NCBI GenBank assembly: GCA_030052745.1
Contig: JANBVO010000010.1
Span: forward strand, 310,001-374,000
Reading direction: 5' to 3'
DNA: 64,000 nt
Source of the DNA: Pleurostoma richardsiae
Lineage: Eukaryota; Ascomycota; Sordariomycetes; Calosphaeriales; Pleurostomataceae
Shown: one piece after another, positions 1 to 64,000 of the stretch
Numbering within the stretch: the first letter of the stretch is position 1
Layout of the letters: each line of letters starts with the position of its first letter
Position numbers and translations under genes: made by a program
Notes under the pieces: generated by a model
The model's input: the letters and a program-made list of their open reading frames with translations, nothing else
The model's database searches: none
Told to the model about the DNA's origin: nothing

Positions 1-182
1 TGGCCGATGACCGGGAAAGGTCAAAAGAAGCCCCAAACCTTTCTTCCCCTTAGAAATCAATTTGTCGCTCACATTGAACGACATGCCGCAAACCATAAGA
101 GATGTCCCAGAAGAGTTTCGCAATCGCTGAGGCCAGGCACATGCGTGAAGCATTACCAGCCACAAAAGAATCTGCGTTGTCT

Positions 183-1270
183 TTATCCGTGATATGGAAC
201 GAACCAGCCCGAGTACGGCACCAATCTGAACAAGGCCATCGTTTCAATTTCCCGAGGAATATGTTCAAACTCGGCAACCCTATATAGGTAGCCGCGGGGT
301 CTGAACGCAGCGACGAAATGCTTGAGCCAGTCGATGTAGTCCACTGAGATGGACGAAGGTGCACCAGTCGTCGGCGGGCCGACCTTCCAACGCATCGGCT
401 CAGACCAGTCCGCCCATGCCATTGAGCGCTTGCGCAGCGCACGGTATCCACGGACTTGGTGGAACAGCTTGAAGAGATCCTGAGACTGGGCCATGCACGG
501 GCATATGAAGACGATCCGTTGCAGACATGGACGGTTTTCGGTAAGGTATCTGAGGTACTCCAGTACCAGATTCTCGTGGCGACCTATGTCTTTGTAGTTG
601 AGGCTTATACCGACGTTCTGGATGTCTTCGAGTTCAGGGCCACAAGGTTCCAGGGAAAGTTCGGGCCGCGAGTAGGAGGCGACCTGTTGGACTGGTAACG
701 GCGAGGTAATCCACCGTGTATTTGGAACGTTGACTGCGAATATATCCTCTGAAACGTCAATGTGAATGCTGCCTATGATAGGGACGACACCTGCCACGGG
801 ATTCATGAACGTGAAACTCGGAAACTCCAGCGCTGGTGGAAGCTCCTGGAGGGTTACGAATCGTGACTCTTTACAGATCGACAGCAAAGTGCGACGCTCT
901 CGGGTGAGCGTCGCAGTCTCCAAATCAGGTCTGTAGGACACACCCTCGTCTGTCAACTTCAGATCACGGTTGTTGGCGAGGGCATGACTAGTCAGGCCCA
1001 GATCAAAACGGTACACACGGATCCGACAAAGAGACCTGGCTGCCTCCTTCCAGATCATGGTCTGGAGCTCGTCAGGCAGGCGGTAGAATGGGAAATAACC
1101 CTGCATGCGTGAGTCGTTGGGTTTCGGAAACCGTGGAGGGAATGTAGCGTTTCTGTCGACGACAGTCGCTCCGTCCTAGCATAGCATGTTAAACAGTGAT
1201 TTCACGGCAGGCCCTTTTATTAGAGGAGATGAATTACCTGGATGTCCTGAATCTGCTGCGACGAGGCCAT
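183..1270 (-). CDS. 2EXR-domain protein, two exons
   Basis: Proposed structure: exon 1 1238-1270 (11 codons from the first in-frame ATG) and exon 2 183-1175, with a 62-bp intron 1176-1237 (GTAATT...GCTAG), giving about 341 residues. Near residue 35 stands the 2EXR core 'FPFYRLPDELQTMIWKEAA', the F-box-like helix typical of this large fungal family. It is followed by the usual 'RRTLLSICKESR' helix, where other members read 'LL.vCrESR'. 2EXR proteins have no established biochemical role. The F-box-like start suggests protein-protein interaction, possibly a ubiquitin-ligase adaptor, but that is inference. A second, diverged member lies 1.5 kb upstream on the same strand. The first exon rests only on splice motifs and phase; without it the protein would start at the Met encoded at 1104-1106. 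Confidence 0.75.
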
Positions 1271-2764
1271 TATGAGATGCGATATGGCTGTGTCTTGGTT
1301 GTGTGGGAGCGTGTTGTGTGAAGTTTGAACGATTGAACCCGGGCTTCTTTCAAAGAAGGCGGGAGTGTGGGCTGTGCGAGCTTCGAACAGAGCGCCGATA
1401 AGTTGAGACTCTGTAGCACTCACGCTTCGTCGTCTATGTGGAGAATTCGCAGAATGTACGAGATTGATGCCGAACCCACGCGTTTTCCAGAGTTAGTGGA
1501 AATGGTGAAGTCGATTAGGATTGTAGTTGTGTAAAACGACTTCGTGAGATTCACTCTTTGGCAACCGCAACCACACAAAGAAGCAGCAGAGTGTGATGAA
1601 TGATGAGTTTGCACTTCCTTTGAAGTTGATGGAAATGTCTGCTTGGTATAGAGTGTAGATGACCGGCGCGTTGGTGGATTTCACGCGACGATGATACGGG
1701 GAAGACGAAGGTAGAGGATGTGTTTTATAGAGGTTCAATGGAAGACACGAGAGTATAACGTGCCAAGGTTGGAAAGTTCACAAGTCGAGCTCTTCCAACG
1801 GGATAGAGCGTGAATAAGTTCGGCAAAAGGTGTGGATGGTAGGCGCGTTGAGGGATTGAACGTGTCGCCGATGGGTTGAGGAAGTCGAGAGGAAGACTTG
1901 TTTGACAGAGACACGAAAGGGATACGAGATACCTTAACGCGTCGACGTGGGAAATAACGAAACTAGGGTCTTCTCTTGGAGAGTTGCAGTTTGAGTTTAG
2001 TAAAGAGAGAGTGGATGCGGTTGGATTTGTTTGGCGGTGGTAGGAAGAAGGGCGGTAGAGGGTGCGGTTGGGAACGCGAGAGAACGTAATTCTGAAGGCG
2101 AGGCACGGAGGAAGAGACGCGAGGAGACTCGGTAAAGCAGGAAGGTGCCCTGAGAGGAGGAAGAAAAAGGCAGGTGCCCTTTTTGGGTCGCGGGCGTGTC
2201 ACTGCTCGAGCGGCTTCCTCTCTCTTCCACGCTTTTTCTCGCCCTTTGTCACTCGAGGAGAGCCCGTCGGCGAGGCAGGCACGCACGCAAAAAACATCAA
2301 AATAAAATCACTCGTGCACTTTGAAACCCGTTCTCTTCTTACTTGGGAAGGCACGCCAGTATCGTACTCTGTGTAGTTCCAGATCCGGCATCTCGACCTC
2401 TTCTAGCAACCTGATCACATGAACTCAAAGGGAGTCAAGTAAACAGAGGCACAACTGAATATTAGTTCCAATATTATCCCAAAGAGGAAATGAGACACAA
2501 TAGAAACTCTGTGATCAATTCTGCGGTCTAGGGCGTGCGACTAAATCCCTTGTAACCGTTTTCTCTAGTATCGCCCACGTTAAGTCCAAGTTACTCTACA
2601 AGACAGAATTCCCCAGTCTCTGCCATGTCATCAACTTGATCTCTGTTACTGCAGATTACCTCAAAAATAGAGTTGATTATCCCTTCTGTGGCTCTTTGCA
2701 GCAAGACTTCTAGGAACAAACGCATATTTGCGGATCCAGCAACAGACCGCCCTAGTCCTCGTGC
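1271..2764. other. Intergenic, upstream of the first 2EXR gene
   Basis: This stretch separates the two minus-strand 2EXR genes. It contains purine-rich runs around 1,830-2,290 and a slightly AT-richer tail at 2,400-2,700. Only short open frames occur, and none resembles a known protein. It presumably holds the promoter and leader of the downstream gene and the 3' UTR of the upstream one. Confidence 0.5.
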
Positions 2765-3949
2765 CTAGTCTCTGAAAGCCTTGCCCTCCGCTGGGCACAA
2801 GGGGAATCTGTAATCTGGCTCCTTCATGCGACGAACCACGCGAATGTCGATGGAGCGCGCCCATTTCTCGTAAGACTTCCCGCTGCTCGCGTCTTCCTCC
2901 TGGCCACGCATGTCGAAGCGCTCCTCCAAATACAGTCGGCAGTCGTCCATATCTACCGGGCGCTTGTCAAGCTGGACCTTCTCGAGCCCGAATCGATCGA
3001 TGTCCTCTGCCCACTGTGCCCATTCTGTCCACGCAAACCATTTCTTGTAGACCATGGAGTCGGGATATCTCTTGGCGTAATCCCGGGCGTTCATGGTCCA
3101 CATGAGCCTGTCATGGCGGTTGTCTCGCTCCTCCGACAGAACAGGATCCACCAGGTAGAGGCGTCTCAGGCCAGGGAAATACATGAGGAAGTCGGCCATG
3201 TAGTCGTCGAGCTTGTATCCAGCGTAGACAGCGCCGCAACCATCCGTCTCAACCTCGAGGCCGAGATTTCTGACTTGAGTAAAGAGGCTGTGAGAACATG
3301 TGGTCTGGAGCCATTCTAGCTGCTCAACACCCAAGTTGACGATGTTGAAGATGTCTCTGAACGCGTTGAAATGAAGGATCCTGTCGGAATGCGGAGAGAT
3401 ATCATCCCACGGGCTAGAAGCGAGGCGGACAGCGTTGGGAAGGCATTGCAGAACATTTTCCCGTGCCATGCGGCAAGATCCGAGCAGTGAGCGAGTCATC
3501 TGGGTGGCTTTCTTTGTCTCGAGAGATGGCTCATAGTAAACAATGCCGTCGTCGCGCATCACTGGCATGAACCTGTACATGTAGAAGCGTGGGATGGCTG
3601 CCTTCCAAATCATCTGCTGCACCTTCTTCGGCAGGTCCGAGAAACGATATAAGGTAGCTGGGGGTAGCTGCTCCATCGGGGCTTCCTGGGCAATCGGCGA
3701 AATGAAGGATTCTGGTTCCACCTGTTGCTGCTGCTGCTGCTGCTGCTGCTTTGCGATGGCTGCAATGGCTTCCTGAATAGTTAGGATTTTGATGGGCGTA
3801 CGTAATGGAATGGCGACCTCAAGGATATCTTGCTCGACTGATCGCTTCATGCCATTTCCAGGAGTCTTCTGTATGGCCTGTGGGCGGTGTTCGAGAATGG
3901 CTTTCGAGACGGCTGTCGGGCAGCTGGTTGTATTCTGTGAAGTCGACAT
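2765..3949 (-). CDS. 2EXR-domain protein with polyglutamine tract
   Basis: Single exon of 394 residues. A low-complexity N-terminal part carries about nine consecutive Gln (residues ~67-75). The 2EXR core 'LYRFSDLPKKVQQMIWKAA' follows near residue 100, then the 'TRSLLGSCRMARENVLQ' helix, where CRESR-type residues are replaced by CRMAR. The C-terminal half is rich in Trp, Tyr and Asp and has no motif I recognise. The family match is good, but the cellular role of 2EXR proteins is unknown. It lies head-to-tail with the smaller 2EXR gene at 183-1270; the two share only the core, so any duplication is old. No intron is needed, and the first ATG has an open frame through to the stop. Confidence 0.8.
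   Translation of the reverse strand: MSTSQNTTSCPTAVSKAILEHRPQAIQKTPGNGMKRSVEQDILEVAIPLRTPIKILTIQEAIAAIAKQQQQQQQQQVEPESFISPIAQEAPMEQLPPATLYRFSDLPKKVQQMIWKAAIPRFYMYRFMPVMRDDGIVYYEPSLETKKATQMTRSLLGSCRMARENVLQCLPNAVRLASSPWDDISPHSDRILHFNAFRDIFNIVNLGVEQLEWLQTTCSHSLFTQVRNLGLEVETDGCGAVYAGYKLDDYMADFLMYFPGLRRLYLVDPVLSEERDNRHDRLMWTMNARDYAKRYPDSMVYKKWFAWTEWAQWAEDIDRFGLEKVQLDKRPVDMDDCRLYLEERFDMRGQEEDASSGKSYEKWARSIDIRVVRRMKEPDYRFPLCPAEGKAFRD
3722..3752. repeat. CTG/CAG triplet tract (coding, polyGln)
   Basis: About nine near-perfect CTG units on the plus strand, read as CAG/CAA glutamine codons in the minus-strand 2EXR gene. A tract of this kind is prone to length variation between strains. Confidence 0.9.
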
Positions 3950-4941
3950 GACGGAAGAACTTCATTCACAGAGCGGTCAGAACGATGTCCTTTTGAACTT
4001 TGACCTAATAAGACCTTGAAATTGTCAGTTTCTAGCCTTGATGCGTCAACGCCGGAATTGTTCATGCTCGTGTATCGTATGCTGGTCGGACGAGCGTTCT
4101 CGTTGGAGATGGCAAAGCGTCTGGAGGTGAAAGTATGTCGACGGGTTCATCTCGACTTACAACGCAGGATGTTGTAACCTTCAGTCAATTATGTCTGGCC
4201 AATTTGAACGACTCGGCCTTCTTTGAAGAAGTCCTCGGGTTGTAAGGATTCGTGGATGCGCAACGTGTAAGTGTCCTAGTCATTTACGGCAGGTCGCGAC
4301 GAGAGGTAGCATCACACCTTTGACGAGGTATGCGAGCAATATGGATTTCGACAGAGAGAGATATTCGATCAAGCATAGGAGGTAGGTACTTCCAGTGACA
4401 CACTGGAAGAAATATTCGGGTACCTACCTAGTACCCAGGTACTTTATTCTGCCTGCTGTCGCTTTCACTTCTTTCTCACCTTGTCCTCTCTGCCACTCCA
4501 TCCTCAGAAGCTGGCCTCCAGTATCAGCCTCAACTCACCTTCAACACCAGATTATTATCACAGCCTATCAGATAATTTGAAGCCCAGTTTGAGTAGCACT
4601 GTGTCTTTCTTCCTCCTTTTATTTCCCTGCCAAAAGAGGTACGTACCTAGATTTTATTTTCCGAGTTTGGACAGTTCCTCTTTCCATGCCTGCTCTCATC
4701 CCTACTTCCTTTGCTCAACAGTAAAGTCTTTCCACAACAAATTCACAACCTTCCGATAATAGAAGCTCACAACCCATTTATTGTGCAAGCTTCACGCCTA
4801 CCAAGAGAGCTTTGTCGAACCAGAACCCTACAAAGCAGCCGTGCTCCGAGACCTCTAAGACACATAGAAGCCGTCTGTCAACTCAAAGCTCTTCGCTCTG
4901 GCTTCATTTTACTGCGTTGTTCTTAGCTGCCGTTAGAAACC
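3950..4941. promoter_or_regulatory. Divergent intergenic region, 2EXR / BIR genes
   Basis: The two flanking genes point away from each other, so both promoters must lie here. Near the BIR gene are CT-rich tracts (about 4,590-4,640), typical of filamentous-fungal promoters and leaders. Several GGTACC-like motifs and a nested inverted repeat (4,381-4,428) sit about 0.5 kb upstream of the BIR start codon. I see no clear TATA box. Confidence 0.5.
4381..4428. repeat. Nested inverted repeat
   Basis: The inner arms cttccagtg (4389-4397) and cactggaag (4401-4409) are a perfect 9-bp inverted repeat around a 3-base loop. The outer arms ggtaggtac (4381-4389) and gtacctacc (4420-4428) are also perfectly complementary. 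The structure could fold as a two-part hairpin. It lies in the BIR gene's upstream region. Confidence 0.85.
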
Positions 4942-6387
4942 ATGCTGACTCTACCCTGGCCCACTAGCACCTTCCTCCTGCCATCGGGCGCTCTCAATAC
5001 CATCCTCCGCTTCCTAGCCATCCTCGCTCTCCTCCTTTACATCGCCCACCAGATCAGGTCCATCGCAGCAAGCCTACCGGCAATGAAGCTCGCTGGCGCC
5101 AACCTCTACGAGGTCCGCCTCGGCACCTTCAAAACCGAGAGCTGGAGCCGCTTCCACCCGGCCCCGGAGGTCCTCGCCGAGGCCGGCTTCTACTGCACCC
5201 GCGCCGTGGTGACCAACCTCCTGAGCACGACCTGCTACGACTGCGGCGTCTTCATCAGCATCTGGTCAGAGACGGACGACCCGTGGGTCCGCCACTACAA
5301 GCTGAGCCCCTTCTGCCGGCACGTCAGCGCGGAGGCGCTGGAGGACCGCACCTGTCGGCGCTGCCACCGGGTGTTCCCGTCGTCGTCCGTCGTCCTGCAC
5401 CACTTCCAGGAGGCCCACAAGGCGGAGACACAGAAGGTCCTGGAGAGTCACTTTGTCACAATCGAAGCCGGGGCTGGCGACACTGTGAGCCCGCGGAATG
5501 CGATTTCGCAGGATCTAGAGCGCAAGCACAGCGTCTCGCCGGTTCCGTGGCCGCTGGGCCCTCGCTGGGGTGGCAGCGCACGGCCGGAGGTTGATGAGAA
5601 CATAACAGATCGGAGCGCCTCCGAGTGGCAGGCGACGCCATCGCCGCTTCCGAAGAAGGAAGAGAAGCACACTTCAAAAGGGAGTTTCGGCTTTTGGGGC
5701 ACCGCACCTTCACCGGCCGTGAAGAAGGAATACGACTCGGCGACAGAGTGGAGCTACAATCCGAACGACCGCAAGCGGCCTCAGCAGCAAGGACTGAACG
5801 GGCCCACACATGCGCCTCGCGATACTCCCTGGGGCAGGTTTGAAGGACGGTCCATGGATCACGTACCTTGGGCGACCGAGAAGCAACCCCAAATGAGGCA
5901 TTTTGCCCCGGTCGTCAAGGTGGAGGAAACTGCCGCGCACAACGAGTCTTCCATAGCATGGCCTACCAGTACCCGCCTCAACCGCTCCCCCTTCCCCGAC
6001 GCCGAGGGCAACTCGCGGGCCAAGCCCATCCAGCTCTCCTCAACCACCAACTCACCCGAAGAGGAGTACGACGACTGGGATCCCCAGACACCGCCGGCCC
6101 CGGCCGCGCGTGGAGCAGGGACAACCTCGGACCTCATCTCCCTGGACACCGTCTCGACAGAGCGGGTCTGCGGGTGCCCCATGGCCATCAGCCCCGTCAT
6201 GGTGGTCGCCGAGATCGAACCGGGCGCAGCCGCCGCCGCCGCCGACGGCAAGCAGCAGCATCAGGGCTTCACCATCATCTCCGGCAGCCAGCTGCAGGAC
6301 CTCAGATTCTACGCCCGGCACATCACCGAGATCGCGCGCGAAATTGAGCAAGCCGAGCTCGCCAGCGGCAACAAGAAGGCACTCTGA
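4942..6387 (+). CDS. Membrane-anchored BIR-domain / C2H2 zinc-finger protein
   Basis: Single exon of 481 residues. Residues ~17-38 form a hydrophobic segment (probable membrane anchor). Residues ~59-128 match a BIR (baculoviral IAP repeat): Arg59, 'GTF' and Trp68, then 'LAEAGFY', then Cys98-x2-Cys101-x16-His118-x6-Cys125 with 'DDPW' before the His. The order and spacing are those of the BIR zinc site. A C2H2-type finger follows at once (Cys138-x2-Cys141, His153/154, His159). The rest (residues ~175-440) is Ser/Pro/Lys-rich and looks disordered, with a short helix-like end. BIR domains bind IAP-binding-motif peptides or chromosomal passenger partners. The fungal ones I know are Bir1/survivin-like with two BIRs and no membrane anchor. 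The family call is strong; the function is unknown. Confidence 0.8.
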   Translation: MLTLPWPTSTFLLPSGALNTILRFLAILALLLYIAHQIRSIAASLPAMKLAGANLYEVRLGTFKTESWSRFHPAPEVLAEAGFYCTRAVVTNLLSTTCYDCGVFISIWSETDDPWVRHYKLSPFCRHVSAEALEDRTCRRCHRVFPSSSVVLHHFQEAHKAETQKVLESHFVTIEAGAGDTVSPRNAISQDLERKHSVSPVPWPLGPRWGGSARPEVDENITDRSASEWQATPSPLPKKEEKHTSKGSFGFWGTAPSPAVKKEYDSATEWSYNPNDRKRPQQQGLNGPTHAPRDTPWGRFEGRSMDHVPWATEKQPQMRHFAPVVKVEETAAHNESSIAWPTSTRLNRSPFPDAEGNSRAKPIQLSSTTNSPEEEYDDWDPQTPPAPAARGAGTTSDLISLDTVSTERVCGCPMAISPVMVVAEIEPGAAAAAADGKQQHQGFTIISGSQLQDLRFYARHITEIAREIEQAELASGNKKAL

Positions 6388-7994
6388 TCTTGCCGTTGCG
6401 GGCTGGGGAAAGGCCGTTTCTCACTCGCGGGTAGCTGTACAAATGGGGCGCAGCGCGGAGTAAGGACACGAAACGCACGCCTGGCGAAAGGGGCGGGCAG
6501 CTATGGTATCAAATACAAGGCAGGAATGATAAGCGAAATCCATGGGATTTGCTCGCCTTTGGTAGCAGTTGATGACTCTGGAACTGCTTGCGGGAAGTTT
6601 GAGTACCGGGTCTCTATAGAAGAGTTACCAGAGCAGCGAGGTGCTACATGACGTTGATTTCTACAGACTTTGAGGCTATGATATCAGTCTTGTCTTGCAT
6701 GGACTTGCTGACGGGATATTTGCGTCTGCTAGTTGGCCATCGCCATGGAATAAGCGGTCGGAGACTTGCCGTGGGCACAAGTATCACAGCATCACACTCG
6801 ATAGCAGAAGGCAACGAAAGACTAGGTAAATCAAGTTCATCAGTCGTCAGCTATCCGCCCGCCTGCTTTTCCGCGCCCTAGCCAATGGCTACTTGATCCC
6901 CTCTCCCTTTAGGCGGCTCAACAAGGCAGCGCACATGCGCTTATACACAAGTGGTATCTCTGATCTAGGTAAATAGGTATTTCGAGGACATCCTGCCCCC
7001 TGCCGTGCCCCTCTACCATCCCGAGCATGGCCTCCGTATCCGCCCACAGCGACTCACGGCACGCGAGAAAGAAGGAGCCCCTGGACTGGTCGAGACTCCG
7101 ACCGATTTCCAACGCCAGACTTTTTACCCCTTCATCCGTCCCTGCCACACACCAGGGGAAATCCAACAAGTAAGACAAGAAGACAATATCGAAACAATGG
7201 AGCCAGCAGGTCATGACGGCCTCCACAGGGTGTAGACTAAAAATTACCCAGAAGTCCAAAGAGGTATTGATGTGCCCGGCTCCTTCGAACTCCTTCCAGT
7301 GCATCCCACTACCATCCATAACCATGCCGATGTCCCACCGGATATCTTCACCAAAAGAGAGCGTAATAGAAAGGAGACCGACAGCGAACAGACGGGATGG
7401 GGAAATGAAACAGCCTTTTTGAATGTGGTGATTGCTGGTGGGTAATCATCCAGCCGGAGTAGGGGGGAGAAGGCGTGGGCCTCCGCACCTATGATGATGT
7501 AACAGTCTTGATGCTTTTGCTGCCAAGCCCATCTGCCGTCTTCGCGAAATGATGTATCGTAGAATACAGGCCCTTCACAGGGTTCGACGATCGGAGGAAG
7601 CGCAATGTGTGTGCTCCGAGTCCCCGACCAGCCATGTGGTGAATCATAGCTCCGATGATGCGGAACTATGTGCCAGGAGTGAGCTGCGGACAAGACACAA
7701 AATCCAGCGACCCCAGCTGAGTGTAGAAAAGCAAAAATACACTCTCCAACTGACATGATGAGATAATGGATGAGACGTATGGCGGTATCCGGCCTGCTGC
7801 TGCTGACGTCAAAAAGAAAAATATTGGGTATCAAGAGAATTGTGAAGTATTGAGGAATCCAACTTTGTCCGAGAAGAGATGCGATCGTTCTTCAAAAAAA
7901 TGAATATGTCATGATCATGGCGTGTGGTGTCTCGTATGTTTGCTATCACCGCGTGACGGATGAGCAGCATTGAGAGAACAGGGCTGTGGAGGGC
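6388..7994. other. 3' flanks of convergent genes, with a doubtful locus
   Basis: The BIR gene (plus) and RasGEF gene (minus) converge here. The only protein-like sequence is the uncertain minus-strand locus listed at 6918-7756. The remainder shows nothing I can identify. Confidence 0.4.
6918..7756 (-). CDS. Possible hypothetical gene, structure uncertain
   Basis: Two long minus-strand frames overlap here: an upstream one from an ATG at 7756, and a downstream one ending at 6918. The downstream frame contains a plausible intron starting GTAATT after '..NTSLDFW' and ending GTGTGGCAG before 'GTDEGVKSL'. It continues with a compositionally normal stretch ('LALEIGRS', 'FFLACRESLWAD'). I could not find a single clean exon chain linking the two frames. 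The locus may be a real multi-exon gene, a decayed gene or chance. No domain is recognised with confidence; 'CRES' recalls the second helix of 2EXR proteins, which is weak evidence. Confidence 0.25.
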
Positions 7995-10900
7995 CTAAAC
8001 AGCAGCTGTAGTAGGCTTGTCGCCGCCTCCTCGCATCCAGCCGAAGAGGTCAGATTTCTGTCCATTACCCGCAGGTGCAGGGCCCTCGACCGGGGTTCGC
8101 AGCATCTGAGTCTCCCTCGGTTCGAGCAGGAGGCTCTTGCGGTAATACGATACCTGCACGTTGTTGCCCTGGGACTCGGCCTCCCGGACGCGGACGATCT
8201 GGGCCTGGATCCATTCCTGTAGCTCAGGAACCTCCGTCAACCGATATGGTATCTGGAACCGCTGAAGCTCACCAATGATCTTCGCGGTTCGCGTGTGCTT
8301 ATCAAAATTGACAACGGTCAATTCGCTGCTTCCGTCGGTACCAGGCAGCTGCTTGGTAGGGGGGTTGCCGATATCAACAAAGGTAAGGTCCGTCAAGAAC
8401 ATGCCCTGGAAGGGGAGGCAAGGTGGGACGTGGTCATGGAGACGCGCGCGCAAGACTTTGTTGTTCTGAGATGGCTCCACGATGGCTTGAAGCATCTTGA
8501 GCGTCTCCTTTCGCTTAGGGGAAATGATGTCCCAGGTCCTTCGGAGCCTGGTGATGGTCGAACTGTTCAAGCTGCAGATGATGGCCATGAGAGCATCATA
8601 GTTGTGGAGCTCGAGACATTGGTGTGCAATCTTGATCCACTGCTTGATCACGCTGGCGCGCTTCTTAACCTCGTTGTAGTGCAGGATCGTCTCTGCGACA
8701 AGATTCGACAAGTCTGTGGAGAGAGCGGTCATGGCCTTGACGTTGGGTGAGTCAACGCCGCCCCTCTTCATCCACTGTGAGCCAAGGAGTTCCTCCGGCA
8801 TGATTGAGCAGAAAATGCTCATTTGCTTAATCGTCAGCTGGCGCGCAACCTCTAGAGGATCGAAATCCAGCACGATGGGGCAGACGCCGCCTGTCTTCCA
8901 GTTGTGTAAGAAGTTAATCTGGCTCTTGCTAATATTGGGTGCTGGAAGAGGAGTATCGGCGGGGATGTATTGCGAGACAGAAGTATTGGTCTTGCCCATC
9001 GATGAGACAAGCCGTGGGACCAGAGTCGCACCACCCGTTGAGGCAACCCGCTGTGTCAGCTCCAGGAGGCGCTTACCAGCGGATGGCAGGACAGAGGCGA
9101 GATTGAATTCGGCGAACGGCTCAATGAGAGACAGCGCCTCCCGATCTGTCTCATCCCGCCAGTGCGACTCCAGCCACCCCTTGAAGACGTTGTAGACTCG
9201 TAGACGGACGGGAGCCGCCATGTGTGGAGAGTCACCAACATATTCGAATCGGTCGATGAGGGCCTCGGCGAGTTTGATTGGTGTGCAGAACAGTCTGAAA
9301 GTCAGGTAGAATGTGGAGACAAACATGGCATCAGGGGTGGATTCGTGGGTAGTTAATCGCTCGACCAACGCCGGGAGAGAACCACCAGTGACCTGGCCCT
9401 CTTTGTTGAACATCAGCTCGTGAGCAAATGTCTTCTCCAGAAGTTTCGATTCGACGTCATCAACCTCTTCGGCAAGCGTCGAGCTGCCCGTTGTACTTAG
9501 CTCGGACATAGATGGTTGGCTCTTCGGAACTAAGGCGTGATCGGGAGTAGTGGCTCGGGTGGACGTCCGCGATACGAGGCTCGCTTCTGAGTCTCGGCTG
9601 ACGTAGGAGCTGCCGGTTCCAGAGCTGGATGCCGTCATGCTCTCGGAGCGGAAGGAAGAGGTGAAATCGCTGTCATGACCAGCAGAATGCTCCGATGAGC
9701 TATATTCGTCTTGTGGGAGGAGCGTAGTGGACAGTCTCGGGAGAGGAGGCAACGCTGGCCGGAGCGAGGACACAGAAGAGGCCATGCTCGAGGCCGTATC
9801 CTCGACAAGAAGGGACTGCGGGCGAGAGGTAGTCGGGGAGCTCTGCGTCTTCACTACATAGGTGTCGGTATCGGCAGGAGACGTGATCTCTGGGACTTTG
9901 GGAAGAGGCTTATCGATCGACAAAGCCGGGGGGCGAGGCGCGTGTGCCGGAGACGCGGTCGCTGTAGTAGCTGCTGCGGGCGTCTCGGATACGGCTGATG
10001 ACGAGGCGTTGGACTCTACAACACTGGCAACATCGCTCATCGCGACGCTTTTTTCTTTCTCTTCCTCGATCATATCCAACACGTCAAGATCAAGATCGAT
10101 GCCGAAGGCACCGTTGTCGAACTCGAATTCAAAGTCGCCTATTCTCTCAATCACCCATTTCGTCTTCGCGACGCACTCGCCTGTAGCTCTCACACAGCCG
10201 GTGGCGGCATAGAGCAAACGGCTGTTGTCCTGGGGCATAATAACGTCGGCTACGTCCGGCTCGGCGTTAACCAGTATATCGCGCGCTGCATGCACCAGAT
10301 CTCGAATCCGGTCATACATGGCGGCTCGAGGCTCGTCCAGCAGCTCCTTCGTCAGCGAGCTGTGTGCGCACACAACGTCAACAACGACGAGGAGCTCTCC
10401 GCCCGAGGTTGCCGACTGTTTAATTGCCAGAGCCAAGTGTGGTCTCGACTGGGACTGCAGGTGTAATCGTCCAATGAAAGATCCAAGGTAGGACAGGAAA
10501 GTGTCATGACTGGCTGTCAAGCGTTCCGAAACCAGATTCTGCGGCCGCGACAGAGGTGACGGTCCGGCCAGTGAAACTCGGTGTGAGATGGTTGAAGACA
10601 AGCGATTGATTTGTATCGAACTGTTCTGAGACAGCCGGCGCGGATTTGTACCCGAGGTGTAGACGGCGGACAGGCGTTTGTTGGTGGGATTTGGCGTTTG
10701 TGCTGCGTCGCTTGGTCCCAGTGAAATGGCTTCGGCGGTCAGCCCAGTCGTATCCGCACGGGAGGCGGCATCAGCCATCTGCTGGCTACCGTCGAAGGAC
10801 CCCGAATCTGCAGGTGGCGTGGGCGGGATGTAGGACTCCTCGACCAGTGTGGCCATAACTGTTATTGCCGGCGCTCGCAACCGCCTGTCTTCCTCGAGGA

Positions 10901-11732
10901 CGTCCAAAAACCTTACTCCCTTAGTGACGATCCTGAACGCCTTCAAGATCATCTCGTCTATGATATCGTTCACGTCTTCGATCGGGTCCACCATTTTCTG
11001 ATGTTCTTGCAGCCGCTTTGCCGTCTTCACCAGCGATGACAATTCTGATAACAGGGATTTTCGACCTCTTCGAAGGCCATCATGTCTCTGGATGGTAGCC
11101 GACTCTCTGGTTAAACAATGTGTTCGTTCCTGTGTGAGTGTGAGTAAGGCATACGGCAAGGTACAGAAAGAGCGGTATGTTCGACTCACCAAGAGATACC
11201 GCACACCGGCAATGATGCCCTTCATGAATTCCTGGTTGCCAAAGATCTCGTTGTCAGTGACGGCCGTACTCCGCAACAAGTCCCAAAAGTTGAGCAGCGC
11301 CGTCAGCAAGTTGTGCATCTCCTCCGGTTCGTATGCTTCGCAGTAGTTTGTCGGCAGCCATCCTCGAGCCCCCGACACCAACAACGTCCCATCTGCCCAT
11401 CCATTGGTGTGTATCGAGTGCACCAGTATGACGTCTCCCTCGTTTAGAGGCAGCGTTACTGTCGAGTCGGTCATAGCATAGCTAGGGTGGAACGGATAGA
11501 AGGCCCGCAGGAAGTTATGGAAGACTGCGGGCGCGTTCGTCTGGGTGTTGAGGTCTTCCTGCGACCCGTTTGGCGTGGTCGGCGGCGTCATCTGCGTAGA
11601 GGTGTAGGGATGCGCCGTGATGGTCTGGTCGCTCTTGATGGACCCATTGTCCGCGTCGGAGCGAGACTTGTTGATCGAGAGAGGAGCCACTTGGAGGCTC
11701 GAACGCAGCGGGTTCTCGCTCAGCATTACCAT
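7995..11732 (-). CDS. Ras guanine-nucleotide exchange factor (Cdc25-like)
   Basis: Exons 11190-11732 and 7995-11129 with a 60-bp intron at 11130-11189 (GTGAGT...ACACAG), giving about 1,225 residues. An SH3 domain lies near residues 72-135 ('AFYPFHPSYAM', 'GWLPTNYCE'). A Ser/Thr-rich middle follows. Then come a RasGEF N-terminal module ('FVSTFYLTFRLFCTP') and the catalytic CDC25 domain at roughly residues 960-1190 ('DPLEVARQLTIKQMSIFCSI', 'PCLPFQGMFLTDLTF'). These proteins load Ras with GTP at membranes and feed cAMP/PKA or MAPK signalling. The SH3-RasGEFN-RasGEF order is the classic fungal Cdc25 layout. The intron is a multiple of three and contains no stop, so an unspliced message would encode 20 extra residues within the region after the SH3 domain. 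The frame stays open upstream to about 11,874 without an ATG, so a further 5' exon is possible. Confidence 0.93.
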   Translation of the reverse strand: MVMLSENPLRSSLQVAPLSINKSRSDADNGSIKSDQTITAHPYTSTQMTPPTTPNGSQEDLNTQTNAPAVFHNFLRAFYPFHPSYAMTDSTVTLPLNEGDVILVHSIHTNGWADGTLLVSGARGWLPTNYCEAYEPEEMHNLLTALLNFWDLLRSTAVTDNEIFGNQEFMKGIIAGVRYLLVSRTYRSFCTLPYALLTLTQERTHCLTRESATIQRHDGLRRGRKSLLSELSSLVKTAKRLQEHQKMVDPIEDVNDIIDEMILKAFRIVTKGVRFLDVLEEDRRLRAPAITVMATLVEESYIPPTPPADSGSFDGSQQMADAASRADTTGLTAEAISLGPSDAAQTPNPTNKRLSAVYTSGTNPRRLSQNSSIQINRLSSTISHRVSLAGPSPLSRPQNLVSERLTASHDTFLSYLGSFIGRLHLQSQSRPHLALAIKQSATSGGELLVVVDVVCAHSSLTKELLDEPRAAMYDRIRDLVHAARDILVNAEPDVADVIMPQDNSRLLYAATGCVRATGECVAKTKWVIERIGDFEFEFDNGAFGIDLDLDVLDMIEEEKEKSVAMSDVASVVESNASSSAVSETPAAATTATASPAHAPRPPALSIDKPLPKVPEITSPADTDTYVVKTQSSPTTSRPQSLLVEDTASSMASSVSSLRPALPPLPRLSTTLLPQDEYSSSEHSAGHDSDFTSSFRSESMTASSSGTGSSYVSRDSEASLVSRTSTRATTPDHALVPKSQPSMSELSTTGSSTLAEEVDDVESKLLEKTFAHELMFNKEGQVTGGSLPALVERLTTHESTPDAMFVSTFYLTFRLFCTPIKLAEALIDRFEYVGDSPHMAAPVRLRVYNVFKGWLESHWRDETDREALSLIEPFAEFNLASVLPSAGKRLLELTQRVASTGGATLVPRLVSSMGKTNTSVSQYIPADTPLPAPNISKSQINFLHNWKTGGVCPIVLDFDPLEVARQLTIKQMSIFCSIMPEELLGSQWMKRGGVDSPNVKAMTALSTDLSNLVAETILHYNEVKKRASVIKQWIKIAHQCLELHNYDALMAIICSLNSSTITRLRRTWDIISPKRKETLKMLQAIVEPSQNNKVLRARLHDHVPPCLPFQGMFLTDLTFVDIGNPPTKQLPGTDGSSELTVVNFDKHTRTAKIIGELQRFQIPYRLTEVPELQEWIQAQIVRVREAESQGNNVQVSYYRKSLLLEPRETQMLRTPVEGPAPAGNGQKSDLFGWMRGGGDKPTTAAV

Positions 11733-14700
11733 TGCTGTTGGAGACGTCTGCGGAGAATCATGGGAGACGAGGATGTGTCCGGACGAGGGCTTCCGACTCC
11801 AGACTTCTTCAAGGATGAGTTGTAGGATGCCGTCAATTCGGTCGGGTGTCTGCTGGTTTCGTCGAATAGATGTTTACGCGGTGTGTAGGCGCCACAGATA
11901 ACCCTAGCGGTGCCTCTTTTTCAAACGATCGAGGGGTTGAAGGGCGGCAGCGTTGATGATGACGTTTGCTCGTCTTTCGCTGGTCGGATGCTCTAGTTGC
12001 TAAAGCCCAATGCCTTTGTGATCGTCCGTCCGTGGAGGTCAGGCTTCGAGCCCAATGTCGTCGAGACTTTAGAGGTTAGAATTGTCAGCAACACGCGGAA
12101 CCGGCGGAAAACGAGAACCGAGGAACAGCGGCTGTTTTGATGGAGCTGAAGAAGGTGGCACGGCGAGTTGGTTAGGAATGAAGGGAGAGGTGTGGTTATG
12201 GGGGGAGGGGCGAGACAAGGCAGGAGAGGAATGCTTTGGATCTGGGTCAGTGTACACACTGGAGGACGTGCGCACAGGCTTCCAAGGTGGATGGCTGCAT
12301 GCCAGGGAGGCCCTGGATGATCAAGGTTTCGGGAGCACCCAAGCACGCTCAAGGATCAATGCTCGACCGCAAGTGCCAAAAAAACGCCACAGCGAGGAGC
12401 TTGTCGCTTCTCGCGGTACCTTGTACCTCTCGCTGGGCTCCCACGAGAAAGCAGCATGTGAGGCGTCGTTGGTTTAAGATCGGGAAGCTTGTACGTACCA
12501 GTTTCTCGACGGCAGACCGTTGGTGCGATTGACTCAGCCGCTGTCTGACCTGTCCCGAGCGAGAGACAGGCAGTCGAGTGAGTGCGACGACGCTGTACGC
12601 CAACAAGAACCAAGGTTCGGAGGGAAAACGAGGAAGATGACTTCGCTCCCGATTGAAGAATGAGGATGCGACTGGCGAAGGGCTCGATTGTCGTCAAAGA
12701 GCAACGGGCACTGTTTCGATGTGTCGACGATCCCGCAAGAGCTGCACAGGCGAACCGAAAGTCGACGTCGCTGGTTTATGGACGGCCCCAAGTCCGAGCG
12801 CGCAGGTCTCTCTCTGTCTGCTTTCCTCGACCTGTGTTGCTCTTCTTGTGCGCTTTTCTGTGGCCCGGCCGTGTGGTATGAATGAATTGGCGGTCGAGGC
12901 GGAATGGAATGGCCGGGATGCGCGGCGTCAACACCAATTGACCCAATTGACGCTTGCTGTCAGCAGAAACGGGGGTCTTCTCCACCAGCCGAGCGATCAA
13001 TGCACAGTGGTGGCTTTTGGTGCTTTTCTAGCGGCGGCGCCGTCTAGTTCTGAACTGGACAGTACGGTGGTACGGAGTGCGCGTCGGACGACCAACAGGT
13101 GGAAGCGTTCGGACGGTCGAGGAATTGTTTCTGTCTGTTCTCGCTTGACTCGGCTCTCGTGCCCTCGAGATGCAGAGAAAGGGAGCAGAAGGAGGAGGAA
13201 GAGGAGGAGGAGACGAGATATCAACGCAACGGTCGGTGCGCGCCGGGTTAGGTACCTTAGTTGGCATTGATTAACCTGGGGGTTAATACCACCATGATTC
13301 CCAAGGTCGAGTGACCTCGCTTATTGCTGGGATGGCCACCTAATCTCAGGTACCCAGCCTGAGTACATTGGTAGAGGGTACCTCCCGTGTTCGAGAGACG
13401 GCATAGAATGGAAAGAGCCCCCCCCGTCCCTTATTACCGTTATTATTTACTGTGTGTGTGCCCGCCCGCCTGCCCATCGCTCCTTTCCCGATGGGGTGAA
13501 TGTGAGGAGAGCAGAAGGAACCGTGGATTGCTGCTGCCCAAAGCAACCAACCACCACCACCTCCAACTGATCCCGGACTCGGGAAACGGTCGTCGCGTGT
13601 GTACCCTCGTACCTCCCATGCGCCTGTCTCGGTGCGGGTACCTGGTCGATGTACCAGTTCCTGCTACAGTCACCCCCTCCTTTCCTCTTCCATCCCGCCG
13701 CGGTCGCTCCTTCCTCTGCCCAGCACCGACCTAACCTCTAACGTTACTAGGTTCGCAAGGTACAGACAATATGTACGGGGTACGTACCGCCTATCTTGCG
13801 GCAGTCTGGCAATTTGGCAGTTTGGCACCCGCCCAGCAGAAGCGCAACCTAATTAGGGTGACATCGAACGCAGGAGCCAAGATGTCTCTAGGTAGTCTTT
13901 CAATTTACCTCCCTCTCGGTCTCTACCGCGGACATCACGCTCATATGTTGACGCAGGGGTGTTTCCCGCCGTGCGTCATTGCCATCCGCCGCCGCCGTCG
14001 CCGCCGCCACGAGCTCGACGCCTCTGCGTGGACGTCCCGTCCGTCGGGCGGCCCTTGCACTGCCTCTTCGAATCCATCGAGACGCCCAATGCGGGGATCG
14101 TCCCGAATCATCGACACGGCTCGAGACTGTGGGCAGCGCCACGGCAAGATGACAGAAGATATCGACAGATCGAGTACCTTGCTCGTCCTTTTAGGACTCT
14201 ACTAGCTGATTTGCCCGAGTCGGCCGAGACAATTGGCACTCCGTGTCGAAATATTCGACACATTACAGGAACTTGCCGTATTATGTGCACGACTGCGCAG
14301 GTGCCAAACAGATTTCCGGAGAACCCCCCCCCCCCGGGTCCTCATCCAAGGCCGCCTCTTGGTTACGCAGCCTCGCCTTATGGAGCAGCTCGTCAACACG
14401 GAGTCTCCATACATATCCAGACCACTGCACTTGGACTCATCGTGGGGACCAGAAGGGCATCATACACGCGTCCTACTGGAATTACTAAGAGACTTTAGAC
14501 GCCACTCGCACTCTAATACGAGAGACCTGTGGACTACCAGTCCGTACAGTACATCTATGCTCCGAGAGGGCCCGGTGGACTCGCGAGTCCGGAGACTATT
14601 CTGGCAGACATATCTCTCCAATGGATAAGGCCCATGATCTGCTAGATTTATTACACTATTTCTTGCATTGTATGATCGTCCAGTCACACCGGTTTGCTTT

Positions 14701-17700
14701 TCCTTGAAGGCCCGAAAGGTGGTCATCCGGTCGTCCATCACCGATCTACTACCCATCACGACGAAATTGTAATTTGCGCCTATAAGCGTTGGGCACCAGC
14801 CATTGCCACCGTCGCGACACCACTGTGATGGGCCGTGTGAGTAAACAATCTCGCGTCTGTTCTCTTCACGCACATTTCCCACTTCGTCCTTCCCCTCCAG
14901 TTGCTGGTCACCACCCCACTCACCCAGTCACCCACCACCGACATTGTCACCGCCCAGGTCCCGTCCTGGCAGCCAAGAAGCAGTGCTAGCTTGCTAGCCC
15001 CAAAGGCGCAGCGCGCACCAACGCAGGGCCACAGGGGTAAGCTGTTAGGAGGCAGGGGAGGAGGGCCACTGCAGGGGTCACACACCACCTTTCTCACCCC
15101 TGCAAGCCTCACTTCGACCGAAGTCTCCTGCGGCACGTGCGTGAACTCACGCTCTTGCAGATTTCACATGCAGCGATATCGAAGCAGGAAACACTTGAGC
15201 AGAACTGAGGAAGACGGGGGGAGAGACCACGGCGAGAATCTGCCGCCTTTCCGCTACGCGACCGCAGACAGCCAGAGTAGGTTCGTGTTGCGTCCGGTAC
15301 AACCCAAGGAGTCTCCTCACGCCTTCTTCATCTTATCGCCGTCGTATCGATTGGGAGGCTGTCTCCACTCTTCGCGAGGGTCTCCTGGCGCTACTCGTTA
15401 GTGAGAGGGTTTTCGGGGCCTGCTGTGCTGCTCGTCATCACCTTGATCATCATCTCTGTGCGTATTCATTTGATTGTTCACTCTCGAGTCTCAAGGCCCA
15501 CTTCCTTGGCTCGATCCCACCGATTAGAAGGCAATTGAGCATAATGACGAGCATCGCAGGGACCCGTGGTTGTGGGACGATGCGAATCTGGAGAGCTTTT
15601 CTTCGCAGAATCTACGGAACATCTTTGGTAGGTGCCGAGGTGGAAAGCATGAGGACGTAACTATTTCCTCGCGCCGTTTGGAAATTCTGCTTTTTTGACC
15701 GTCGCCCACGCCGCCCAAGTGCTCTCGCACTCGCAGGCACTTCCCTCACGTTCTTCCTGTAAGTGCCACCATTTCCGTGGCCTCCACATCCGCAAACTGC
15801 GAGAGTCGATTTGTGCCGGTTTCGCCATGCTCTTCATTCTGTCCATCGCCTAACCCTGGGGCGGATAGATCGCCGCGAACCTTGATAGCTGATCGCATCT
15901 GCTAATGCAGAAAATTACTCAATCGATCCATATCGCGATGACAGGACAAACTGCAGACATTAAGTCCACCCCCTCCCTGCCACCGGTTCTCAGCGGGGCT
16001 GCAGACTGACAGATTCTTGAACCTCCAGCGGTCGTGCTCCCGAGATTGCGAGCGGCTGTTTTACTGCCCCTTCGAGGAAAGCAATATGGAGAACGCTGAG
16101 AGGGCCCGGCAAAGCGTCAAAACAAGCGCACCGTTGTCTCGGGAAGCCCCAGGACTTTTGAAATGACTTCACTTTCATTCCCCAGCACCGACTGCCCAGA
16201 TGTGGAGAGACAAACCATGAGACAGAAATCTTTGCCGCGTGTGCCCGGCTCACCGTCAGATAGCCGCTAGAGCCACAAAACGGCACCGCCGGTCTATGTG
16301 GCGTGCATTAAGATCAATATTCCTGCAGAAGGCGTCACCGAGCGCCTGCCAACCGCAGGATCGCCCGCTTTCTGGAGCCCGGACCGTTCGGTTGCTACCA
16401 GCAGTTGTCATCTTATCCCACGAGCCTCCAACCCCAAACGGCTGTGGAGGGCTTGTGCAGACCCAGTGCAGACCCAAGCCTCCCAGGTTTCACAATATCC
16501 ACAAGCAAGTCCAGGGGTGTTTCACAAAAGGAAAGAATAAAAGAATTCCTTCAACGCTTGGGATTCTGGGAACACTCCTCGTCCGGACCTCAAGTCTCCC
16601 GCGGCAGGGTGCCCAGACAAATTCGACTGTGTGAGCAATTGGGACCTAGTTTGCCTCCGTTTTCTCTTTGTGCACTCCGTTTCGGTGTACAAGACAGCAA
16701 GTTTGCTTTCAGTCCCTGACACGTCCATCCAAAGATCCGGTTCGTATCCGCCATCGCGGAAGCGTCCCGGAGCCACCGGTCCACGCCGCCGGGTTAGTTC
16801 CTGCTGTAGCGCCTTTCGCACTTCTTCGTGGCCTCTTGGCTGGCCGCATGGGTGGGTAAGGTAGGTGATCGGAGCCACGGCCTCGGGTCCATGGTTCTTC
16901 TCTCCTTTTTACATCGTATGTCCGGTAGAAGGAAGCTTGCCATATCTACAATATCTACATAAGTAGGTACTTTACAGTCCTGTCGCTCCTGACAATCTGT
17001 CGTGTGCCTCCTTGAGTTCGCTCTCGCCACAACCCCAGCTACTGTCCTCAGCAAAACGACTGAACTATTGCCGTTGGTGTGTGAAGAGGCTTGCATTACA
17101 CTCCCCGTAGGGCTTGTTGAGCAAGCAACGCTTTTCGTCCCAAGTCAGCTTTCTGTTTGGCCTCGTCACATCTCAGCTTCCCGAAACAGGTGTCGAAGCG
17201 GCCCTCTCGGCGTGCCTTCCCTCTTCCCCTAGCGCACGAGTGATCTCTTTTCTTCCCATTCCGTGTCCCTGGGGCGAAGCTGAACAAGCTATGCCCGCGG
17301 TTTTACGCACCGAAGTGGGCCTGGGCTGGGGTGCGATACCCGTCCGTCGAGGCGATGTCGCAGGTTTCAGACGCGTCGGGCCGTTGAGTCTAACGTACGC
17401 TTTGCCGAGGGTTGATGATGTTGGTGTCCTTGGCGCGAGTGTGCGAGAGAGGCCGGGTGTCGGTGACTCTGACTGCCCGCGAGGTCGGATGAAATGCCAC
17501 TTCCTTGTTGCCACAGCAGCATGAAGTCGCGGGCGACCGTTTTCCCCAACTGCCAAGCGGCATAGTAGCGTTAGGGGCATCATCAGTTTTCCGTTCCTCG
17601 AGGCAATGAGGTGGCTGGCTGGTCCGCAGAGTTCGGACATCCACAGGCGGTTTGCCCTCGACGCCATAGGTGTGTTTGCTTGCCACTGTCGAGATGTATA

Positions 17701-18680
17701 TCGCCAACATCGTCTTCGTGGTATGCGTAGTCCTCTACGTTGGATGTATTTCTCCCTGCTTCATGCCTGAGTCTAGCCGGCATGCTCATTTCCCCAACGA
17801 CTGAAGTCGCTGCGTATTTTCCACATTCAGCATGTTGGCTTATTGTCTTGTTTGCCTTCCCGTTCGCATCGCGTCCATTGTCACACACCGACATAGTGGC
17901 CGGTGCACCTGCTCGGCCTCCTGGCAATCCTTCAGTATCGCGGCCTCTCCCACATCTCTACTTGGTCCCTGACGATCCTTCTTCAGCCTAAATACGCATA
18001 TGCTCAAGCTTGTCCCGCGCGACGATCACCGTCCCGGATTTTCCAGATTAGATCATCGAACTGCTTTGCCGCCTTGACGATCTCCCCCGGGAAATGGCTG
18101 AAGGCAATCAACGGTTACCAGCACGTGCGGAACCTGCACTGCACATCTAGACATGACGATAGCGAATGCCAGAGTAGGGGCAGACTCTCGAAAGGCGGGC
18201 CGCCAGATGTGCTTACGAGAGTGCAATTCTGACGCAGGGTGCCCGGATTTTAAGTCAGGTGCGGTGCGTGAAGCACCTCCACAACATCGGCCGTCTACAT
18301 CAACCCCCTAACAAGGCCTACGTGAGTCAGTCGTAAGCCGCAGTTGTTGGAGAGCTCGGTGCACGGACTGTTCGGGGCGTTGAGGAACCGTGGAGGACAT
18401 AGAATTACTCTTGCTGAAAAGAAATGGCCTAGAGTTCTAACTAAGTCCTGTGCGCAGACCAAAGGCTAGTTTCAGCCATCCATACACGTACACAGACAAG
18501 CTAGGCCCAGCGGGTTGGAATGGCCAGCGAGGCTAAGCCGCCGAACGGACTCTCCACGTGGTCTCGACCGAGTATGTAGTGCCGCGCCTGGCCTGCACCG
18601 ATCAGAAATGACTGTCGAGCGATTTAAAGACCGAAACGTACTACGTCTGGTATAGTCGCGCGCCACGGTAAATGGCTCCT
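11733..18680. other. Gene-poor stretch of about 7 kb
   Basis: No convincing gene was found. Open frames are many but short (under about 210 codons), overlap on both strands, and lack recognisable domains or a run of plausible exons. Visible structure includes a purine-rich run near 13,170-13,225, a 12-base C run at 14,324-14,335, and scattered GGTACC-like motifs. The first part probably holds the promoter and a long leader of the Ras exchange factor. The remainder could contain non-coding transcripts or lineage-specific genes that sequence alone does not reveal. Confidence 0.4.
14324..14335. repeat. Poly-C run
   Basis: Twelve consecutive C residues. A homopolymer of this length is prone to slippage and sequencing error, so local frames should not be trusted. 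Confidence 0.9.
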
Positions 18681-19757
18681 TCAGACAGAGCACAGGGCCA
18701 GGTCGGCCGCGATCCTGGCACAAAGCTCCCGCTGCTCCTGCAGATCAGCCCCCGAGTCTTCCGCGTCTATGTTGAGGCACGCGGCTGTGACTCTTGCGTA
18801 GATGCTGCCGCACCTAGGAGGCAGCTGTCTCTCCGCGATTCCAACCAGCTTCCGTCGTGTTTCAAACGGGCATTTCTCTTTCTCCTTCGAGTCGATCATG
18901 TCCCCGACTGGTTTCCACAAGCCAATCTCGAGCAGGATGATTCCAAGAGAGTAGACGTCGAAAGCATGGCGGTATCGGCGGTTCGGTCGGGCGCGCTTTG
19001 AGGGATGGTGCATGATGTCGAGGGTGACGCGGTCTTGCTCAGTGGAGATAGAAGGGATACGACCAGAGCCATGGTCTCCACTGTCAGAAGTCATGAGGTC
19101 GGTGTCGATGTCGGATACACTTTCAAAGTCCACATTGTTGGATTTGGAGCTGGGTTGAGAGAATCTGACGTGATTCTGGGATTGCTCCAGCTCAACCTGG
19201 TGACCGTCATGGGACTGCGGCTGCTGGGGTCGCTTCTCATCTGGCTTCGAAAAGCTGTAATTCATCAGGAAGGCATTCTCAATAGACGATTCCCATGTCA
19301 AACCTCCTTCCATTTTGAATTGTTTGAACAACAACAATGCCCCTACCCGGATGCTCTTGTGCAGCCACCCACAGGCGTGCAGGAAGGAAAGGCTCTGGAC
19401 CAACTTTCGCGCTAGTTTGAACCGCAACATGAGCTGGGGGCACGATCTACCCAGAGGATACACCTCGAGCATGGTCTTCGGCTCCCTGCTGGTCATATCA
19501 TCGATAGGGCAGCCCTTGCCATGGAAACCCAGGGATTCGGGGAGCTTGTACACGAGGGCGATCTCTTCGTCGCCGGTGAATTCAACCAAGCCAAGTAGTT
19601 CAGGTGTGTGAAGACGTTTGGCGCAGACCGGCAGTTGAAGCCATTGGCCCAGCTTCAGGATATTGGCCCGGATCTGTTGACTCAACCTGGCGTCAGAGAC
19701 TTTATAAGAATGCTTCTCGAGGAAGACAGTCTGCTTGCCCGACCACCATATGGCCAT
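18681..19757 (-). CDS. Pseudokinase-like protein, HeLo-associated type
   Basis: About 358 residues from the ATG at 19757. The N-lobe starts with 'MAIWWSGKQTVFLE' and continues with a conserved helix before 'LGLVEFTGDEEIALVYKLPE', as in the kinase-like half of fungal proteins that carry a HeLo or HeLo-like N-terminal module. In the C-lobe the catalytic loop reads 'GWLHKSIRVGALLLF': the catalytic Asp of the HRD motif is missing. No DFG is evident ('FLMNYSFSKPDE' occupies that place). Helix F is well kept ('FDVYSLGIILLEIGLW'). I therefore call it a pseudokinase, probably a signalling or sensing module. A long Ser/Asp-rich insert separates the two parts of the C-lobe. No N-terminal partner domain is joined to it; the preceding 500 bp hold only short protein-like scraps, so the locus may be partial. 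Confidence 0.6.
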   Translation of the reverse strand: MAIWWSGKQTVFLEKHSYKVSDARLSQQIRANILKLGQWLQLPVCAKRLHTPELLGLVEFTGDEEIALVYKLPESLGFHGKGCPIDDMTSREPKTMLEVYPLGRSCPQLMLRFKLARKLVQSLSFLHACGWLHKSIRVGALLLFKQFKMEGGLTWESSIENAFLMNYSFSKPDEKRPQQPQSHDGHQVELEQSQNHVRFSQPSSKSNNVDFESVSDIDTDLMTSDSGDHGSGRIPSISTEQDRVTLDIMHHPSKRARPNRRYRHAFDVYSLGIILLEIGLWKPVGDMIDSKEKEKCPFETRRKLVGIAERQLPPRCGSIYARVTAACLNIDAEDSGADLQEQRELCARIAADLALCSV

Positions 19758-20265
19758 GCCATGTTCTCCGAGGTCCAAGTTTCACACTAGCTTGCGCCCA
19801 CGGGACGTGGAACCGTTGTGGTGTGCTGAGCAGAGAATACAGCACGATAGGCATTCTCTGCGATCCACGGTGCTGATAGCAAATGCAGCTGCAAGTCACA
19901 AAGTTGAGGGATGTCGCCGTCTACGAGATACTGCGTCCACCCTAGTCGCCCGTTCGCCTGAGTCGACCAAGTAGGCCGTTTATATCCTTGGTGAGTGCCA
20001 TCTTGCAATACTCACGTCATCCCACAGGCCGACGCCACTCCTCTGTGTTGTCAGGCAGAATCCAGGGGACGTCAACTTTCACCATTGAGACTTGAGAATG
20101 CCTCGAGGCGTTACTGAAGAGAGCACAGATAGCGCACCGGTAAGTCCTATCGATTACTATTACATTACATCGGACGCGGCCTCGCTCGTCGCCATTCATC
20201 TCAAAAGACTCCTGGTATTTGCACGCCCTCCCAGCCTGGTCCCCTAGTTCCCCGCAAGGCTTCCC
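19758..20265. other. Intergenic, possible remnant of a longer upstream part
   Basis: Between the pseudokinase start and the 3' end of the nuclease gene, the minus strand shows short protein-like pieces in more than one frame (around 19,940-20,000 and 20,020-20,090). They may be remains of an N-terminal module of the pseudokinase gene or unrelated. No intact frame is present. Confidence 0.3.
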
Positions 20266-21686
20266 TCAGATTGGTGCATAGACGAAGCCCAGCTGGTCGA
20301 CCTCGTCGCCATCCTGCCCCAGGAACCCCACGATCTGCCACTCATCCGGCGCCTCGAACGCCACGCAGTCGCTAGTCGTCGCACCCGCGCTGAGCGTGCG
20401 GCCAGCCGATGTCGTCGCCTCGATGTAGAAGATGCGCGTGTGGTCGTTGTACTGCCCCTCGCACAGCGTCGCCGCCGTCCAGTACTCCGCGCTGCCGAGC
20501 GTCAGGCTCGCGGCCGTGCCGCCGGTGCCGCCGTGGCTGAAGACCGTGCCATCGGCGAGGGTGAGGCCCACTGCGTCAACGCGGCTGCCGCCCCGGAAGG
20601 ACAGCACCGACGCCTTAGGCGCAGAGAGGTCGGCTAGGGTGGGCACGTCGCTGAACCACGTCCCGTGCGGGCCGCCGAAGTAGGACGACTGCCGCAGCGC
20701 CGCGCCGGAGGTCCAGGTGAAGTTGACGTTGACGGGGTTGTGGTCGGACAGCACGCTCCCGTCGGACTGCAGGAACATCTCGCTCGCGTAGTGGAACACC
20801 TCGGCGGACAGCGAGACAAGCGGGCTGCCGCGGTAGAAGACCTTGTCGACGGTCTCGCAGTAGTCGGTCGTCGAGGGGTTGTCGCACAGCGTCTCCTCGG
20901 TGGGCACGACGCCGCCGCGCTCGAGCTCGACCCACGCGTCGGTCATCCCCGGCCCGGAGGCGTTGAGCGTCGCCAGCAGGCCGCGGATGCCCGTGTCGAC
21001 GGTCCGGCTGTAGCGGCTGTTGGTGTCGCCGAAGATGAGCACCGCGTTGCCCTCGCTCCAGGCCGCGATGTAGTCCGCCACCTGCTGGATGTTGGCGGAG
21101 CGCGCGACGTTGTCGGCGTCCTCGGTGCCGGCGTCGGCGTGCAGGTTGTACAGGTCCGCGTAGACGGAGGTGGTGTTGGAGGCGGAGATCTGCAGGCGCA
21201 TGAAGGTGAAGCCCTTGGGCGTCAGGCAGTCGTACTCGGAGGCGTCGGAGCACACGTCCCACTTGATGCGCGTGAAGTCCACCCAGTCGAAGTTGGACAG
21301 GGTGTTAAGGCCCGAGCCGAAGGGCACCCCGCCGGACGTTGCGGTCCGGTAGGGGTGATCATCGGTGGCGTAGATGTACGCGTGGTAGTTGAAGTCCTGT
21401 CAGGGGGTGAGCCTCCGAGCCGTCATCTTCCCCCCACGGCGGATCTTTGCACGCTCACCTCCTGGACGTGGATCACGTCGTAGTCATATTCGGCAAAGTA
21501 CGACCCAATGGTCCCGGCGTTGGTGGCCTTGTCGCCGGGAACGTCATTGTCCTGCAGGATCTCCGGCAGCCCGGCCACGTTCATGGACAGAATGCTGAAG
21601 GCGCCGGCGGTCGGTGCTGCAGCCAGGGTCCCCCGAGCTGCAAGAAGGACCCCGAGAAGCAGGGGGTTGAAACCGTGAGTCCGCAT
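20266..21686 (-). CDS. Secreted DNase I-like protein with jacalin-like lectin domain
   Basis: Exons 21459-21686 and 20266-21396 with a 62-bp intron 21397-21458 (GTGAGC...TGACAG), giving 452 residues. I chose the start at 21686 because it gives a good signal peptide (hydrophobic 'FNPLLLGVLLAA', cleavage near 'TLAAAP'). The endonuclease/exonuclease/phosphatase fold is shown by 'SMNVAG', the metal-ligand Glu in 'HVQE', 'YNLHADAG', 'FGDTNSR' and the catalytic 'SDHNPV'. From residue ~315 a Gly-rich beta-sandwich ('GGPHGTWFSD', 'SFRGGSRVDAVGLTLADG') looks like a jacalin-like lectin. The pair suggests a secreted phosphodiesterase (nuclease or sphingomyelinase type) directed to a glycan surface. The substrate cannot be told from sequence. 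Confidence 0.85.
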
Positions 21687-24410
21687 CGTACCACAAAGAA
21701 AGCAAGATTCTGCTTGACCGATCGGACAGGATCGCCGTGCCCGCGAAGACAAGAGTCGGGGTCATCTGGATTTCTCTGTCCCTTTGTATGTTCCCTCACC
21801 GCACGCGAAAGATCTAATCTACTGCTTGTTGACGCGTCGAGCACAGCGTAGGTTACTGGCGCCGGCGGCAACCTACCGGATCGGTGCTCATCGCCGGTAT
21901 TGACCGGCAGTGGCCCGGGCCTCGGCCGGCGCGATGTAACTTCGCCAAGGCATCTGATTAACGATCTCGTCGTCGCCCTCGGGGCTCGCGGGCCCCGGAG
22001 CGGAAGAGCAACGAAGAAATATCTCGTCCGTGCCTCGGTTGAGCTCTGGGATTGGCCTAGGAGCTTCTCGACAATATCGTACAGCGCGGCAGTTGCTATT
22101 GCCCATGGTTCTCGAAGGTGGCCCGTGAGGAATTGAAGCTGGGCAATGGCGGCAACATCTCACGACACGTGGGGTGAGTTTGATGAGGCCATCCCCGCTC
22201 CGCTCCCTGGGCAAAGCAGGCGTCCCCGTGCTTCGGTCACCGCATGTGGAACGAACCGATTGAAGCTCTGGCAAGATGCCGATCTTCGCGCAAATGACTA
22301 AGGGAAATTTGCCGAGGGCCATCACGCGCTCGGCAGCTCAATGAGCCTGAAGATGGAGACTACGGCATCGGCGGCACTCACTCACAAGTCCGTTTGTCGT
22401 TCACAGCCCTAAGGTGGTGAAACAGAAGATTCTCCACAGCACAACGGTCATTAGTTTCTCTTACCTCATCTTCTCGCCATGTTCTCGCATTGATGCCTTA
22501 TTGTAAGCTTCATGGTGGAGAGCACAGCCTCCCCCGTACACGCAGGGAGTGCATGACGTCCGTGGGTTGTCTCAAATCTCAAACCCGCACGCACGTGTGC
22601 CGGCGTCCCTGCATTCACCCGGGACTTCGAGATCCGGGTCTCAAGGCTCTGGAAACAGACGATCGAGGAGCAGGACCGCTCATGGAAGCCAGGAAATCTC
22701 GTCGAAAAATAGCACGGGGCACATCAGACGGTCGACGAGTCGTTCCCGTATGCTATTTCTGAACCGAGAAACAAAACAATCTGCGTCGTTGGAGAAACGC
22801 TGGGCATGTTTCCTGGAAGTCTCACTCACGGCTCATGCCGCTGGCTGCCAGGCCCTCCGGACTGGCCTCTAACGTCATTCCTCTGATCACGTCGGCACCC
22901 GAGCCCAATGCGCGACGGGCGCTCCTCTCGACTCCGTCTCGGCTCCCTGCACCTGGCGTCCCTCAGAAACCACCCCACGTTCCCTTCGGAGGCAGAACTG
23001 CAGCATGCGAGAACTCTCCTGAGGCACAGCGATGGTAAATCTTGTCTCTTTCGGCAGGTCGCCGATGCGGTCATCGTCTCCATGTGATGGGAGGCAGCCC
23101 AGCGCATTGAGCGTGCAGCCCGGATGCGCAGGACCTCCCTCCCGCATGTGTTTTCCCCTCCCTCTGAGATGCCATGATACTAGGCAAGTTCATGCGTGGG
23201 ATAGTGGTGGGTGTGGGGGTCGACTACAGCTGAGAGAGGGGTCACCGCCTCACAGGGGGGTCCCCTTCCCGCACGCTACCATCTCACAGCTGCCCGCTCT
23301 GACCGTTAGGCACGAGGTGAGACTATCGAGTGATAGTGTGCGGGACGGTCGCGGTGTTGCGCATGGCGTCTCCACGCCACAGCTGTGACCATGTCTTCAA
23401 CGGCTACGCTGTCTCGCTTAGGGAACGCCTCCTCTCGTTGTCCGCTGAAGATAAGAACTTCGCGAGAATTTATCGAACTGATTGGCCGGACACTCTTCAA
23501 TACTGCCCGTGAAGCACTCAGAACTCATGAACTCAACTGCCGCTCCTTCGATAACGGCGTCACCAGTGAGGGGAACGACAGCCCTCGCCGTTTCAAGCAC
23601 CACACCCTGCGAGGATGTACATGTACGTGCCCTGTCCGTGCGCGGCTCTGCGCTCGATTAAGCTATGCTGACCCTGCAATTAAGTGGCGTCTTAAGGCAG
23701 CTAGTCAAGTCCTGTTCGCCGAAGTATCCGGTACTTCCAGCCTGGTTGCTCTCTTAATCTTCACGGGTATGAGATATTATCGTGGCGAAGCCCGTCCGTA
23801 TCGTCAATGCGGGGAAGCTACTGTCTACTGAAGGAAGACCGGCAGTGCTCGGACATGGATCCCGTGCTGGTTCCTTGTTCTTAGCACTCGGTTAAGGAGG
23901 GTATGTCCTTGATAATAGCGATTGTGACGGTTCTGCTATGGTCCTTAAAGAGAGAGTCAGGTGGAGACGGTGAGGGTGTGTCTATGAAAGTGAACTGCAA
24001 GGGATGTGCTGCCTGAGGTACTGCGATGATATCAGACAGTTCGAGGGGTACGTTTCCAACTGCCGACTTAAGACCCTCATGCCTGCAGGGACGCTATCTA
24101 CGGAGGCCCTACGCATAGAACCAAGAAAGGAGAGCGTGAAACCAGCGGATGTTCAGACGAGATCAGACCGGTGTAGAGAGTTGTCGGGGGTCTGACGGAA
24201 TCAGCAAGTGCTGAACAAGTTGTGCGTTAGCGAGAGAAGCCAACATCGGCCCCGTGGAATTAGTCCTTCTCCTCGTAAGCGTACAGTAATTGTATAACCG
24301 TTAGAGGCAGAGGGTTCGTGGCGCTTCACGCTCATAGCCCCTGAGGTTCCTTCAAACGGTCACCTCCCCCTCGTTTAAGATGGCAGGGGTACTGAAGTTC
24401 AGGACGTCCA
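21687..24410. other. Intergenic, no gene recognised
   Basis: About 2.7 kb between the nuclease start and the 3' end of the Zn2Cys6 gene, both on the minus strand. The longest open frame (about 148 codons near 23,385-23,831, plus) has no recognisable domain and no ordinary start. I see no repeat or mobile element. The nuclease promoter must lie in the first part. Confidence 0.45.
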
Positions 24411-26868
24411 TCACGACCAAGGCATCTCACCCCCTTGAGATATCTCATGCCACATAGAACAAACCGAACTGGCTTCGAGACCATTCGCGCTCGACGCACT
24501 GTCCAGAGCATCCGCCGACAGACTTCCGGGTCCGGAGAGAGCCACCGCCGGCGCTGCCTCGGCCACATCGTCCCATAAGTCTCCCAAGCTCGCCATGATC
24601 CCCAGGCTGTCTACGCTGGTCGACGCCGTGCAGTGAGTCGCTCTACCAGTAGAAACTTTGGTCTCGATAGTGAGTCTCTCCTCCGCGATGGCCGTCTCGA
24701 ACCCGAGCCTGTCCGCCGAGAGGGCCCACGTCGCGGTCTCGTTGGCGTAGTGTACCGTCTCCAGGTGGCGCAGCTGCTCCGCCACAGCAGGAAGCACACG
24801 GAGCCGCTCGAGCTCCTTGCTCCTGTGTCTGGCCGCTGCTGTCATCAGCATGCATATCGGTTGGTGCAGAGGCTCGTTCAGGGCCGTCCCGGGGATGAAG
24901 CTGCATATCCTCTTGACTGACGTCCAGGCGCGCTCGCATGTCGGTCCCCAGGGCTGACTGCATAGGTTGCCGAGGAGTGTCGTGATGGCGGGCCACTGGA
25001 CGTAGGAGCGGCTGGCCCAGCCCCACCTCGCAGTTTCTGGTGCGGTCTCGAGTGCCAGAGCCGATTCGATAGAAGCCAACGAAGAGAGGAAGTAGTGATA
25101 TCTTTGGTCCGCGCCTGGACCCCTTGTAGAGATGGCACCATCCTTACCGTAGCCTGGGTGGTGGATGACAAGGTCGTATTGAGTAAACTCTATGCGAACC
25201 ATCGTACTCAGGAAAGCGTGAAGCTGAATATCGAGTTGAAGATGTGGCAGCCAGAGCTCAGCGAGTGACTTTCTCGACTTGCTGAGGAGTTCATCCAGCT
25301 CTGGCAGCGCTTCGGCTCCTTGGGGCCCATGCCGAGATGTCAAGGACATTTTACGGCGTGCGAGCCGCCAGATTTCACAACGGACCAGGCAAGGAGTCAT
25401 ATCCGTGAAGCCTTCTCGAGCCGCCGGGACAGCTGTCATATTCAGATCGATATCCGCGTCGTTGAGGTTGGTCGGTTCTCGAGTGTCGAAGATGCCCTCG
25501 TTTATGGAGACTTCAGAGACCTGGCAGTCGCCCATTTTGGCATCTAGGAAGCAAATGTGCCACCATAACCGGCGCCTCATCTCCGTCTCGAACGGGGAGA
25601 GACTCGACAGGTGCGGCCGGTCCCGGTGCAGCCCCATGGATTCGGCCGCTCGGATCAACAGCCCCGTGAGGGACCAGACGACTCGAGTCCCGCGCCTCAG
25701 ACCCAGCGTCTCCAGATATATCGTTAGAGCCTGAATGACATTGATGTCGGTTGTCCTGAGGACGTCAGCCTTCGCGAGGCACTGCTCCGTGCCAAGGGTG
25801 TAGCGAGCAATGAGCTGATCGCGACTCTCGCCGAAACTACTTAGGACCTGGTACTTGCTTAGCCCTTGACGCACCAGAGAAATGCTGAGAAGCGTACCTC
25901 AAGTTCACTAAGCGACGTGATGGCCGCCAGGGAGGCGGCAAACATCAAAGCCGCCATCCCTGGGTTTAAGAGGTTGAACTGCCCTGTCCAATCAAGAATA
26001 TCAGCAACCACTGGTGAGCCCGACGGTCTAACCAACAGATTACGTACCACTTGAGTCTCGAATCGCGTTGCTGATCGTCGGCACATGTAGGACCTTGATA
26101 AAGGGATCAACCCTCTCGACGAATATCTGCCAGATGTACGACACTTGAGACGGCAGGGGTTGTAGATCCTCAGTCGTAGCGACTTCGTGCCCGCAGAGAA
26201 AGGGTATTCCACCACTGAGGTACTCCGAAGATGACGACGCTGGGCTTGGATCAAGCTCAGTTTCGTATTCGTCTTCGACAACCTCCCGTATAGACCTCAC
26301 CTTGCTGAGGGGTCAACAACATCACTGATACAACTGGTGGAAGCGCGGTAGGAGTCAAACGTACCTCGTCAGAGAGCTGCCCCCAGAACCTGTTCCCGAT
26401 ATAAGTAGTCCCCTTCTCACTAACCATCAAGCGCCCGAAGTCCTCCGCGAACTGACTTGATTGGCTCTTTTGAGCAGCATCGAGGGGAACATGATCATGC
26501 TGGGCTCCGTGCTGTTGCTTTGTCTTGGCATCTCGTCCTCTCTCGTTTGGAGGTGTTGGACCGACGCCTTGCTGCTGACTCTCTTTCCCCTCTTCCACTT
26601 GAATCCCAAGTCCCTCGACAATCCCTTCCAGGCGTCTGAGGCGGTCGAGCAGCCCCTTCTGCTTGTCCTTGGCACTTATAATGATAGCAGTCTGGTCATG
26701 ACGCCGAGTGGGCATACGCCCAGAGGCAGGGAACCCGCACTCGAGGCCACCCCTCGAGCAATGGGAACATGGGTTGCGCCGGTCACAGCGCAGCTTACGC
26801 CTTCTGCAGTGGAAACAGCTCCAGGGACTCACAGTTCCGTCACCCTCGGCGGTAGTTTCGGCAGGCAT
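24411..26868 (-). CDS. Zn2Cys6 transcription factor with fungal-specific middle region
   Basis: Four exons: 26365-26868, 26048-26300, 25898-25983, 24411-25847. The introns are 64, 64 and 50 bp and all phases agree, giving 759 residues. The first intron uses an AAG acceptor, and the second has a clear GCTGAT branch site before GGACAG. The DNA-binding cluster lies near residues 18-44 (Cys-x2-Cys-x6-Cys-x5-Cys-x2-Cys-x6-Cys, from 'CFHCRRRKLRCD') and is followed by a short coiled-coil ('LLDRLRRLEGIVEGLG'). The middle homology region is recognisable by 'FWGQLSDE|VRSIREVVED' across the first junction and 'RRLWWHICFLDAKMG'. Such proteins are nuclear activators or repressors of nearby or metabolic genes. 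It is divergent from the glutathione S-transferase gene with 489 bp between start codons, so that gene is the obvious candidate target. The ligand and site are unknown. Confidence 0.88.
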
Positions 26869-27357
26869 GGCCTCTGCAGGGTAAGTTCACAACGGGCTGG
26901 TTGGGGACGGGAGTCGGTGCTCGGACCAGGACGTGGTCAGCTCGGATTGAAGGGTGCGCCGGATGAGATGCGGTGGATGGTTTGACAAGGCAAGATGGAA
27001 TTCTCTGGTCCGGAGGACGAGCCGCGCTGAGAAATGCTGAGAAATAGCCGCCCGTTTCTCCACAGCGGCGCGCCAAGACGCCGTGCCCCGAGTGGTCCGA
27101 AGCCCGGTCCGAGGCCGTGTGTGGGAACAGACACGGCACAGACACGGCACAAGGACGGAGCTCGACATTCGGACCTCAAAGGTGATCGGAACTCAAGTGA
27201 TAGCCTCATTGACGCCATGTCATGCCCGTCTAGCAATTGACAATAGACATAAATAACGAGCAACTCCCTGGGATGCCTGTTTTGTCTTCTTGTCTAACAG
27301 CTCATCGCTTAATCTACTCGTAGAGAACTATCAGCAAAACAGAAACATATCGGCACA
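26869..27357. promoter_or_regulatory. Shared divergent promoter, Zn2Cys6 regulator / GST
   Basis: 489 bp separate the two start codons. The sequence contains several CGG and CCG triplets (half-sites typical of Zn2Cys6 binding). One pair lies in the region 27,080-27,120, where 'ccgagtggtccgaagcccggtccg' holds spaced CCG/CGG copies. The binding role is inferred, not shown. Confidence 0.5.
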
Positions 27358-28143
27358 ATGGCCAGTCTCAAGCCCATCAAGATCTATAAGAGCGGACCGA
27401 GCCCGAATCCCTGGAAGGTCGCCATCATCCTCGAGGAGCTCGGCCTCCCCTACGAGCTCGTCCAGACCCCCTTCAGCGAGATCAAGAAGGAGCCCTTCAT
27501 CTCCCTCAACCCCAACGGCCGCCTGCCCGCCATGATCGACCCAAACAGGGACGACATCACTCTCTTCGAGGCAAGTCCTCCCATGCACTGCACCTCCCTC
27601 TACAAGACAAAGAAGAACCCCCCCTGATCCGTGATCCCCGGTACAAAGTCCGGTGCCATCATCGACTACCTCGTCGACGTGTACGATGAGGACGCCAAGC
27701 TGCACTACACCTCCTTCAGGGAGAAGTATCTCACCCGCAGCTGGGAGCACTTCCAGATGAGCGGGCAGGGCCCCTACTTCGGGCAGAAGGGCTGGTTCGT
27801 GCTCTTCCACCCGGAGAAGGTGCAGTCGGCCATCGACCGCTACGACGGCGAGATCCGCCGCGTCATCGGCGTCGTCGACGCCCACCTGGCCAAGCAGGGG
27901 ACCCCGTACCTCGTCGGCGACAGGATCACCTACGCGGACCTCATGTTCATCACCTGGTTCCGCCTCGCCGAGGACCCTGTCATGTCTCCCGACCTCGACA
28001 CCACGCAGTGGCCCCGGTACCGCGCCTGGCTGGACGGGATGGTCGCCCGGCCTGCGGTTGCGAGGGTCTTGGCGCGGCAGGATGAGGACCGTCAGGCGCT
28101 GAACAAGGAGAGGGCCGGCAGTGCGGCTGAGGCGGCCAAGTAG
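27358..28143 (+). CDS. Glutathione S-transferase (fungal Ure2/theta-like)
   Basis: Exon 1 27358-27570 and exon 2 27649-28143, giving 235 residues. The only solution that keeps the family sequence ('..ITLFE|SGAIIDYLVDVYD') removes a 78-bp intron 27571-27648 that begins GCAAGT and ends ACAAAG, a GC-AG intron. The thioredoxin-like N-terminal half has 'SPNPWKVAIILEELGLPYEL' and the glutathione-contact segment 'NGRLPAMID'. The C-terminal helical half contains 'YLVGDRITYADLMFITW', the conserved N-capping Asp region. Members conjugate glutathione to electrophiles or reduce hydroperoxides in the cytosol; close relatives include Ure2-type proteins. The gene diverges from a Zn2Cys6 regulator, which fits inducible detoxification. 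Substrate not known. Confidence 0.92.
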
Positions 28144-28455
28144 TGAGTGGGCAAGATCTGAGGACTCGTTCACGAGAATGAATAGGCTGCCGATTGCTTG
28201 TGAGACATGGGATAATTTCAATTGTGCACCCACGAGAGTCTGGATATAGGATGTCCTTGGTAGCATATGGCAACAGCTTACAATGCAACACGGCTGTCAG
28301 GAAATCGGATACGACCGAGTAGGTCGAGGCAAGCAACTATGTCGCGTCCCAGCGTGAATCATGTATATCGTAACGTGTAGGTCCCTTGTCTCTCTAGCAG
28401 GGACATGAACTGAAAAAAACTATGTACATGCAGTCATGAACTCATAGCCTAGTCC
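28144..28455. other. Convergent 3' region
   Basis: 312 bp between the stop codons of the GST (plus) and GH131 (minus) genes. It is AT-richer than its surroundings, as expected of 3' UTRs. No other feature seen. Confidence 0.5.
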
Positions 28456-29565
28456 TCACAGGCACTGGGAGTAGTACGCATTCGAGTACTTGCACGTGTA
28501 CGGCGAGGCACACACCGTGCAGCCACTGAATCCCTGGCCGCCGCACTGCGCCCACTGGGAGGCGGTACATGTGGCACTAGGTGCCGCCGATGAGGTGCTG
28601 CTCGGCTTGGTCGATGTTGCCACGGTCGAGGTCGTCAGGGTTGTCGGCTTCGAGCTGCTCACAGACGTTGAGGATGGGACAGAACTAGTGCTACTGATGT
28701 CTCCAGTTGAGCCTATGATAGCCTGTCAGTCGTCTGCTTTACCCGGCATCATTCTCATACGGTGGGATAACCACTTACCCCCTGGACCCGAAACGCTCGT
28801 CGTCAAGCTCCCACTCTCGACATACACCCCCGAGAAGTACAAGTCCTCGTCCGCATCCGCGTACCCATCTCTCGGCAGCTCCAGCACCCCGAGGTGCCAG
28901 TCCGCGCCGTTGCTGCTCGTGCTCGCCGAGACGGGTGCCACAGTCTGAACCAGCGGGTCCGCGCCGGTCGAGTGCCAGAACCCGACGGTGCCGGCTGAGA
29001 AGTCGATCTCGTACGCGACGTTGTGCCACACGTCGGCCGCCCACTCGACGCTCCACTTGCTCTGCCCGCCGACCATCCACTGCAGCTTGGAGTCCGACGT
29101 CGCCTGCTCACCGCTGATCCAGCCGGCCTTGAGCTCCGTGAAGTGGCTCTCGAAGAAGGCGATCTGGTGCTCGCGGTAGATGGAGGGGGCGTTGGTGTCC
29201 GAGCGCTTGATGCTGAAGTGGTAGTACACCTTGCCCTGGTTGATGGCCGCCGAGGTCTGCGGGATCAGCTCCGTGCGCCGCATGGTCTGGCCGTTCCAGT
29301 AGGCGGTGCTGTCGAGGGTGATTTTGACGCCCTGCTTGGAGGAGGTATCGGCGGGGTTCTTGTAGTCGGGCGAGAGGTTGACGTAGGCCGTGACCGCCGA
29401 TGAGCCGTGGATGTAATACTGGTACGGCCCGACCTGGTTGGACCAAGACCAGTTGTTGAGGTCGGCGGATGAGGAGAGGTCGTTGAAACGCCCGTCCCAG
29501 AGAATGGTGCCCGCGTAGGTCGTCGAGACAGATGCTGCGAGTGCAGGCAGGAGTGAGGTCTTCAT
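28456..29565 (-). CDS. GH131 beta-glucanase with C-terminal CBM1
   Basis: Exons 28779-29565 and 28456-28712 with a 66-bp intron 28713-28778 (GTAAGT...ATCATAG), giving 347 residues. A signal peptide covers about residues 1-18 ('[18 protein letters not shown]'). The body matches GH131: '[11 protein letters not shown]', '[15 protein letters not shown]', 'TMRRTELIP', '[16 protein letters not shown]'. A Ser/Thr-rich linker begins close to the splice junction. It leads to a fungal cellulose-binding module with the Cys pattern and aromatic residues of CBM1 ('[13 protein letters not shown]', ending 'YYSQCL'). GH131 enzymes show broad beta-1,3/1,6- and beta-1,4-glucanase activity on plant or fungal glucans. 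With CBM1 attached, a role on cellulose-rich plant walls is likely. It has three other secreted-type enzymes within 17 kb. Confidence 0.92.
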
Positions 29566-30334
29566 CTTCGAAGCGGGTGCCAGGTCCGGGGCGGGCTGGT
29601 CAGTAAGAATGAGGAAATGCGTTAAAGGATTAAGAGTGTCTCCAAGACAAAAGAAACCGAAGATGTTCTCTTTTATCTCATCAGGCTCCCAGTCACCAGC
29701 TCTAGATTAGGTGACTTCAGGGCCTGAGAGCATTCCCACACCGGGAAGCCGGTCGCAGTAAGGTATCATTAATATTCATTAGTTGGTTTCATGACCCGGA
29801 TTTTGGGTCGCTGTTACACCGTGGAGATTGATAGCAACGGCATGCTCATCGCGCCACGCATCAACGGGCCGCTCTGAGCAGACGCAAAGGAGATAGAATG
29901 CCGGGAATGTAGCGCCATCGGAGGAGAAGCCGAGATTGTCCGTTTCGAGTAAGCCCGGTGGGTTGGGGCTTCAGGGGGGATTTCGGTGCATGCCGGGGTG
30001 GACGGAACAGTGCAACGGAGGGCATCCTCCGTCTCTTGAAAATGCACGAATGAGGAGAGGATAAGATGGCGCTTCCGCGACACCATCCTGTCCTTGCTGA
30101 AGACTGAAACGCTACGCTTGCGCCAGTGTCCGCAAAGCCTGGAGCATCGATATTCATGGCCTGTGAGGCTGACGCCAAAGCTCGAGACGAAACCCGGAAT
30201 CTCGTGATGGCGACAATGATGTCATATCCCTTCAAGGCAACGCCGCCCGTGTCGATGGACGAGACAGTGTTCTGGGCGTGGAGGCTCTAGAGGATTGGAG
30301 GGCTTGACCTGGACTGTCCGGCAAGACCGAATTC
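29566..30334. other. Intergenic, GH131 promoter region
   Basis: Holds the upstream region of the GH131 gene and the 3' UTR of the tubby-like gene. Short open frames only; none is recognisable. Confidence 0.45.
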
Positions 30335-31225
30335 CTAAGATGCGGCGGAATTCGAATTCTGCCTCCGGTCGTGATCCCAGATGCCCAGGGCCGTCATGAC
30401 CGCCATGACCGCCCATCTCTCACCCAGGTCACCAGTGGCGCCGACGCCAGTGAACTCGAACTTGAGCACCTTGCTCAGGCTCATGGCCGCCTTCACCCAA
30501 ACCGCCACCACCTCGAGCCCGTCGCCCGCGACCGGTCCCGCCACGCCGCCGCTGGCGCCGGCTGCGGCGCCGGTGTCGCCGGCCATGCGCACGAGCTTCC
30601 ACCCGAAAGACGCGCCGGCCAGGCGGCCGACCTCGGCGCCGTGGCTCCGCCGCCACTCGAAGCGCTCGCGCCTCATGCCGCGTGGCCCGCCGGGCCGGTC
30701 GACCTCGACGGAGAAGGTGTAGTTGGACTGCAGCAGGCCGGGGAAGCGCACGAACTCGTCGCGCGGGAGGCGGTCGCCGGGCAGCGGGGGCAGGGTGACG
30801 GTGAAGCTGCGGCTGAAGCGCTCGTGGTTGAGCACGGCCAGCGGCGGGAAGTCCTCGGTCGGCCCGCCGTGCAGCACCAGGTCGGGCTGGCCCGACCAGC
30901 CGGTGTGCGGGCGCACGGCGTACAGCGGCTGGCCCTGGTGCTCGCCCAGCGAGTAGTTACGCGAGAAGCCGCCCTCGCGGTAGACGCTGAAGGACGGCGG
31001 GAACTGCCGGTTGATGGTCGCCTTTTGGGCCGAGGCCGGGCCGGCCTGGGATGCCTGCTGCTGCTGCTGCTGCTGCTGCGACGGCGGCGGGCGGTGGTTC
31101 TGCGTCACCGGCGGCCTTGGCAGCCCCGAGGGCCTGGTGGTGGGCCGGACAGCCTCTTCGTATGAAGGCGGCGGCTCATCCTCATTGAAGGGAGGAGGAT
31201 CCTTGATCATGGCTGCGGTGGTCAC
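30335..31225 (-). CDS. Tubby/LURP-like fold protein with PPxY motif
   Basis: Single exon of about 296 residues; the ATG at 31225 and that at residue 6 are both possible starts. The N-terminus is Pro/Gln-rich and disordered, with 'PPPSYEEA' (a PPxY motif that binds WW domains, as in Rsp5/Nedd4 ligase adaptors) and eight consecutive Gln. From residue ~75 to the end the sequence has the spaced aromatic and Gly pattern of fungal tubby C-terminal-like/LURP-one proteins: 'PLYAVRPHTGWSG', 'FEWRRSHGAEVGRL', 'FGWKLVRMAG', 'VVAVWVKAAMS', 'LGERWAVMAVMTALGIW'. The domain call comes from family resemblance and is moderately sure. Function is unknown; a membrane-lipid or adaptor role would be inference. 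Confidence 0.65.
   Translation of the reverse strand: MTTAAMIKDPPPFNEDEPPPSYEEAVRPTTRPSGLPRPPVTQNHRPPPSQQQQQQQQASQAGPASAQKATINRQFPPSFSVYREGGFSRNYSLGEHQGQPLYAVRPHTGWSGQPDLVLHGGPTEDFPPLAVLNHERFSRSFTVTLPPLPGDRLPRDEFVRFPGLLQSNYTFSVEVDRPGGPRGMRRERFEWRRSHGAEVGRLAGASFGWKLVRMAGDTGAAAGASGGVAGPVAGDGLEVVAVWVKAAMSLSKVLKFEFTGVGATGDLGERWAVMAVMTALGIWDHDRRQNSNSAAS
31055..31078. repeat. CTG/CAG triplet tract (coding, polyGln)
   Basis: Eight perfect CTG units on the plus strand, read as eight CAG glutamine codons in the tubby-like protein. Confidence 0.95.
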
Positions 31226-33164
31226 GAAGTGCCGCTCTTATGTTGACCGCAAGATAAAGGAATGAAAATGAAAATGCCATTGCCGATGAATGAATGCTGA
31301 CGATTGACGGAAGTCCGGCTTGAGCTGATGACGAGTTACGTAAGCGCTTCCGTGTCAGGAACAACAAGGGCAGAAAGACCGCATGTTCACGAGCCCTTCC
31401 TCCTCACACCCCAATGGAGGCAGCCTTGAGCTGCAGCAGAACTTTATTTAAGCGGCAGATTACAATGTGGGTAGTCTTTATGCGTATAGACGACACAAGT
31501 CCGGGCCGTAGCTCCCTCGGGTACTTCTCAGAGGACAGTTGGAAAATCCCAGTGCCGAGCATGGCCCGGATGGCCAGATCATGCCTCCCTCCCTTAACCG
31601 GCTGTGCGCCAGATGTAAATTATCCGCAACGGAGTTGGGGCGTTCTCTGGCTCTCTCTTTCTCTAATTGCCATAGGAAGAGAACAACTTCCTCATAAGCT
31701 ACAGGCACCGCCACTAAACCCCCGGGAGAGCAGACGTACCGACAGGGCACGATCCCCTCCGGCCTGAGACTCTCGGTAACACAATTCGTAGGATCGATAC
31801 CAGCAGTGGGCACCGGATCCATGCCGAGTCTACCAAGCATCATCCTGCGCCGCACGCTCGATTCGAATTTGGTCTTTCAAGAGGCACGCCCTCTACCACA
31901 AGGAACCACACGAGCTCCATATCGCCTTCCTCGAGACGCCCAGCGCATTGGTCGCCTTAACATGATTCTTGACGCACCGCGAGTGAGAAATCTCGCCCAG
32001 GGCAGCTATCTAGGGCTCGCGCAGCGTGGACCAGAAGAAGGCAGGCTCATTGTAGGGCCGGACCTGCCTATCGATTCGTTGTTCTATGCGCCCAGGGGTT
32101 CGCGCTCGAGGATCTTCCTCGCCGAGAACGGCGTTGTCGTGGTAGCGGGCCAGTCAGAAACTGTCGTGGCTGATATGTCAAGGGTGTTGGCCTCTGGTGC
32201 AGTCCAGGAGGAACAAGGCAATGGGCGTGTCGTTGCAGCCTGGTGGCGATGTTAATGGCCGTCCTTGAAGACTGCGTCTTCCATTATGAGCCGCGAGGTC
32301 TCCATGGGAAGATCCATGAGAAAGGCGCGCTCTACTTGGTGATTGCTCTGGTCTATGTTGTCCCAGTTTCATGCCTTTGACCAGAGCGGACGTCATGGTC
32401 CCCCCTCCGGCGGGGATGTCCCTCGAGGCACTTCTGCTTCAGCAGGAGCCAAAAGAGGTGGCGACCGACGATCGTGAATCTATACCGAGACAGTTGACAA
32501 GCGGCTGCGCTGAAATTATTGGAATCGTCAGACAGATGCAGAGTCGGCGTCTGCCTCGGGACACATGTTCGTCGCATTGGCTCCCTCGCCCCTGCGTATG
32601 TCAGTGACGGAACATAGGGATACTCTGTTGATACTCGCTTCTTCCCCCATTTACACTTCCGCCACCACAGCAAAGTGCCATCGAATGCGCGCAGGACGGA
32701 GGCGCTAGTCCAGGCGGAACGACATATCAAGCTGAAGAGGAGCCTTCCCCGAAGTCACTTAAGAGGGGAAACCCGGACGTTCAGACCAAGTGTCAGACGC
32801 AAGCAGCAAGATCGCCAAAAACACGCACAAGAAGAGCATGTGCAGGACACCCTCAAGGCATAACAACCGAGATAGCCATTCTCATTGGCCATATCTAGCA
32901 GAAGGAGTGTAAACAGGCCCCGACCAATTCATACCATAATATGCACGAGACCCATCATAACCCCCAGCAGCTTCTCAATACTGCCGTGCCGCCCAAGAAA
33001 CATGAATGCCCCATATATACATGCTGGGCAGGAACAAAAACGCCTACCAACGCCTGCCCACGGCGGGGCTATATGCACCGGAGGAAAGGACAGGCGACAA
33101 GAGAACCCCATATATAATACCCTCACCCCACGCAAAGCTCGACAGAACGCAGCTAGTAGGCGTC
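31226..33164. other. Intergenic, holds one doubtful open frame
   Basis: Between the tubby-like gene and the GH76 gene, both minus strand. Apart from the frame at 31821-32255, I see nothing that resembles a gene or element. Confidence 0.4.
31821..32255 (+). CDS. Possible small hypothetical protein
   Basis: An ATG-started frame of 144 codons on the strand opposite to its neighbours. Its composition is protein-like, with segments such as 'LAQGSYLGLAQRGPEEG' and 'IFLAENGVVVVAGQ', but no domain is recognised. It could be one exon of a gene, a decayed gene or chance. Confidence 0.25.
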   Translation: MPSLPSIILRRTLDSNLVFQEARPLPQGTTRAPYRLPRDAQRIGRLNMILDAPRVRNLAQGSYLGLAQRGPEEGRLIVGPDLPIDSLFYAPRGSRSRIFLAENGVVVVAGQSETVVADMSRVLASGAVQEEQGNGRVVAAWWRC

Positions 33165-34857
33165 CTACAGCCCCTGCGCCTTGAGCGGCGACATCACCAT
33201 GGGCGCCTTGCCCTTCTCGTCCGCCCACGACCCGCTCTCGCCTTCGCCCGTGCTCATCCACAGCAGGATGGAGATGAGCGCGATGATGGCCACCGCCGTG
33301 AGCACGCCGGCGCCGGCGCGGTCCTTGGCCGTCGCGGGTATGTCGGTGGGCGAGTACACGTCCGGGTCGCCGCCCGCGTTGGGGTCGCCCTTGCTCGTGC
33401 CGCCGCTGCCGCTCGTCACCGGCGACGACACGTCCTCGTAGTCGACCAGCAGGCTCAGCAGCGCCCCCAGCGCGTTCATCTGCTGGCCCGCGCCGGTGTT
33501 GCCGTCGTACGCGCCCGTCGTCCACCGGAAGCCGCAGGTGCCGTCCGGGTTGCACGCGTTGGCGGCCCCGGCGGCCGAGGTCTTGAGCGTGGTCATGATC
33601 GTGTCGTGCATGAAGGGGGCCATCTGGGTGGTCTGGGCGAGCCAGCGGTGCAGGTAGCCCTTGAAGGACAGCATGTCGGTCGTGCACTGGACGTTGTTCT
33701 CCAGCTCACAGGACCGTTCCTCGGCGACGCCGTTAGGGAAGAAGATCTCCAGGGTCTGGTTGGTGAGGTGCTGGAGGTGGTCGGCCCACTCCGAATCCCC
33801 GTTCGTCTATCATGCAGTGTTAGTCAACGCATGCGTGCTATGGCGGATAAGGGCCATGTACTCACGTAGTTATACATGAATCCGCAGCCCTGAAGATAGG
33901 CTGCAGCGACGTAGGAGAACTGTGCCCTGTTGATATCAGTGCAATTGTGGTCCACGTGCCCGCCGTCGAAGATGTTGTAGTTGGCGTCAATGTAGCCGAC
34001 ACTCATGGTCCAATCCCAGGCTTTGACGGCCCAGTCCGCATATGTGGCATTTCCCGTGTACCGCGCAAGCCGCGCAGCGATGTTGAAGAAGATGCCGTTC
34101 GTGATGCTGTTCTTGTAGTCGTAGCCGTTGTTCGAGAAGGGGATCTGCCACCGCAGGCCGCCGTTGCAGTTCTCCGTGTCCCAGCGAGCAGCCTGCGTGT
34201 TGAAGACAGCCTGTGCGAGGGCCAGCCACTGAGGCTCGTCTGAAGGGGGATCCTGGAAATTCGTCTCAGCGGCCAGCATGGCGGACAAGCCCCAGAAGCC
34301 CTGGTCGTCGTTCCCCAGCGAGGCCGTCCAGTTGGGCGGCATGTAACTATTCTGCGGCGCTCCAGCCTGGAAGACGAGGCAGTATTCAGTCAGGTTGTTG
34401 TAAGTGGTGTCGCCCGTGTAATGCCAGTAATCGACCATTGTGCCCCAGAGCGCACCGCCTTCCCACCAGTAGTACGGCCCCGCAGGTGGAGGGCCGGGTA
34501 GGATGCCGGGCGTCTGGCCAGACTCGTTGCCATGATAGTAGGTCAGAAGGTTGTATGCGATAGTGTTGGCGGCGGCCTTGATCGAGTCTGCATCAGTGTT
34601 AGCAGGTGTCCGAAACAGGCGGAAGGATCGCAACTGCAGCAAGGCTGGCCGGCCTGTCCTGTCCCACCCTGTCCGACCGTCGCATGCGGCGGGGCAAGCG
34701 GACTGGAGCGATGCTGCTCCTGCTGTGCTGCCATCTCAGCGCAAACCCGAGGGAAGATAAACGTACCGGCATTCGTCAGATCGACATCTATGGCAGCGTT
34801 GGCCCAGCTGGCGCAGAGGCCGAGAGCCAGGGAAGCGAGCGCGGCTGTCCTCACCAT
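33165..34857 (-). CDS. GH76 mannan endo-1,6-alpha-mannosidase (Dcw1/Dfg5-like)
   Basis: Three exons: 34767-34857, 33866-34587, 33165-33806, with introns of 179 and 59 bp (the second has a perfect CTAAC branch site). The protein has 484 residues. A signal peptide covers about residues 1-21 ('ALASLALGLCASWANA'). The GH76 fold shows in 'YYWWEGGALWGTMVDYWHYTGD', split by family-typical spacing, and the catalytic Asp pair in 'GNDDQGFWG'. Further family motifs are 'DTENCNGGLRWQI', 'ITNGIFFNIAARLARYTGN' and 'SFKGYLHRWLA'. The C-terminus has a Ser/Gly/Asp-rich stretch, then a hydrophobic segment ('GVLTAVAIIALISILLW'), then a short polar tail. That tail suggests a membrane anchor or unusual GPI signal. 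These enzymes process GPI glycans and link mannoproteins into the cell wall. Confidence 0.92.
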
Positions 34858-36011
34858 GTTGTTGTGCGTGTAGGACTATTTGGTGATGTTTCGGTTGGTA
34901 GCAATCGTGGTTTTTACTGTCGCTTTGCGCTCTGAGCGTCGCGACAATGCAGAGGACGAGTGGCGGCGCCTGGGTCCATTCGAGGGTGTTTGGACTCGAG
35001 CAGGACAGGCGTAATACAGGCTTAAAGGACCGCGCAAGGGCTGGGAGAGAAGAGGTGAAGGAGGTGGAGGAGGTGGAAGAGTCGGGAAAACAGGCGGGAG
35101 GAATGACGATCAAGCGAAATCCTGGTCGCGCAGTTGGTGGTGAGATGATGTACCCCCCAGCCGCACCGTGGCTTACTATTCGCCCAGCCCAGTTGGGGAC
35201 AAGCCAGAGCAGTCAGAGCAGCGAGACAGCAGAGCAGAGCATCTGCTCGTATTCCTGGGCCGATCCAACCCCGCCTTGCCCCTTCCAGGCCAAGCCGCGC
35301 CGGATTCCGACTCCGTTTCTCGTCCGTTACTCGTCCGCTTCCTGCCCGGGCGGAGACCTCGACCAAAAACAGCGCGCTAGTCCTGAATGGGCTGTGGCGT
35401 CAAAGCTTAAAGAGCATGCTTCTCCCGTATCAAGAATAGCGTCATGCCCTATGGGGAAAAGGCCTTTCCTGTCATATTACGCTTAAAATAAGGTAAGCCC
35501 GTCGCGCGATTTCTGTCTCTCTTCCCGTGTTCGTGAAATACGAACAAGTAATTAATCACAAGATCCTTCGCTTCCTTCCGACCTCGTTTCTCCCTCCCGG
35601 CTGTAAATCCAGGTAATCCGGATGACTGATTACCGTCCCAGCATACTCTCGTCTCTGTTGAATGTTGACGACCTCAAAAGGTCATCAAGATCAGCCCTTC
35701 CATCCTCAGCCTCTTCGCCCGCTGCTCGGTACTCCGTGATACATGTCCCGTCTGTCTAGGAAGCGCGACATATGTGAAGCTTTCTGCCTTCATTCTTCAT
35801 GACAACGCGTTCCGCGTCGGCGCTAGATATGTCTGTCTTAACGTCATCTGACACGACGCGGCTCGTGTCGTCGTTTCTAAAATCATCCTGTCTAGAATAC
35901 GGGTGTACAATGGTCCCGCTGGTTGAATATGGTCTCTCTATTCAGGGCTATATAGTCAGTCTATCGGCTTGATTAGGCGGCGTCTCCCAGTCAGAGGCTT
36001 CTTGAGCCTAG
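34858..36011. other. Intergenic, GH76 promoter and GH43 3' flank
   Basis: About 1.15 kb. It contains purine-rich runs near 35,040-35,100 and a lower-GC part from 35,450 to 35,600. No gene recognised. Confidence 0.45.
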
Positions 36012-37781
36012 TCATGACGAGTACGCTACTTCAGGGATCAGCTCCGTCTCCGAGATATACTGCGCGGCACCCGCATATCTCCACCGCTTGAAGTAAGCGT
36101 TGCCGCCTTCCGGACAGTCCAAGCCTGTTCCGGCTCCGTTGCACGTTGCATATGCGCCCACCAAGCTCCCCACAAACGACCCGTTGCCGCCGCTGACCAG
36201 GCCCGCCGACGCCGATCCGACGATCAATTTGGCGTTCGGGTTCGAGGCCGGCATGACAGCAAGGCTATAGTGCGTCGCGTTGACGGTCTGGATCTCCAGG
36301 CGGATCGGGCCATCAGCCCAGCCCGTCGGCACGGGGACGATGTTTGGCGCAGGCGGTGTGCCGGTGCCCTCCGCACGGAATCTGAAGGAGAGCTGATTCG
36401 CTGGGCCCCTCTTCTTGCCCTTCGAGCAGCGCGCCGGGAGCAGCACTACGCCGAGGTCGATATGATTGACCTGCGTGAGGAAGACGGTCACGCCCGCCTC
36501 CTGGCCCACTGCCTCGGGATTGAATGACAGGTCGACGCTGAAGGTGAACAACGTATCCGTCTGCCGGCGCCCGATGAACGCCAGGCCCCGCTGGCCGCTG
36601 AGCTCGATTGTCTCCTCAGACAACGGCGTCCCGGTCAGATTGTTCCGGCTAGGCACGATCTGCAGTCCCTTGGCGGTCGTGGAGAAGGCGCCTTCCCGCG
36701 GGACGCGCCAGTGGACCAGGTTTCTTGGGATAGCAGTGTCCGTCTCGAAGTCGTACACGTCCGGGTCCGAGTTAAACGGGCCGTTCCCGGCCAAGGCGCG
36801 ACTGGTCGGCGGGAGCGTCCAGCCGCTCATCTTGCCCCTGACTGGCTGCAGCACCGGCCAGTCGCCCTCCTCCCACGTCACCGGGAAGAGCACCGTCTCG
36901 CGGCCCATCGGGTACACCTCCCAGTCCGGGCCCGAGCGCGTCGCAAGGGACACGCCCCACCAGTTTCCGTCTGCGTTCTGGAACAGGTCGCCGTGGCCCA
37001 CGGTCTGGAAGTACTCCTGCGTGCCGCGGTTGGTCAGGATCGGGTTGCCCGCGTAGGCCTCGTAGGGGCCCGTGATTTTGCGCGACCGGGCGATGGTGAT
37101 CGAGTGGTCCAGCTCCGTGCCCCCCTCTGCTATCATGAGGTAGTACCATCCGTCCTTCTTGTAGATGTGCGGGCCCTCGGGCCACACCCCGCCCGTGCCG
37201 TTCCAGATGCTGACCCCTGGCTCGCTCAGCTCGCCGGTCTCGAGGTCTAGTTCGTGCAGGGTGATTCCCTGCAAGGCGGCGTACACCTTGCCGTCGTCGT
37301 CCCAGAACAGGTCGGGGTCGATGCTGGTCGGGTGGAAGATGACGGGGTCACTCCAAGCTCCGTCGTCGAACGGGTCTGCCGCGCTGAAGACGACGCCAAG
37401 GTTCCCGGCGTCCATGAGGTACTCACAGATGACGTAGAAGACGCTATCGTGGTGCCGGATGGTGGCCGCGTACATGCCCTGTTGCTGGCCGGTCGTGTTC
37501 CAGCTAGCGCCAGGGAGTTGGCTGTCACGATTCCATGCGTGACTGATGAGCTTCCAGTCCGTGAGGTCCTTGGAGGCATAGATGGGGAGTCCGGGAAAAG
37601 ATATGAAGGTTGAGGTCACGCAGAAGAAGGTCCCGTCGACCTGAGTGCAGGACGGGTCAGAATGCCAGCCGGGGAGGATCGGGTTGTAGTAGGTTGAGTT
37701 AAGGGATCCGGAGAGGGATGCCACCTGCCCGAGGGCAAGGAACAGTGAGACCAAGCCCGTGAAGAGCTTTATGGTCGACAT
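36012..37781 (-). CDS. Secreted GH43 glycosidase (beta-xylosidase/arabinofuranosidase type)
   Basis: Single exon of 589 residues with a signal peptide (hydrophobic residues ~5-21, cleavage near 'VASLSG'). The five-bladed propeller of GH43 is indicated by 'NPILPGWHSDPSC' (general base Asp42), 'PTSIDPDLFWDDDG' (Asp155, pKa modulator) and 'WPEGPHIYKKDGWYYL' (Glu202, general acid). From about residue 330 a second domain has the concanavalin-like beta-sandwich pattern usual at the C-terminus of these enzymes ('LAFIGRRQTDTLFTFSVDL'). Several NxT/NxS sites fit secretion. Such enzymes release xylose or arabinose from hemicellulose; the exact sugar cannot be set from sequence. Length and domain order are normal for the family. 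Confidence 0.92.
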   Translation of the reverse strand: MSTIKLFTGLVSLFLALGQVASLSGSLNSTYYNPILPGWHSDPSCTQVDGTFFCVTSTFISFPGLPIYASKDLTDWKLISHAWNRDSQLPGASWNTTGQQQGMYAATIRHHDSVFYVICEYLMDAGNLGVVFSAADPFDDGAWSDPVIFHPTSIDPDLFWDDDGKVYAALQGITLHELDLETGELSEPGVSIWNGTGGVWPEGPHIYKKDGWYYLMIAEGGTELDHSITIARSRKITGPYEAYAGNPILTNRGTQEYFQTVGHGDLFQNADGNWWGVSLATRSGPDWEVYPMGRETVLFPVTWEEGDWPVLQPVRGKMSGWTLPPTSRALAGNGPFNSDPDVYDFETDTAIPRNLVHWRVPREGAFSTTAKGLQIVPSRNNLTGTPLSEETIELSGQRGLAFIGRRQTDTLFTFSVDLSFNPEAVGQEAGVTVFLTQVNHIDLGVVLLPARCSKGKKRGPANQLSFRFRAEGTGTPPAPNIVPVPTGWADGPIRLEIQTVNATHYSLAVMPASNPNAKLIVGSASAGLVSGGNGSFVGSLVGAYATCNGAGTGLDCPEGGNAYFKRWRYAGAAQYISETELIPEVAYSS

Positions 37782-38520
37782 GGTGAGTTGTGATGACGGC
37801 TTTGTAGCACCTGTACTCCCGGTGGAAGTTGAGCCTCAAGCCACTCACCCATCCACCGCTCTGAACATGGACACGAATTTATCGTGCTTGTAAGTGGAGG
37901 TATCAAATCACGTCGGTATACTTACCCGCAGTTTCTCCGCAAGGATCAGCAGATCCCCTGGTCGACGTAGCACCCGTGCATTTAGCCTGTTGGCCAGACC
38001 TGGGGAAACGATCGTTGCTCCGCATCTTCCCCATGTTTGGCGTAGCGGTTGTTCTTCGCATTACACCGAGAGAACCGAACAGCCCGGGCACAGGAGTAAG
38101 TCATCCTTATAGATGGGAGAATCTTGTGATAACCGAAGGAGACCCCAGGAAGATATGACTTTTCGAGCAGCTCGTCTCGTGACACCAAAATCAACGGAAT
38201 CATAAGCAGAGATTGAATACAGGAGGATGGATATGATGTGCTACCCCAACAACCAACTAACCAGGGCTATCTTTTTCGCTTTAACAACATAACTCAACTC
38301 GCCCAGCTACTCTTTGAGTGGCGGCAGTTGACTAATTCGCCAAGAGCGCCTCTCCTTGCCCTTCCTCTTGGACTGGTTACGGTACTTCAGGGCCTCGGGT
38401 GCGTGAGGTGACAATGTGGCTTTCCCGTGGCGAACGCACCTCGTCGATCACTTCCTCTGCACTCTGGAAGCTGGTCAAGTTGCATTCCACAGAATCAGCA
38501 CAAGTCCTTCCGAGAAGGCC
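37782..38520. other. Intergenic, GH43 promoter and downstream remnant of the STAND-N/Rho-like gene
   Basis: Holds the GH43 upstream region. On the minus strand, just beyond the stop of the STAND-N/Rho-like gene (about 38,410-38,490), a short stretch resembles the end of a Rho domain ('VECNLTS', 'EEVIDEV'). This suggests that the coding region was once longer. Confidence 0.4.
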
Positions 38521-40193
38521 TTATATTGGTCCAAGCTTCCGATCTCCCCTTTGGGGAACTCTCAGATCTTCTTTTGGGTGTTTGATACCCGCGCTTATCA
38601 CGGGAATGTCTGCGCAGTACCAAATTTCGGGGAGCCATGCTTTTGCTAGATTGTTGAAGGACGCCGCCTGGTCGATCAGTCCACAGATCACGATTACCTC
38701 TGCGCAGAGGTAAATTAAAGGCCGCAGACGATGATAGGTGTCCATGCCTGCAATATCGAAGATCATCAGCCTACATACCTCATCATTGAACCTGCATCGT
38801 GAAGATGTTAGCCAGAACATCGAAGCAGGCGGTCGAAGGAGAATCAAGCGACATGGGCAATGAGACTTTCAGAATACTCACACGACCGTTAAGACGTAAT
38901 TATTCTGTACTGTTGGGGGTAATTGAGCCTTGTAGGGTTTCCTGGCGACGTACCTGTGTATCAGAGGGGATTCGTAAGTTGTCGAGTCTCTAACCACAAC
39001 CACCCTATCATCGATGTCAGGCCATTAACTGCACTCAGCACGAGGCTAAATTCTGTTATGTTGACTTACTTGGTATCTGCTAGCTCAAAATCAACCAAAC
39101 CAGCGTCCCCGAAGCTAGACAACGACTTATCCCCTGCAGCAGATTCAATTTCCTCGGTGCCAATAGATGGGTCAGTCGTAGACCGCAGCCAGGGCGTAGG
39201 GAGTTCCCTGCCAGACAACAGGCTGCCGAAGGCCAGGCCCAGCCCTCTTTTGCTGATATCGTCCACTGTGACCGGAATCCGGAAGACAGACACGATAGAG
39301 ATATCGTTCAGACTCAGTGTGGAAAGGACACTCCAGCCACTGGACTGCATTGTGTAACTCGAGATAGACTTGTCGCATTCGTCGGAGCGGACACGTCGGT
39401 ACACCCAGGATGCCTCAAGAAGGACCTCAAAGTCGCGCGAATCCAGTGGAGATCTGGGTGTCTGCTGACTGCTGTTCTCACGGTTCGGTGTATCTAGGAC
39501 GGTGGTGCTTCCGGTGGTTATGGTCTTTCTGCTCATAACTGACTCAGTTCCCGTGAGCCTGACCAATCGTTCCTCGTCATTGAGAACAGTCTCGAGCTTT
39601 TCTAGCCGCGTCGTGAGATCCACGTTCTGTCCAAGAACATTTTCCAGCGTTTCTTGTAGCCTGTCACGGTCCCGTAGAGCCTCGAGGTCCGATCGACTGT
39701 GTCTTGGTTTTAGCCGGGTCTATTCAGACCGGACGTGCCAAGCAGGGGCATGAACTCACCATCTCAGGATGCTCATCATAAGCGTCAAGCAGGACCTCTG
39801 GGATTCCAGCCGCGGCAGCAGGCGGGCAATCTTCTTCTCGCTCTCGCCCAGTGCCCAGCGCAGCCGGCTGGTAAGTCTGGCATCGGTGACGAACCGGTCA
39901 CACACCACCGACTCAAGTTCGGTCAGGATAATGGTGCACTGGGAGAACGTGATGGTAATGTGATCCAAGCGAATGAGCGCTTTCCTGTCTGGTGGCAGGG
40001 TCTCTACGGCGTCCATCAGCTGCTGCACCTCTATGAGCGCCGACTTCATCTGCACCACCTCCGCGAGGGTGGCCTGGACAATTTCGGGCGCGTTGGACAC
40101 GCTCGCCGTAAAGCCCGACAGCACCGTATAGATCTTTCTAGCCGCAGCCACCAGCCCGGTGATGGAGGCTGCGATGCTAAGGGGGTCGGCCAT
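38521..40193 (-). CDS. STAND N-terminal domain fused to a degenerate Rho-like GTPase
   Basis: Four exons: 39760-40193, 39070-39696, 38882-39004, 38521-38791, with introns of 63, 65 and 90 bp. All phases agree and the total is 484 residues. Residues ~1-180 match the fungal STAND N-terminal domain ('MADPLSIAASITGLVAAARK', 'RWALGESEKKIARLLPRLE', 'MSILRC' across the first junction). A middle region ('YRRVRSDECDKS', 'WSVLSTLSLNDISIVSV') is also usual there. From residue ~352 the sequence follows Rho-family GTPases: 'KVVVVRD', 'PTVQNNYV' (switch I), 'DIAGMDTYHRLRPLIY' (Rho 'DTAGQEDYDRLRPLSY'), 'SFNNLAKAWLPEI'. The P-loop GxxxxGK[ST] is gone and the G4 (T/N)KxD is altered. It is therefore likely not a GTP hydrolase. 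The domain ends about 60 residues early. It is either a pseudo-GTPase signalling protein or a decaying gene. Confidence 0.75.
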
Positions 40194-41960
40194 TGTCTGT
40201 CGAATATGTGTACTACACTGAATCAGCGAGTTCATAGAAATATCCTCAGGGGTCGACTTTCACGACATAAGAATCGGAACCCAGAATTTGACTTCTCAAG
40301 GTTCAGTCGCGGCAAAGGAAGCAGATTGGAGAGAGGTGCAGGTGCGGCTGCAGCCCGACGACCCAACAGCCTGACGCTTCCAAGAAAGCCTTGCACCACG
40401 TGTACCAACGGACTACCTTATCAACTATGCTCATATCAAACCAGCCTTTATTGTGGCTTTTGCGTTGTACTATTACAGGCAATACCCTTGCCTGTTGAGT
40501 GGCTGACAGATATTTAAATGTACGTCTTTGCTGTCGGAATGTCTAGAGATGGGAACTATTTCTAGAGATGACCGTGGGCTGAGACATTAACTCTCTAGCA
40601 AGACGACACCATCGTCCTTGACACTTGCAGGAGAACCTTGACCTCTCAGAGGGCTGTCCGTTTTCCCGCCATATTGGATTGAGCTTTCTTGAGGATATCA
40701 TCAGGATCACTGAGCACAAGCAAGAGATATGGAAGGTCATCCGGGATTTGAAGAACCATCTTTGTATATCTGAAGACCTATTCTACGCAAACTCACAATT
40801 CGACGCAGCGATGTTCCCTGCAGACGGAGTGAACTTCCACGGCACGCTGCGAACGCAACCATTGCGGCTACCTGGAGAACCGTAAATCGAAGCCCAGGGT
40901 CTCGGCTGACGGACCTGCCGGCCGTGTGGGGCTCACTCGGACCGGGGGCCTCGGAGGCTGGGAGCAGCGGGCCTCGAGCACCCGGCAGGACTCATAACGT
41001 ATCGCCAACCACGCGACTGTTTAAGGGTCGACAATTGATGCTTTTATGATGGACTGCTGTTGGAGAGGACCAACAAGCAACAGGGCTTAGTGTCTGAGGA
41101 TAGCTAAGGTGTCACTGCATTGCTCAGTGCCTGCTGATTTTATATTATGTTCCTTCATGGCAATAGGATCGTGGAAAAGAAATTGTGGGTGGTGGTTTTG
41201 CCCACATCAAGGACACCTCACTGTTCTGATTGAAAGGATGCGGTCTAAACTTGTTGCAGGCAACTCTCTCCATCGGCCCCAGCATCATCGACGGGCGAAG
41301 CAAAGTCTCCTGAGGCTGAAGGCATCGACGCCTAAACCCCCTGTCGCTTAGTTATCTCTGGGCGCAGCGAGTCGCCAGGAGAAGGCGTGTCCTTGCGCCA
41401 ACCCCAGACGGGCGGCAGCCAATCCACCATTCAGAGAGTCTTCCGGCAGCGGCCTCCGCTGTCAGCATTCTGCATATCGTATAGCCAGGTCCCTCTTGCC
41501 TGGTATTATCAACTGCTGGGGCAGCTGAGCTGGCAGGGGCCTGCATCTGGCCTGTTCTTTTGCCCGCACAGGGCAGAGATCCGTATGGCGGCTCATTCGC
41601 CGATGCACAGCTGCCTGACAGGCTGCCTCCGCTCCGCCACCGATCGCCGGCATGCTGGCGTTTGGGGGCCGTTCGCCGTCTCTGCCTCCTCCTAGTGCTG
41701 AGGACTCGACAGCTTGTTGGCTGAGGCATGGAGGAACAGAGGAGACGTCGAGGCAGCAGCGCGGGGACGTGACTCAATGCCGACATGGCATCGAACCTCG
41801 CTGTTGAGGGAGACCCCTGTCCGTGCCCACCGCTGCCTCATATATAAGAAGGGTTCATATGGAGCCGCTCTGAGTCTCTCTCATTCAACGACTTCAAAGC
41901 TCTCACCCGCTTCTCCTCAAATCCTCCTCTTCGTAGGCTGTGCTTCTTCACCCCCACACA
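40194..41960. other. Divergent intergenic region
   Basis: 1.77 kb between the divergent STAND-N/Rho-like and AAA ATPase genes. A good TATA-like element lies close to the ATPase gene. An 86-codon frame at 40,625-40,885 lacks an ordinary start and a recognisable domain. No repeat or mobile element seen. Confidence 0.45.
41841..41848 (+). promoter_or_regulatory. TATA-like core promoter element of the AAA ATPase gene
   Basis: The octamer tatataag stands 113 bp before the ATG and is followed after about 35 bp by the CT-rich start-site-like stretch 'ctctctcattcaac'. Position and sequence fit a TATA box; transcription start not verified. Confidence 0.55.
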
Positions 41961-43959
41961 ATGACGGCCGATTCCTCAAACACCACGGCGCCGGTCGCCA
42001 AGGACACTGAAGCGGTGAGCGGAGCCGAGAGCTCCACCGCCGCCACCGAGGCGCCCGCCCCGGTGGGCTCCATCAGCGCCGTCAAGAACCTCTACAAGTC
42101 CAAGAAGGACGGTGACGGCGAGTGGACATGGGTGGACAAGTACCCTGAGGATGTCGAGGAGGCCGCTGAGAACGAGGAGACGGAGAAGTTCGCGGTGCTA
42201 GTCCGCAACAAGAAGAGCCCGGACAGCCGCAAGAAGCTCGAGGCCCACTCCATCATCGTGCAGAGCCCGTGGCTGAAGACGGCCCTGAGCGAGATCCTCA
42301 AGGACTATCCGGGCGTCGCCTGCGAGCTCAAGCGGCTCACGTTCAAGGCGCCGTTCGAGCCTTTTGTCCACCGCTGGGTTGAGCTGACGGAGTACATGCA
42401 GCGGAGCGACCTGGATGTCACCACCAAGGCGCACCTCGTCATCCTGCATGACATCCTCAAGTACGAGATTGGCGACAGCATCAAGGCTTTTGAGGACTAT
42501 GTGCTCAACGGCGTCATCACCTTCGAGCACCTGTGGATGATCTTCCAGCCTGGCGCCGTGGTGCTCTCCGCCCACAAGGGGCCTCTGTCTGCCTTCGAGC
42601 TGGAGGAGACCGAGTACATGGAGAACCAGTGCGGCAAGTTCATGCGCCTGCGGTGCGACTGCGTCGACTACAGCGGCAAGAACTTCGGGCGGTTCCAGGA
42701 GCGAATCGACGTCCCCGAGTTTATCGGCACGAAGAAGATCACCGGCCTGAACGCTTTCCCATTCCGCTTCCACGAGGATAGACAGGCCCTAACCGCCTCT
42801 CTGGTCAAGCGCGGCCGGCTGTTCGAGAGCCTCGCAGGCCATCATTACAAAGCGTACGTTATACCTCCTCTTTAGTTCAAGTAGGCAGCTCTGCTAAAAC
42901 TGAGTGACTAGATACTCGGGATCCGCCATCACCTGGGACCGGGAGGGCAACGAAGTCCCCATCCAGGTGTCCGGCAGAGTCATCGTCGACATCGACTCCT
43001 TCAACCGCTTCAGCCCCTACAGGGTGCGGTACATGAAGGACTGGAACGCCAAGGACCTCGAGCGCCTCGCAAACTACAAGCAGCAGCACGGCCTCGCCGA
43101 CGACGGCAAGCTGCGCCTGACCCCGTTCCACCACATGCTCGCGCGGTCGCGCACGCGCGGCTACTCGCTCAAGCTCAAGAAGTGGCTCGACTTCTTCATC
43201 GAGCAGGTCGGGGAGATCGAGTGGAACAACAACGCCTTCGACAAGCTGGTGCTGCCGGAGGACCAGAAGGAGCTCATCCTCGCCTTCTCTGAGTCGCAGC
43301 TCGAGGGCTCCTCCTTCGACGACGTCATCTCCGGCAAGGGCAAGGGCATCATCTGCCTGCTCTCCGGCCCGCCCGGCGTCGGCAAGACCCTGACCGCCGA
43401 GGCCGTCGCCGAGAACCTGCGCGTGCCGCTGCACACCCTCAGCTCGGGCGACCTGGGCTCCGACCCCTGGGAGGTCGAGAACGGGCTGGCGCGCATCCTG
43501 GAGCTGGTGGCGCGGTGGAACGCCATCCTGCTGCTGGACGAGTGCGACGTCTTCCTGGAGGCACGCTCGACGCACGACCTCGAGCGCAACAAGGTGGTGT
43601 CCATCTTCCTGCGCACGCTCGAGTACTACGAGGGCATCCTGTTCATGACCACCAACCGCGTCGACAACATCGACCTCGCCTTCCAGTCGCGCATCCACGT
43701 CTCCCTCGAGTACCCCGACCTGACCGCCGACTCGCGCCGCCAGATCTGGCGCAACTTCCTGGGCGCGGCCGCCCTGGGCTCCGACGTCTCGGAGCGGGAC
43801 ATCGAGGAGCTGGCCACGCTGCAGCTCAACGGCCGGCAGATCAAGAACATCCTCAAGACGGCGCAGCTGCTGGCCTCGCGGAAGAAAAGCGTCCTGAAGC
43901 GCAGCTTCATCGATACGGTGCTAGCCATCGAGAAGAGGCGGCCCGGTGCTCCCCAGTGA
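41961..43959 (+). CDS. AAA+ ATPase with DUF7025-type N-terminal region
   Basis: Exons 41961-42853 and 42912-43959 with a 58-bp intron (GTACGT...GACTAG), giving 646 residues. The start is the ATG after 'cccccacaca'. The first 300 residues match the N-terminal region common in fungal ATPases of this type ('SPWLKTALSEILKDYPGV', 'FEPFVHRWVEL', 'LKYEIGDSIKAFEDYV'). The AAA core has Walker A 'SGPPGVGKT' (~449-457), Walker B 'ILLLDECDVF' (~503-512), sensor 1 'FMTTNRVDNID' and a conserved Arg-finger region 'FQSRIHVSLEYPDL'. All catalytic residues seem present, so it is probably an active ATPase. Its substrate and location are unknown. Fungi carry many such paralogs, often in accessory regions. The very high third-position GC suggests strong expression or compositional bias. 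Confidence 0.92.
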
Positions 43960-44300
43960 GGTACAGCAGCTTTGAGTTATTTCTTTGTTTCGTCTTGCTA
44001 GGAGTTGGGAGCTGGACCTTGGGCACTGGGAAAGACTGTCGAGGGCCTATGTCTCTTTATGATCATGACACATGAGCTTGCTGGTAGGACACACGCTTAG
44101 CCAATAGGAATATACAGATACAGACAGCAATACAGCAAACTACGACACACATTTCGGTCGTCAGGATGAACTTTGACATTTTGTACTTTCTTTTGCCCAC
44201 TCCTGTGCCCGTGAGCCCCTTGTCTGCGTTGTAGTAGCCGGCTGGGAGTATGCGTCAGTCTGTCCAGGGCAGTATGATGCTCTACCTGCCTAGTAGAACA
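43960..44300. other. Convergent 3' region
   Basis: 341 bp between the AAA ATPase (plus) and DUF1992 (minus) stop codons. It is AT-rich from 44,060 to 44,170, as expected for UTRs. Nothing else seen. Confidence 0.5.
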
Positions 44301-45956
44301 TCACGTAGAAGAAGAACCGCTCCACAAGTCCCGCCACATCTCCTTGAACCCGTACTTCGGCGCCTTGGAGTCGTACACTCGCGCACTCTTGGTCTCGATG
44401 TTAAACCGATCCAGTATGCCCCCCTGCCGAGCCGCAGCCCCCAGCGTCGAACTGGTCGGCCGCACCGCCCGCTCCTTGATGGCCTCAGCCAGCTGCGGCG
44501 CCACGTCGGCAAAGCACGCCTTGAGCTCGCGTTCCAGCGAGAAGTACGGCTTCTTGGCGAGGTCCGGCGCCATCAGGTTGTATGAACGCGTGAGTGCGTT
44601 GAGGTTCGCTACCGCGAGCTCCATGTACGACCGCTCTGTGGCCTCCCAGTCCGGGTCTCGGAACGGCTGCACGAGGCTGACCTCTGCCTCTCCGGCCGCC
44701 GCAGCTGGCGAAGGAGTGCCGGGCGCAGCGTCCGCGCCTGGCGGCGGTGCGGGCGGCTCCGGCAGGGCTTCCTGCCGGATAGCGACCATGACAGCGTCGT
44801 CGGTGGAGTTCGTCGGCACAGAGATCTGGTCCACGTTCCTCCGCCGCGGGTTGTGCGCCCTCTCGGCCTTGGCGTACTCGCCCGCCCTCGCCATCTGATC
44901 CTGCAGGCTTCCGCCTCGGCTGGCGATCATGCGCGCCGCGTGCCTCTTCCAGTCGCTGCGCAGCCTCTTCCGGAACACCTCCGCCGCCTTGACCAGCTCC
45001 TGCTGCTTCTCGATCCACGGCGGCACGATGTCCTGCCGCTTAATCATCTTATTCATGATGTACTCCGTCGTGTCGATGAACGGGTTGTCGGCGCGCGCGT
45101 CCCGCTCCACGCCCTTCCCGCGCGGTATGTTCTTGAACTGCCCCCTCGCGATGGCGTCCTCGATGCGCTCGTTGGCCAGCGCCGCCAGCCCCGAGATGGT
45201 GTTGGGCAGCGCGCGCGCCGCCGGCGCGAACCGGTCGCGGAACTCCCTCCGCATCGCCTCGCGCTCCGCCTCCGTCAGCCCGCTGTCGCCCCGGTCCTTC
45301 TCCTTCATCCCCATCCCCGCGTACGTCGCCGCCCGGTCCCGCGCGCTCGCCGCCTTGCGCCCCGGGCTCACCGCCGGCTCCCGGCGGAGCCGCATGTCGA
45401 CCGGCACCGACGGCTGCGGGATCCTGGGCTTGCCGCGCAGCCCGGGACGCAAGGGCTTGTGCGCGTCGTTGAGCATGCGCAGCACGGCGTCGGACTGCGA
45501 CTCCTCGCCGGCCCAGGGCTCCGCCGCCGCGGCGTGGCGCGTGCCCTCGCCCGCGGCGGCGGGGAACTTGGAGGTCACGCCGGCCTCGCGGAAGGCGGCG
45601 GCGTTCTCGGCGCGGAAGCTGGCGTCGGCGAGCTTATCGAGCAGGCGGTTCTTAAGCTCCTCGCTGAAGCCGGCGTCCTCGACGGCGCGGCGGCCGGACC
45701 TGCCGCCGGAGAGCAGGGCGTCCTCGGTCGCTTCTTCAAGGCGGCGGGCCATGGGGCCTGGCTCTGCCGTGGGTGCGGGACTCGATTCATGTGTCTCGTC
45801 GTGCTGTGTTCGCTGGGCATCGCTATGGGTATCGCTCTGAGCGGCAGGACTCGGGGTCTCGTGGGAATATGCTCGTATGGATGCCCGCGCTGGAGGGGGG
45901 AGCTGGAAGAGTTGTCTCCTGAGGCAGCGCCTGCAGAGGAACGGTGCCGTGGCCAT
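44301..45956 (-). CDS. Mitochondrial DUF1992 / DNAJC28-like protein
   Basis: Single exon of 551 residues. The N-terminus is a textbook mitochondrial presequence: Arg-rich, few acids, ending 'RAYSHE' ('FLCRRCLRRQLFQLPPP'). The DUF1992 signature lies at about residues 255-325: 'ANERIEDAIARGQFKNIPRG', then 'DNPFIDTTEYIMNKMIKRQD' and 'PPWIEKQQELVK'. This is the conserved domain of DNAJC28 and of short bacterial relatives. A long Ala/Arg-rich region separates the presequence from the domain, and a less conserved C-terminal part follows ('DWEATERSYMELAVANLNALTRSYNL'). No J-domain HPD is visible, as in other fungal members. Function is unclear; a mitochondrial chaperone-related role is inferred. Confidence 0.9.
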   Translation of the reverse strand: MATAPFLCRRCLRRQLFQLPPPARASIRAYSHETPSPAAQSDTHSDAQRTQHDETHESSPAPTAEPGPMARRLEEATEDALLSGGRSGRRAVEDAGFSEELKNRLLDKLADASFRAENAAAFREAGVTSKFPAAAGEGTRHAAAAEPWAGEESQSDAVLRMLNDAHKPLRPGLRGKPRIPQPSVPVDMRLRREPAVSPGRKAASARDRAATYAGMGMKEKDRGDSGLTEAEREAMRREFRDRFAPAARALPNTISGLAALANERIEDAIARGQFKNIPRGKGVERDARADNPFIDTTEYIMNKMIKRQDIVPPWIEKQQELVKAAEVFRKRLRSDWKRHAARMIASRGGSLQDQMARAGEYAKAERAHNPRRRNVDQISVPTNSTDDAVMVAIRQEALPEPPAPPPGADAAPGTPSPAAAAGEAEVSLVQPFRDPDWEATERSYMELAVANLNALTRSYNLMAPDLAKKPYFSLERELKACFADVAPQLAEAIKERAVRPTSSTLGAAARQGGILDRFNIETKSARVYDSKAPKYGFKEMWRDLWSGSSST

Positions 45957-46655
45957 TGCCGACTGAACTGCCTGCCGTCAATGGTAGCAGCGATGCACCA
46001 TCTCCAGCGTAAGGGAGAGTAGGAAAGGGTGAAAGGAAATAGGAAGATATTATACGATGAGAAACTTAGCAGCCCTTGATGACAGCTGCGTCTTCCCAAA
46101 GCTCCAACTATCGCCACTGCCGGCGATAAGATAAGAGAATCCGGAGGTAGGCCACCGAGATATGCTCACCGTGCATAAACAACCATGGAGCTCTTACGAT
46201 TCTTGGCTGCTGCAGGTTCAGGGCTGAATTATTGGCAATTGGCATTAGTTACTATCATTTTCAACAGAAAACGATATTACCAGGTGCATAGCGATGCATA
46301 GTTCTTTATCCCATAGCATGATGCAACACCACCTTATATACGGGTAGATGCCAGCACACCGATTCCTCAGTCAAGGCTCGTTCGAACGACGAACTGTGCC
46401 TCCTCAGAGGCAGACAGGGTATATATAGCCTGGAAATACCGAATTTTCCTGCCTTGGGGTAGACTCAGACGTCTCTATGCTATAGAATATCCGTCCCAAC
46501 GCCGCCCTATGCACCACAACGCCTATCTTTTCGACCTCTATGTGGCCGCACCTCTGGCTGCGAGATGCCGGGCCGGCCATCCCCTCCATACAGACATACA
46601 AGAAGACACCATAAGGTAAGGTACACACATATGTACAGATCTCTCCCACCGCGTC
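45957..46655. other. Intergenic, AT-richer
   Basis: 699 bp holding the promoter of the mitochondrial gene and the 3' UTR of the SGNH-like gene. It is lower in GC than the flanking genes around 46,170-46,320. No gene seen. Confidence 0.5.
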
Positions 46656-48589
46656 CTATCCCGTCCACGACCTCCCCCCGTGGGACTTGGCCTCCTGCGC
46701 GGCCGCCCACCGCCCCCGCAGGCTGTCGTTCTTCCTCACCATCTCCGCGCACTGCCGCGCCACCTCCCGTATCGCCCGCGACGAGAGCGTCAGCGGGGTG
46801 TGGAAGAGGTGCTGCTCCGGGTCATCGCACACCGCACGCGGCTCGCCGCCGTCGCCGCCCGCCTTGTCCGTCTTGTTCCCCTTGGCGCTCTTCTCGCCCT
46901 CGCCCTCGCCCTTCTCCTCTCCCTGCCCTTCCTCGCCCCGCTTCCCGTGCATCAGGTGCTTCTTCTTGTCCTTGGGTATCTTGTTCCACTCCGCCTCCGT
47001 CATCTTGTTGGCGATCACGTCATCCCCCCTGACGGCGCTCTCGTGCGGCACAGGGTCGCGCGCGGGCACGCACGGCGCCCGCACCTCGCGGAAGGTCGTG
47101 TTGAGGGGCCGCTCGCCGAAGCCCTTGGCGTCCTTGACCCACGCGGCGCGCATCTGCCGGTCCGCGATCAGGTCGAGCAGGTAGCTCGGCCCGTCGTGCA
47201 CCAGGCCGTCGCGCTGCGGGAAGCGCCTCTTCGGCGCCGCCGTCGGTGTTGATGACGGCGCTGCGTCGTCGTCGGCCGAGGAGGGCGTCGCGGCGTCGAA
47301 GTAGAAGGCCCCGTCGCGCCGCTGCTTGCCCTCGTCGTCGCGGGTCTCCTTGTGGCTGCTCATCTCGGCGTTCCCGCCGTCGGCGGCCTCGTCTCTGTTC
47401 TCGGAGGCGCTCTCTTCCGAGCCCTCCTCGGCCGGGTCGGGCGTCCGCACCCAGTCCATCAGCCGCGTGTACACGTGCATGTTCCAGTCGCTCGTCAGCT
47501 CGGCGGCGTTGCGCATCTGCTCCGCCCGCGAGTGCACGCGCGGTAGCTCCGGCCGCAGGTTGTCCCAGCCGGGCGTCATCGACGGGTCGAACAGCTTGGG
47601 AATGAACACGCGGAACGAGTCGACGGCGTCTGCCGCGGCGGAGGACGGCTGCGCCCCGCCGTCCTCGAGGGAGTGGTTCGAGTAGGCGATCGACTCCGGG
47701 TCCAGGGACGCCTGGTACAGCCGCTCCACGTTGGAGAAGATGTCGGCGGCCATGTCCTCCAGGACGGGCTTGCTCACCTCGCTGGGGAGTGAGGCCAGCG
47801 ACCAGACGTCCCAGGTGCCGAAGGAGAGGACCCAGAGGGTCTCCCTAGGGGGCCGGCTCGGCTTCTCGCTGGCGAGGAAGGCGGTCACTTGCATCTTCAG
47901 ATCTGCGACGTCCCACTGCGCCGGGTAGTGCTTCAGCAGGTAGGAGTAGTCCAGGCCCGGCTGCATGCTGTCTTCGGTGAGGCTGAGGACCTTATCCACG
48001 GTCGAGGCGTACAGGCCGTTCGAAGACAAGGACCAGCCGCTGCTGGTTGAGGGCACTAGGGAGATGTAGCTCGAGCAGTTCAGCTGTGGAGGCGTCAGTA
48101 CTGTGCAGGAAATTTCCGTGGTTCAACATTACGACCAGGTGTGGCCACGTTCAAACTGACCTCGTCGCACAGGGCCTCCGTCCAGGCCGGCCCGCTCTTC
48201 TCCTCATCCCTACCGCCCGACCACGGGGTGCCGATATCGTTCTCCCCAAAGACCACGATCCTGAGCCCGCCGCCCGGCCCGTCGTCCACGACGGTGGCGC
48301 CCTTGGCGCCCTTGCCCGCCTCGGGCGCGGCCTCCTGCGCGGGGCGGCCGGCCCCGCGCCATATGCTGTCGTAGGCGTGGCCGAAGGAGATCTGGGACAT
48401 GTGCTGGGGCGCGAACTTCATGACGAGGATGAGCAGCACGAGGAAGGCGGCCAGGTTGAGCAGGACGCGCGGGCCGCCGCGCAGCACCCGGTTGGAGAAG
48501 AAGCCGAGCACGGGGCGGACGCCGGGGACGGAGTAGTAGGAGGGCGCGCCATTTGCAACCATGTCCGCTCGCGGGAGCGGCTTGTTCAT
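46656..48589 (-). CDS. SGNH-like type II membrane protein
   Basis: Exons 48161-48589 and 46656-48083 with a 77-bp intron 48084-48160 (GTCAGT...CTCCACAG), giving 618 residues. A short cytosolic tail is followed by one membrane segment near residues 42-58 ('VLLNLAAFLVLLILVM'), so the bulk should face the lumen or outside. Two blocks resemble SGNH/GDSL hydrolases: 'RIVVFGENDIGTPW' at the place of block I, where the nucleophile Ser is replaced, and 'LWVLSFGTWDVW' at block III. A 'DGLVHDGPSYLLDLI' stretch may correspond to the DxxH block. A long acidic and Lys/Glu-rich insert (~350-530) is probably disordered. It is a predicted SGNH-fold protein, perhaps without hydrolase activity. The 48,589 start was preferred over a second Met ten codons in. 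Confidence 0.7.
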
Positions 48590-50601
48590 AGCCTTCCCAG
48601 ACGAGAGAGTGGGGGAGGTTGGAGAGAAGGCAGAGGTGCCTGTAGGGATGGATCCTGCTGGGATGCTGATGTTGCGGGTTTATGGTGAGTCCTGCATGGG
48701 GCGGGCGTGTCAAGGGTGAGTGAGTAATGTGCGAGTTTGCTGCTGCTGCTGCTGCTGCGGCTGCTGTTCTCTTCGCGGGATCGTGAGAGGAACACGGACC
48801 ACCGTAGGGCACAGCAAGATGAGGGATGACACCGTCGGCCTTGGATTGGCTGGCGGAGCGAACTCGGGTAGCCGAGTAACGCGGCGGAGGATGGGATGTG
48901 GCGCCGACCTCCTGACTGCAAGGAGAGAAATAAACTCGATGTGGTAGATGATGAAATCCACTCGACCGCCGGAAAAGATTCACTCTATCGTCGCCGCCCT
49001 GTTGCGGCCACGGTGTTGGGCGGCGATTATCACGACGTTGCGTCGACTGCCTCTTTCGGCTTCGACGATGCGGGAGGCGGCCGGTGCCAAGACTGCGCCA
49101 AGCCGGGCAGAGAGACGGTCGCCAAGAGGGGGAGCGGATACGCCGGATCCGGGGAGATTTCTGCAGAGGCTGAGCGTCGCCCTCAGGAAGTGCCAAACTC
49201 GAGGGGATTCGGTGCGAGCAGGAAATGCTGCGATCGGTGATAGTCAAAAAGGGAACCGACGAGAGAAAAGGTACATATGAAAAATATTATTCAGAAGGGA
49301 GGGTGAGAAGGAAAGGCTGAAATGAACCCCAAAGACTGGGGACTTTCATCGGACTTGGCTGGCGTCTGCGGGAACAAGATCGACACGGCATCCTTGGCCC
49401 CAGACAGCGAAAAATAGCAAAAGCCGATTATCCATCGCCCAGCCCGCCCAGCCAGCCCGGTCCGTCCAAGCCCAAGCCCAGAAAGGCTTCACTGTTTTCC
49501 CTCCATTTCGAGTTTCAACGACCTCCCCACCCTGCCACCCCCCGCTGACGGCCCTCGCTCGTACCGGTACGCGCAACCCTCTTCGTTTGTATCGCACCCG
49601 CCCGAGTCAGGCGCAGCGGTACCTTGGGACCCCTCTGCGTTACGCACCCTGCGAGACTCGTCCGAATGAAGAGCAAAGCAGCCGGCGGGAGTTTCCAGCT
49701 CACAACGGGCGACAGCACCACAGTGGAGACGCGCGAATGGGGGCGCGGGCGTCGTCATCCTGTGGAGCTGGGAGCCCCTGACCCTGCAGACAGCCGACCG
49801 ACTGCATTCGTACGCTCTCGGGGGTCTCCCCCGTAACTCCCCACAAGCCGAAGGCTCGCTCGAACTCCCAAGGACTCGTGGCAGGGAGAAAGACTCTGTC
49901 GAGTGCCGAGACAAGGCGGCGTCGTCAGGTTGCATCGACGCCTGTCTCAGCTCCCGCTTGCGGCTTCAACCTCCAAGTCGAATGCACTCAGGGTTTATCA
50001 GTAGCCGGGTAGCCCAGGCGAGGCAGACTAGACGAACTGGACGAGTTCGAGAAGACAGACGGACGCATTTCAGCTGTCCGTCTTATTTCCAGCCGCACCC
50101 GAAAGGGAGGCATATCGCTCATGATCCACCTGCTGGGCCACGTACCCGCGAGTCTCGAACCAGGGCCGCAAATTCCCCGGGAAATAAAACATGAATGGAT
50201 CGCGTGGCCGACGACGCTCCTCGCCCAAACTAACATGCCTTACGTTGACGATGTTTCACCATCGAAATGTTAGACCAAAACGATAGAAGCTGCTTATGGC
50301 AAGGTGTAGGGCCATTCCCTGCGCCAGTCTCGTTACTATTCATAACATCGATCTTATCACTGTGACGGAATCTAATATAGAGCTTAGAGGTCTTGAGATC
50401 TTGAGTATCGGTCAACATGCTCGTACGCGTGTCAACAAGACGATACCTAGTAAGGAGAGAAGAGAAAATGCTGCAATAGACTGGGAAGCATTAGTCTAAA
50501 CCCATCCATACCGCATGCCTCCGAAGGGAGACGAGATGTAACTACGATGGTGAGCAGGCTATGCAACCCAGGCCCTCCCTCCGAGACCGCCGCGTCACCC
50601 C
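48590..50601. other. Intergenic, about 2 kb
   Basis: Contains the promoter and leader of the SGNH-like gene, including a CTG tract at 48,739-48,766, and the 3' flank of the small membrane-protein gene. Open frames at 49,489-49,935 and elsewhere are not recognisable. No tRNA could be folded from the GGTTCGA-like sites near 50,150. Confidence 0.45.
48739..48766. repeat. CTG/CAG triplet tract (non-coding)
   Basis: About nine CTG-type units with one GGC interruption, lying 150 bp upstream of the SGNH-like start codon. This is probably in its leader or promoter, since no gene seems to read through it. Confidence 0.85.
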
Positions 50602-51114
50602 CTAAGCCCGCAGCGTCTCCATCGCGGCCCCAGCCACGCCCAGCCCGGCGAACACGGTGAAGGGGATCTTCTGCGGGAACCCGGAGCCGAACTCCGGGTC
50701 CACCCCGGCCGCGCCGGGGAACCAGCTCGCCGCCAGCCCGGCCACCCAGTAGACGGAGCCGGTGAAGGCCGCGACCAGCAGCGAGTCGCGCGCCACGGCG
50801 GGCGGCGTCCCGGCCACGAGGTAGGGCCGCCAGGCCAGGAAGAGGGTGGCGGCGCCGAGGAGGCTGCTCAGGGCGATGGTCTGGCCGTCGTGGAACCTGG
50901 TTTTGTAGATGGGGTGTGAGCGAGGGCGTCCCGTGGGGGAAGATAAGGGGAGGGATGGATGGCAAGTACGGTCAGGTAGGTATGCCGGTAGAGGCACTTA
51001 CTTGGCATGGGGCGGCCATCGCGGGTTGAAGATGTGCGTGTGGTTCCAGTCGGCGATCCAGGCGCCGGCGAGCAGCGCGACAGAGTCGAGGGTGAGGAGG
51101 ATGCGGCCCAGCAT
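50602..51114 (-). CDS. Small DUF6640-like multi-pass membrane protein
   Basis: Exons 51002-51114 and 50602-50896 with a 105-bp intron 50897-51001 (GTAAGT...AAACCAG), giving 135 residues. The join restores the family sequence 'WNHTHIFNPRWPPHAK|FHDGQT'. Four hydrophobic segments are visible: residues ~3-20, ~48-65, ~78-95 and ~113-130. Charged residues are few. This compact fungal family is often annotated only as hypothetical (or 'acetyltransferase' by transfer, for which I see no motif). It probably sits in an internal membrane; its function is unknown. Confidence 0.85.
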
Positions 51115-53877
51115 CTTGATAACCGGTTTTCTTTCTTTGTCCCTTCTTGTCGTATTTTAATTGTTTGTCTTTTGAATTCCCTTTTGGCCTTCAATTGTCC
51201 TATTTGTGAGGCTCTTATATGGTCCTTCACAAAGTGCCTGTGCGGTCGGCGCGGCTCAGTCTTTGAGGCCGGTCGCCGAGCGTGGTGATCTCATCGCCTG
51301 CCGAAACACGGGGCACAATAACCTGCAACTCTTGTGATTCGACGGCGGCTGTACAGTCAATATACACAGGGCAGGATTGGATATGCGCATATTAAAGCAG
51401 GCTTTGCAAGTGATAGAGAGCCGAGGTATGATCCATGATACGCTGTGAGGGCATCTATCATGTCTTCAGATGCACTTAGCATATTGAACGCACCTGTCGG
51501 TACCACATGAGCAGGATGTGTAGACAGGTATACGTAGGTACACGTGAGGTATCAGACTCCGGCCAATCTATTAGGACACGCTGGAGAACAGAGACACCTT
51601 GAGTTGGGATGAGGCATCTCGCTCTTCCTGGTGCTTACCGCATTACAGGTTGGTCGGTAATGTGGTGAATTGTCCAGTCACAGAGTCGCTCTTTAGGAGT
51701 CACACATTGGCAGACATCGCTACGTGTCAATAGAGAAAAGACTCACATAATTAAATACCCCGAGACTCGTTTGCCCTGCCTGCTGCCTGTGGAAGCTTTC
51801 TAGCAGCAAAAAGGGGTGGCAAGACGTGCTTGTGTGCTGGCAGCGCCGGCAGCAATCCTTCGAAAAAATTCGGGCTGCCAAACTGCCTAGCGGTACGTAG
51901 GTACATTCATGGCTGCTGCCCGCCAATTCACCCGCCTATCAGCTGCTCCTCCTCCTCCCAGCAAAACTCCCCGGTGATCAACCTTCGTCGGCAGAAGCAC
52001 AATCTCGAGACACTCACCCGCCAACATCTTCTCCCTCTATACCGTCTCCTTTCGCCGTGTTTACGCGAAAGGATTTGAAGTCATTTCTCCGCAGGTAAGT
52101 CGTACTTTTCCTCACCCACCGACCACCGACGTCAAAGGGTAAAAAGATCTGGGAGGAAGAGAAATCGCTCGAAAACATCGTCCCACTGCCCTCCCCCTCC
52201 TCCGCCTCTCCGCAATCCTCTACTCGCCCGCCCGTCACATCACCCGCCGGCCGTCGACAGCAGGCTATGTGCACCTCTGTCTCGCTGTCTCACATCCTTC
52301 TTCCCATTCCTGCTTCACATCCCGCTCGCCGCCCATCATTTGCCGTTTCCCAGTCTCCTCGCCCCAAAAAGAAAGGTGAAAAGCGCCTTTCGCCGCAACT
52401 CGTTCTTCACGTCCTCTCGGCGGGGCCAACCCCAAGCTCGCACGCGTGCGGGGCCACCTAAACCGCCTGGTCCCTTTTTTCTCCGCTCTTCAGTTGATCG
52501 CAGGCTGCGACAGGCTGCTGCTTGCGACAAGCCTAGTCACAGTCGCGGTTGACGGCGACGCCTCACCGAAGCAAGTTTAATCGGGAATAACTGACAGATT
52601 TGGTGACAGAGACACAGGCGCAGATGGAACGCTATGGCCCTGCTGCCTGAGACTGCTCCCGGCCTCGCCTGGGTTCGCCGCCTCGTTTGAGAAGCACGCC
52701 TGCTCGACTACGGAACCAGGCGCCTGGTTTTTCAAAGGACGGTCTTTTATGCCTCGTCGCCCACCGCTCTCTATGTTGTCACTTCACGGTCACTCCCACA
52801 TCGCCGGGCTCGTCTACCTCGCCGCCTCACGATCACCTCGAAATTTTCAAGAAAAAAATGCCGGAGTCACGGCACCAGCGGCCAGACACCAATCTTTCAA
52901 TCTATGTCCACCTCCCGGCATGTTCAACACCGCCAGAGACACAAAACACCGGAGCAACATTCACAAGCATGTAGGCAAGCCCTATTTCAAAGATTCATCC
53001 ATTGAGACCCGAAGGCTTGGGAAGCTGTCTCAGCTCTTCCAACGCCTCCTTCAAGTCATCATCATCGCCCTCCATAAAAAAGCCTGGGCCACCTTGCCCG
53101 AGCCAGATCCGTCGATGATGGCCGGGGGAGGATATGGCGGCAACATAAGGTGCAGCGCGCGAACCAACGCAGCAACGGCTGTCCGCGACATAAAATGCAG
53201 TCTCTCCATGGCTCCTCCGAACCGACCCCAGATCATTTTCCTTCCGGATCCATGCTTCGCCAACCAGCCCCAACCCTGGGCCCAGGGTCGACAGGCGAAA
53301 AGTTCGAGACACTTCCGTCTCCATGCCGGAGGAAAGCCGAATAATGTACAAGAGACAAATAATCTACAAGAAGAGAGATGAGGGGTCTTAGCGTCCTCCA
53401 AGTGTGGGAGGCAGCGCGGGCCCACGCGATACCCATTCCGCCGAGGCGAGCTCGCCGGGAATTGTGAAGAGGGCGTTGGGCTGTTGGCCAACGCAGGTTC
53501 GAGACCCTCTCATATTAACATCGATGTGCAGCAGGTGCCCGCGATCGAAAATAATCCTACAAGGACGAAGATGATACAAGTTGAGTATTAGCGGAGGCGA
53601 CGGCAAGAGGGTCAGGCGTGTTGGATCCCTCATCAAGTGGCAACGGCAAGATGCCGGGTCGATACTCTGACACACAGCTCACTGCTGCGAAGCACTGGAC
53701 GAGCGAACCAGTGGCCCGCCGACCGTATGAAGAGGGCAACGGCAGCCGCACACATCGAGAAGACGATGACAAGCGAAGAATGTGAAGGATGGAGACGGGG
53801 TAAATGCGCGACGGACATCCAGGAGGCGGATGCTCTCTGCAGGGGCGAAGTGGCCCCAGCAATGGTACGCTTCTCCC
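51115..53877. other. Intergenic, possible untranslated transcript leader
   Basis: 2.76 kb between the small membrane-protein start and the BET-protein stop codon. On the plus strand a CT-rich promoter-like stretch (51,940-52,090) ends in a near-ideal donor, CGCAG|GTAAGT at 52,094/52,095. The downstream frames (for example 52,749-53,381, plus) show no domain. The last 500 bp probably belong to the long 3' UTR of the BET gene. A spliced non-coding or short-ORF transcript is possible but not shown. Confidence 0.35.
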
Positions 53878-56777
53878 TTACTCCTCCTCCGAGGAGCTGT
53901 CCTCGTCGCTGTAGTGAGCAGGCGGCGGGGCTGCATGCGACGAGTCGCCATTCTCCACAGAAGGCAAGGGCTCCTGGCTCCCGCTTCCAGGGCGAGGATA
54001 CTTCGCCTTCAGCTCGCGCAGCTGCTCCAGCTTGCGCTCCTGCTCGGCCTTCCCCATGGGCTTATTCTTCTTGGGCTTGGTCGCCTTGGACACGCCGGCA
54101 GGGCGGGGCGCGGGCTCGGGCTCCTGGTGCTTGTCCTTGAGCTGCGCCTTGTACTCGGGGAACGCCTTCACAATCATGTCAAAGAGTCGGAGAAGAGCGT
54201 CATCGGAGAGCTGTTCCATGTCGAGCTCCAGCTCGGCATCATCGGTATCCTGGGAATTGATGTGGTCAGCTTGGTATTCAACACAACACGGAGAAACTGG
54301 CACTGGCGGGCAGAATTCTGCACCCAAACTGGATGAAACTTACAGGTAGGTTCGTATCCTTCTTGATAATGTCGATGGCCTTGTCAAGCAGGTTACCCTC
54401 GAGCCGACCGATGCCCTCTGAGATGATTTCCTTCTCCTCGGCGCTGAGCTTCCGAGGCTTCGCCTTCTTCGAGCCTCCGGTGCTCTTCTTGGCCGGGGCG
54501 GCATTTGTGGATTTCTTCGCGGCACCACCACCACCGCCCGCCGTCGCCTTCTTGCTCTTGCTCGGCTTGGGCTTGGACGCGGGCTTCTTCTCCTTGGATC
54601 CTGCCCCCTTCATCTTCTCTTCGATGATCTGGTTCTGGATCATGGAGATGACCTGCTGCTGGAGATGCACCATGGCAACCTCTGGCTTTGGGGCATTTAT
54701 CGCATCATCGAGCTTCTTCTGCTCCTCTTTCAGCCGGGCCTGCAAGGAATCAAGCAAGCGGGACTCCGGCTCTTCATCGGCATCCTGTTCATCGTCCTCA
54801 TTATCCTCCTCGGAGTCTTCTTCCTTTGTGTCTGCGCGGTTGGTGCCAGAGGCAGCATGCGACGAGGCCGCTGGCGCAGCTGGCGCATGCTTGGCCATCC
54901 ATGCATCCTTCTCGGCCCACTTCTCCTTGAAGATCTTCTCCAGCTCCTGACCCGCAGCGTGCACAAGGTGTCCAGGAGGGTTGAACTTATAGCAGTTCTT
55001 CAGCATGAGATTGAAGTCATTCTCAAAAGCCTTGGCTGACTCGTACTGTCCGCTATGCAGCTTTTCAGTCATGGTACCGAGGTCCATCGGCTGCTTGATC
55101 ACCTTGTGATAGGTCGGGACGTTCAGCACGACAGGGTCTACGGGCTCAAGAAAATACGTATTCCACTGGTAATGCTTATTCTTCTTGAGCTCGTTGAGCA
55201 CCTCGTCACAGAACCGGAAGTCAGGCTGAACCTTCTTCTTCTTGAGGTTCTTGGCCTGGTATCCGATGTCCTTGTTCTTGGGAGGGTGGATGGGCCGCTT
55301 GGGCCGATCGCCGTCGTTCTTGGTCGAATCTCTTCGGATAATGGGAACACCCGATGGGGGCACAGCAAACACCGGCGAGTCAGAGACTTTCTCGACCGGA
55401 GAGGTTGCGGCGCCCCGCGACTCCCGCCGCGCCTGCTGCTGCTGGGTCGTCGTAGATCGAGGCTCAGCGTGGCGCGTGGGGATGTGCTTGGGCTCCTTGG
55501 TCTCGGCCTTGATGGTCGGCTCAGCAGGAACTTCAGACATCTTGCCGAAGATCTGCTCGACCACGATCTTTGCCGCACCAGTGACATCATGCAGGGGGCC
55601 GTTGAAGGTCACCGAGTTCTCATAGAGGGCTTTAAGCTCCTGCTTGAAGTCACCCATGGTGGCAAACTTGAACTCACGAAGCTTCTGTTCCATGGTGGTG
55701 ATGTCGGTGGGCTTCTCAACTCTCTGGATGTACTGATCCCATATGGTGGGCCAGAGAACCTGGACTGACTGCTTGAACATGCCGCCGTTCTTGGTCTTCT
55801 TGACACCCGCCAAGATCTTGCGGATCTCCCGGGCCTGGAACGTCGTGATGGGCTTGTCGTTCAAGGCAGGGTCGGTCAGGGTCGCTGCGGTCGTGGTCAG
55901 AGCCAGAGGGGCCGGCTCACCAGCAGGCTGGTCAGTCTGCACGTTCACCACCGTAGACGTCGCGGCCTGGACCACGTCTTCCGTCTTGGTCTCATCTGCA
56001 TCGTCACTGGATGTCTTGGCACGCTTCGCGGCTGGTTCATCTGCAGCATCGTCCTCCCGCTCTCTAGCAACCTTGATAGAGGTCTGAGATGGAGCATCCG
56101 TCATACTAGTGTCGGCAGTGGCTGGAGCTGAGGAATCTTCCTGGGAGGCGCCGTTGGACAAGGTGCTAGCCTGGAAGCTTGCATCTGCCGCGGAAGGTTG
56201 TGACGTGTTCTGCGTGGCGTTGATACCATTAGTCGTGGCGGGTTCGCCGCCCGTTGAGTCAACACCGCTCATGTCAGCATCCTCCTTCGCCGCAGGAACA
56301 GGTTCCTCGGGTGATGACTCCGGCGCTGCTACCGGTGTGGCATCCTTCGTCTTCTCCGAGGGTTCCTCCGCTGGCTTCTCCCCATCCACTGGCTTCTCCG
56401 CGGGAGGAGCGGGTTCCTCGGTTGGTGCACTAGGCGCATCGACCATCTCGGTATCCTTAACTGGCGCGGTAGATGCCTCGACTGGTGCATCGTCCACCTC
56501 GGCCGCTTTCTCGGGTGCAGAATCATCTGCGCGGTCCGCCTCTGAGGTCACCACCTCCTCAGTCTTCTGTTTCGGCGACTGCGCCTCGTCCTTCTGATCC
56601 GTGGTCTCGGTCGTCGTCTCAGTCGTCGCCTCGGGTTTTAAGATGGTAGGCGAAACGTGACTGAGCGGGTGTCAGCATTACCCTGTTGAAGCGAAATACT
56701 GGCAGCGAAAGAGGAAGGTGAGCTTACCCGTTGACCTCCAAGCTAGTAGGCTCCTCGCCTATCGTCGTTGTCGCCAT
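53878..56777 (-). CDS. BET-family double bromodomain protein (Bdf1-like)
   Basis: Three exons: 56728-56777, 54344-56660, 53878-54249, with introns of 67 and 94 bp. The protein has 912 residues. A long acidic, Pro/Ala/Thr-rich N-terminus is followed by bromodomain 1 (~295-393; 'PTDITTMEQKLREFKF', 'YENSVTFNG'). Bromodomain 2 (~495-600) is canonical: 'FLEPVDPVVLNVPTYHKVIK', 'PMDLGTMTEKL', 'KNCYKFNPPGH' with the acetyl-Lys-binding Asn. The extraterminal (NET) domain is split by the last intron ('LSAEEKEIISEGIGRLEG' ... 'MEQLSDDALLRLFDMIV'). The tail has Lys-rich and Ser/Glu-rich ends. BET proteins read acetylated histone H4 and recruit TFIID and SWR1. The tiny first exon (17 codons) was placed by splice motifs. 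Bromodomain 1 is much more diverged than 2. Confidence 0.93.
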
Positions 56778-59165
56778 CGTGACAGATTGCGACTTCTGAT
56801 CGGTGATGATGCGCTCGGGTGGATGCGAGCTCAAGACTGCCATTCGGAAAAGAAAAATGCAGCTCAGAGACCCGGATGCGACATGAACGGAGTCGCAGGA
56901 GTGGATGCGCGGCTGTGGAGTCGTATACGATGGCCTCTCGAATGCCGCAGGATGCGAATAGTTGGTTGCGCGAGGAAGGAATTTGGGATTCGTTTGCCTG
57001 CTGTATTATTCTAGGCGGAGAGGTCGATGCGGCACGAAGTCGTGGCGACGGCGGGGTGGCAGGAGAGGCGAGGTTGCGGCGTGGGGGACGTGGTCGCGAT
57101 CTCTAGCCTTTTTGGGTTGGAGGGAAGGAAGGCTGAGAGGAAGTTGAAAGCGGTCTCGACGTACGAGAAGGCACGACGGGGCCGTGGATTATTTAGCTCG
57201 AGCCAGCCTTGCGGGAGATGAAATGCTGGGTACAAAGCGCGCGCACGGGCGGCAGTGGAGTCGGAAAGTCGGTGGCTGGGTTTTTCCTTTTCGCAGGGAT
57301 TCCGGATTCGTACCGAACCTGGGACTTGGGAAAAATGCGCTCGGCCTGTGGTTGGTCAGCTGGGGGTACGTTCCTTCGTTGCCGAATTTTCTGATTGAGA
57401 GAGCGCAGAGTCAGGCGCGGTCGGCACCACGGAGGTATTTATTTGGGCGCAGTCCTGCCACCGGCTCCGTTTATCTGGCCTTATCGAGGCCTCTGGTTGG
57501 GCAGAATCGCGGAGGGGCAGGACTGGGTGGCCAGTGCGTGATCTTCCACAAGGTGTCCCTGGACCACAGGAATCTCGAATTTTTGTCGTCCCTTTATTCC
57601 CTCCTTCACCTCGAAGCGCACCAGAGCGAGTCGTGCCTGCTCCCTTTGACGGGATCAACGCAGATGTCACAATGGCGGCACGAGGTTCAGAGTCAGGAGA
57701 TACTCGGGTCCGAGACTCGAGTGAGGGGGAGGCAAAGCAGACGTCGAACTGAAGGGGCTGGGCGATGACTCCGCAACTCCGTGGCAAACGAACGCAGGTA
57801 CGGTGCAAGGGAAAGGGCGGCAACTGCAGGCGAAAAAGGGCAGGGCAGGGCAGGCTTCGAGAAAACAGGTAAAAAGGGATATTTACCTGTGACAGAACAA
57901 CCACCCCTTACTCTTCTACTCAATCCAGCGATGCTTTATCTCCGACGGGCGGCACACAGCAGGAGTCACGGACGGCGATGCGATGGATGCGATGAAGGGT
58001 GCACGTGACAGAGGGCTGATCTGAGAGCGACCGGCCAGATGAGAAGGTAATGATGATGGTGCTTTCGAAAGGAAGGACCGGCGATGCTGCCGTGATTGGT
58101 GTGGCGCGGAAACTTAAAATTAATGGTGCAGGCCTCTCGGTTGGGCTGGGCTCGTCGCGACGCGGTTTGTTTTTTTGAGACGCGAAACTGGCGTGCAGGT
58201 GCGGGAGGTACGTAGTGGGATGTACCGGATCGCGGGTGTGATTGCTGCCTGAGCTGCCTGAAAAGGTGCGGGAGAAAGGGAAAATCAGGACCTTTTTCGC
58301 AAACAAAAAGTCGCGAAGATCTGGAATCGGGGCGACTCCTTATTTGTAGAATGGCCCTCAAGTCGCGCTTGCCCCAAGCTTTTCCATTCACGCTTCGCTC
58401 TGGCCAGGAAAAGACTAGCAGGGGTACCAGCTGCAAGAATCCTCGGCTCGCCCAATCACTCTGCCCCAGGTGGGGGCTTCATGAGACATGGATGGCAAGG
58501 GTACGGCACTACGGGCTGCCAGAGGGAATTCGGCTGCGAAGTGGCAGTCAGGAAGGCAGCAGGCGCGACTCGACCGCTGGGCCAATCAGGTCACGTCGGG
58601 GGCGGGCTTTAGGCTGCAAGCCCGCCCGCTTAGCCAATTGTTGACGTCCCTCGGGCATGGCTTTACAGCCCTGAGGCGTCATTAATACACAGCCACACAA
58701 TGTTTTCCTGCTCGGTCCGAGCTTTGACCACTGGCATTTTACATAAGTCGAGGCTAAGCCTAGAGCGGAAGTATCGAATCTTCTGAGTCAAGTGAAAGAT
58801 CACATGAGATACCAGCGTTCGTGTTAGTCAGCACAATTTGCTAATTGCCTTCGAGGTCACGAGACTCTCGCAGGTGCGAGCAGAGGTACCTCAGTGGGGG
58901 ACTGAGCAGACCGCAAGAAATTTTGGCCGGCAGAAAAAAAAAAGTTACTGGGGCGCTCCAGAAAGATTCCCATCTATTGACATTGGAGCCAGACGACAGC
59001 GAACAAAGGCTTTGGGCTGGATTCAATCTCTCAACTCCTCACCAGGCCAATTACCTCAGGAGGCGAGGCAAGAGGCAAGAGGCCTGTAACTTGAGAAGCT
59101 TCCTCATTGCTTCTCTTTCTTGAAGCCCCAGGATTCCCAGTTCCCGATCCTCCAGTGTCAGTCCA
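56778..59165. promoter_or_regulatory. Divergent intergenic region, BET / Utp5-like genes
   Basis: 2.4 kb between two divergent nuclear genes, so both promoters lie here. It contains purine-rich runs and several short open frames (the longest about 194 codons, 57,184-57,768 plus) without domains. No TATA box stands out. An intervening non-coding transcript is possible. Confidence 0.4.
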
Positions 59166-60467
59166 ATGCCTTCGTCCTTGATGTCGACCAAACGGAAAGC
59201 TCCGGCGGCGGTCGTCCAGCCGGCCTTTAAGCAAAGCGCAAAGCCTGCCACGAAAACGAGGATAGATGAGCAGAAGGCATCCGTGTCCCTTGCTGAACCT
59301 GCGGCTGCCGAGCCGATCGAGATCTCGAGCGACTCGGAGAGCAATTACGACGATGTCTCAGAACTTGACGACGATGATGCAATTGAAGAGCGGGAAGAGG
59401 AGGGCGAGGGCGAAGACAAGACCAGCCAGCAGAAGCAGCAATCTACACCCGCAAAAAGCGCAAAATCGATACCAAATGCTGCCAACAACGATGATGATGT
59501 CGAGATGTCCACAGAGCAGAACGGCCAGTCTCACGAGGCTGAAGCTTCTGACGACGAAGATACATCCCCTACGTTCGGTGACCTGATCCGCAACCACGAG
59601 ACCGTCGATGTCTCGGCTTCCCTCACCACGCAGCAAGCACACTCCTCAACCGCGCTTGCTACCCCCCAGACCCGCGTCATCGCGCCGCCTTCACTATCCT
59701 CTCTCGGGACCGTCCTGTCCCAGGCTCTCCGGACTGACGACACCGACCTCCTGGAGTCATGCTTCCACACCACCGACCTCGCCGTCGTACGCAACACCAT
59801 CCAGCGGTTAGACTCGAGTCTCGCAGGCATCTTGCTCACCAAGCTCGCCGCGCGGATACACCGGCGCCCGGGGCGGGCCCATAGCCTGATGGGTTGGATA
59901 CAGTGGACCCTCGTATCCCACGGCGGGGCATTAGCGGGCCAGCCGGACATGCACCGGCGGCTGACGGAGCTGAACCGCGTGCTGGAGGAGCGGTCGAGGG
60001 GCCTGAACAGCCTGCTGGCGCTGAAGGGGAAGCTGGACATGCTGGAGCTGCAGATGTCGTTGCGGCGCAGGAATAGGAGCCGGCACGCCTCGCGCATCAA
60101 CGGCGCTGACAGCGAGGAGGAGGGCGCGGAGGACAGCGAGGAGGGGATCGTGTATGTGGAAGGCGAAGAGGACCAGCCGTCGGCTCTGTCCAACGGCGCC
60201 CTGCGGGGGGACGAGGAGGACGAGGATGACTTCGCCGTTGCTAACGGCGATGCTGGAGACTCCGATGACAATTCAGAGGATGATGACCTGGAAGGCATGG
60301 ACCTTGACGACGGTGAGGCTGCCGACTTATCAATAGATGAGGACGAGGTTGACTATGACGACATCGAGGAGTCGGGCGAGGAGGAAGATGAGAGCGAGGT
60401 CGAGAGAGCCGCGCCACCGCCGAAGGTCCAGAAGAAGACGAAGTCGCCGTTTGGCAAACGGAGATGA
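59166..60467 (+). CDS. UTP5: Utp5-like U3 snoRNP (t-UTP) component, Utp12 domain
   Basis: Single exon of 433 residues. A basic start and an acidic, disordered stretch (to ~165) precede the Dip2/Utp12 domain at about 175-300 ('SSLGTVLSQALRTDDTDLLESCF', 'VVRNTIQRLDSSLAGILLTKLAARIHRRP', 'LMGWIQWTLVSHGG'; pieces shown as seen). A very acidic tail follows ('DDDLEGMDLDDGEA') and a basic end ('KKTKSPFGKRR'). Proteins of this kind belong to the UtpA/t-UTP subcomplex that starts 90S pre-ribosome assembly in the nucleolus. Yeast Utp5 has an N-terminal WD40 propeller; none is seen here. The gene symbol rests on the domain and composition, so it is moderately sure. Confidence 0.8.
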   Translation: MPSSLMSTKRKAPAAVVQPAFKQSAKPATKTRIDEQKASVSLAEPAAAEPIEISSDSESNYDDVSELDDDDAIEEREEEGEGEDKTSQQKQQSTPAKSAKSIPNAANNDDDVEMSTEQNGQSHEAEASDDEDTSPTFGDLIRNHETVDVSASLTTQQAHSSTALATPQTRVIAPPSLSSLGTVLSQALRTDDTDLLESCFHTTDLAVVRNTIQRLDSSLAGILLTKLAARIHRRPGRAHSLMGWIQWTLVSHGGALAGQPDMHRRLTELNRVLEERSRGLNSLLALKGKLDMLELQMSLRRRNRSRHASRINGADSEEEGAEDSEEGIVYVEGEEDQPSALSNGALRGDEEDEDDFAVANGDAGDSDDNSEDDDLEGMDLDDGEAADLSIDEDEVDYDDIEESGEEEDESEVERAAPPPKVQKKTKSPFGKRR

Positions 60468-62293
60468 TGAGGCAGGGGGAAGACTTGGGTAGTTGTTAAT
60501 AGAGCATCCGGTTGGCCGTCGCCGGCTTCAACTTGTCACTGACGGTGAATCAAATCCAATGCCCAATGTGCCCACTGTGTGCTTCGTCTTGCTCCTTCTC
60601 TCAGCGAGTTCCTTTGATGCATTCGACAAGTTCACCGACAGATACGTCTTAAGCTCTACCGATGATGCGTATGTCTTGGTAGTTCCCAACTCATCTTACA
60701 CGACATATGTCATGACAACCATGGGCTGTAACCAAGTGTTCGGCGAGTATTACACTGCAGTGTACTTCAAGTCAAAAGCTAAAGAATAGACCAACGGGCA
60801 CTTGTTTCTGTGATCTTGCTAATATTGTAGCAGAAGATATTATAACAAGCGTGGAGCTGTGAAGAAACTATCCCGTGTTTATAAACATTCGTAGGTTTCT
60901 CCGCTTTCCATCGTATGCGGTACAGACCAAGTTTCTGGACTTTCGGATTCTCTCAGAACTTGTCATTAGAGAGGAGTCAAAGTCAGCAGCTAGCATACTT
61001 TCCAAGTTACAGTTTCAGAACTCTGAGTGCACATCTCTGGTTTACTGTTTCGACTTTCAGTCCAGAACAGTAATTACTGAAGTGTAGACAATTCAGATAG
61101 TTATACCTCCACCTGTGTTCTTGGAGCTTCGTCCAATGGTTTTACAAAGCTGGGGGAAGACAGGAGGATAAAGATTCGCGTATATACCTCAGGCTGATCC
61201 ACTAAAGGAGATGAAGCCTTTATCAGGGTCCATGATTTGCAATCTTGACCACAGCGATGCTAGTCTTCTTCATCTTCTATCTCTCTGCCCGGCATGAGCC
61301 AGAGCTAACATTGCGTTACACACAAGTGTGTGCCTCCATAGCAACTCGTACTTACGTGTTGAACTGGGCCTGGATCGAATAGGGGCTATGTACATCCGAG
61401 GCTTCTAGTCTTGTATGACAAGTTGATACTGAGTGTCTCATAACTCATGTTGAGATATTGTGCTAACATTCGTAGAAAGAACCACGAACGCTTGCAAATA
61501 ATTTCACGTTCTGGAATAGACAACGGTCTGCATCAAACGTGTCACCAAGCTTGAGGAACTGGGATGGTCTAGCTCGGCAAAGCAACGTCGCCCGAGTCTG
61601 TTCTCAGGCACGCTTACAGCCCTGTCTCGATTTAGCTCTGCATTATAACACCAAGCGATCGTCCTCATGGACGGTCTCATGATGTTCCTGCATCTTCCTG
61701 TGGTTGGATAGGTGTAATGTGCCCACAGGACTAAGTTCTAGGGCTGTTTGACAGGATCCCAGTTTCCTCTTTATATCCCCAGCTTCTTCCCGAAGCCTGA
61801 ACTCAGGCCCTCCAGGGCCTATTCCAGTGGGGGTTGGAAGTGGCTAGAGAGAAGGATAAAGAGATGATTCTAGGAGAGCCTTTGTGGGCCTGGTTTCTCA
61901 CACTTCCATGCAAAGAGACTACTTACAAGGAAGTGTAAGACCAGGTCGTTGACAATTGATCCCAGCCGACCTCTGAGGAACCCATCGAAGGGTACCTAGA
62001 CACCTTGACCCTCATAAGGCCGTTCGTCAATGTGCTCGTTACTGCAGATGCAACCCGAACAAGACCAGATAACACGCTCAAGATGGCTTGGGAGAAGGGA
62101 TCGAGGTAACTCGCCCAGCTTGTTCAACGTTATAGACGGTATGAGTCGACCTAAGACTTGGTGGCTCGTCTAGAAAACAATAACGCTTATTCTTGCTCTC
62201 CATCTTCAAGATCTATATTCAGAGCAGAGCCAGCCCGACTTTCCTCCCTCTGGCCACTCAACCCCTCACAGCCTCAGCAGCTTGCCCCCCTCC
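60468..62293. other. Intergenic, lower GC, possible gene relic
   Basis: 1.8 kb that is clearly AT-richer than the rest, especially 60,780-61,100. A plus-strand frame at about 61,970-62,107 reads as protein for some 45 codons ('EEPIEGYLDTLTLIRPFVNVL', trimmed), then stops. It resembles nothing I can name. The convergent genes' 3' UTRs must also lie here. Confidence 0.4.
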
Positions 62294-63970
62294 CTATTCC
62301 TCCATCTCCAAGTCCGGGTCCACCTCCGTGCCCAAGTCCCTATCCTCCAGGAACTTCCTCCCCCTCAGCTCAGGCGGCAGGTACTCCTGCCTGACCCGCC
62401 CGTCCCGGTAGTTGGGGTTGTACTTGTACTCGGCGCCGTAGCCCATCTCCCGCATCAGCCGCGTCGGCGCGTTGCGCAGGTGCACCGGCACCGGCAGCCC
62501 CGCGACCCCCGGCTCCCGCAGCGCCGCGAACGCCCCGTTGAGCGCGCGGTACGCCCGCGTGCTCTTGGGCGCCAGGCTGAGCGCCACGGCGCAGTGCGCC
62601 AGCGGGATGCGCGCCTCCGGCATGCCGATCTGCGCCGCCGCCGTGTAGGCCGCCGTCGCGAGGGGCAGCAGCGAGTTGTCGGCCAGGCCGACGTCCTCGG
62701 AGGCGATGACCACCATGCGCCGCGCCACGAAGAGCGGGTCCTCGCCCGACTGGAGCATGCGCGCCAGGTAGTAGAGCGCCGCATCCGGGTCGGAGCCGCG
62801 GACCGACTTGTGGAAGGCGGAGATGGTGTCGTAGTGCTGGTCGCCGGCGCGGTCGTAGACGAGCGTCTTGGTCAGGGCCGCCTTGATGTCCTGCTTGGTA
62901 AGGGGCGGAGCGGAGGGATCGGAAGGGGCCTTGCTGGTTATGGAGAAGGCCAGCTCGAGGAGGTTGAGAGCCGTGCGAGCGTCACCATCGGCGAAGGCGG
63001 AGAGGTAGGTGAGCAGCTCCTCGTCGATGAGAGGCGATGCGGGCTGCGTCCGCGTGGGATCCTGTTCCTCCTCCTTCAGCGCCCGGAGTAGGATGCGTTG
63101 GATATCCTCTGTTGTGAGTTTTTGCAACGTGAATGTCCGGCACCGTGAGAGTAGTGCGGATTGGACTTTAAAGGAAGGGTTCTCGGTGGTGGCGCCAATG
63201 AGTGTGATGGTGCCGGCCTCGACAGGCTTGAGGAAGACGTCCTGTTGCGACTTGGAGAAGCGGTGAATCTCGTCGCAGAAGATGATGGTCTTGCGCCCCG
63301 TCAGGGACAGCTCGTTGGCGGCGTCCTGGAACAGCTTCTTGCACTCGGCAACTCCGCTGCTTGTGGCGTTGAGCTCGATGAACCGGCTGCCCACCATGTT
63401 GGCGATGCACCGCGCGATCGTCGTCTTGCCAGTCCCGGACCCTCCCCAAAGTATCATCGACGGCACCCTGTCCGACTCGATCAGGGCGCGTAGGACACCG
63501 TTGGGCCCAACAAGGTCCTGCCCGAATACGTCGTCAAGGTTGTGCGGCCGCATGCGCTCGGCGAGCGGTGCCGCTCTGTTCGTCTTCGTCCTCTTCACGA
63601 GCGGACCTGCTGCAGCCGGTACCACAGGCGTCTCTGGATTCGTTCCCATCCCATTGTTCTCGGGAGGCGAGCTGTGGCCGGGACCTTCGTCGAATGACCG
63701 CTTCACCCCTCCGTTGACCTTGCCGGAGCCGTTGTGCAGAGGAGTTAGGACCTTGGTTGGGACAGCTTGCCGCTTAGCTGCGGGTGTCTGGAAGAAAGTT
63801 GATGCGGATCTCTTTTGCGAGGACGCGGTGAGACTCTGGGACGGTGGCGAAGAGGGATTCCGGCCGTTGGCATCGCCGTTCTCGACGAGGAACGACTCGC
63901 AGCCCGAGTCGATGTGGTCGTTGATGGCGGAGGACTTGACCTGCCGGTTGCAGATCGGGCACACGACCAT
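62294..63970 (-). CDS. MGS1: Mgs1/WRNIP1-type AAA+ ATPase with UBZ finger
   Basis: Single exon of 558 residues, start codon 30 bp from the window edge. Residues 4-24 form a Rad18-type ubiquitin-binding zinc finger (Cys4-x2-Cys7-x11-His19-x4-Cys24). A disordered Ser/Lys-rich linker contains 'KRSASTFF', a loose PCNA-binding-like motif. The MgsA/RarA ATPase begins near residue 135 ('PLAERMRPHNLDDVFGQ') with Walker A 'WGGSGTGKTT' (175-184), Walker B 'IIFCDEIHRF' (229-238), sensor 1 'GATTENPSF' and 'SALLSRCRTF'. The C-terminal tetramerisation part follows ('SVRGSDPDAALYYLARML', 'ASEDVGLAD'). The protein protects stalled replication forks and acts with ubiquitinated PCNA. All key residues are present. 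Confidence 0.95.
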   Translation of the reverse strand: MVVCPICNRQVKSSAINDHIDSGCESFLVENGDANGRNPSSPPSQSLTASSQKRSASTFFQTPAAKRQAVPTKVLTPLHNGSGKVNGGVKRSFDEGPGHSSPPENNGMGTNPETPVVPAAAGPLVKRTKTNRAAPLAERMRPHNLDDVFGQDLVGPNGVLRALIESDRVPSMILWGGSGTGKTTIARCIANMVGSRFIELNATSSGVAECKKLFQDAANELSLTGRKTIIFCDEIHRFSKSQQDVFLKPVEAGTITLIGATTENPSFKVQSALLSRCRTFTLQKLTTEDIQRILLRALKEEEQDPTRTQPASPLIDEELLTYLSAFADGDARTALNLLELAFSITSKAPSDPSAPPLTKQDIKAALTKTLVYDRAGDQHYDTISAFHKSVRGSDPDAALYYLARMLQSGEDPLFVARRMVVIASEDVGLADNSLLPLATAAYTAAAQIGMPEARIPLAHCAVALSLAPKSTRAYRALNGAFAALREPGVAGLPVPVHLRNAPTRLMREMGYGAEYKYNPNYRDGRVRQEYLPPELRGRKFLEDRDLGTEVDPDLEMEE

Positions 63971-64000
63971 CGCGCCGACGCGGCTCCTCGCCCGTTATCC

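What the first reader, a model, noticed from the sequence alone, without database searches (positions are those of the whole stretch)
38521..40193. STAND-type N-terminal domain fused to a degenerate Rho-like GTPase
Seen: the exon chain joins in phase to give a fungal STAND N-terminal domain followed by a Rho-family core (switch I 'PTVQNNY', switch II 'DIAGMDTYHRLRPL'). The P-loop is lost, the switch-II Gln is replaced and the G4 motif is altered. Known: the N-terminal domain normally precedes NACHT/NB-ARC or other effector modules. Inference: this is a pseudo-GTPase sensor or decoy in a self/non-self or stress pathway, or a recently decaying copy of an active paralog. The domain ends about 60 residues before the usual Rho C-terminus, and Rho-like residues persist just downstream, which favours ongoing decay or an unseen exon.
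Basis: partly seen in the sequence, partly recalled or inferred. Interest (0 to 1): 0.82.

Follow-up and report, generated by a model that had tools for sequence, protein, structure and literature searches.

The report
Fungal dead Cdc42 fused to death-like domain
A fungal gene joins part of a Cdc42 molecular switch, broken so that it probably can no longer hold its fuel molecule, to a helical domain related to ones used in fungal self/non-self recognition, and relatives in other fungi carry the same kind of broken switch, so the broken state looks like the point rather than an accident.

Summary
Four exons join in phase to 484 aa; the second half is Cdc42-like (PF00071 51.8 bits; best PDB match Cdc42, E 2.6e-16) with P-loop, Gln61 and G4 lost. 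The host is Pleurostoma richardsiae.

New: (1) It belongs to a Sordariomycete family of the same fusion. Of 33 database relatives, 0 hold GxxxxGK[S/T], so GTPase loss is a family trait, not decay of this copy. (2) Its two introns in the Rho part sit at the same codon and phase as those of the intact Cdc42 gene of the same genome: exon capture. (3) The N-terminal module is fused elsewhere to Cdc24-like GEFs, and in five proteins to Cdc24-like plus a Ras-like domain without an intact P-loop. (4) Switch/GEF-facing residues persist while nucleotide contacts go.

Best reading: a nucleotide-independent Cdc42 mimic that binds Cdc42 partners, as GEF trap or integrated decoy (inferred). This copy is also cut short by an in-frame TAA, with Cdc42-like sequence behind it.

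The parts
39760..40193 (-). exon 1 (codons 1-144 and two bases), start ATG; most of the helical N-terminal domain
   Evidence: same in P0001
39546..40193 (-). HeLo-like/PigL_N-like helical N-terminal domain (about residues 1-195, includes intron 1)
   Evidence: model of P0001: residues 1-190 helical with block pLDDT 72-98; PF17111 only 11.4 bits
39697..39759 (-). intron 1, 63 nt, GT-AG
   Evidence: agrees with P0001
39070..39696 (-). exon 2: end of N-domain and low-confidence linker
39264..39314 (-). conserved linker motif SLNDISIVSVFRIPVTV, shared in looser form by the pseudo-Rho and Cdc24-like fusions
   Evidence: alignments; regular expressions
39005..39069 (-). intron 2, 65 nt, phase 2 inside Lys354 (AA|G): same position and phase as the first intron of the intact Cdc42 gene
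38882..39004 (-). exon 3: Cdc42-derived beta1, P-loop region and switch I
38968..38991 (-). degenerate P-loop RDSTTYES (GDGAVGKT in own Cdc42)
38792..38881 (-). intron 3, 90 nt, phase 2 inside Val395 (GT|G): same position and phase as the second intron of own Cdc42 (Met45, AT|G)
38521..38791 (-). exon 4: switch II to about alpha4 of the Cdc42-like domain, ends in TAA at 38523-38521
38716..38757 (-). switch II DIAGMDTYHRLRPL (Gln61 -> Met)
38700..38778 (-). alternative intron that fits the deposited 400-aa model (GTATGT...GCGCAG, then AGG TAA)
38440..38520 (-). remnant of the last Cdc42-like segment in the same frame behind the TAA (ECN-type G5)
38434..38439 (-). splice-donor-like GTGCGT behind GAC GAG, at the position of the third intron of own Cdc42 (GAT GAG|GTATGC)

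Best explanation
The gene is a member of a Sordariomycete family in which a HeLo-like/PigL_N-like N-terminal module is fused to a captured Cdc42 that has lost the motifs for binding and hydrolysing GTP. Shown by sequence: the Rho half came from a Cdc42 gene by exon capture, since introns 2 and 3 keep the positions and phases of the Cdc42 introns; the Walker A motif is gone in every sampled member, nearly always at Gly15 and usually with Lys16 kept; the switch/GEF-facing surface is kept better than the nucleotide pocket; no C-terminal CAAX anchor is seen; the same N-module is also fused to Cdc24-like GEFs, and to Cdc24-like plus a Ras-like domain without an intact P-loop. Inferred: the domain works as a nucleotide-free Cdc42 mimic that engages partners of Cdc42, most likely a RhoGEF, as an engineered G15A Rho protein does. 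It would thereby either damp Cdc24-Cdc42 polarity signalling or act as bait whose disturbance sets off the N-terminal module. The Pleurostoma copy has gone further than its relatives: it lost Gly10 and Lys16 as well and is truncated by an in-frame stop, so it may keep only a partner-binding stub or be on its way out.
Confidence: 0.6

Rival explanations
1. Integrated decoy: the pseudo-Cdc42 is bait. A non-self factor that attacks Rho proteins or their GEF binds or modifies it, and the HeLo-like N-module then triggers a cell-death or non-self response. Fusions of the same module to Cdc24-like and Ras-like domains would be decoys for other steps of the same Ras-Cdc24-Cdc42 relay.
For: Three successive components of one polarity pathway (the order Ras-Cdc24-Cdc42 is general knowledge; S. 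pombe Ras1-Scd1-Cdc42 in a PMC8146680 passage) are attached to the same module. PF17111 is called HeLo-like in work on fungal NLRs (PMC9815663 passages), and a CHK2-derived kinase is proposed as an integrated decoy in Sordariales NLRs (PMC12258605 passage). The Rho half evolves faster and more unevenly than the N-module (summed tree length 11.35 versus 7.86, taxa nearly the same).
Against: No NACHT/NB-ARC domain in the product. The PF17111 score of the window protein is below cut-off. No attacking factor is known to me. No test of polymorphism or balancing selection was possible.
Confidence: 0.3
2. Dying gene: in Pleurostoma the Rho half is a relic. Only the N-module, much as in the deposited 400-aa model, is made or matters.
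For: In-frame TAA with Cdc42-like sequence and a Cdc42-position donor behind it (the piece, 11.8 bits, E 0.035, ranks first against 2000 shuffles and 3454 window pieces, its only equal being the same locus). Loss of Gly10 and Lys16 on top of Gly15. Low GC3 in the Rho part (0.53). Long Rho branch (1.48). The closest relative, Bombardia P0002, also has a model that ends after switch I, and Neoarthrinium P0019 one that ends near G5.
Against: The frame is open through 131 Rho codons with a recognisable switch II and three GT-AG introns. Lasiosphaeria P0021, with a 546-aa model, has a Rho branch as long (1.60). GEF-facing residues are retained 9 of 14.
Confidence: 0.35
3. Atypical but working GTPase: the P-loop changes are tolerated and nucleotide is still bound.
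For: Lys16 is kept in 28 of 31 rows and Asp57 in 29 of 30; 3 of 31 keep Asp118.
Against: Gly15 mostly replaced by bulky residues (Met 14, Leu 8 of 31), G4 and G5 altered in nearly all rows, a P-loop deletion in P0017 and a heavily degraded one in P0023; the window copy has lost Gly10, Gly15 and Lys16 together.
Confidence: 0.07

Closest known systems
Cdc42 (Rho family small GTPase)
   Same: Sequence and predicted fold; best PDB hits are Cdc42; shared intron positions and phases with own Cdc42
   Different: No Walker A, Gln61, G4 or CAAX; fused behind a helical N-module; product cut before G5
Class (i) pseudoGTPases (p190RhoGAP pG1/pG2, CENP-M, fungal dynein LIC)
   Same: GTPase fold with lost G motifs (PMC5593906 passages)
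   Different: Derived from Cdc42 itself with switch surfaces partly kept; different partner domain and taxa; nucleotide binding untested here
Engineered nucleotide-free Rho mutants (Rac1/RhoG G15A in PMC3253119; a Cdc42 chain, 9vm2, with Ala at that place by the letters printed)
   Same: Loss of the same Gly15 with Lys16 kept in most family members
   Different: Natural, fused and with further changes; the window copy has also lost Lys16; GEF binding not tested
HeLo-like / PigL_N (PF17111) N-terminal domains of fungal NLR-related proteins
   Same: M(A)DPLSIAAS... start, predicted all-helical bundle, relatives that pass the Pfam cut-off (P0026)
   Different: Window protein is below the cut-off; no nucleotide-binding NLR core
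Big Ras GTPases (TBRG-1 of Trichoderma virens)
   Same: Large fungal protein with a Ras-superfamily domain and poor G4 (PMC8146680 passages)
   Different: By that account TBRG-1 keeps G1, G2, G3 and G5; here G1 is lost. No sequence comparison with TBRG-1 was run.

Membership tests
Rho/Cdc42 small GTPases | Ras-superfamily domain by curated profile | tested here: met
   PF00071 51.8 bits, cut-off 21.6
Rho/Cdc42 small GTPases | Walker A GxxxxGK[S/T] | tested here: not met
   RDSTTYES in window; 0 of 33 family rows
Rho/Cdc42 small GTPases | catalytic Gln61 and G4 [N/T][K/Q]xD | tested here: not met
   Met at 61; IKHP at 115-118
Rho/Cdc42 small GTPases | C-terminal CAAX box | tested here: not met
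   window product ends KLGPI; 0 of 33 relatives (some gene models are partial)
[quoted passage not shown]
PseudoGTPase class (i) | no nucleotide binding | not testable with these tools
   needs biochemistry
PF17111 PigL_N / HeLo-like | score above curated cut-off | tested here: not met
   11.4 bits versus 27.2; relative P0026 reaches 38.9
HeLo/MLKL executioner fold | structural match clear of the background | tested here: inconclusive
STAND / NLR receptors | NACHT or NB-ARC core | tested here: not met
   no such Pfam hit at E<=1 in the 484-aa product
Big Ras GTPases | conserved G1-G3 (from PMC8146680 passages) | tested here: not met
   G1 lost
GEF trap | binds RhoGEF in nucleotide-free form | not testable with these tools
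   only surface retention

The most novel reading that the evidence does not exclude
Filamentous fungi carry a non-NLR decoy system in which one HeLo-like module has been joined to dead or diverged copies of each step of the polarity relay (Ras, Cdc24, Cdc42). The dead Cdc42 and Ras act as natural nucleotide-free GEF or partner traps that guard or throttle the real pathway during hyphal fusion and non-self contact.
Probability: 0.3. Interest if true: 0.88.

Novelty: new variant of a known kind. Interest (0 to 1): 0.7.

Why it matters
Few pseudoGTPases that cannot bind nucleotide are described (PMC5593906 passages). Here is a family built from Cdc42 by exon capture that has lost, across the sampled species, the very glycine that laboratories mutate to trap RhoGEFs. 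The same N-module also sits on Cdc24-like and Cdc24-plus-Ras-like proteins. If the mimicry is real it links fungal non-self/cell-death modules directly to the polarity and cell-fusion machinery, and gives natural reagents and a clear test of whether integrated decoys exist outside NLRs.

Tried and rejected
Considered and rejected. (a) Decay of an active fusion paralog: no intact-P-loop fusion among 33 rows and no second copy of the fusion found in the genome (10 matches, four of them this gene's exons, the rest Rho-like exons and one N-terminal match on contig C13). (b) Prediction artefact: the deposited model uses the same three introns and relatives have the same order of domains. (c) STAND/NLR membership: no NACHT/NB-ARC. 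(d) Big Ras GTPases: different motif pattern by the paper's account. (e) An extra intron hiding the TAA: by hand count the stretch from G4 to G5 is about as long as in P0004, so a nonsense change is simpler; not excluded. The deposited model's intron 38778-38700 would remove switch II; homology disfavours it but it cannot be excluded without RNA.

Led nowhere or weak. N-domain fold search gave no match at E<=0.001, and VIA-align scores lie within helical-bundle background. The Rho tree does not resolve whether the pseudo-Cdc42 domains are one clade relative to Cdc42 (supports 29-42 on the nodes around own Cdc42), so one capture versus several is open. A motif regular expression was wrong and returned 0 of 120; corrected: 102 of the 120 P0041-type rows and 35 of 36 pseudo-Rho-type rows carry both N-module marks. 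The two expressions for the linker motif were not identical (the second was looser), and neither is tied to a position. A global alignment placed the truncated end of the window domain wrongly at Cdc42 position 185; that value was not used. dN/dS between halves was not done: no DNA of relatives was fetched. No RNA-seq. Rfam and tRNA scans of the window were empty.

Rows dropped. The 33-row motif table leaves out P0001 (the window's own model), P0022, P0039, P0040 (no Rho part in the model) and P0025-P0027, P0041-P0044 (other architectures). Some of the 33 are partial or aberrant gene models (P0002, P0003, P0032, P0035, P0036, P0038), so n varies by position. One search used 14 of the 16 representatives; P0038 and P0002 were left out as too short. 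The C-terminal profile used 14 of the 33 rows plus own Cdc42. The trees used 13 relatives with the window (plus Bombardia in the N tree and own Cdc42 in the Rho tree). The four paralog controls come from raw tblastn pieces, exon-edge letters included.

Print search: (openly licensed PMC only; titles and abstract starts of the listed rows seen, 10 of 460 and 8 of 29) showed no paper describing this fusion; 'pseudo-GTPase'+'Cdc42'+'fungi' held 0 papers. Five papers were seen as passages only (PMC8146680, PMC3253119, PMC5593906, PMC9815663, PMC12258605); the others in listings only.

Full report
What is there. The minus-strand gene 40193-38521 lies on an 865-kb contig of a 39.4-Mb genome whose deposited protein P0001 names Pleurostoma richardsiae. 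The deposited model is identical through residue 399, then appears to use a further intron (38778-38700) and stops at 400 aa. Pfam finds Ras at 354-465 (51.8 bits); the N-terminal half touches PigL_N/PF17111 only at 11.4 bits, below its cut-off, and no NACHT or NB-ARC is present.

It is a family. A protein search gave 27 homologs at E<=0.01 and a profile search 42 at E<=1e-5, each from a capped candidate list: Fusarium, Colletotrichum, Podospora, Lasiosphaeria, Immersiella, Cladorrhinum, Naviculisporaceae, Neoarthrinium, Bombardia and others. The 33 rows with an N-module and at least part of a Rho-like region are 380-604 aa long, 26 of them 525-604; four are named 'cell division control protein 42' or '42-like'. 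None holds GxxxxGK[S/T], while the intact Cdc42 of the same genome and human Cdc42 do. The lost residue is nearly always Gly15 (kept in 1 of 31), with Lys16 kept in 28 of 31. G4 Asp118 is kept in 3 of 31 and the G5 Ser in 0 of 31. Asp57 (29 of 30), Tyr64 (26 of 29) and Leu67 (26 of 30) persist. Many rows are close relatives; at 80% identity 16 remain, with Gly15 in 1 of 16 and Lys16 in 14 of 16. The most conservative member, P0017, equals own Cdc42 at all 13 switch I and all 16 switch II positions compared, yet its P-loop is two residues short. No row ends in a CAAX box (some models are partial).

How it arose. The intact Cdc42 gene of the same genome has an intron splitting the Lys codon before beta1 (AA|G, phase 2) and one splitting Met45 (AT|G, phase 2). 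The window gene has introns splitting Lys354 (AA|G) and Val395 (GT|G) at exactly the aligned codons and phase. The third Cdc42 intron follows GAT GAG; behind the window's TAA the DNA reads GAC GAG then GTGCGT, the same place. The simplest account is that the Rho half was taken from a genomic Cdc42 gene without its first coding exon, whose place the N-module took: exon capture through matching phase-2 introns. Whether this happened once is not resolved by the tree.

What else carries the N-module. One relative, F. vanettenii P0041, has the same N-module followed by CDC24-calponin and RhoGEF matches that are both below cut-off. Its own search returned 158 proteins at E<=1e-5, 120 listed, many with PF06395, PF00621 or the PH domain PF15411; in P0130, P0133, P0134, P0045 and P0158 both CDC24 and RhoGEF pass their cut-offs. 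Of the 120 listed rows 102 carry both N-module marks by regular expression. Five of the 120 (P0130, P0134, P0145, P0154, P0158) continue into a Ras-like domain. None has Walker A in that domain: P0134 reads GGGGTGTG and P0158 GGVDVDKS, and in the other three the profile match starts at position 18-21, past the P-loop (one Walker-A-like string in P0145 lies at residue 699, outside the Ras match at 795-939). By the species names, at least 12 of 28 species with the pseudo-Cdc42 fusion also show a Cdc24-like fusion; this is a hand count from clustered, capped listings and a lower bound, and Cdc24-like fusions are common in the group anyway. Pleurostoma is an exception: one canonical Cdc24 and no Cdc24-like fusion was found.

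Surfaces. With recalled lists of nucleotide-contact and GEF-contact residues, 14 representatives keep 55 of 201 nucleotide contacts, 888 of 2241 positions overall and 113 of 203 GEF contacts identical to own Cdc42. The window keeps 3 of 12, 45 of 129 and 9 of 14 (hypergeometric P 0.018 for the last). Four ordinary Rho paralogs of the same genome keep 47 of 60, 362 of 669 and 45 of 54. So ordinary Rho proteins conserve both sets, and the fusion family as a whole conserves only the second. Singly, 5 of 14 representatives show the GEF-contact excess at P<0.05 and 4 of 14 (P0014, P0021, P0023, P0034) show none; the four paralogs show it too. The same residues serve effectors and other regulators.

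Mechanism. Rac1 G15A can no longer bind GDP or GTP and has high affinity for GEFs (PMC3253119 passages). A family that has lost this glycine, mostly keeps Lys16 and the switches, lacks a membrane anchor, and shares its N-module with Cdc24-like GEFs is best explained as a nucleotide-free Cdc42 mimic that engages Cdc42 partners. Whether it throttles polarity signalling or serves as an integrated decoy that triggers a HeLo-like module is open. PF17111 is called HeLo-like in fungal NLR work (PMC9815663 passages), and a captured kinase is proposed as an integrated decoy in Sordariales NLRs (PMC12258605 passage). These steps are inference.

This copy. Beyond the family pattern the window copy has Arg for Gly10 (Gly in 30 of 30 relatives with a letter there) and Glu for Lys16, and a TAA before G5. 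The piece behind the TAA scored 11.8 bits (E 0.035) to a profile of 14 relatives' C-termini and own Cdc42, first among itself, 2000 shuffles and 3454 window pieces; the only equal score was the same locus. GC3 is 0.80 in exon 1, 0.60 in exon 2 and 0.53 in the Rho part. Its Rho branch is long (1.48) but no longer than that of Lasiosphaeria (1.60), which has a 546-aa model. Recent C-terminal truncation is likely; complete loss of function is possible, not shown.

Novelty. Searches of openly licensed papers (listings seen) showed no description of the fusion. PseudoGTPases and HeLo-like domains are known kinds; this combination, its exon-capture origin and its link to Cdc24- and Ras-like fusions appear to be a new variant.

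Noticed in passing
P0130, P0134, P0145, P0154, P0158 (relatives): Single proteins with N-module, CDC24-calponin, RhoGEF and a Ras-like domain lacking an intact P-loop: a Ras-Cdc24 relay in one chain.
   Followed up: partly
P0025 (metagenomic relative): The same N-module followed by an MIT domain (PF04212, 41.3 bits).
   Followed up: no
window 7998-11732, minus strand: Large ORF with RasGEF, RasGEF_N and an SH3 match below its cut-off (a Cdc25-like Ras exchange factor by domain content) about 27 kb from the finding.
   Followed up: no
window 20269-21327, minus strand: Jacalin-like lectin domain behind a partial endonuclease/exonuclease/phosphatase domain.
   Followed up: no
window 28729-37781, minus strand: Carbohydrate-active genes close together: GH131 (28729-29565), GH76 (33827-34642), GH43 (36015-37781), the last next downstream of the pseudo-Cdc42 gene.
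   Followed up: no
window 38700-38778: The deposited gene model appears to splice out switch II with a GTATGT donor, giving a 400-aa protein; the Bombardia relative P0002 also has a model that ends after switch I.
   Followed up: partly
P0023 (Podospora conica): 598-aa member whose GTPase part gives no Ras hit in Pfam at E<=0.1 but still aligns in part around switch II: an extreme of the family.
   Followed up: partly
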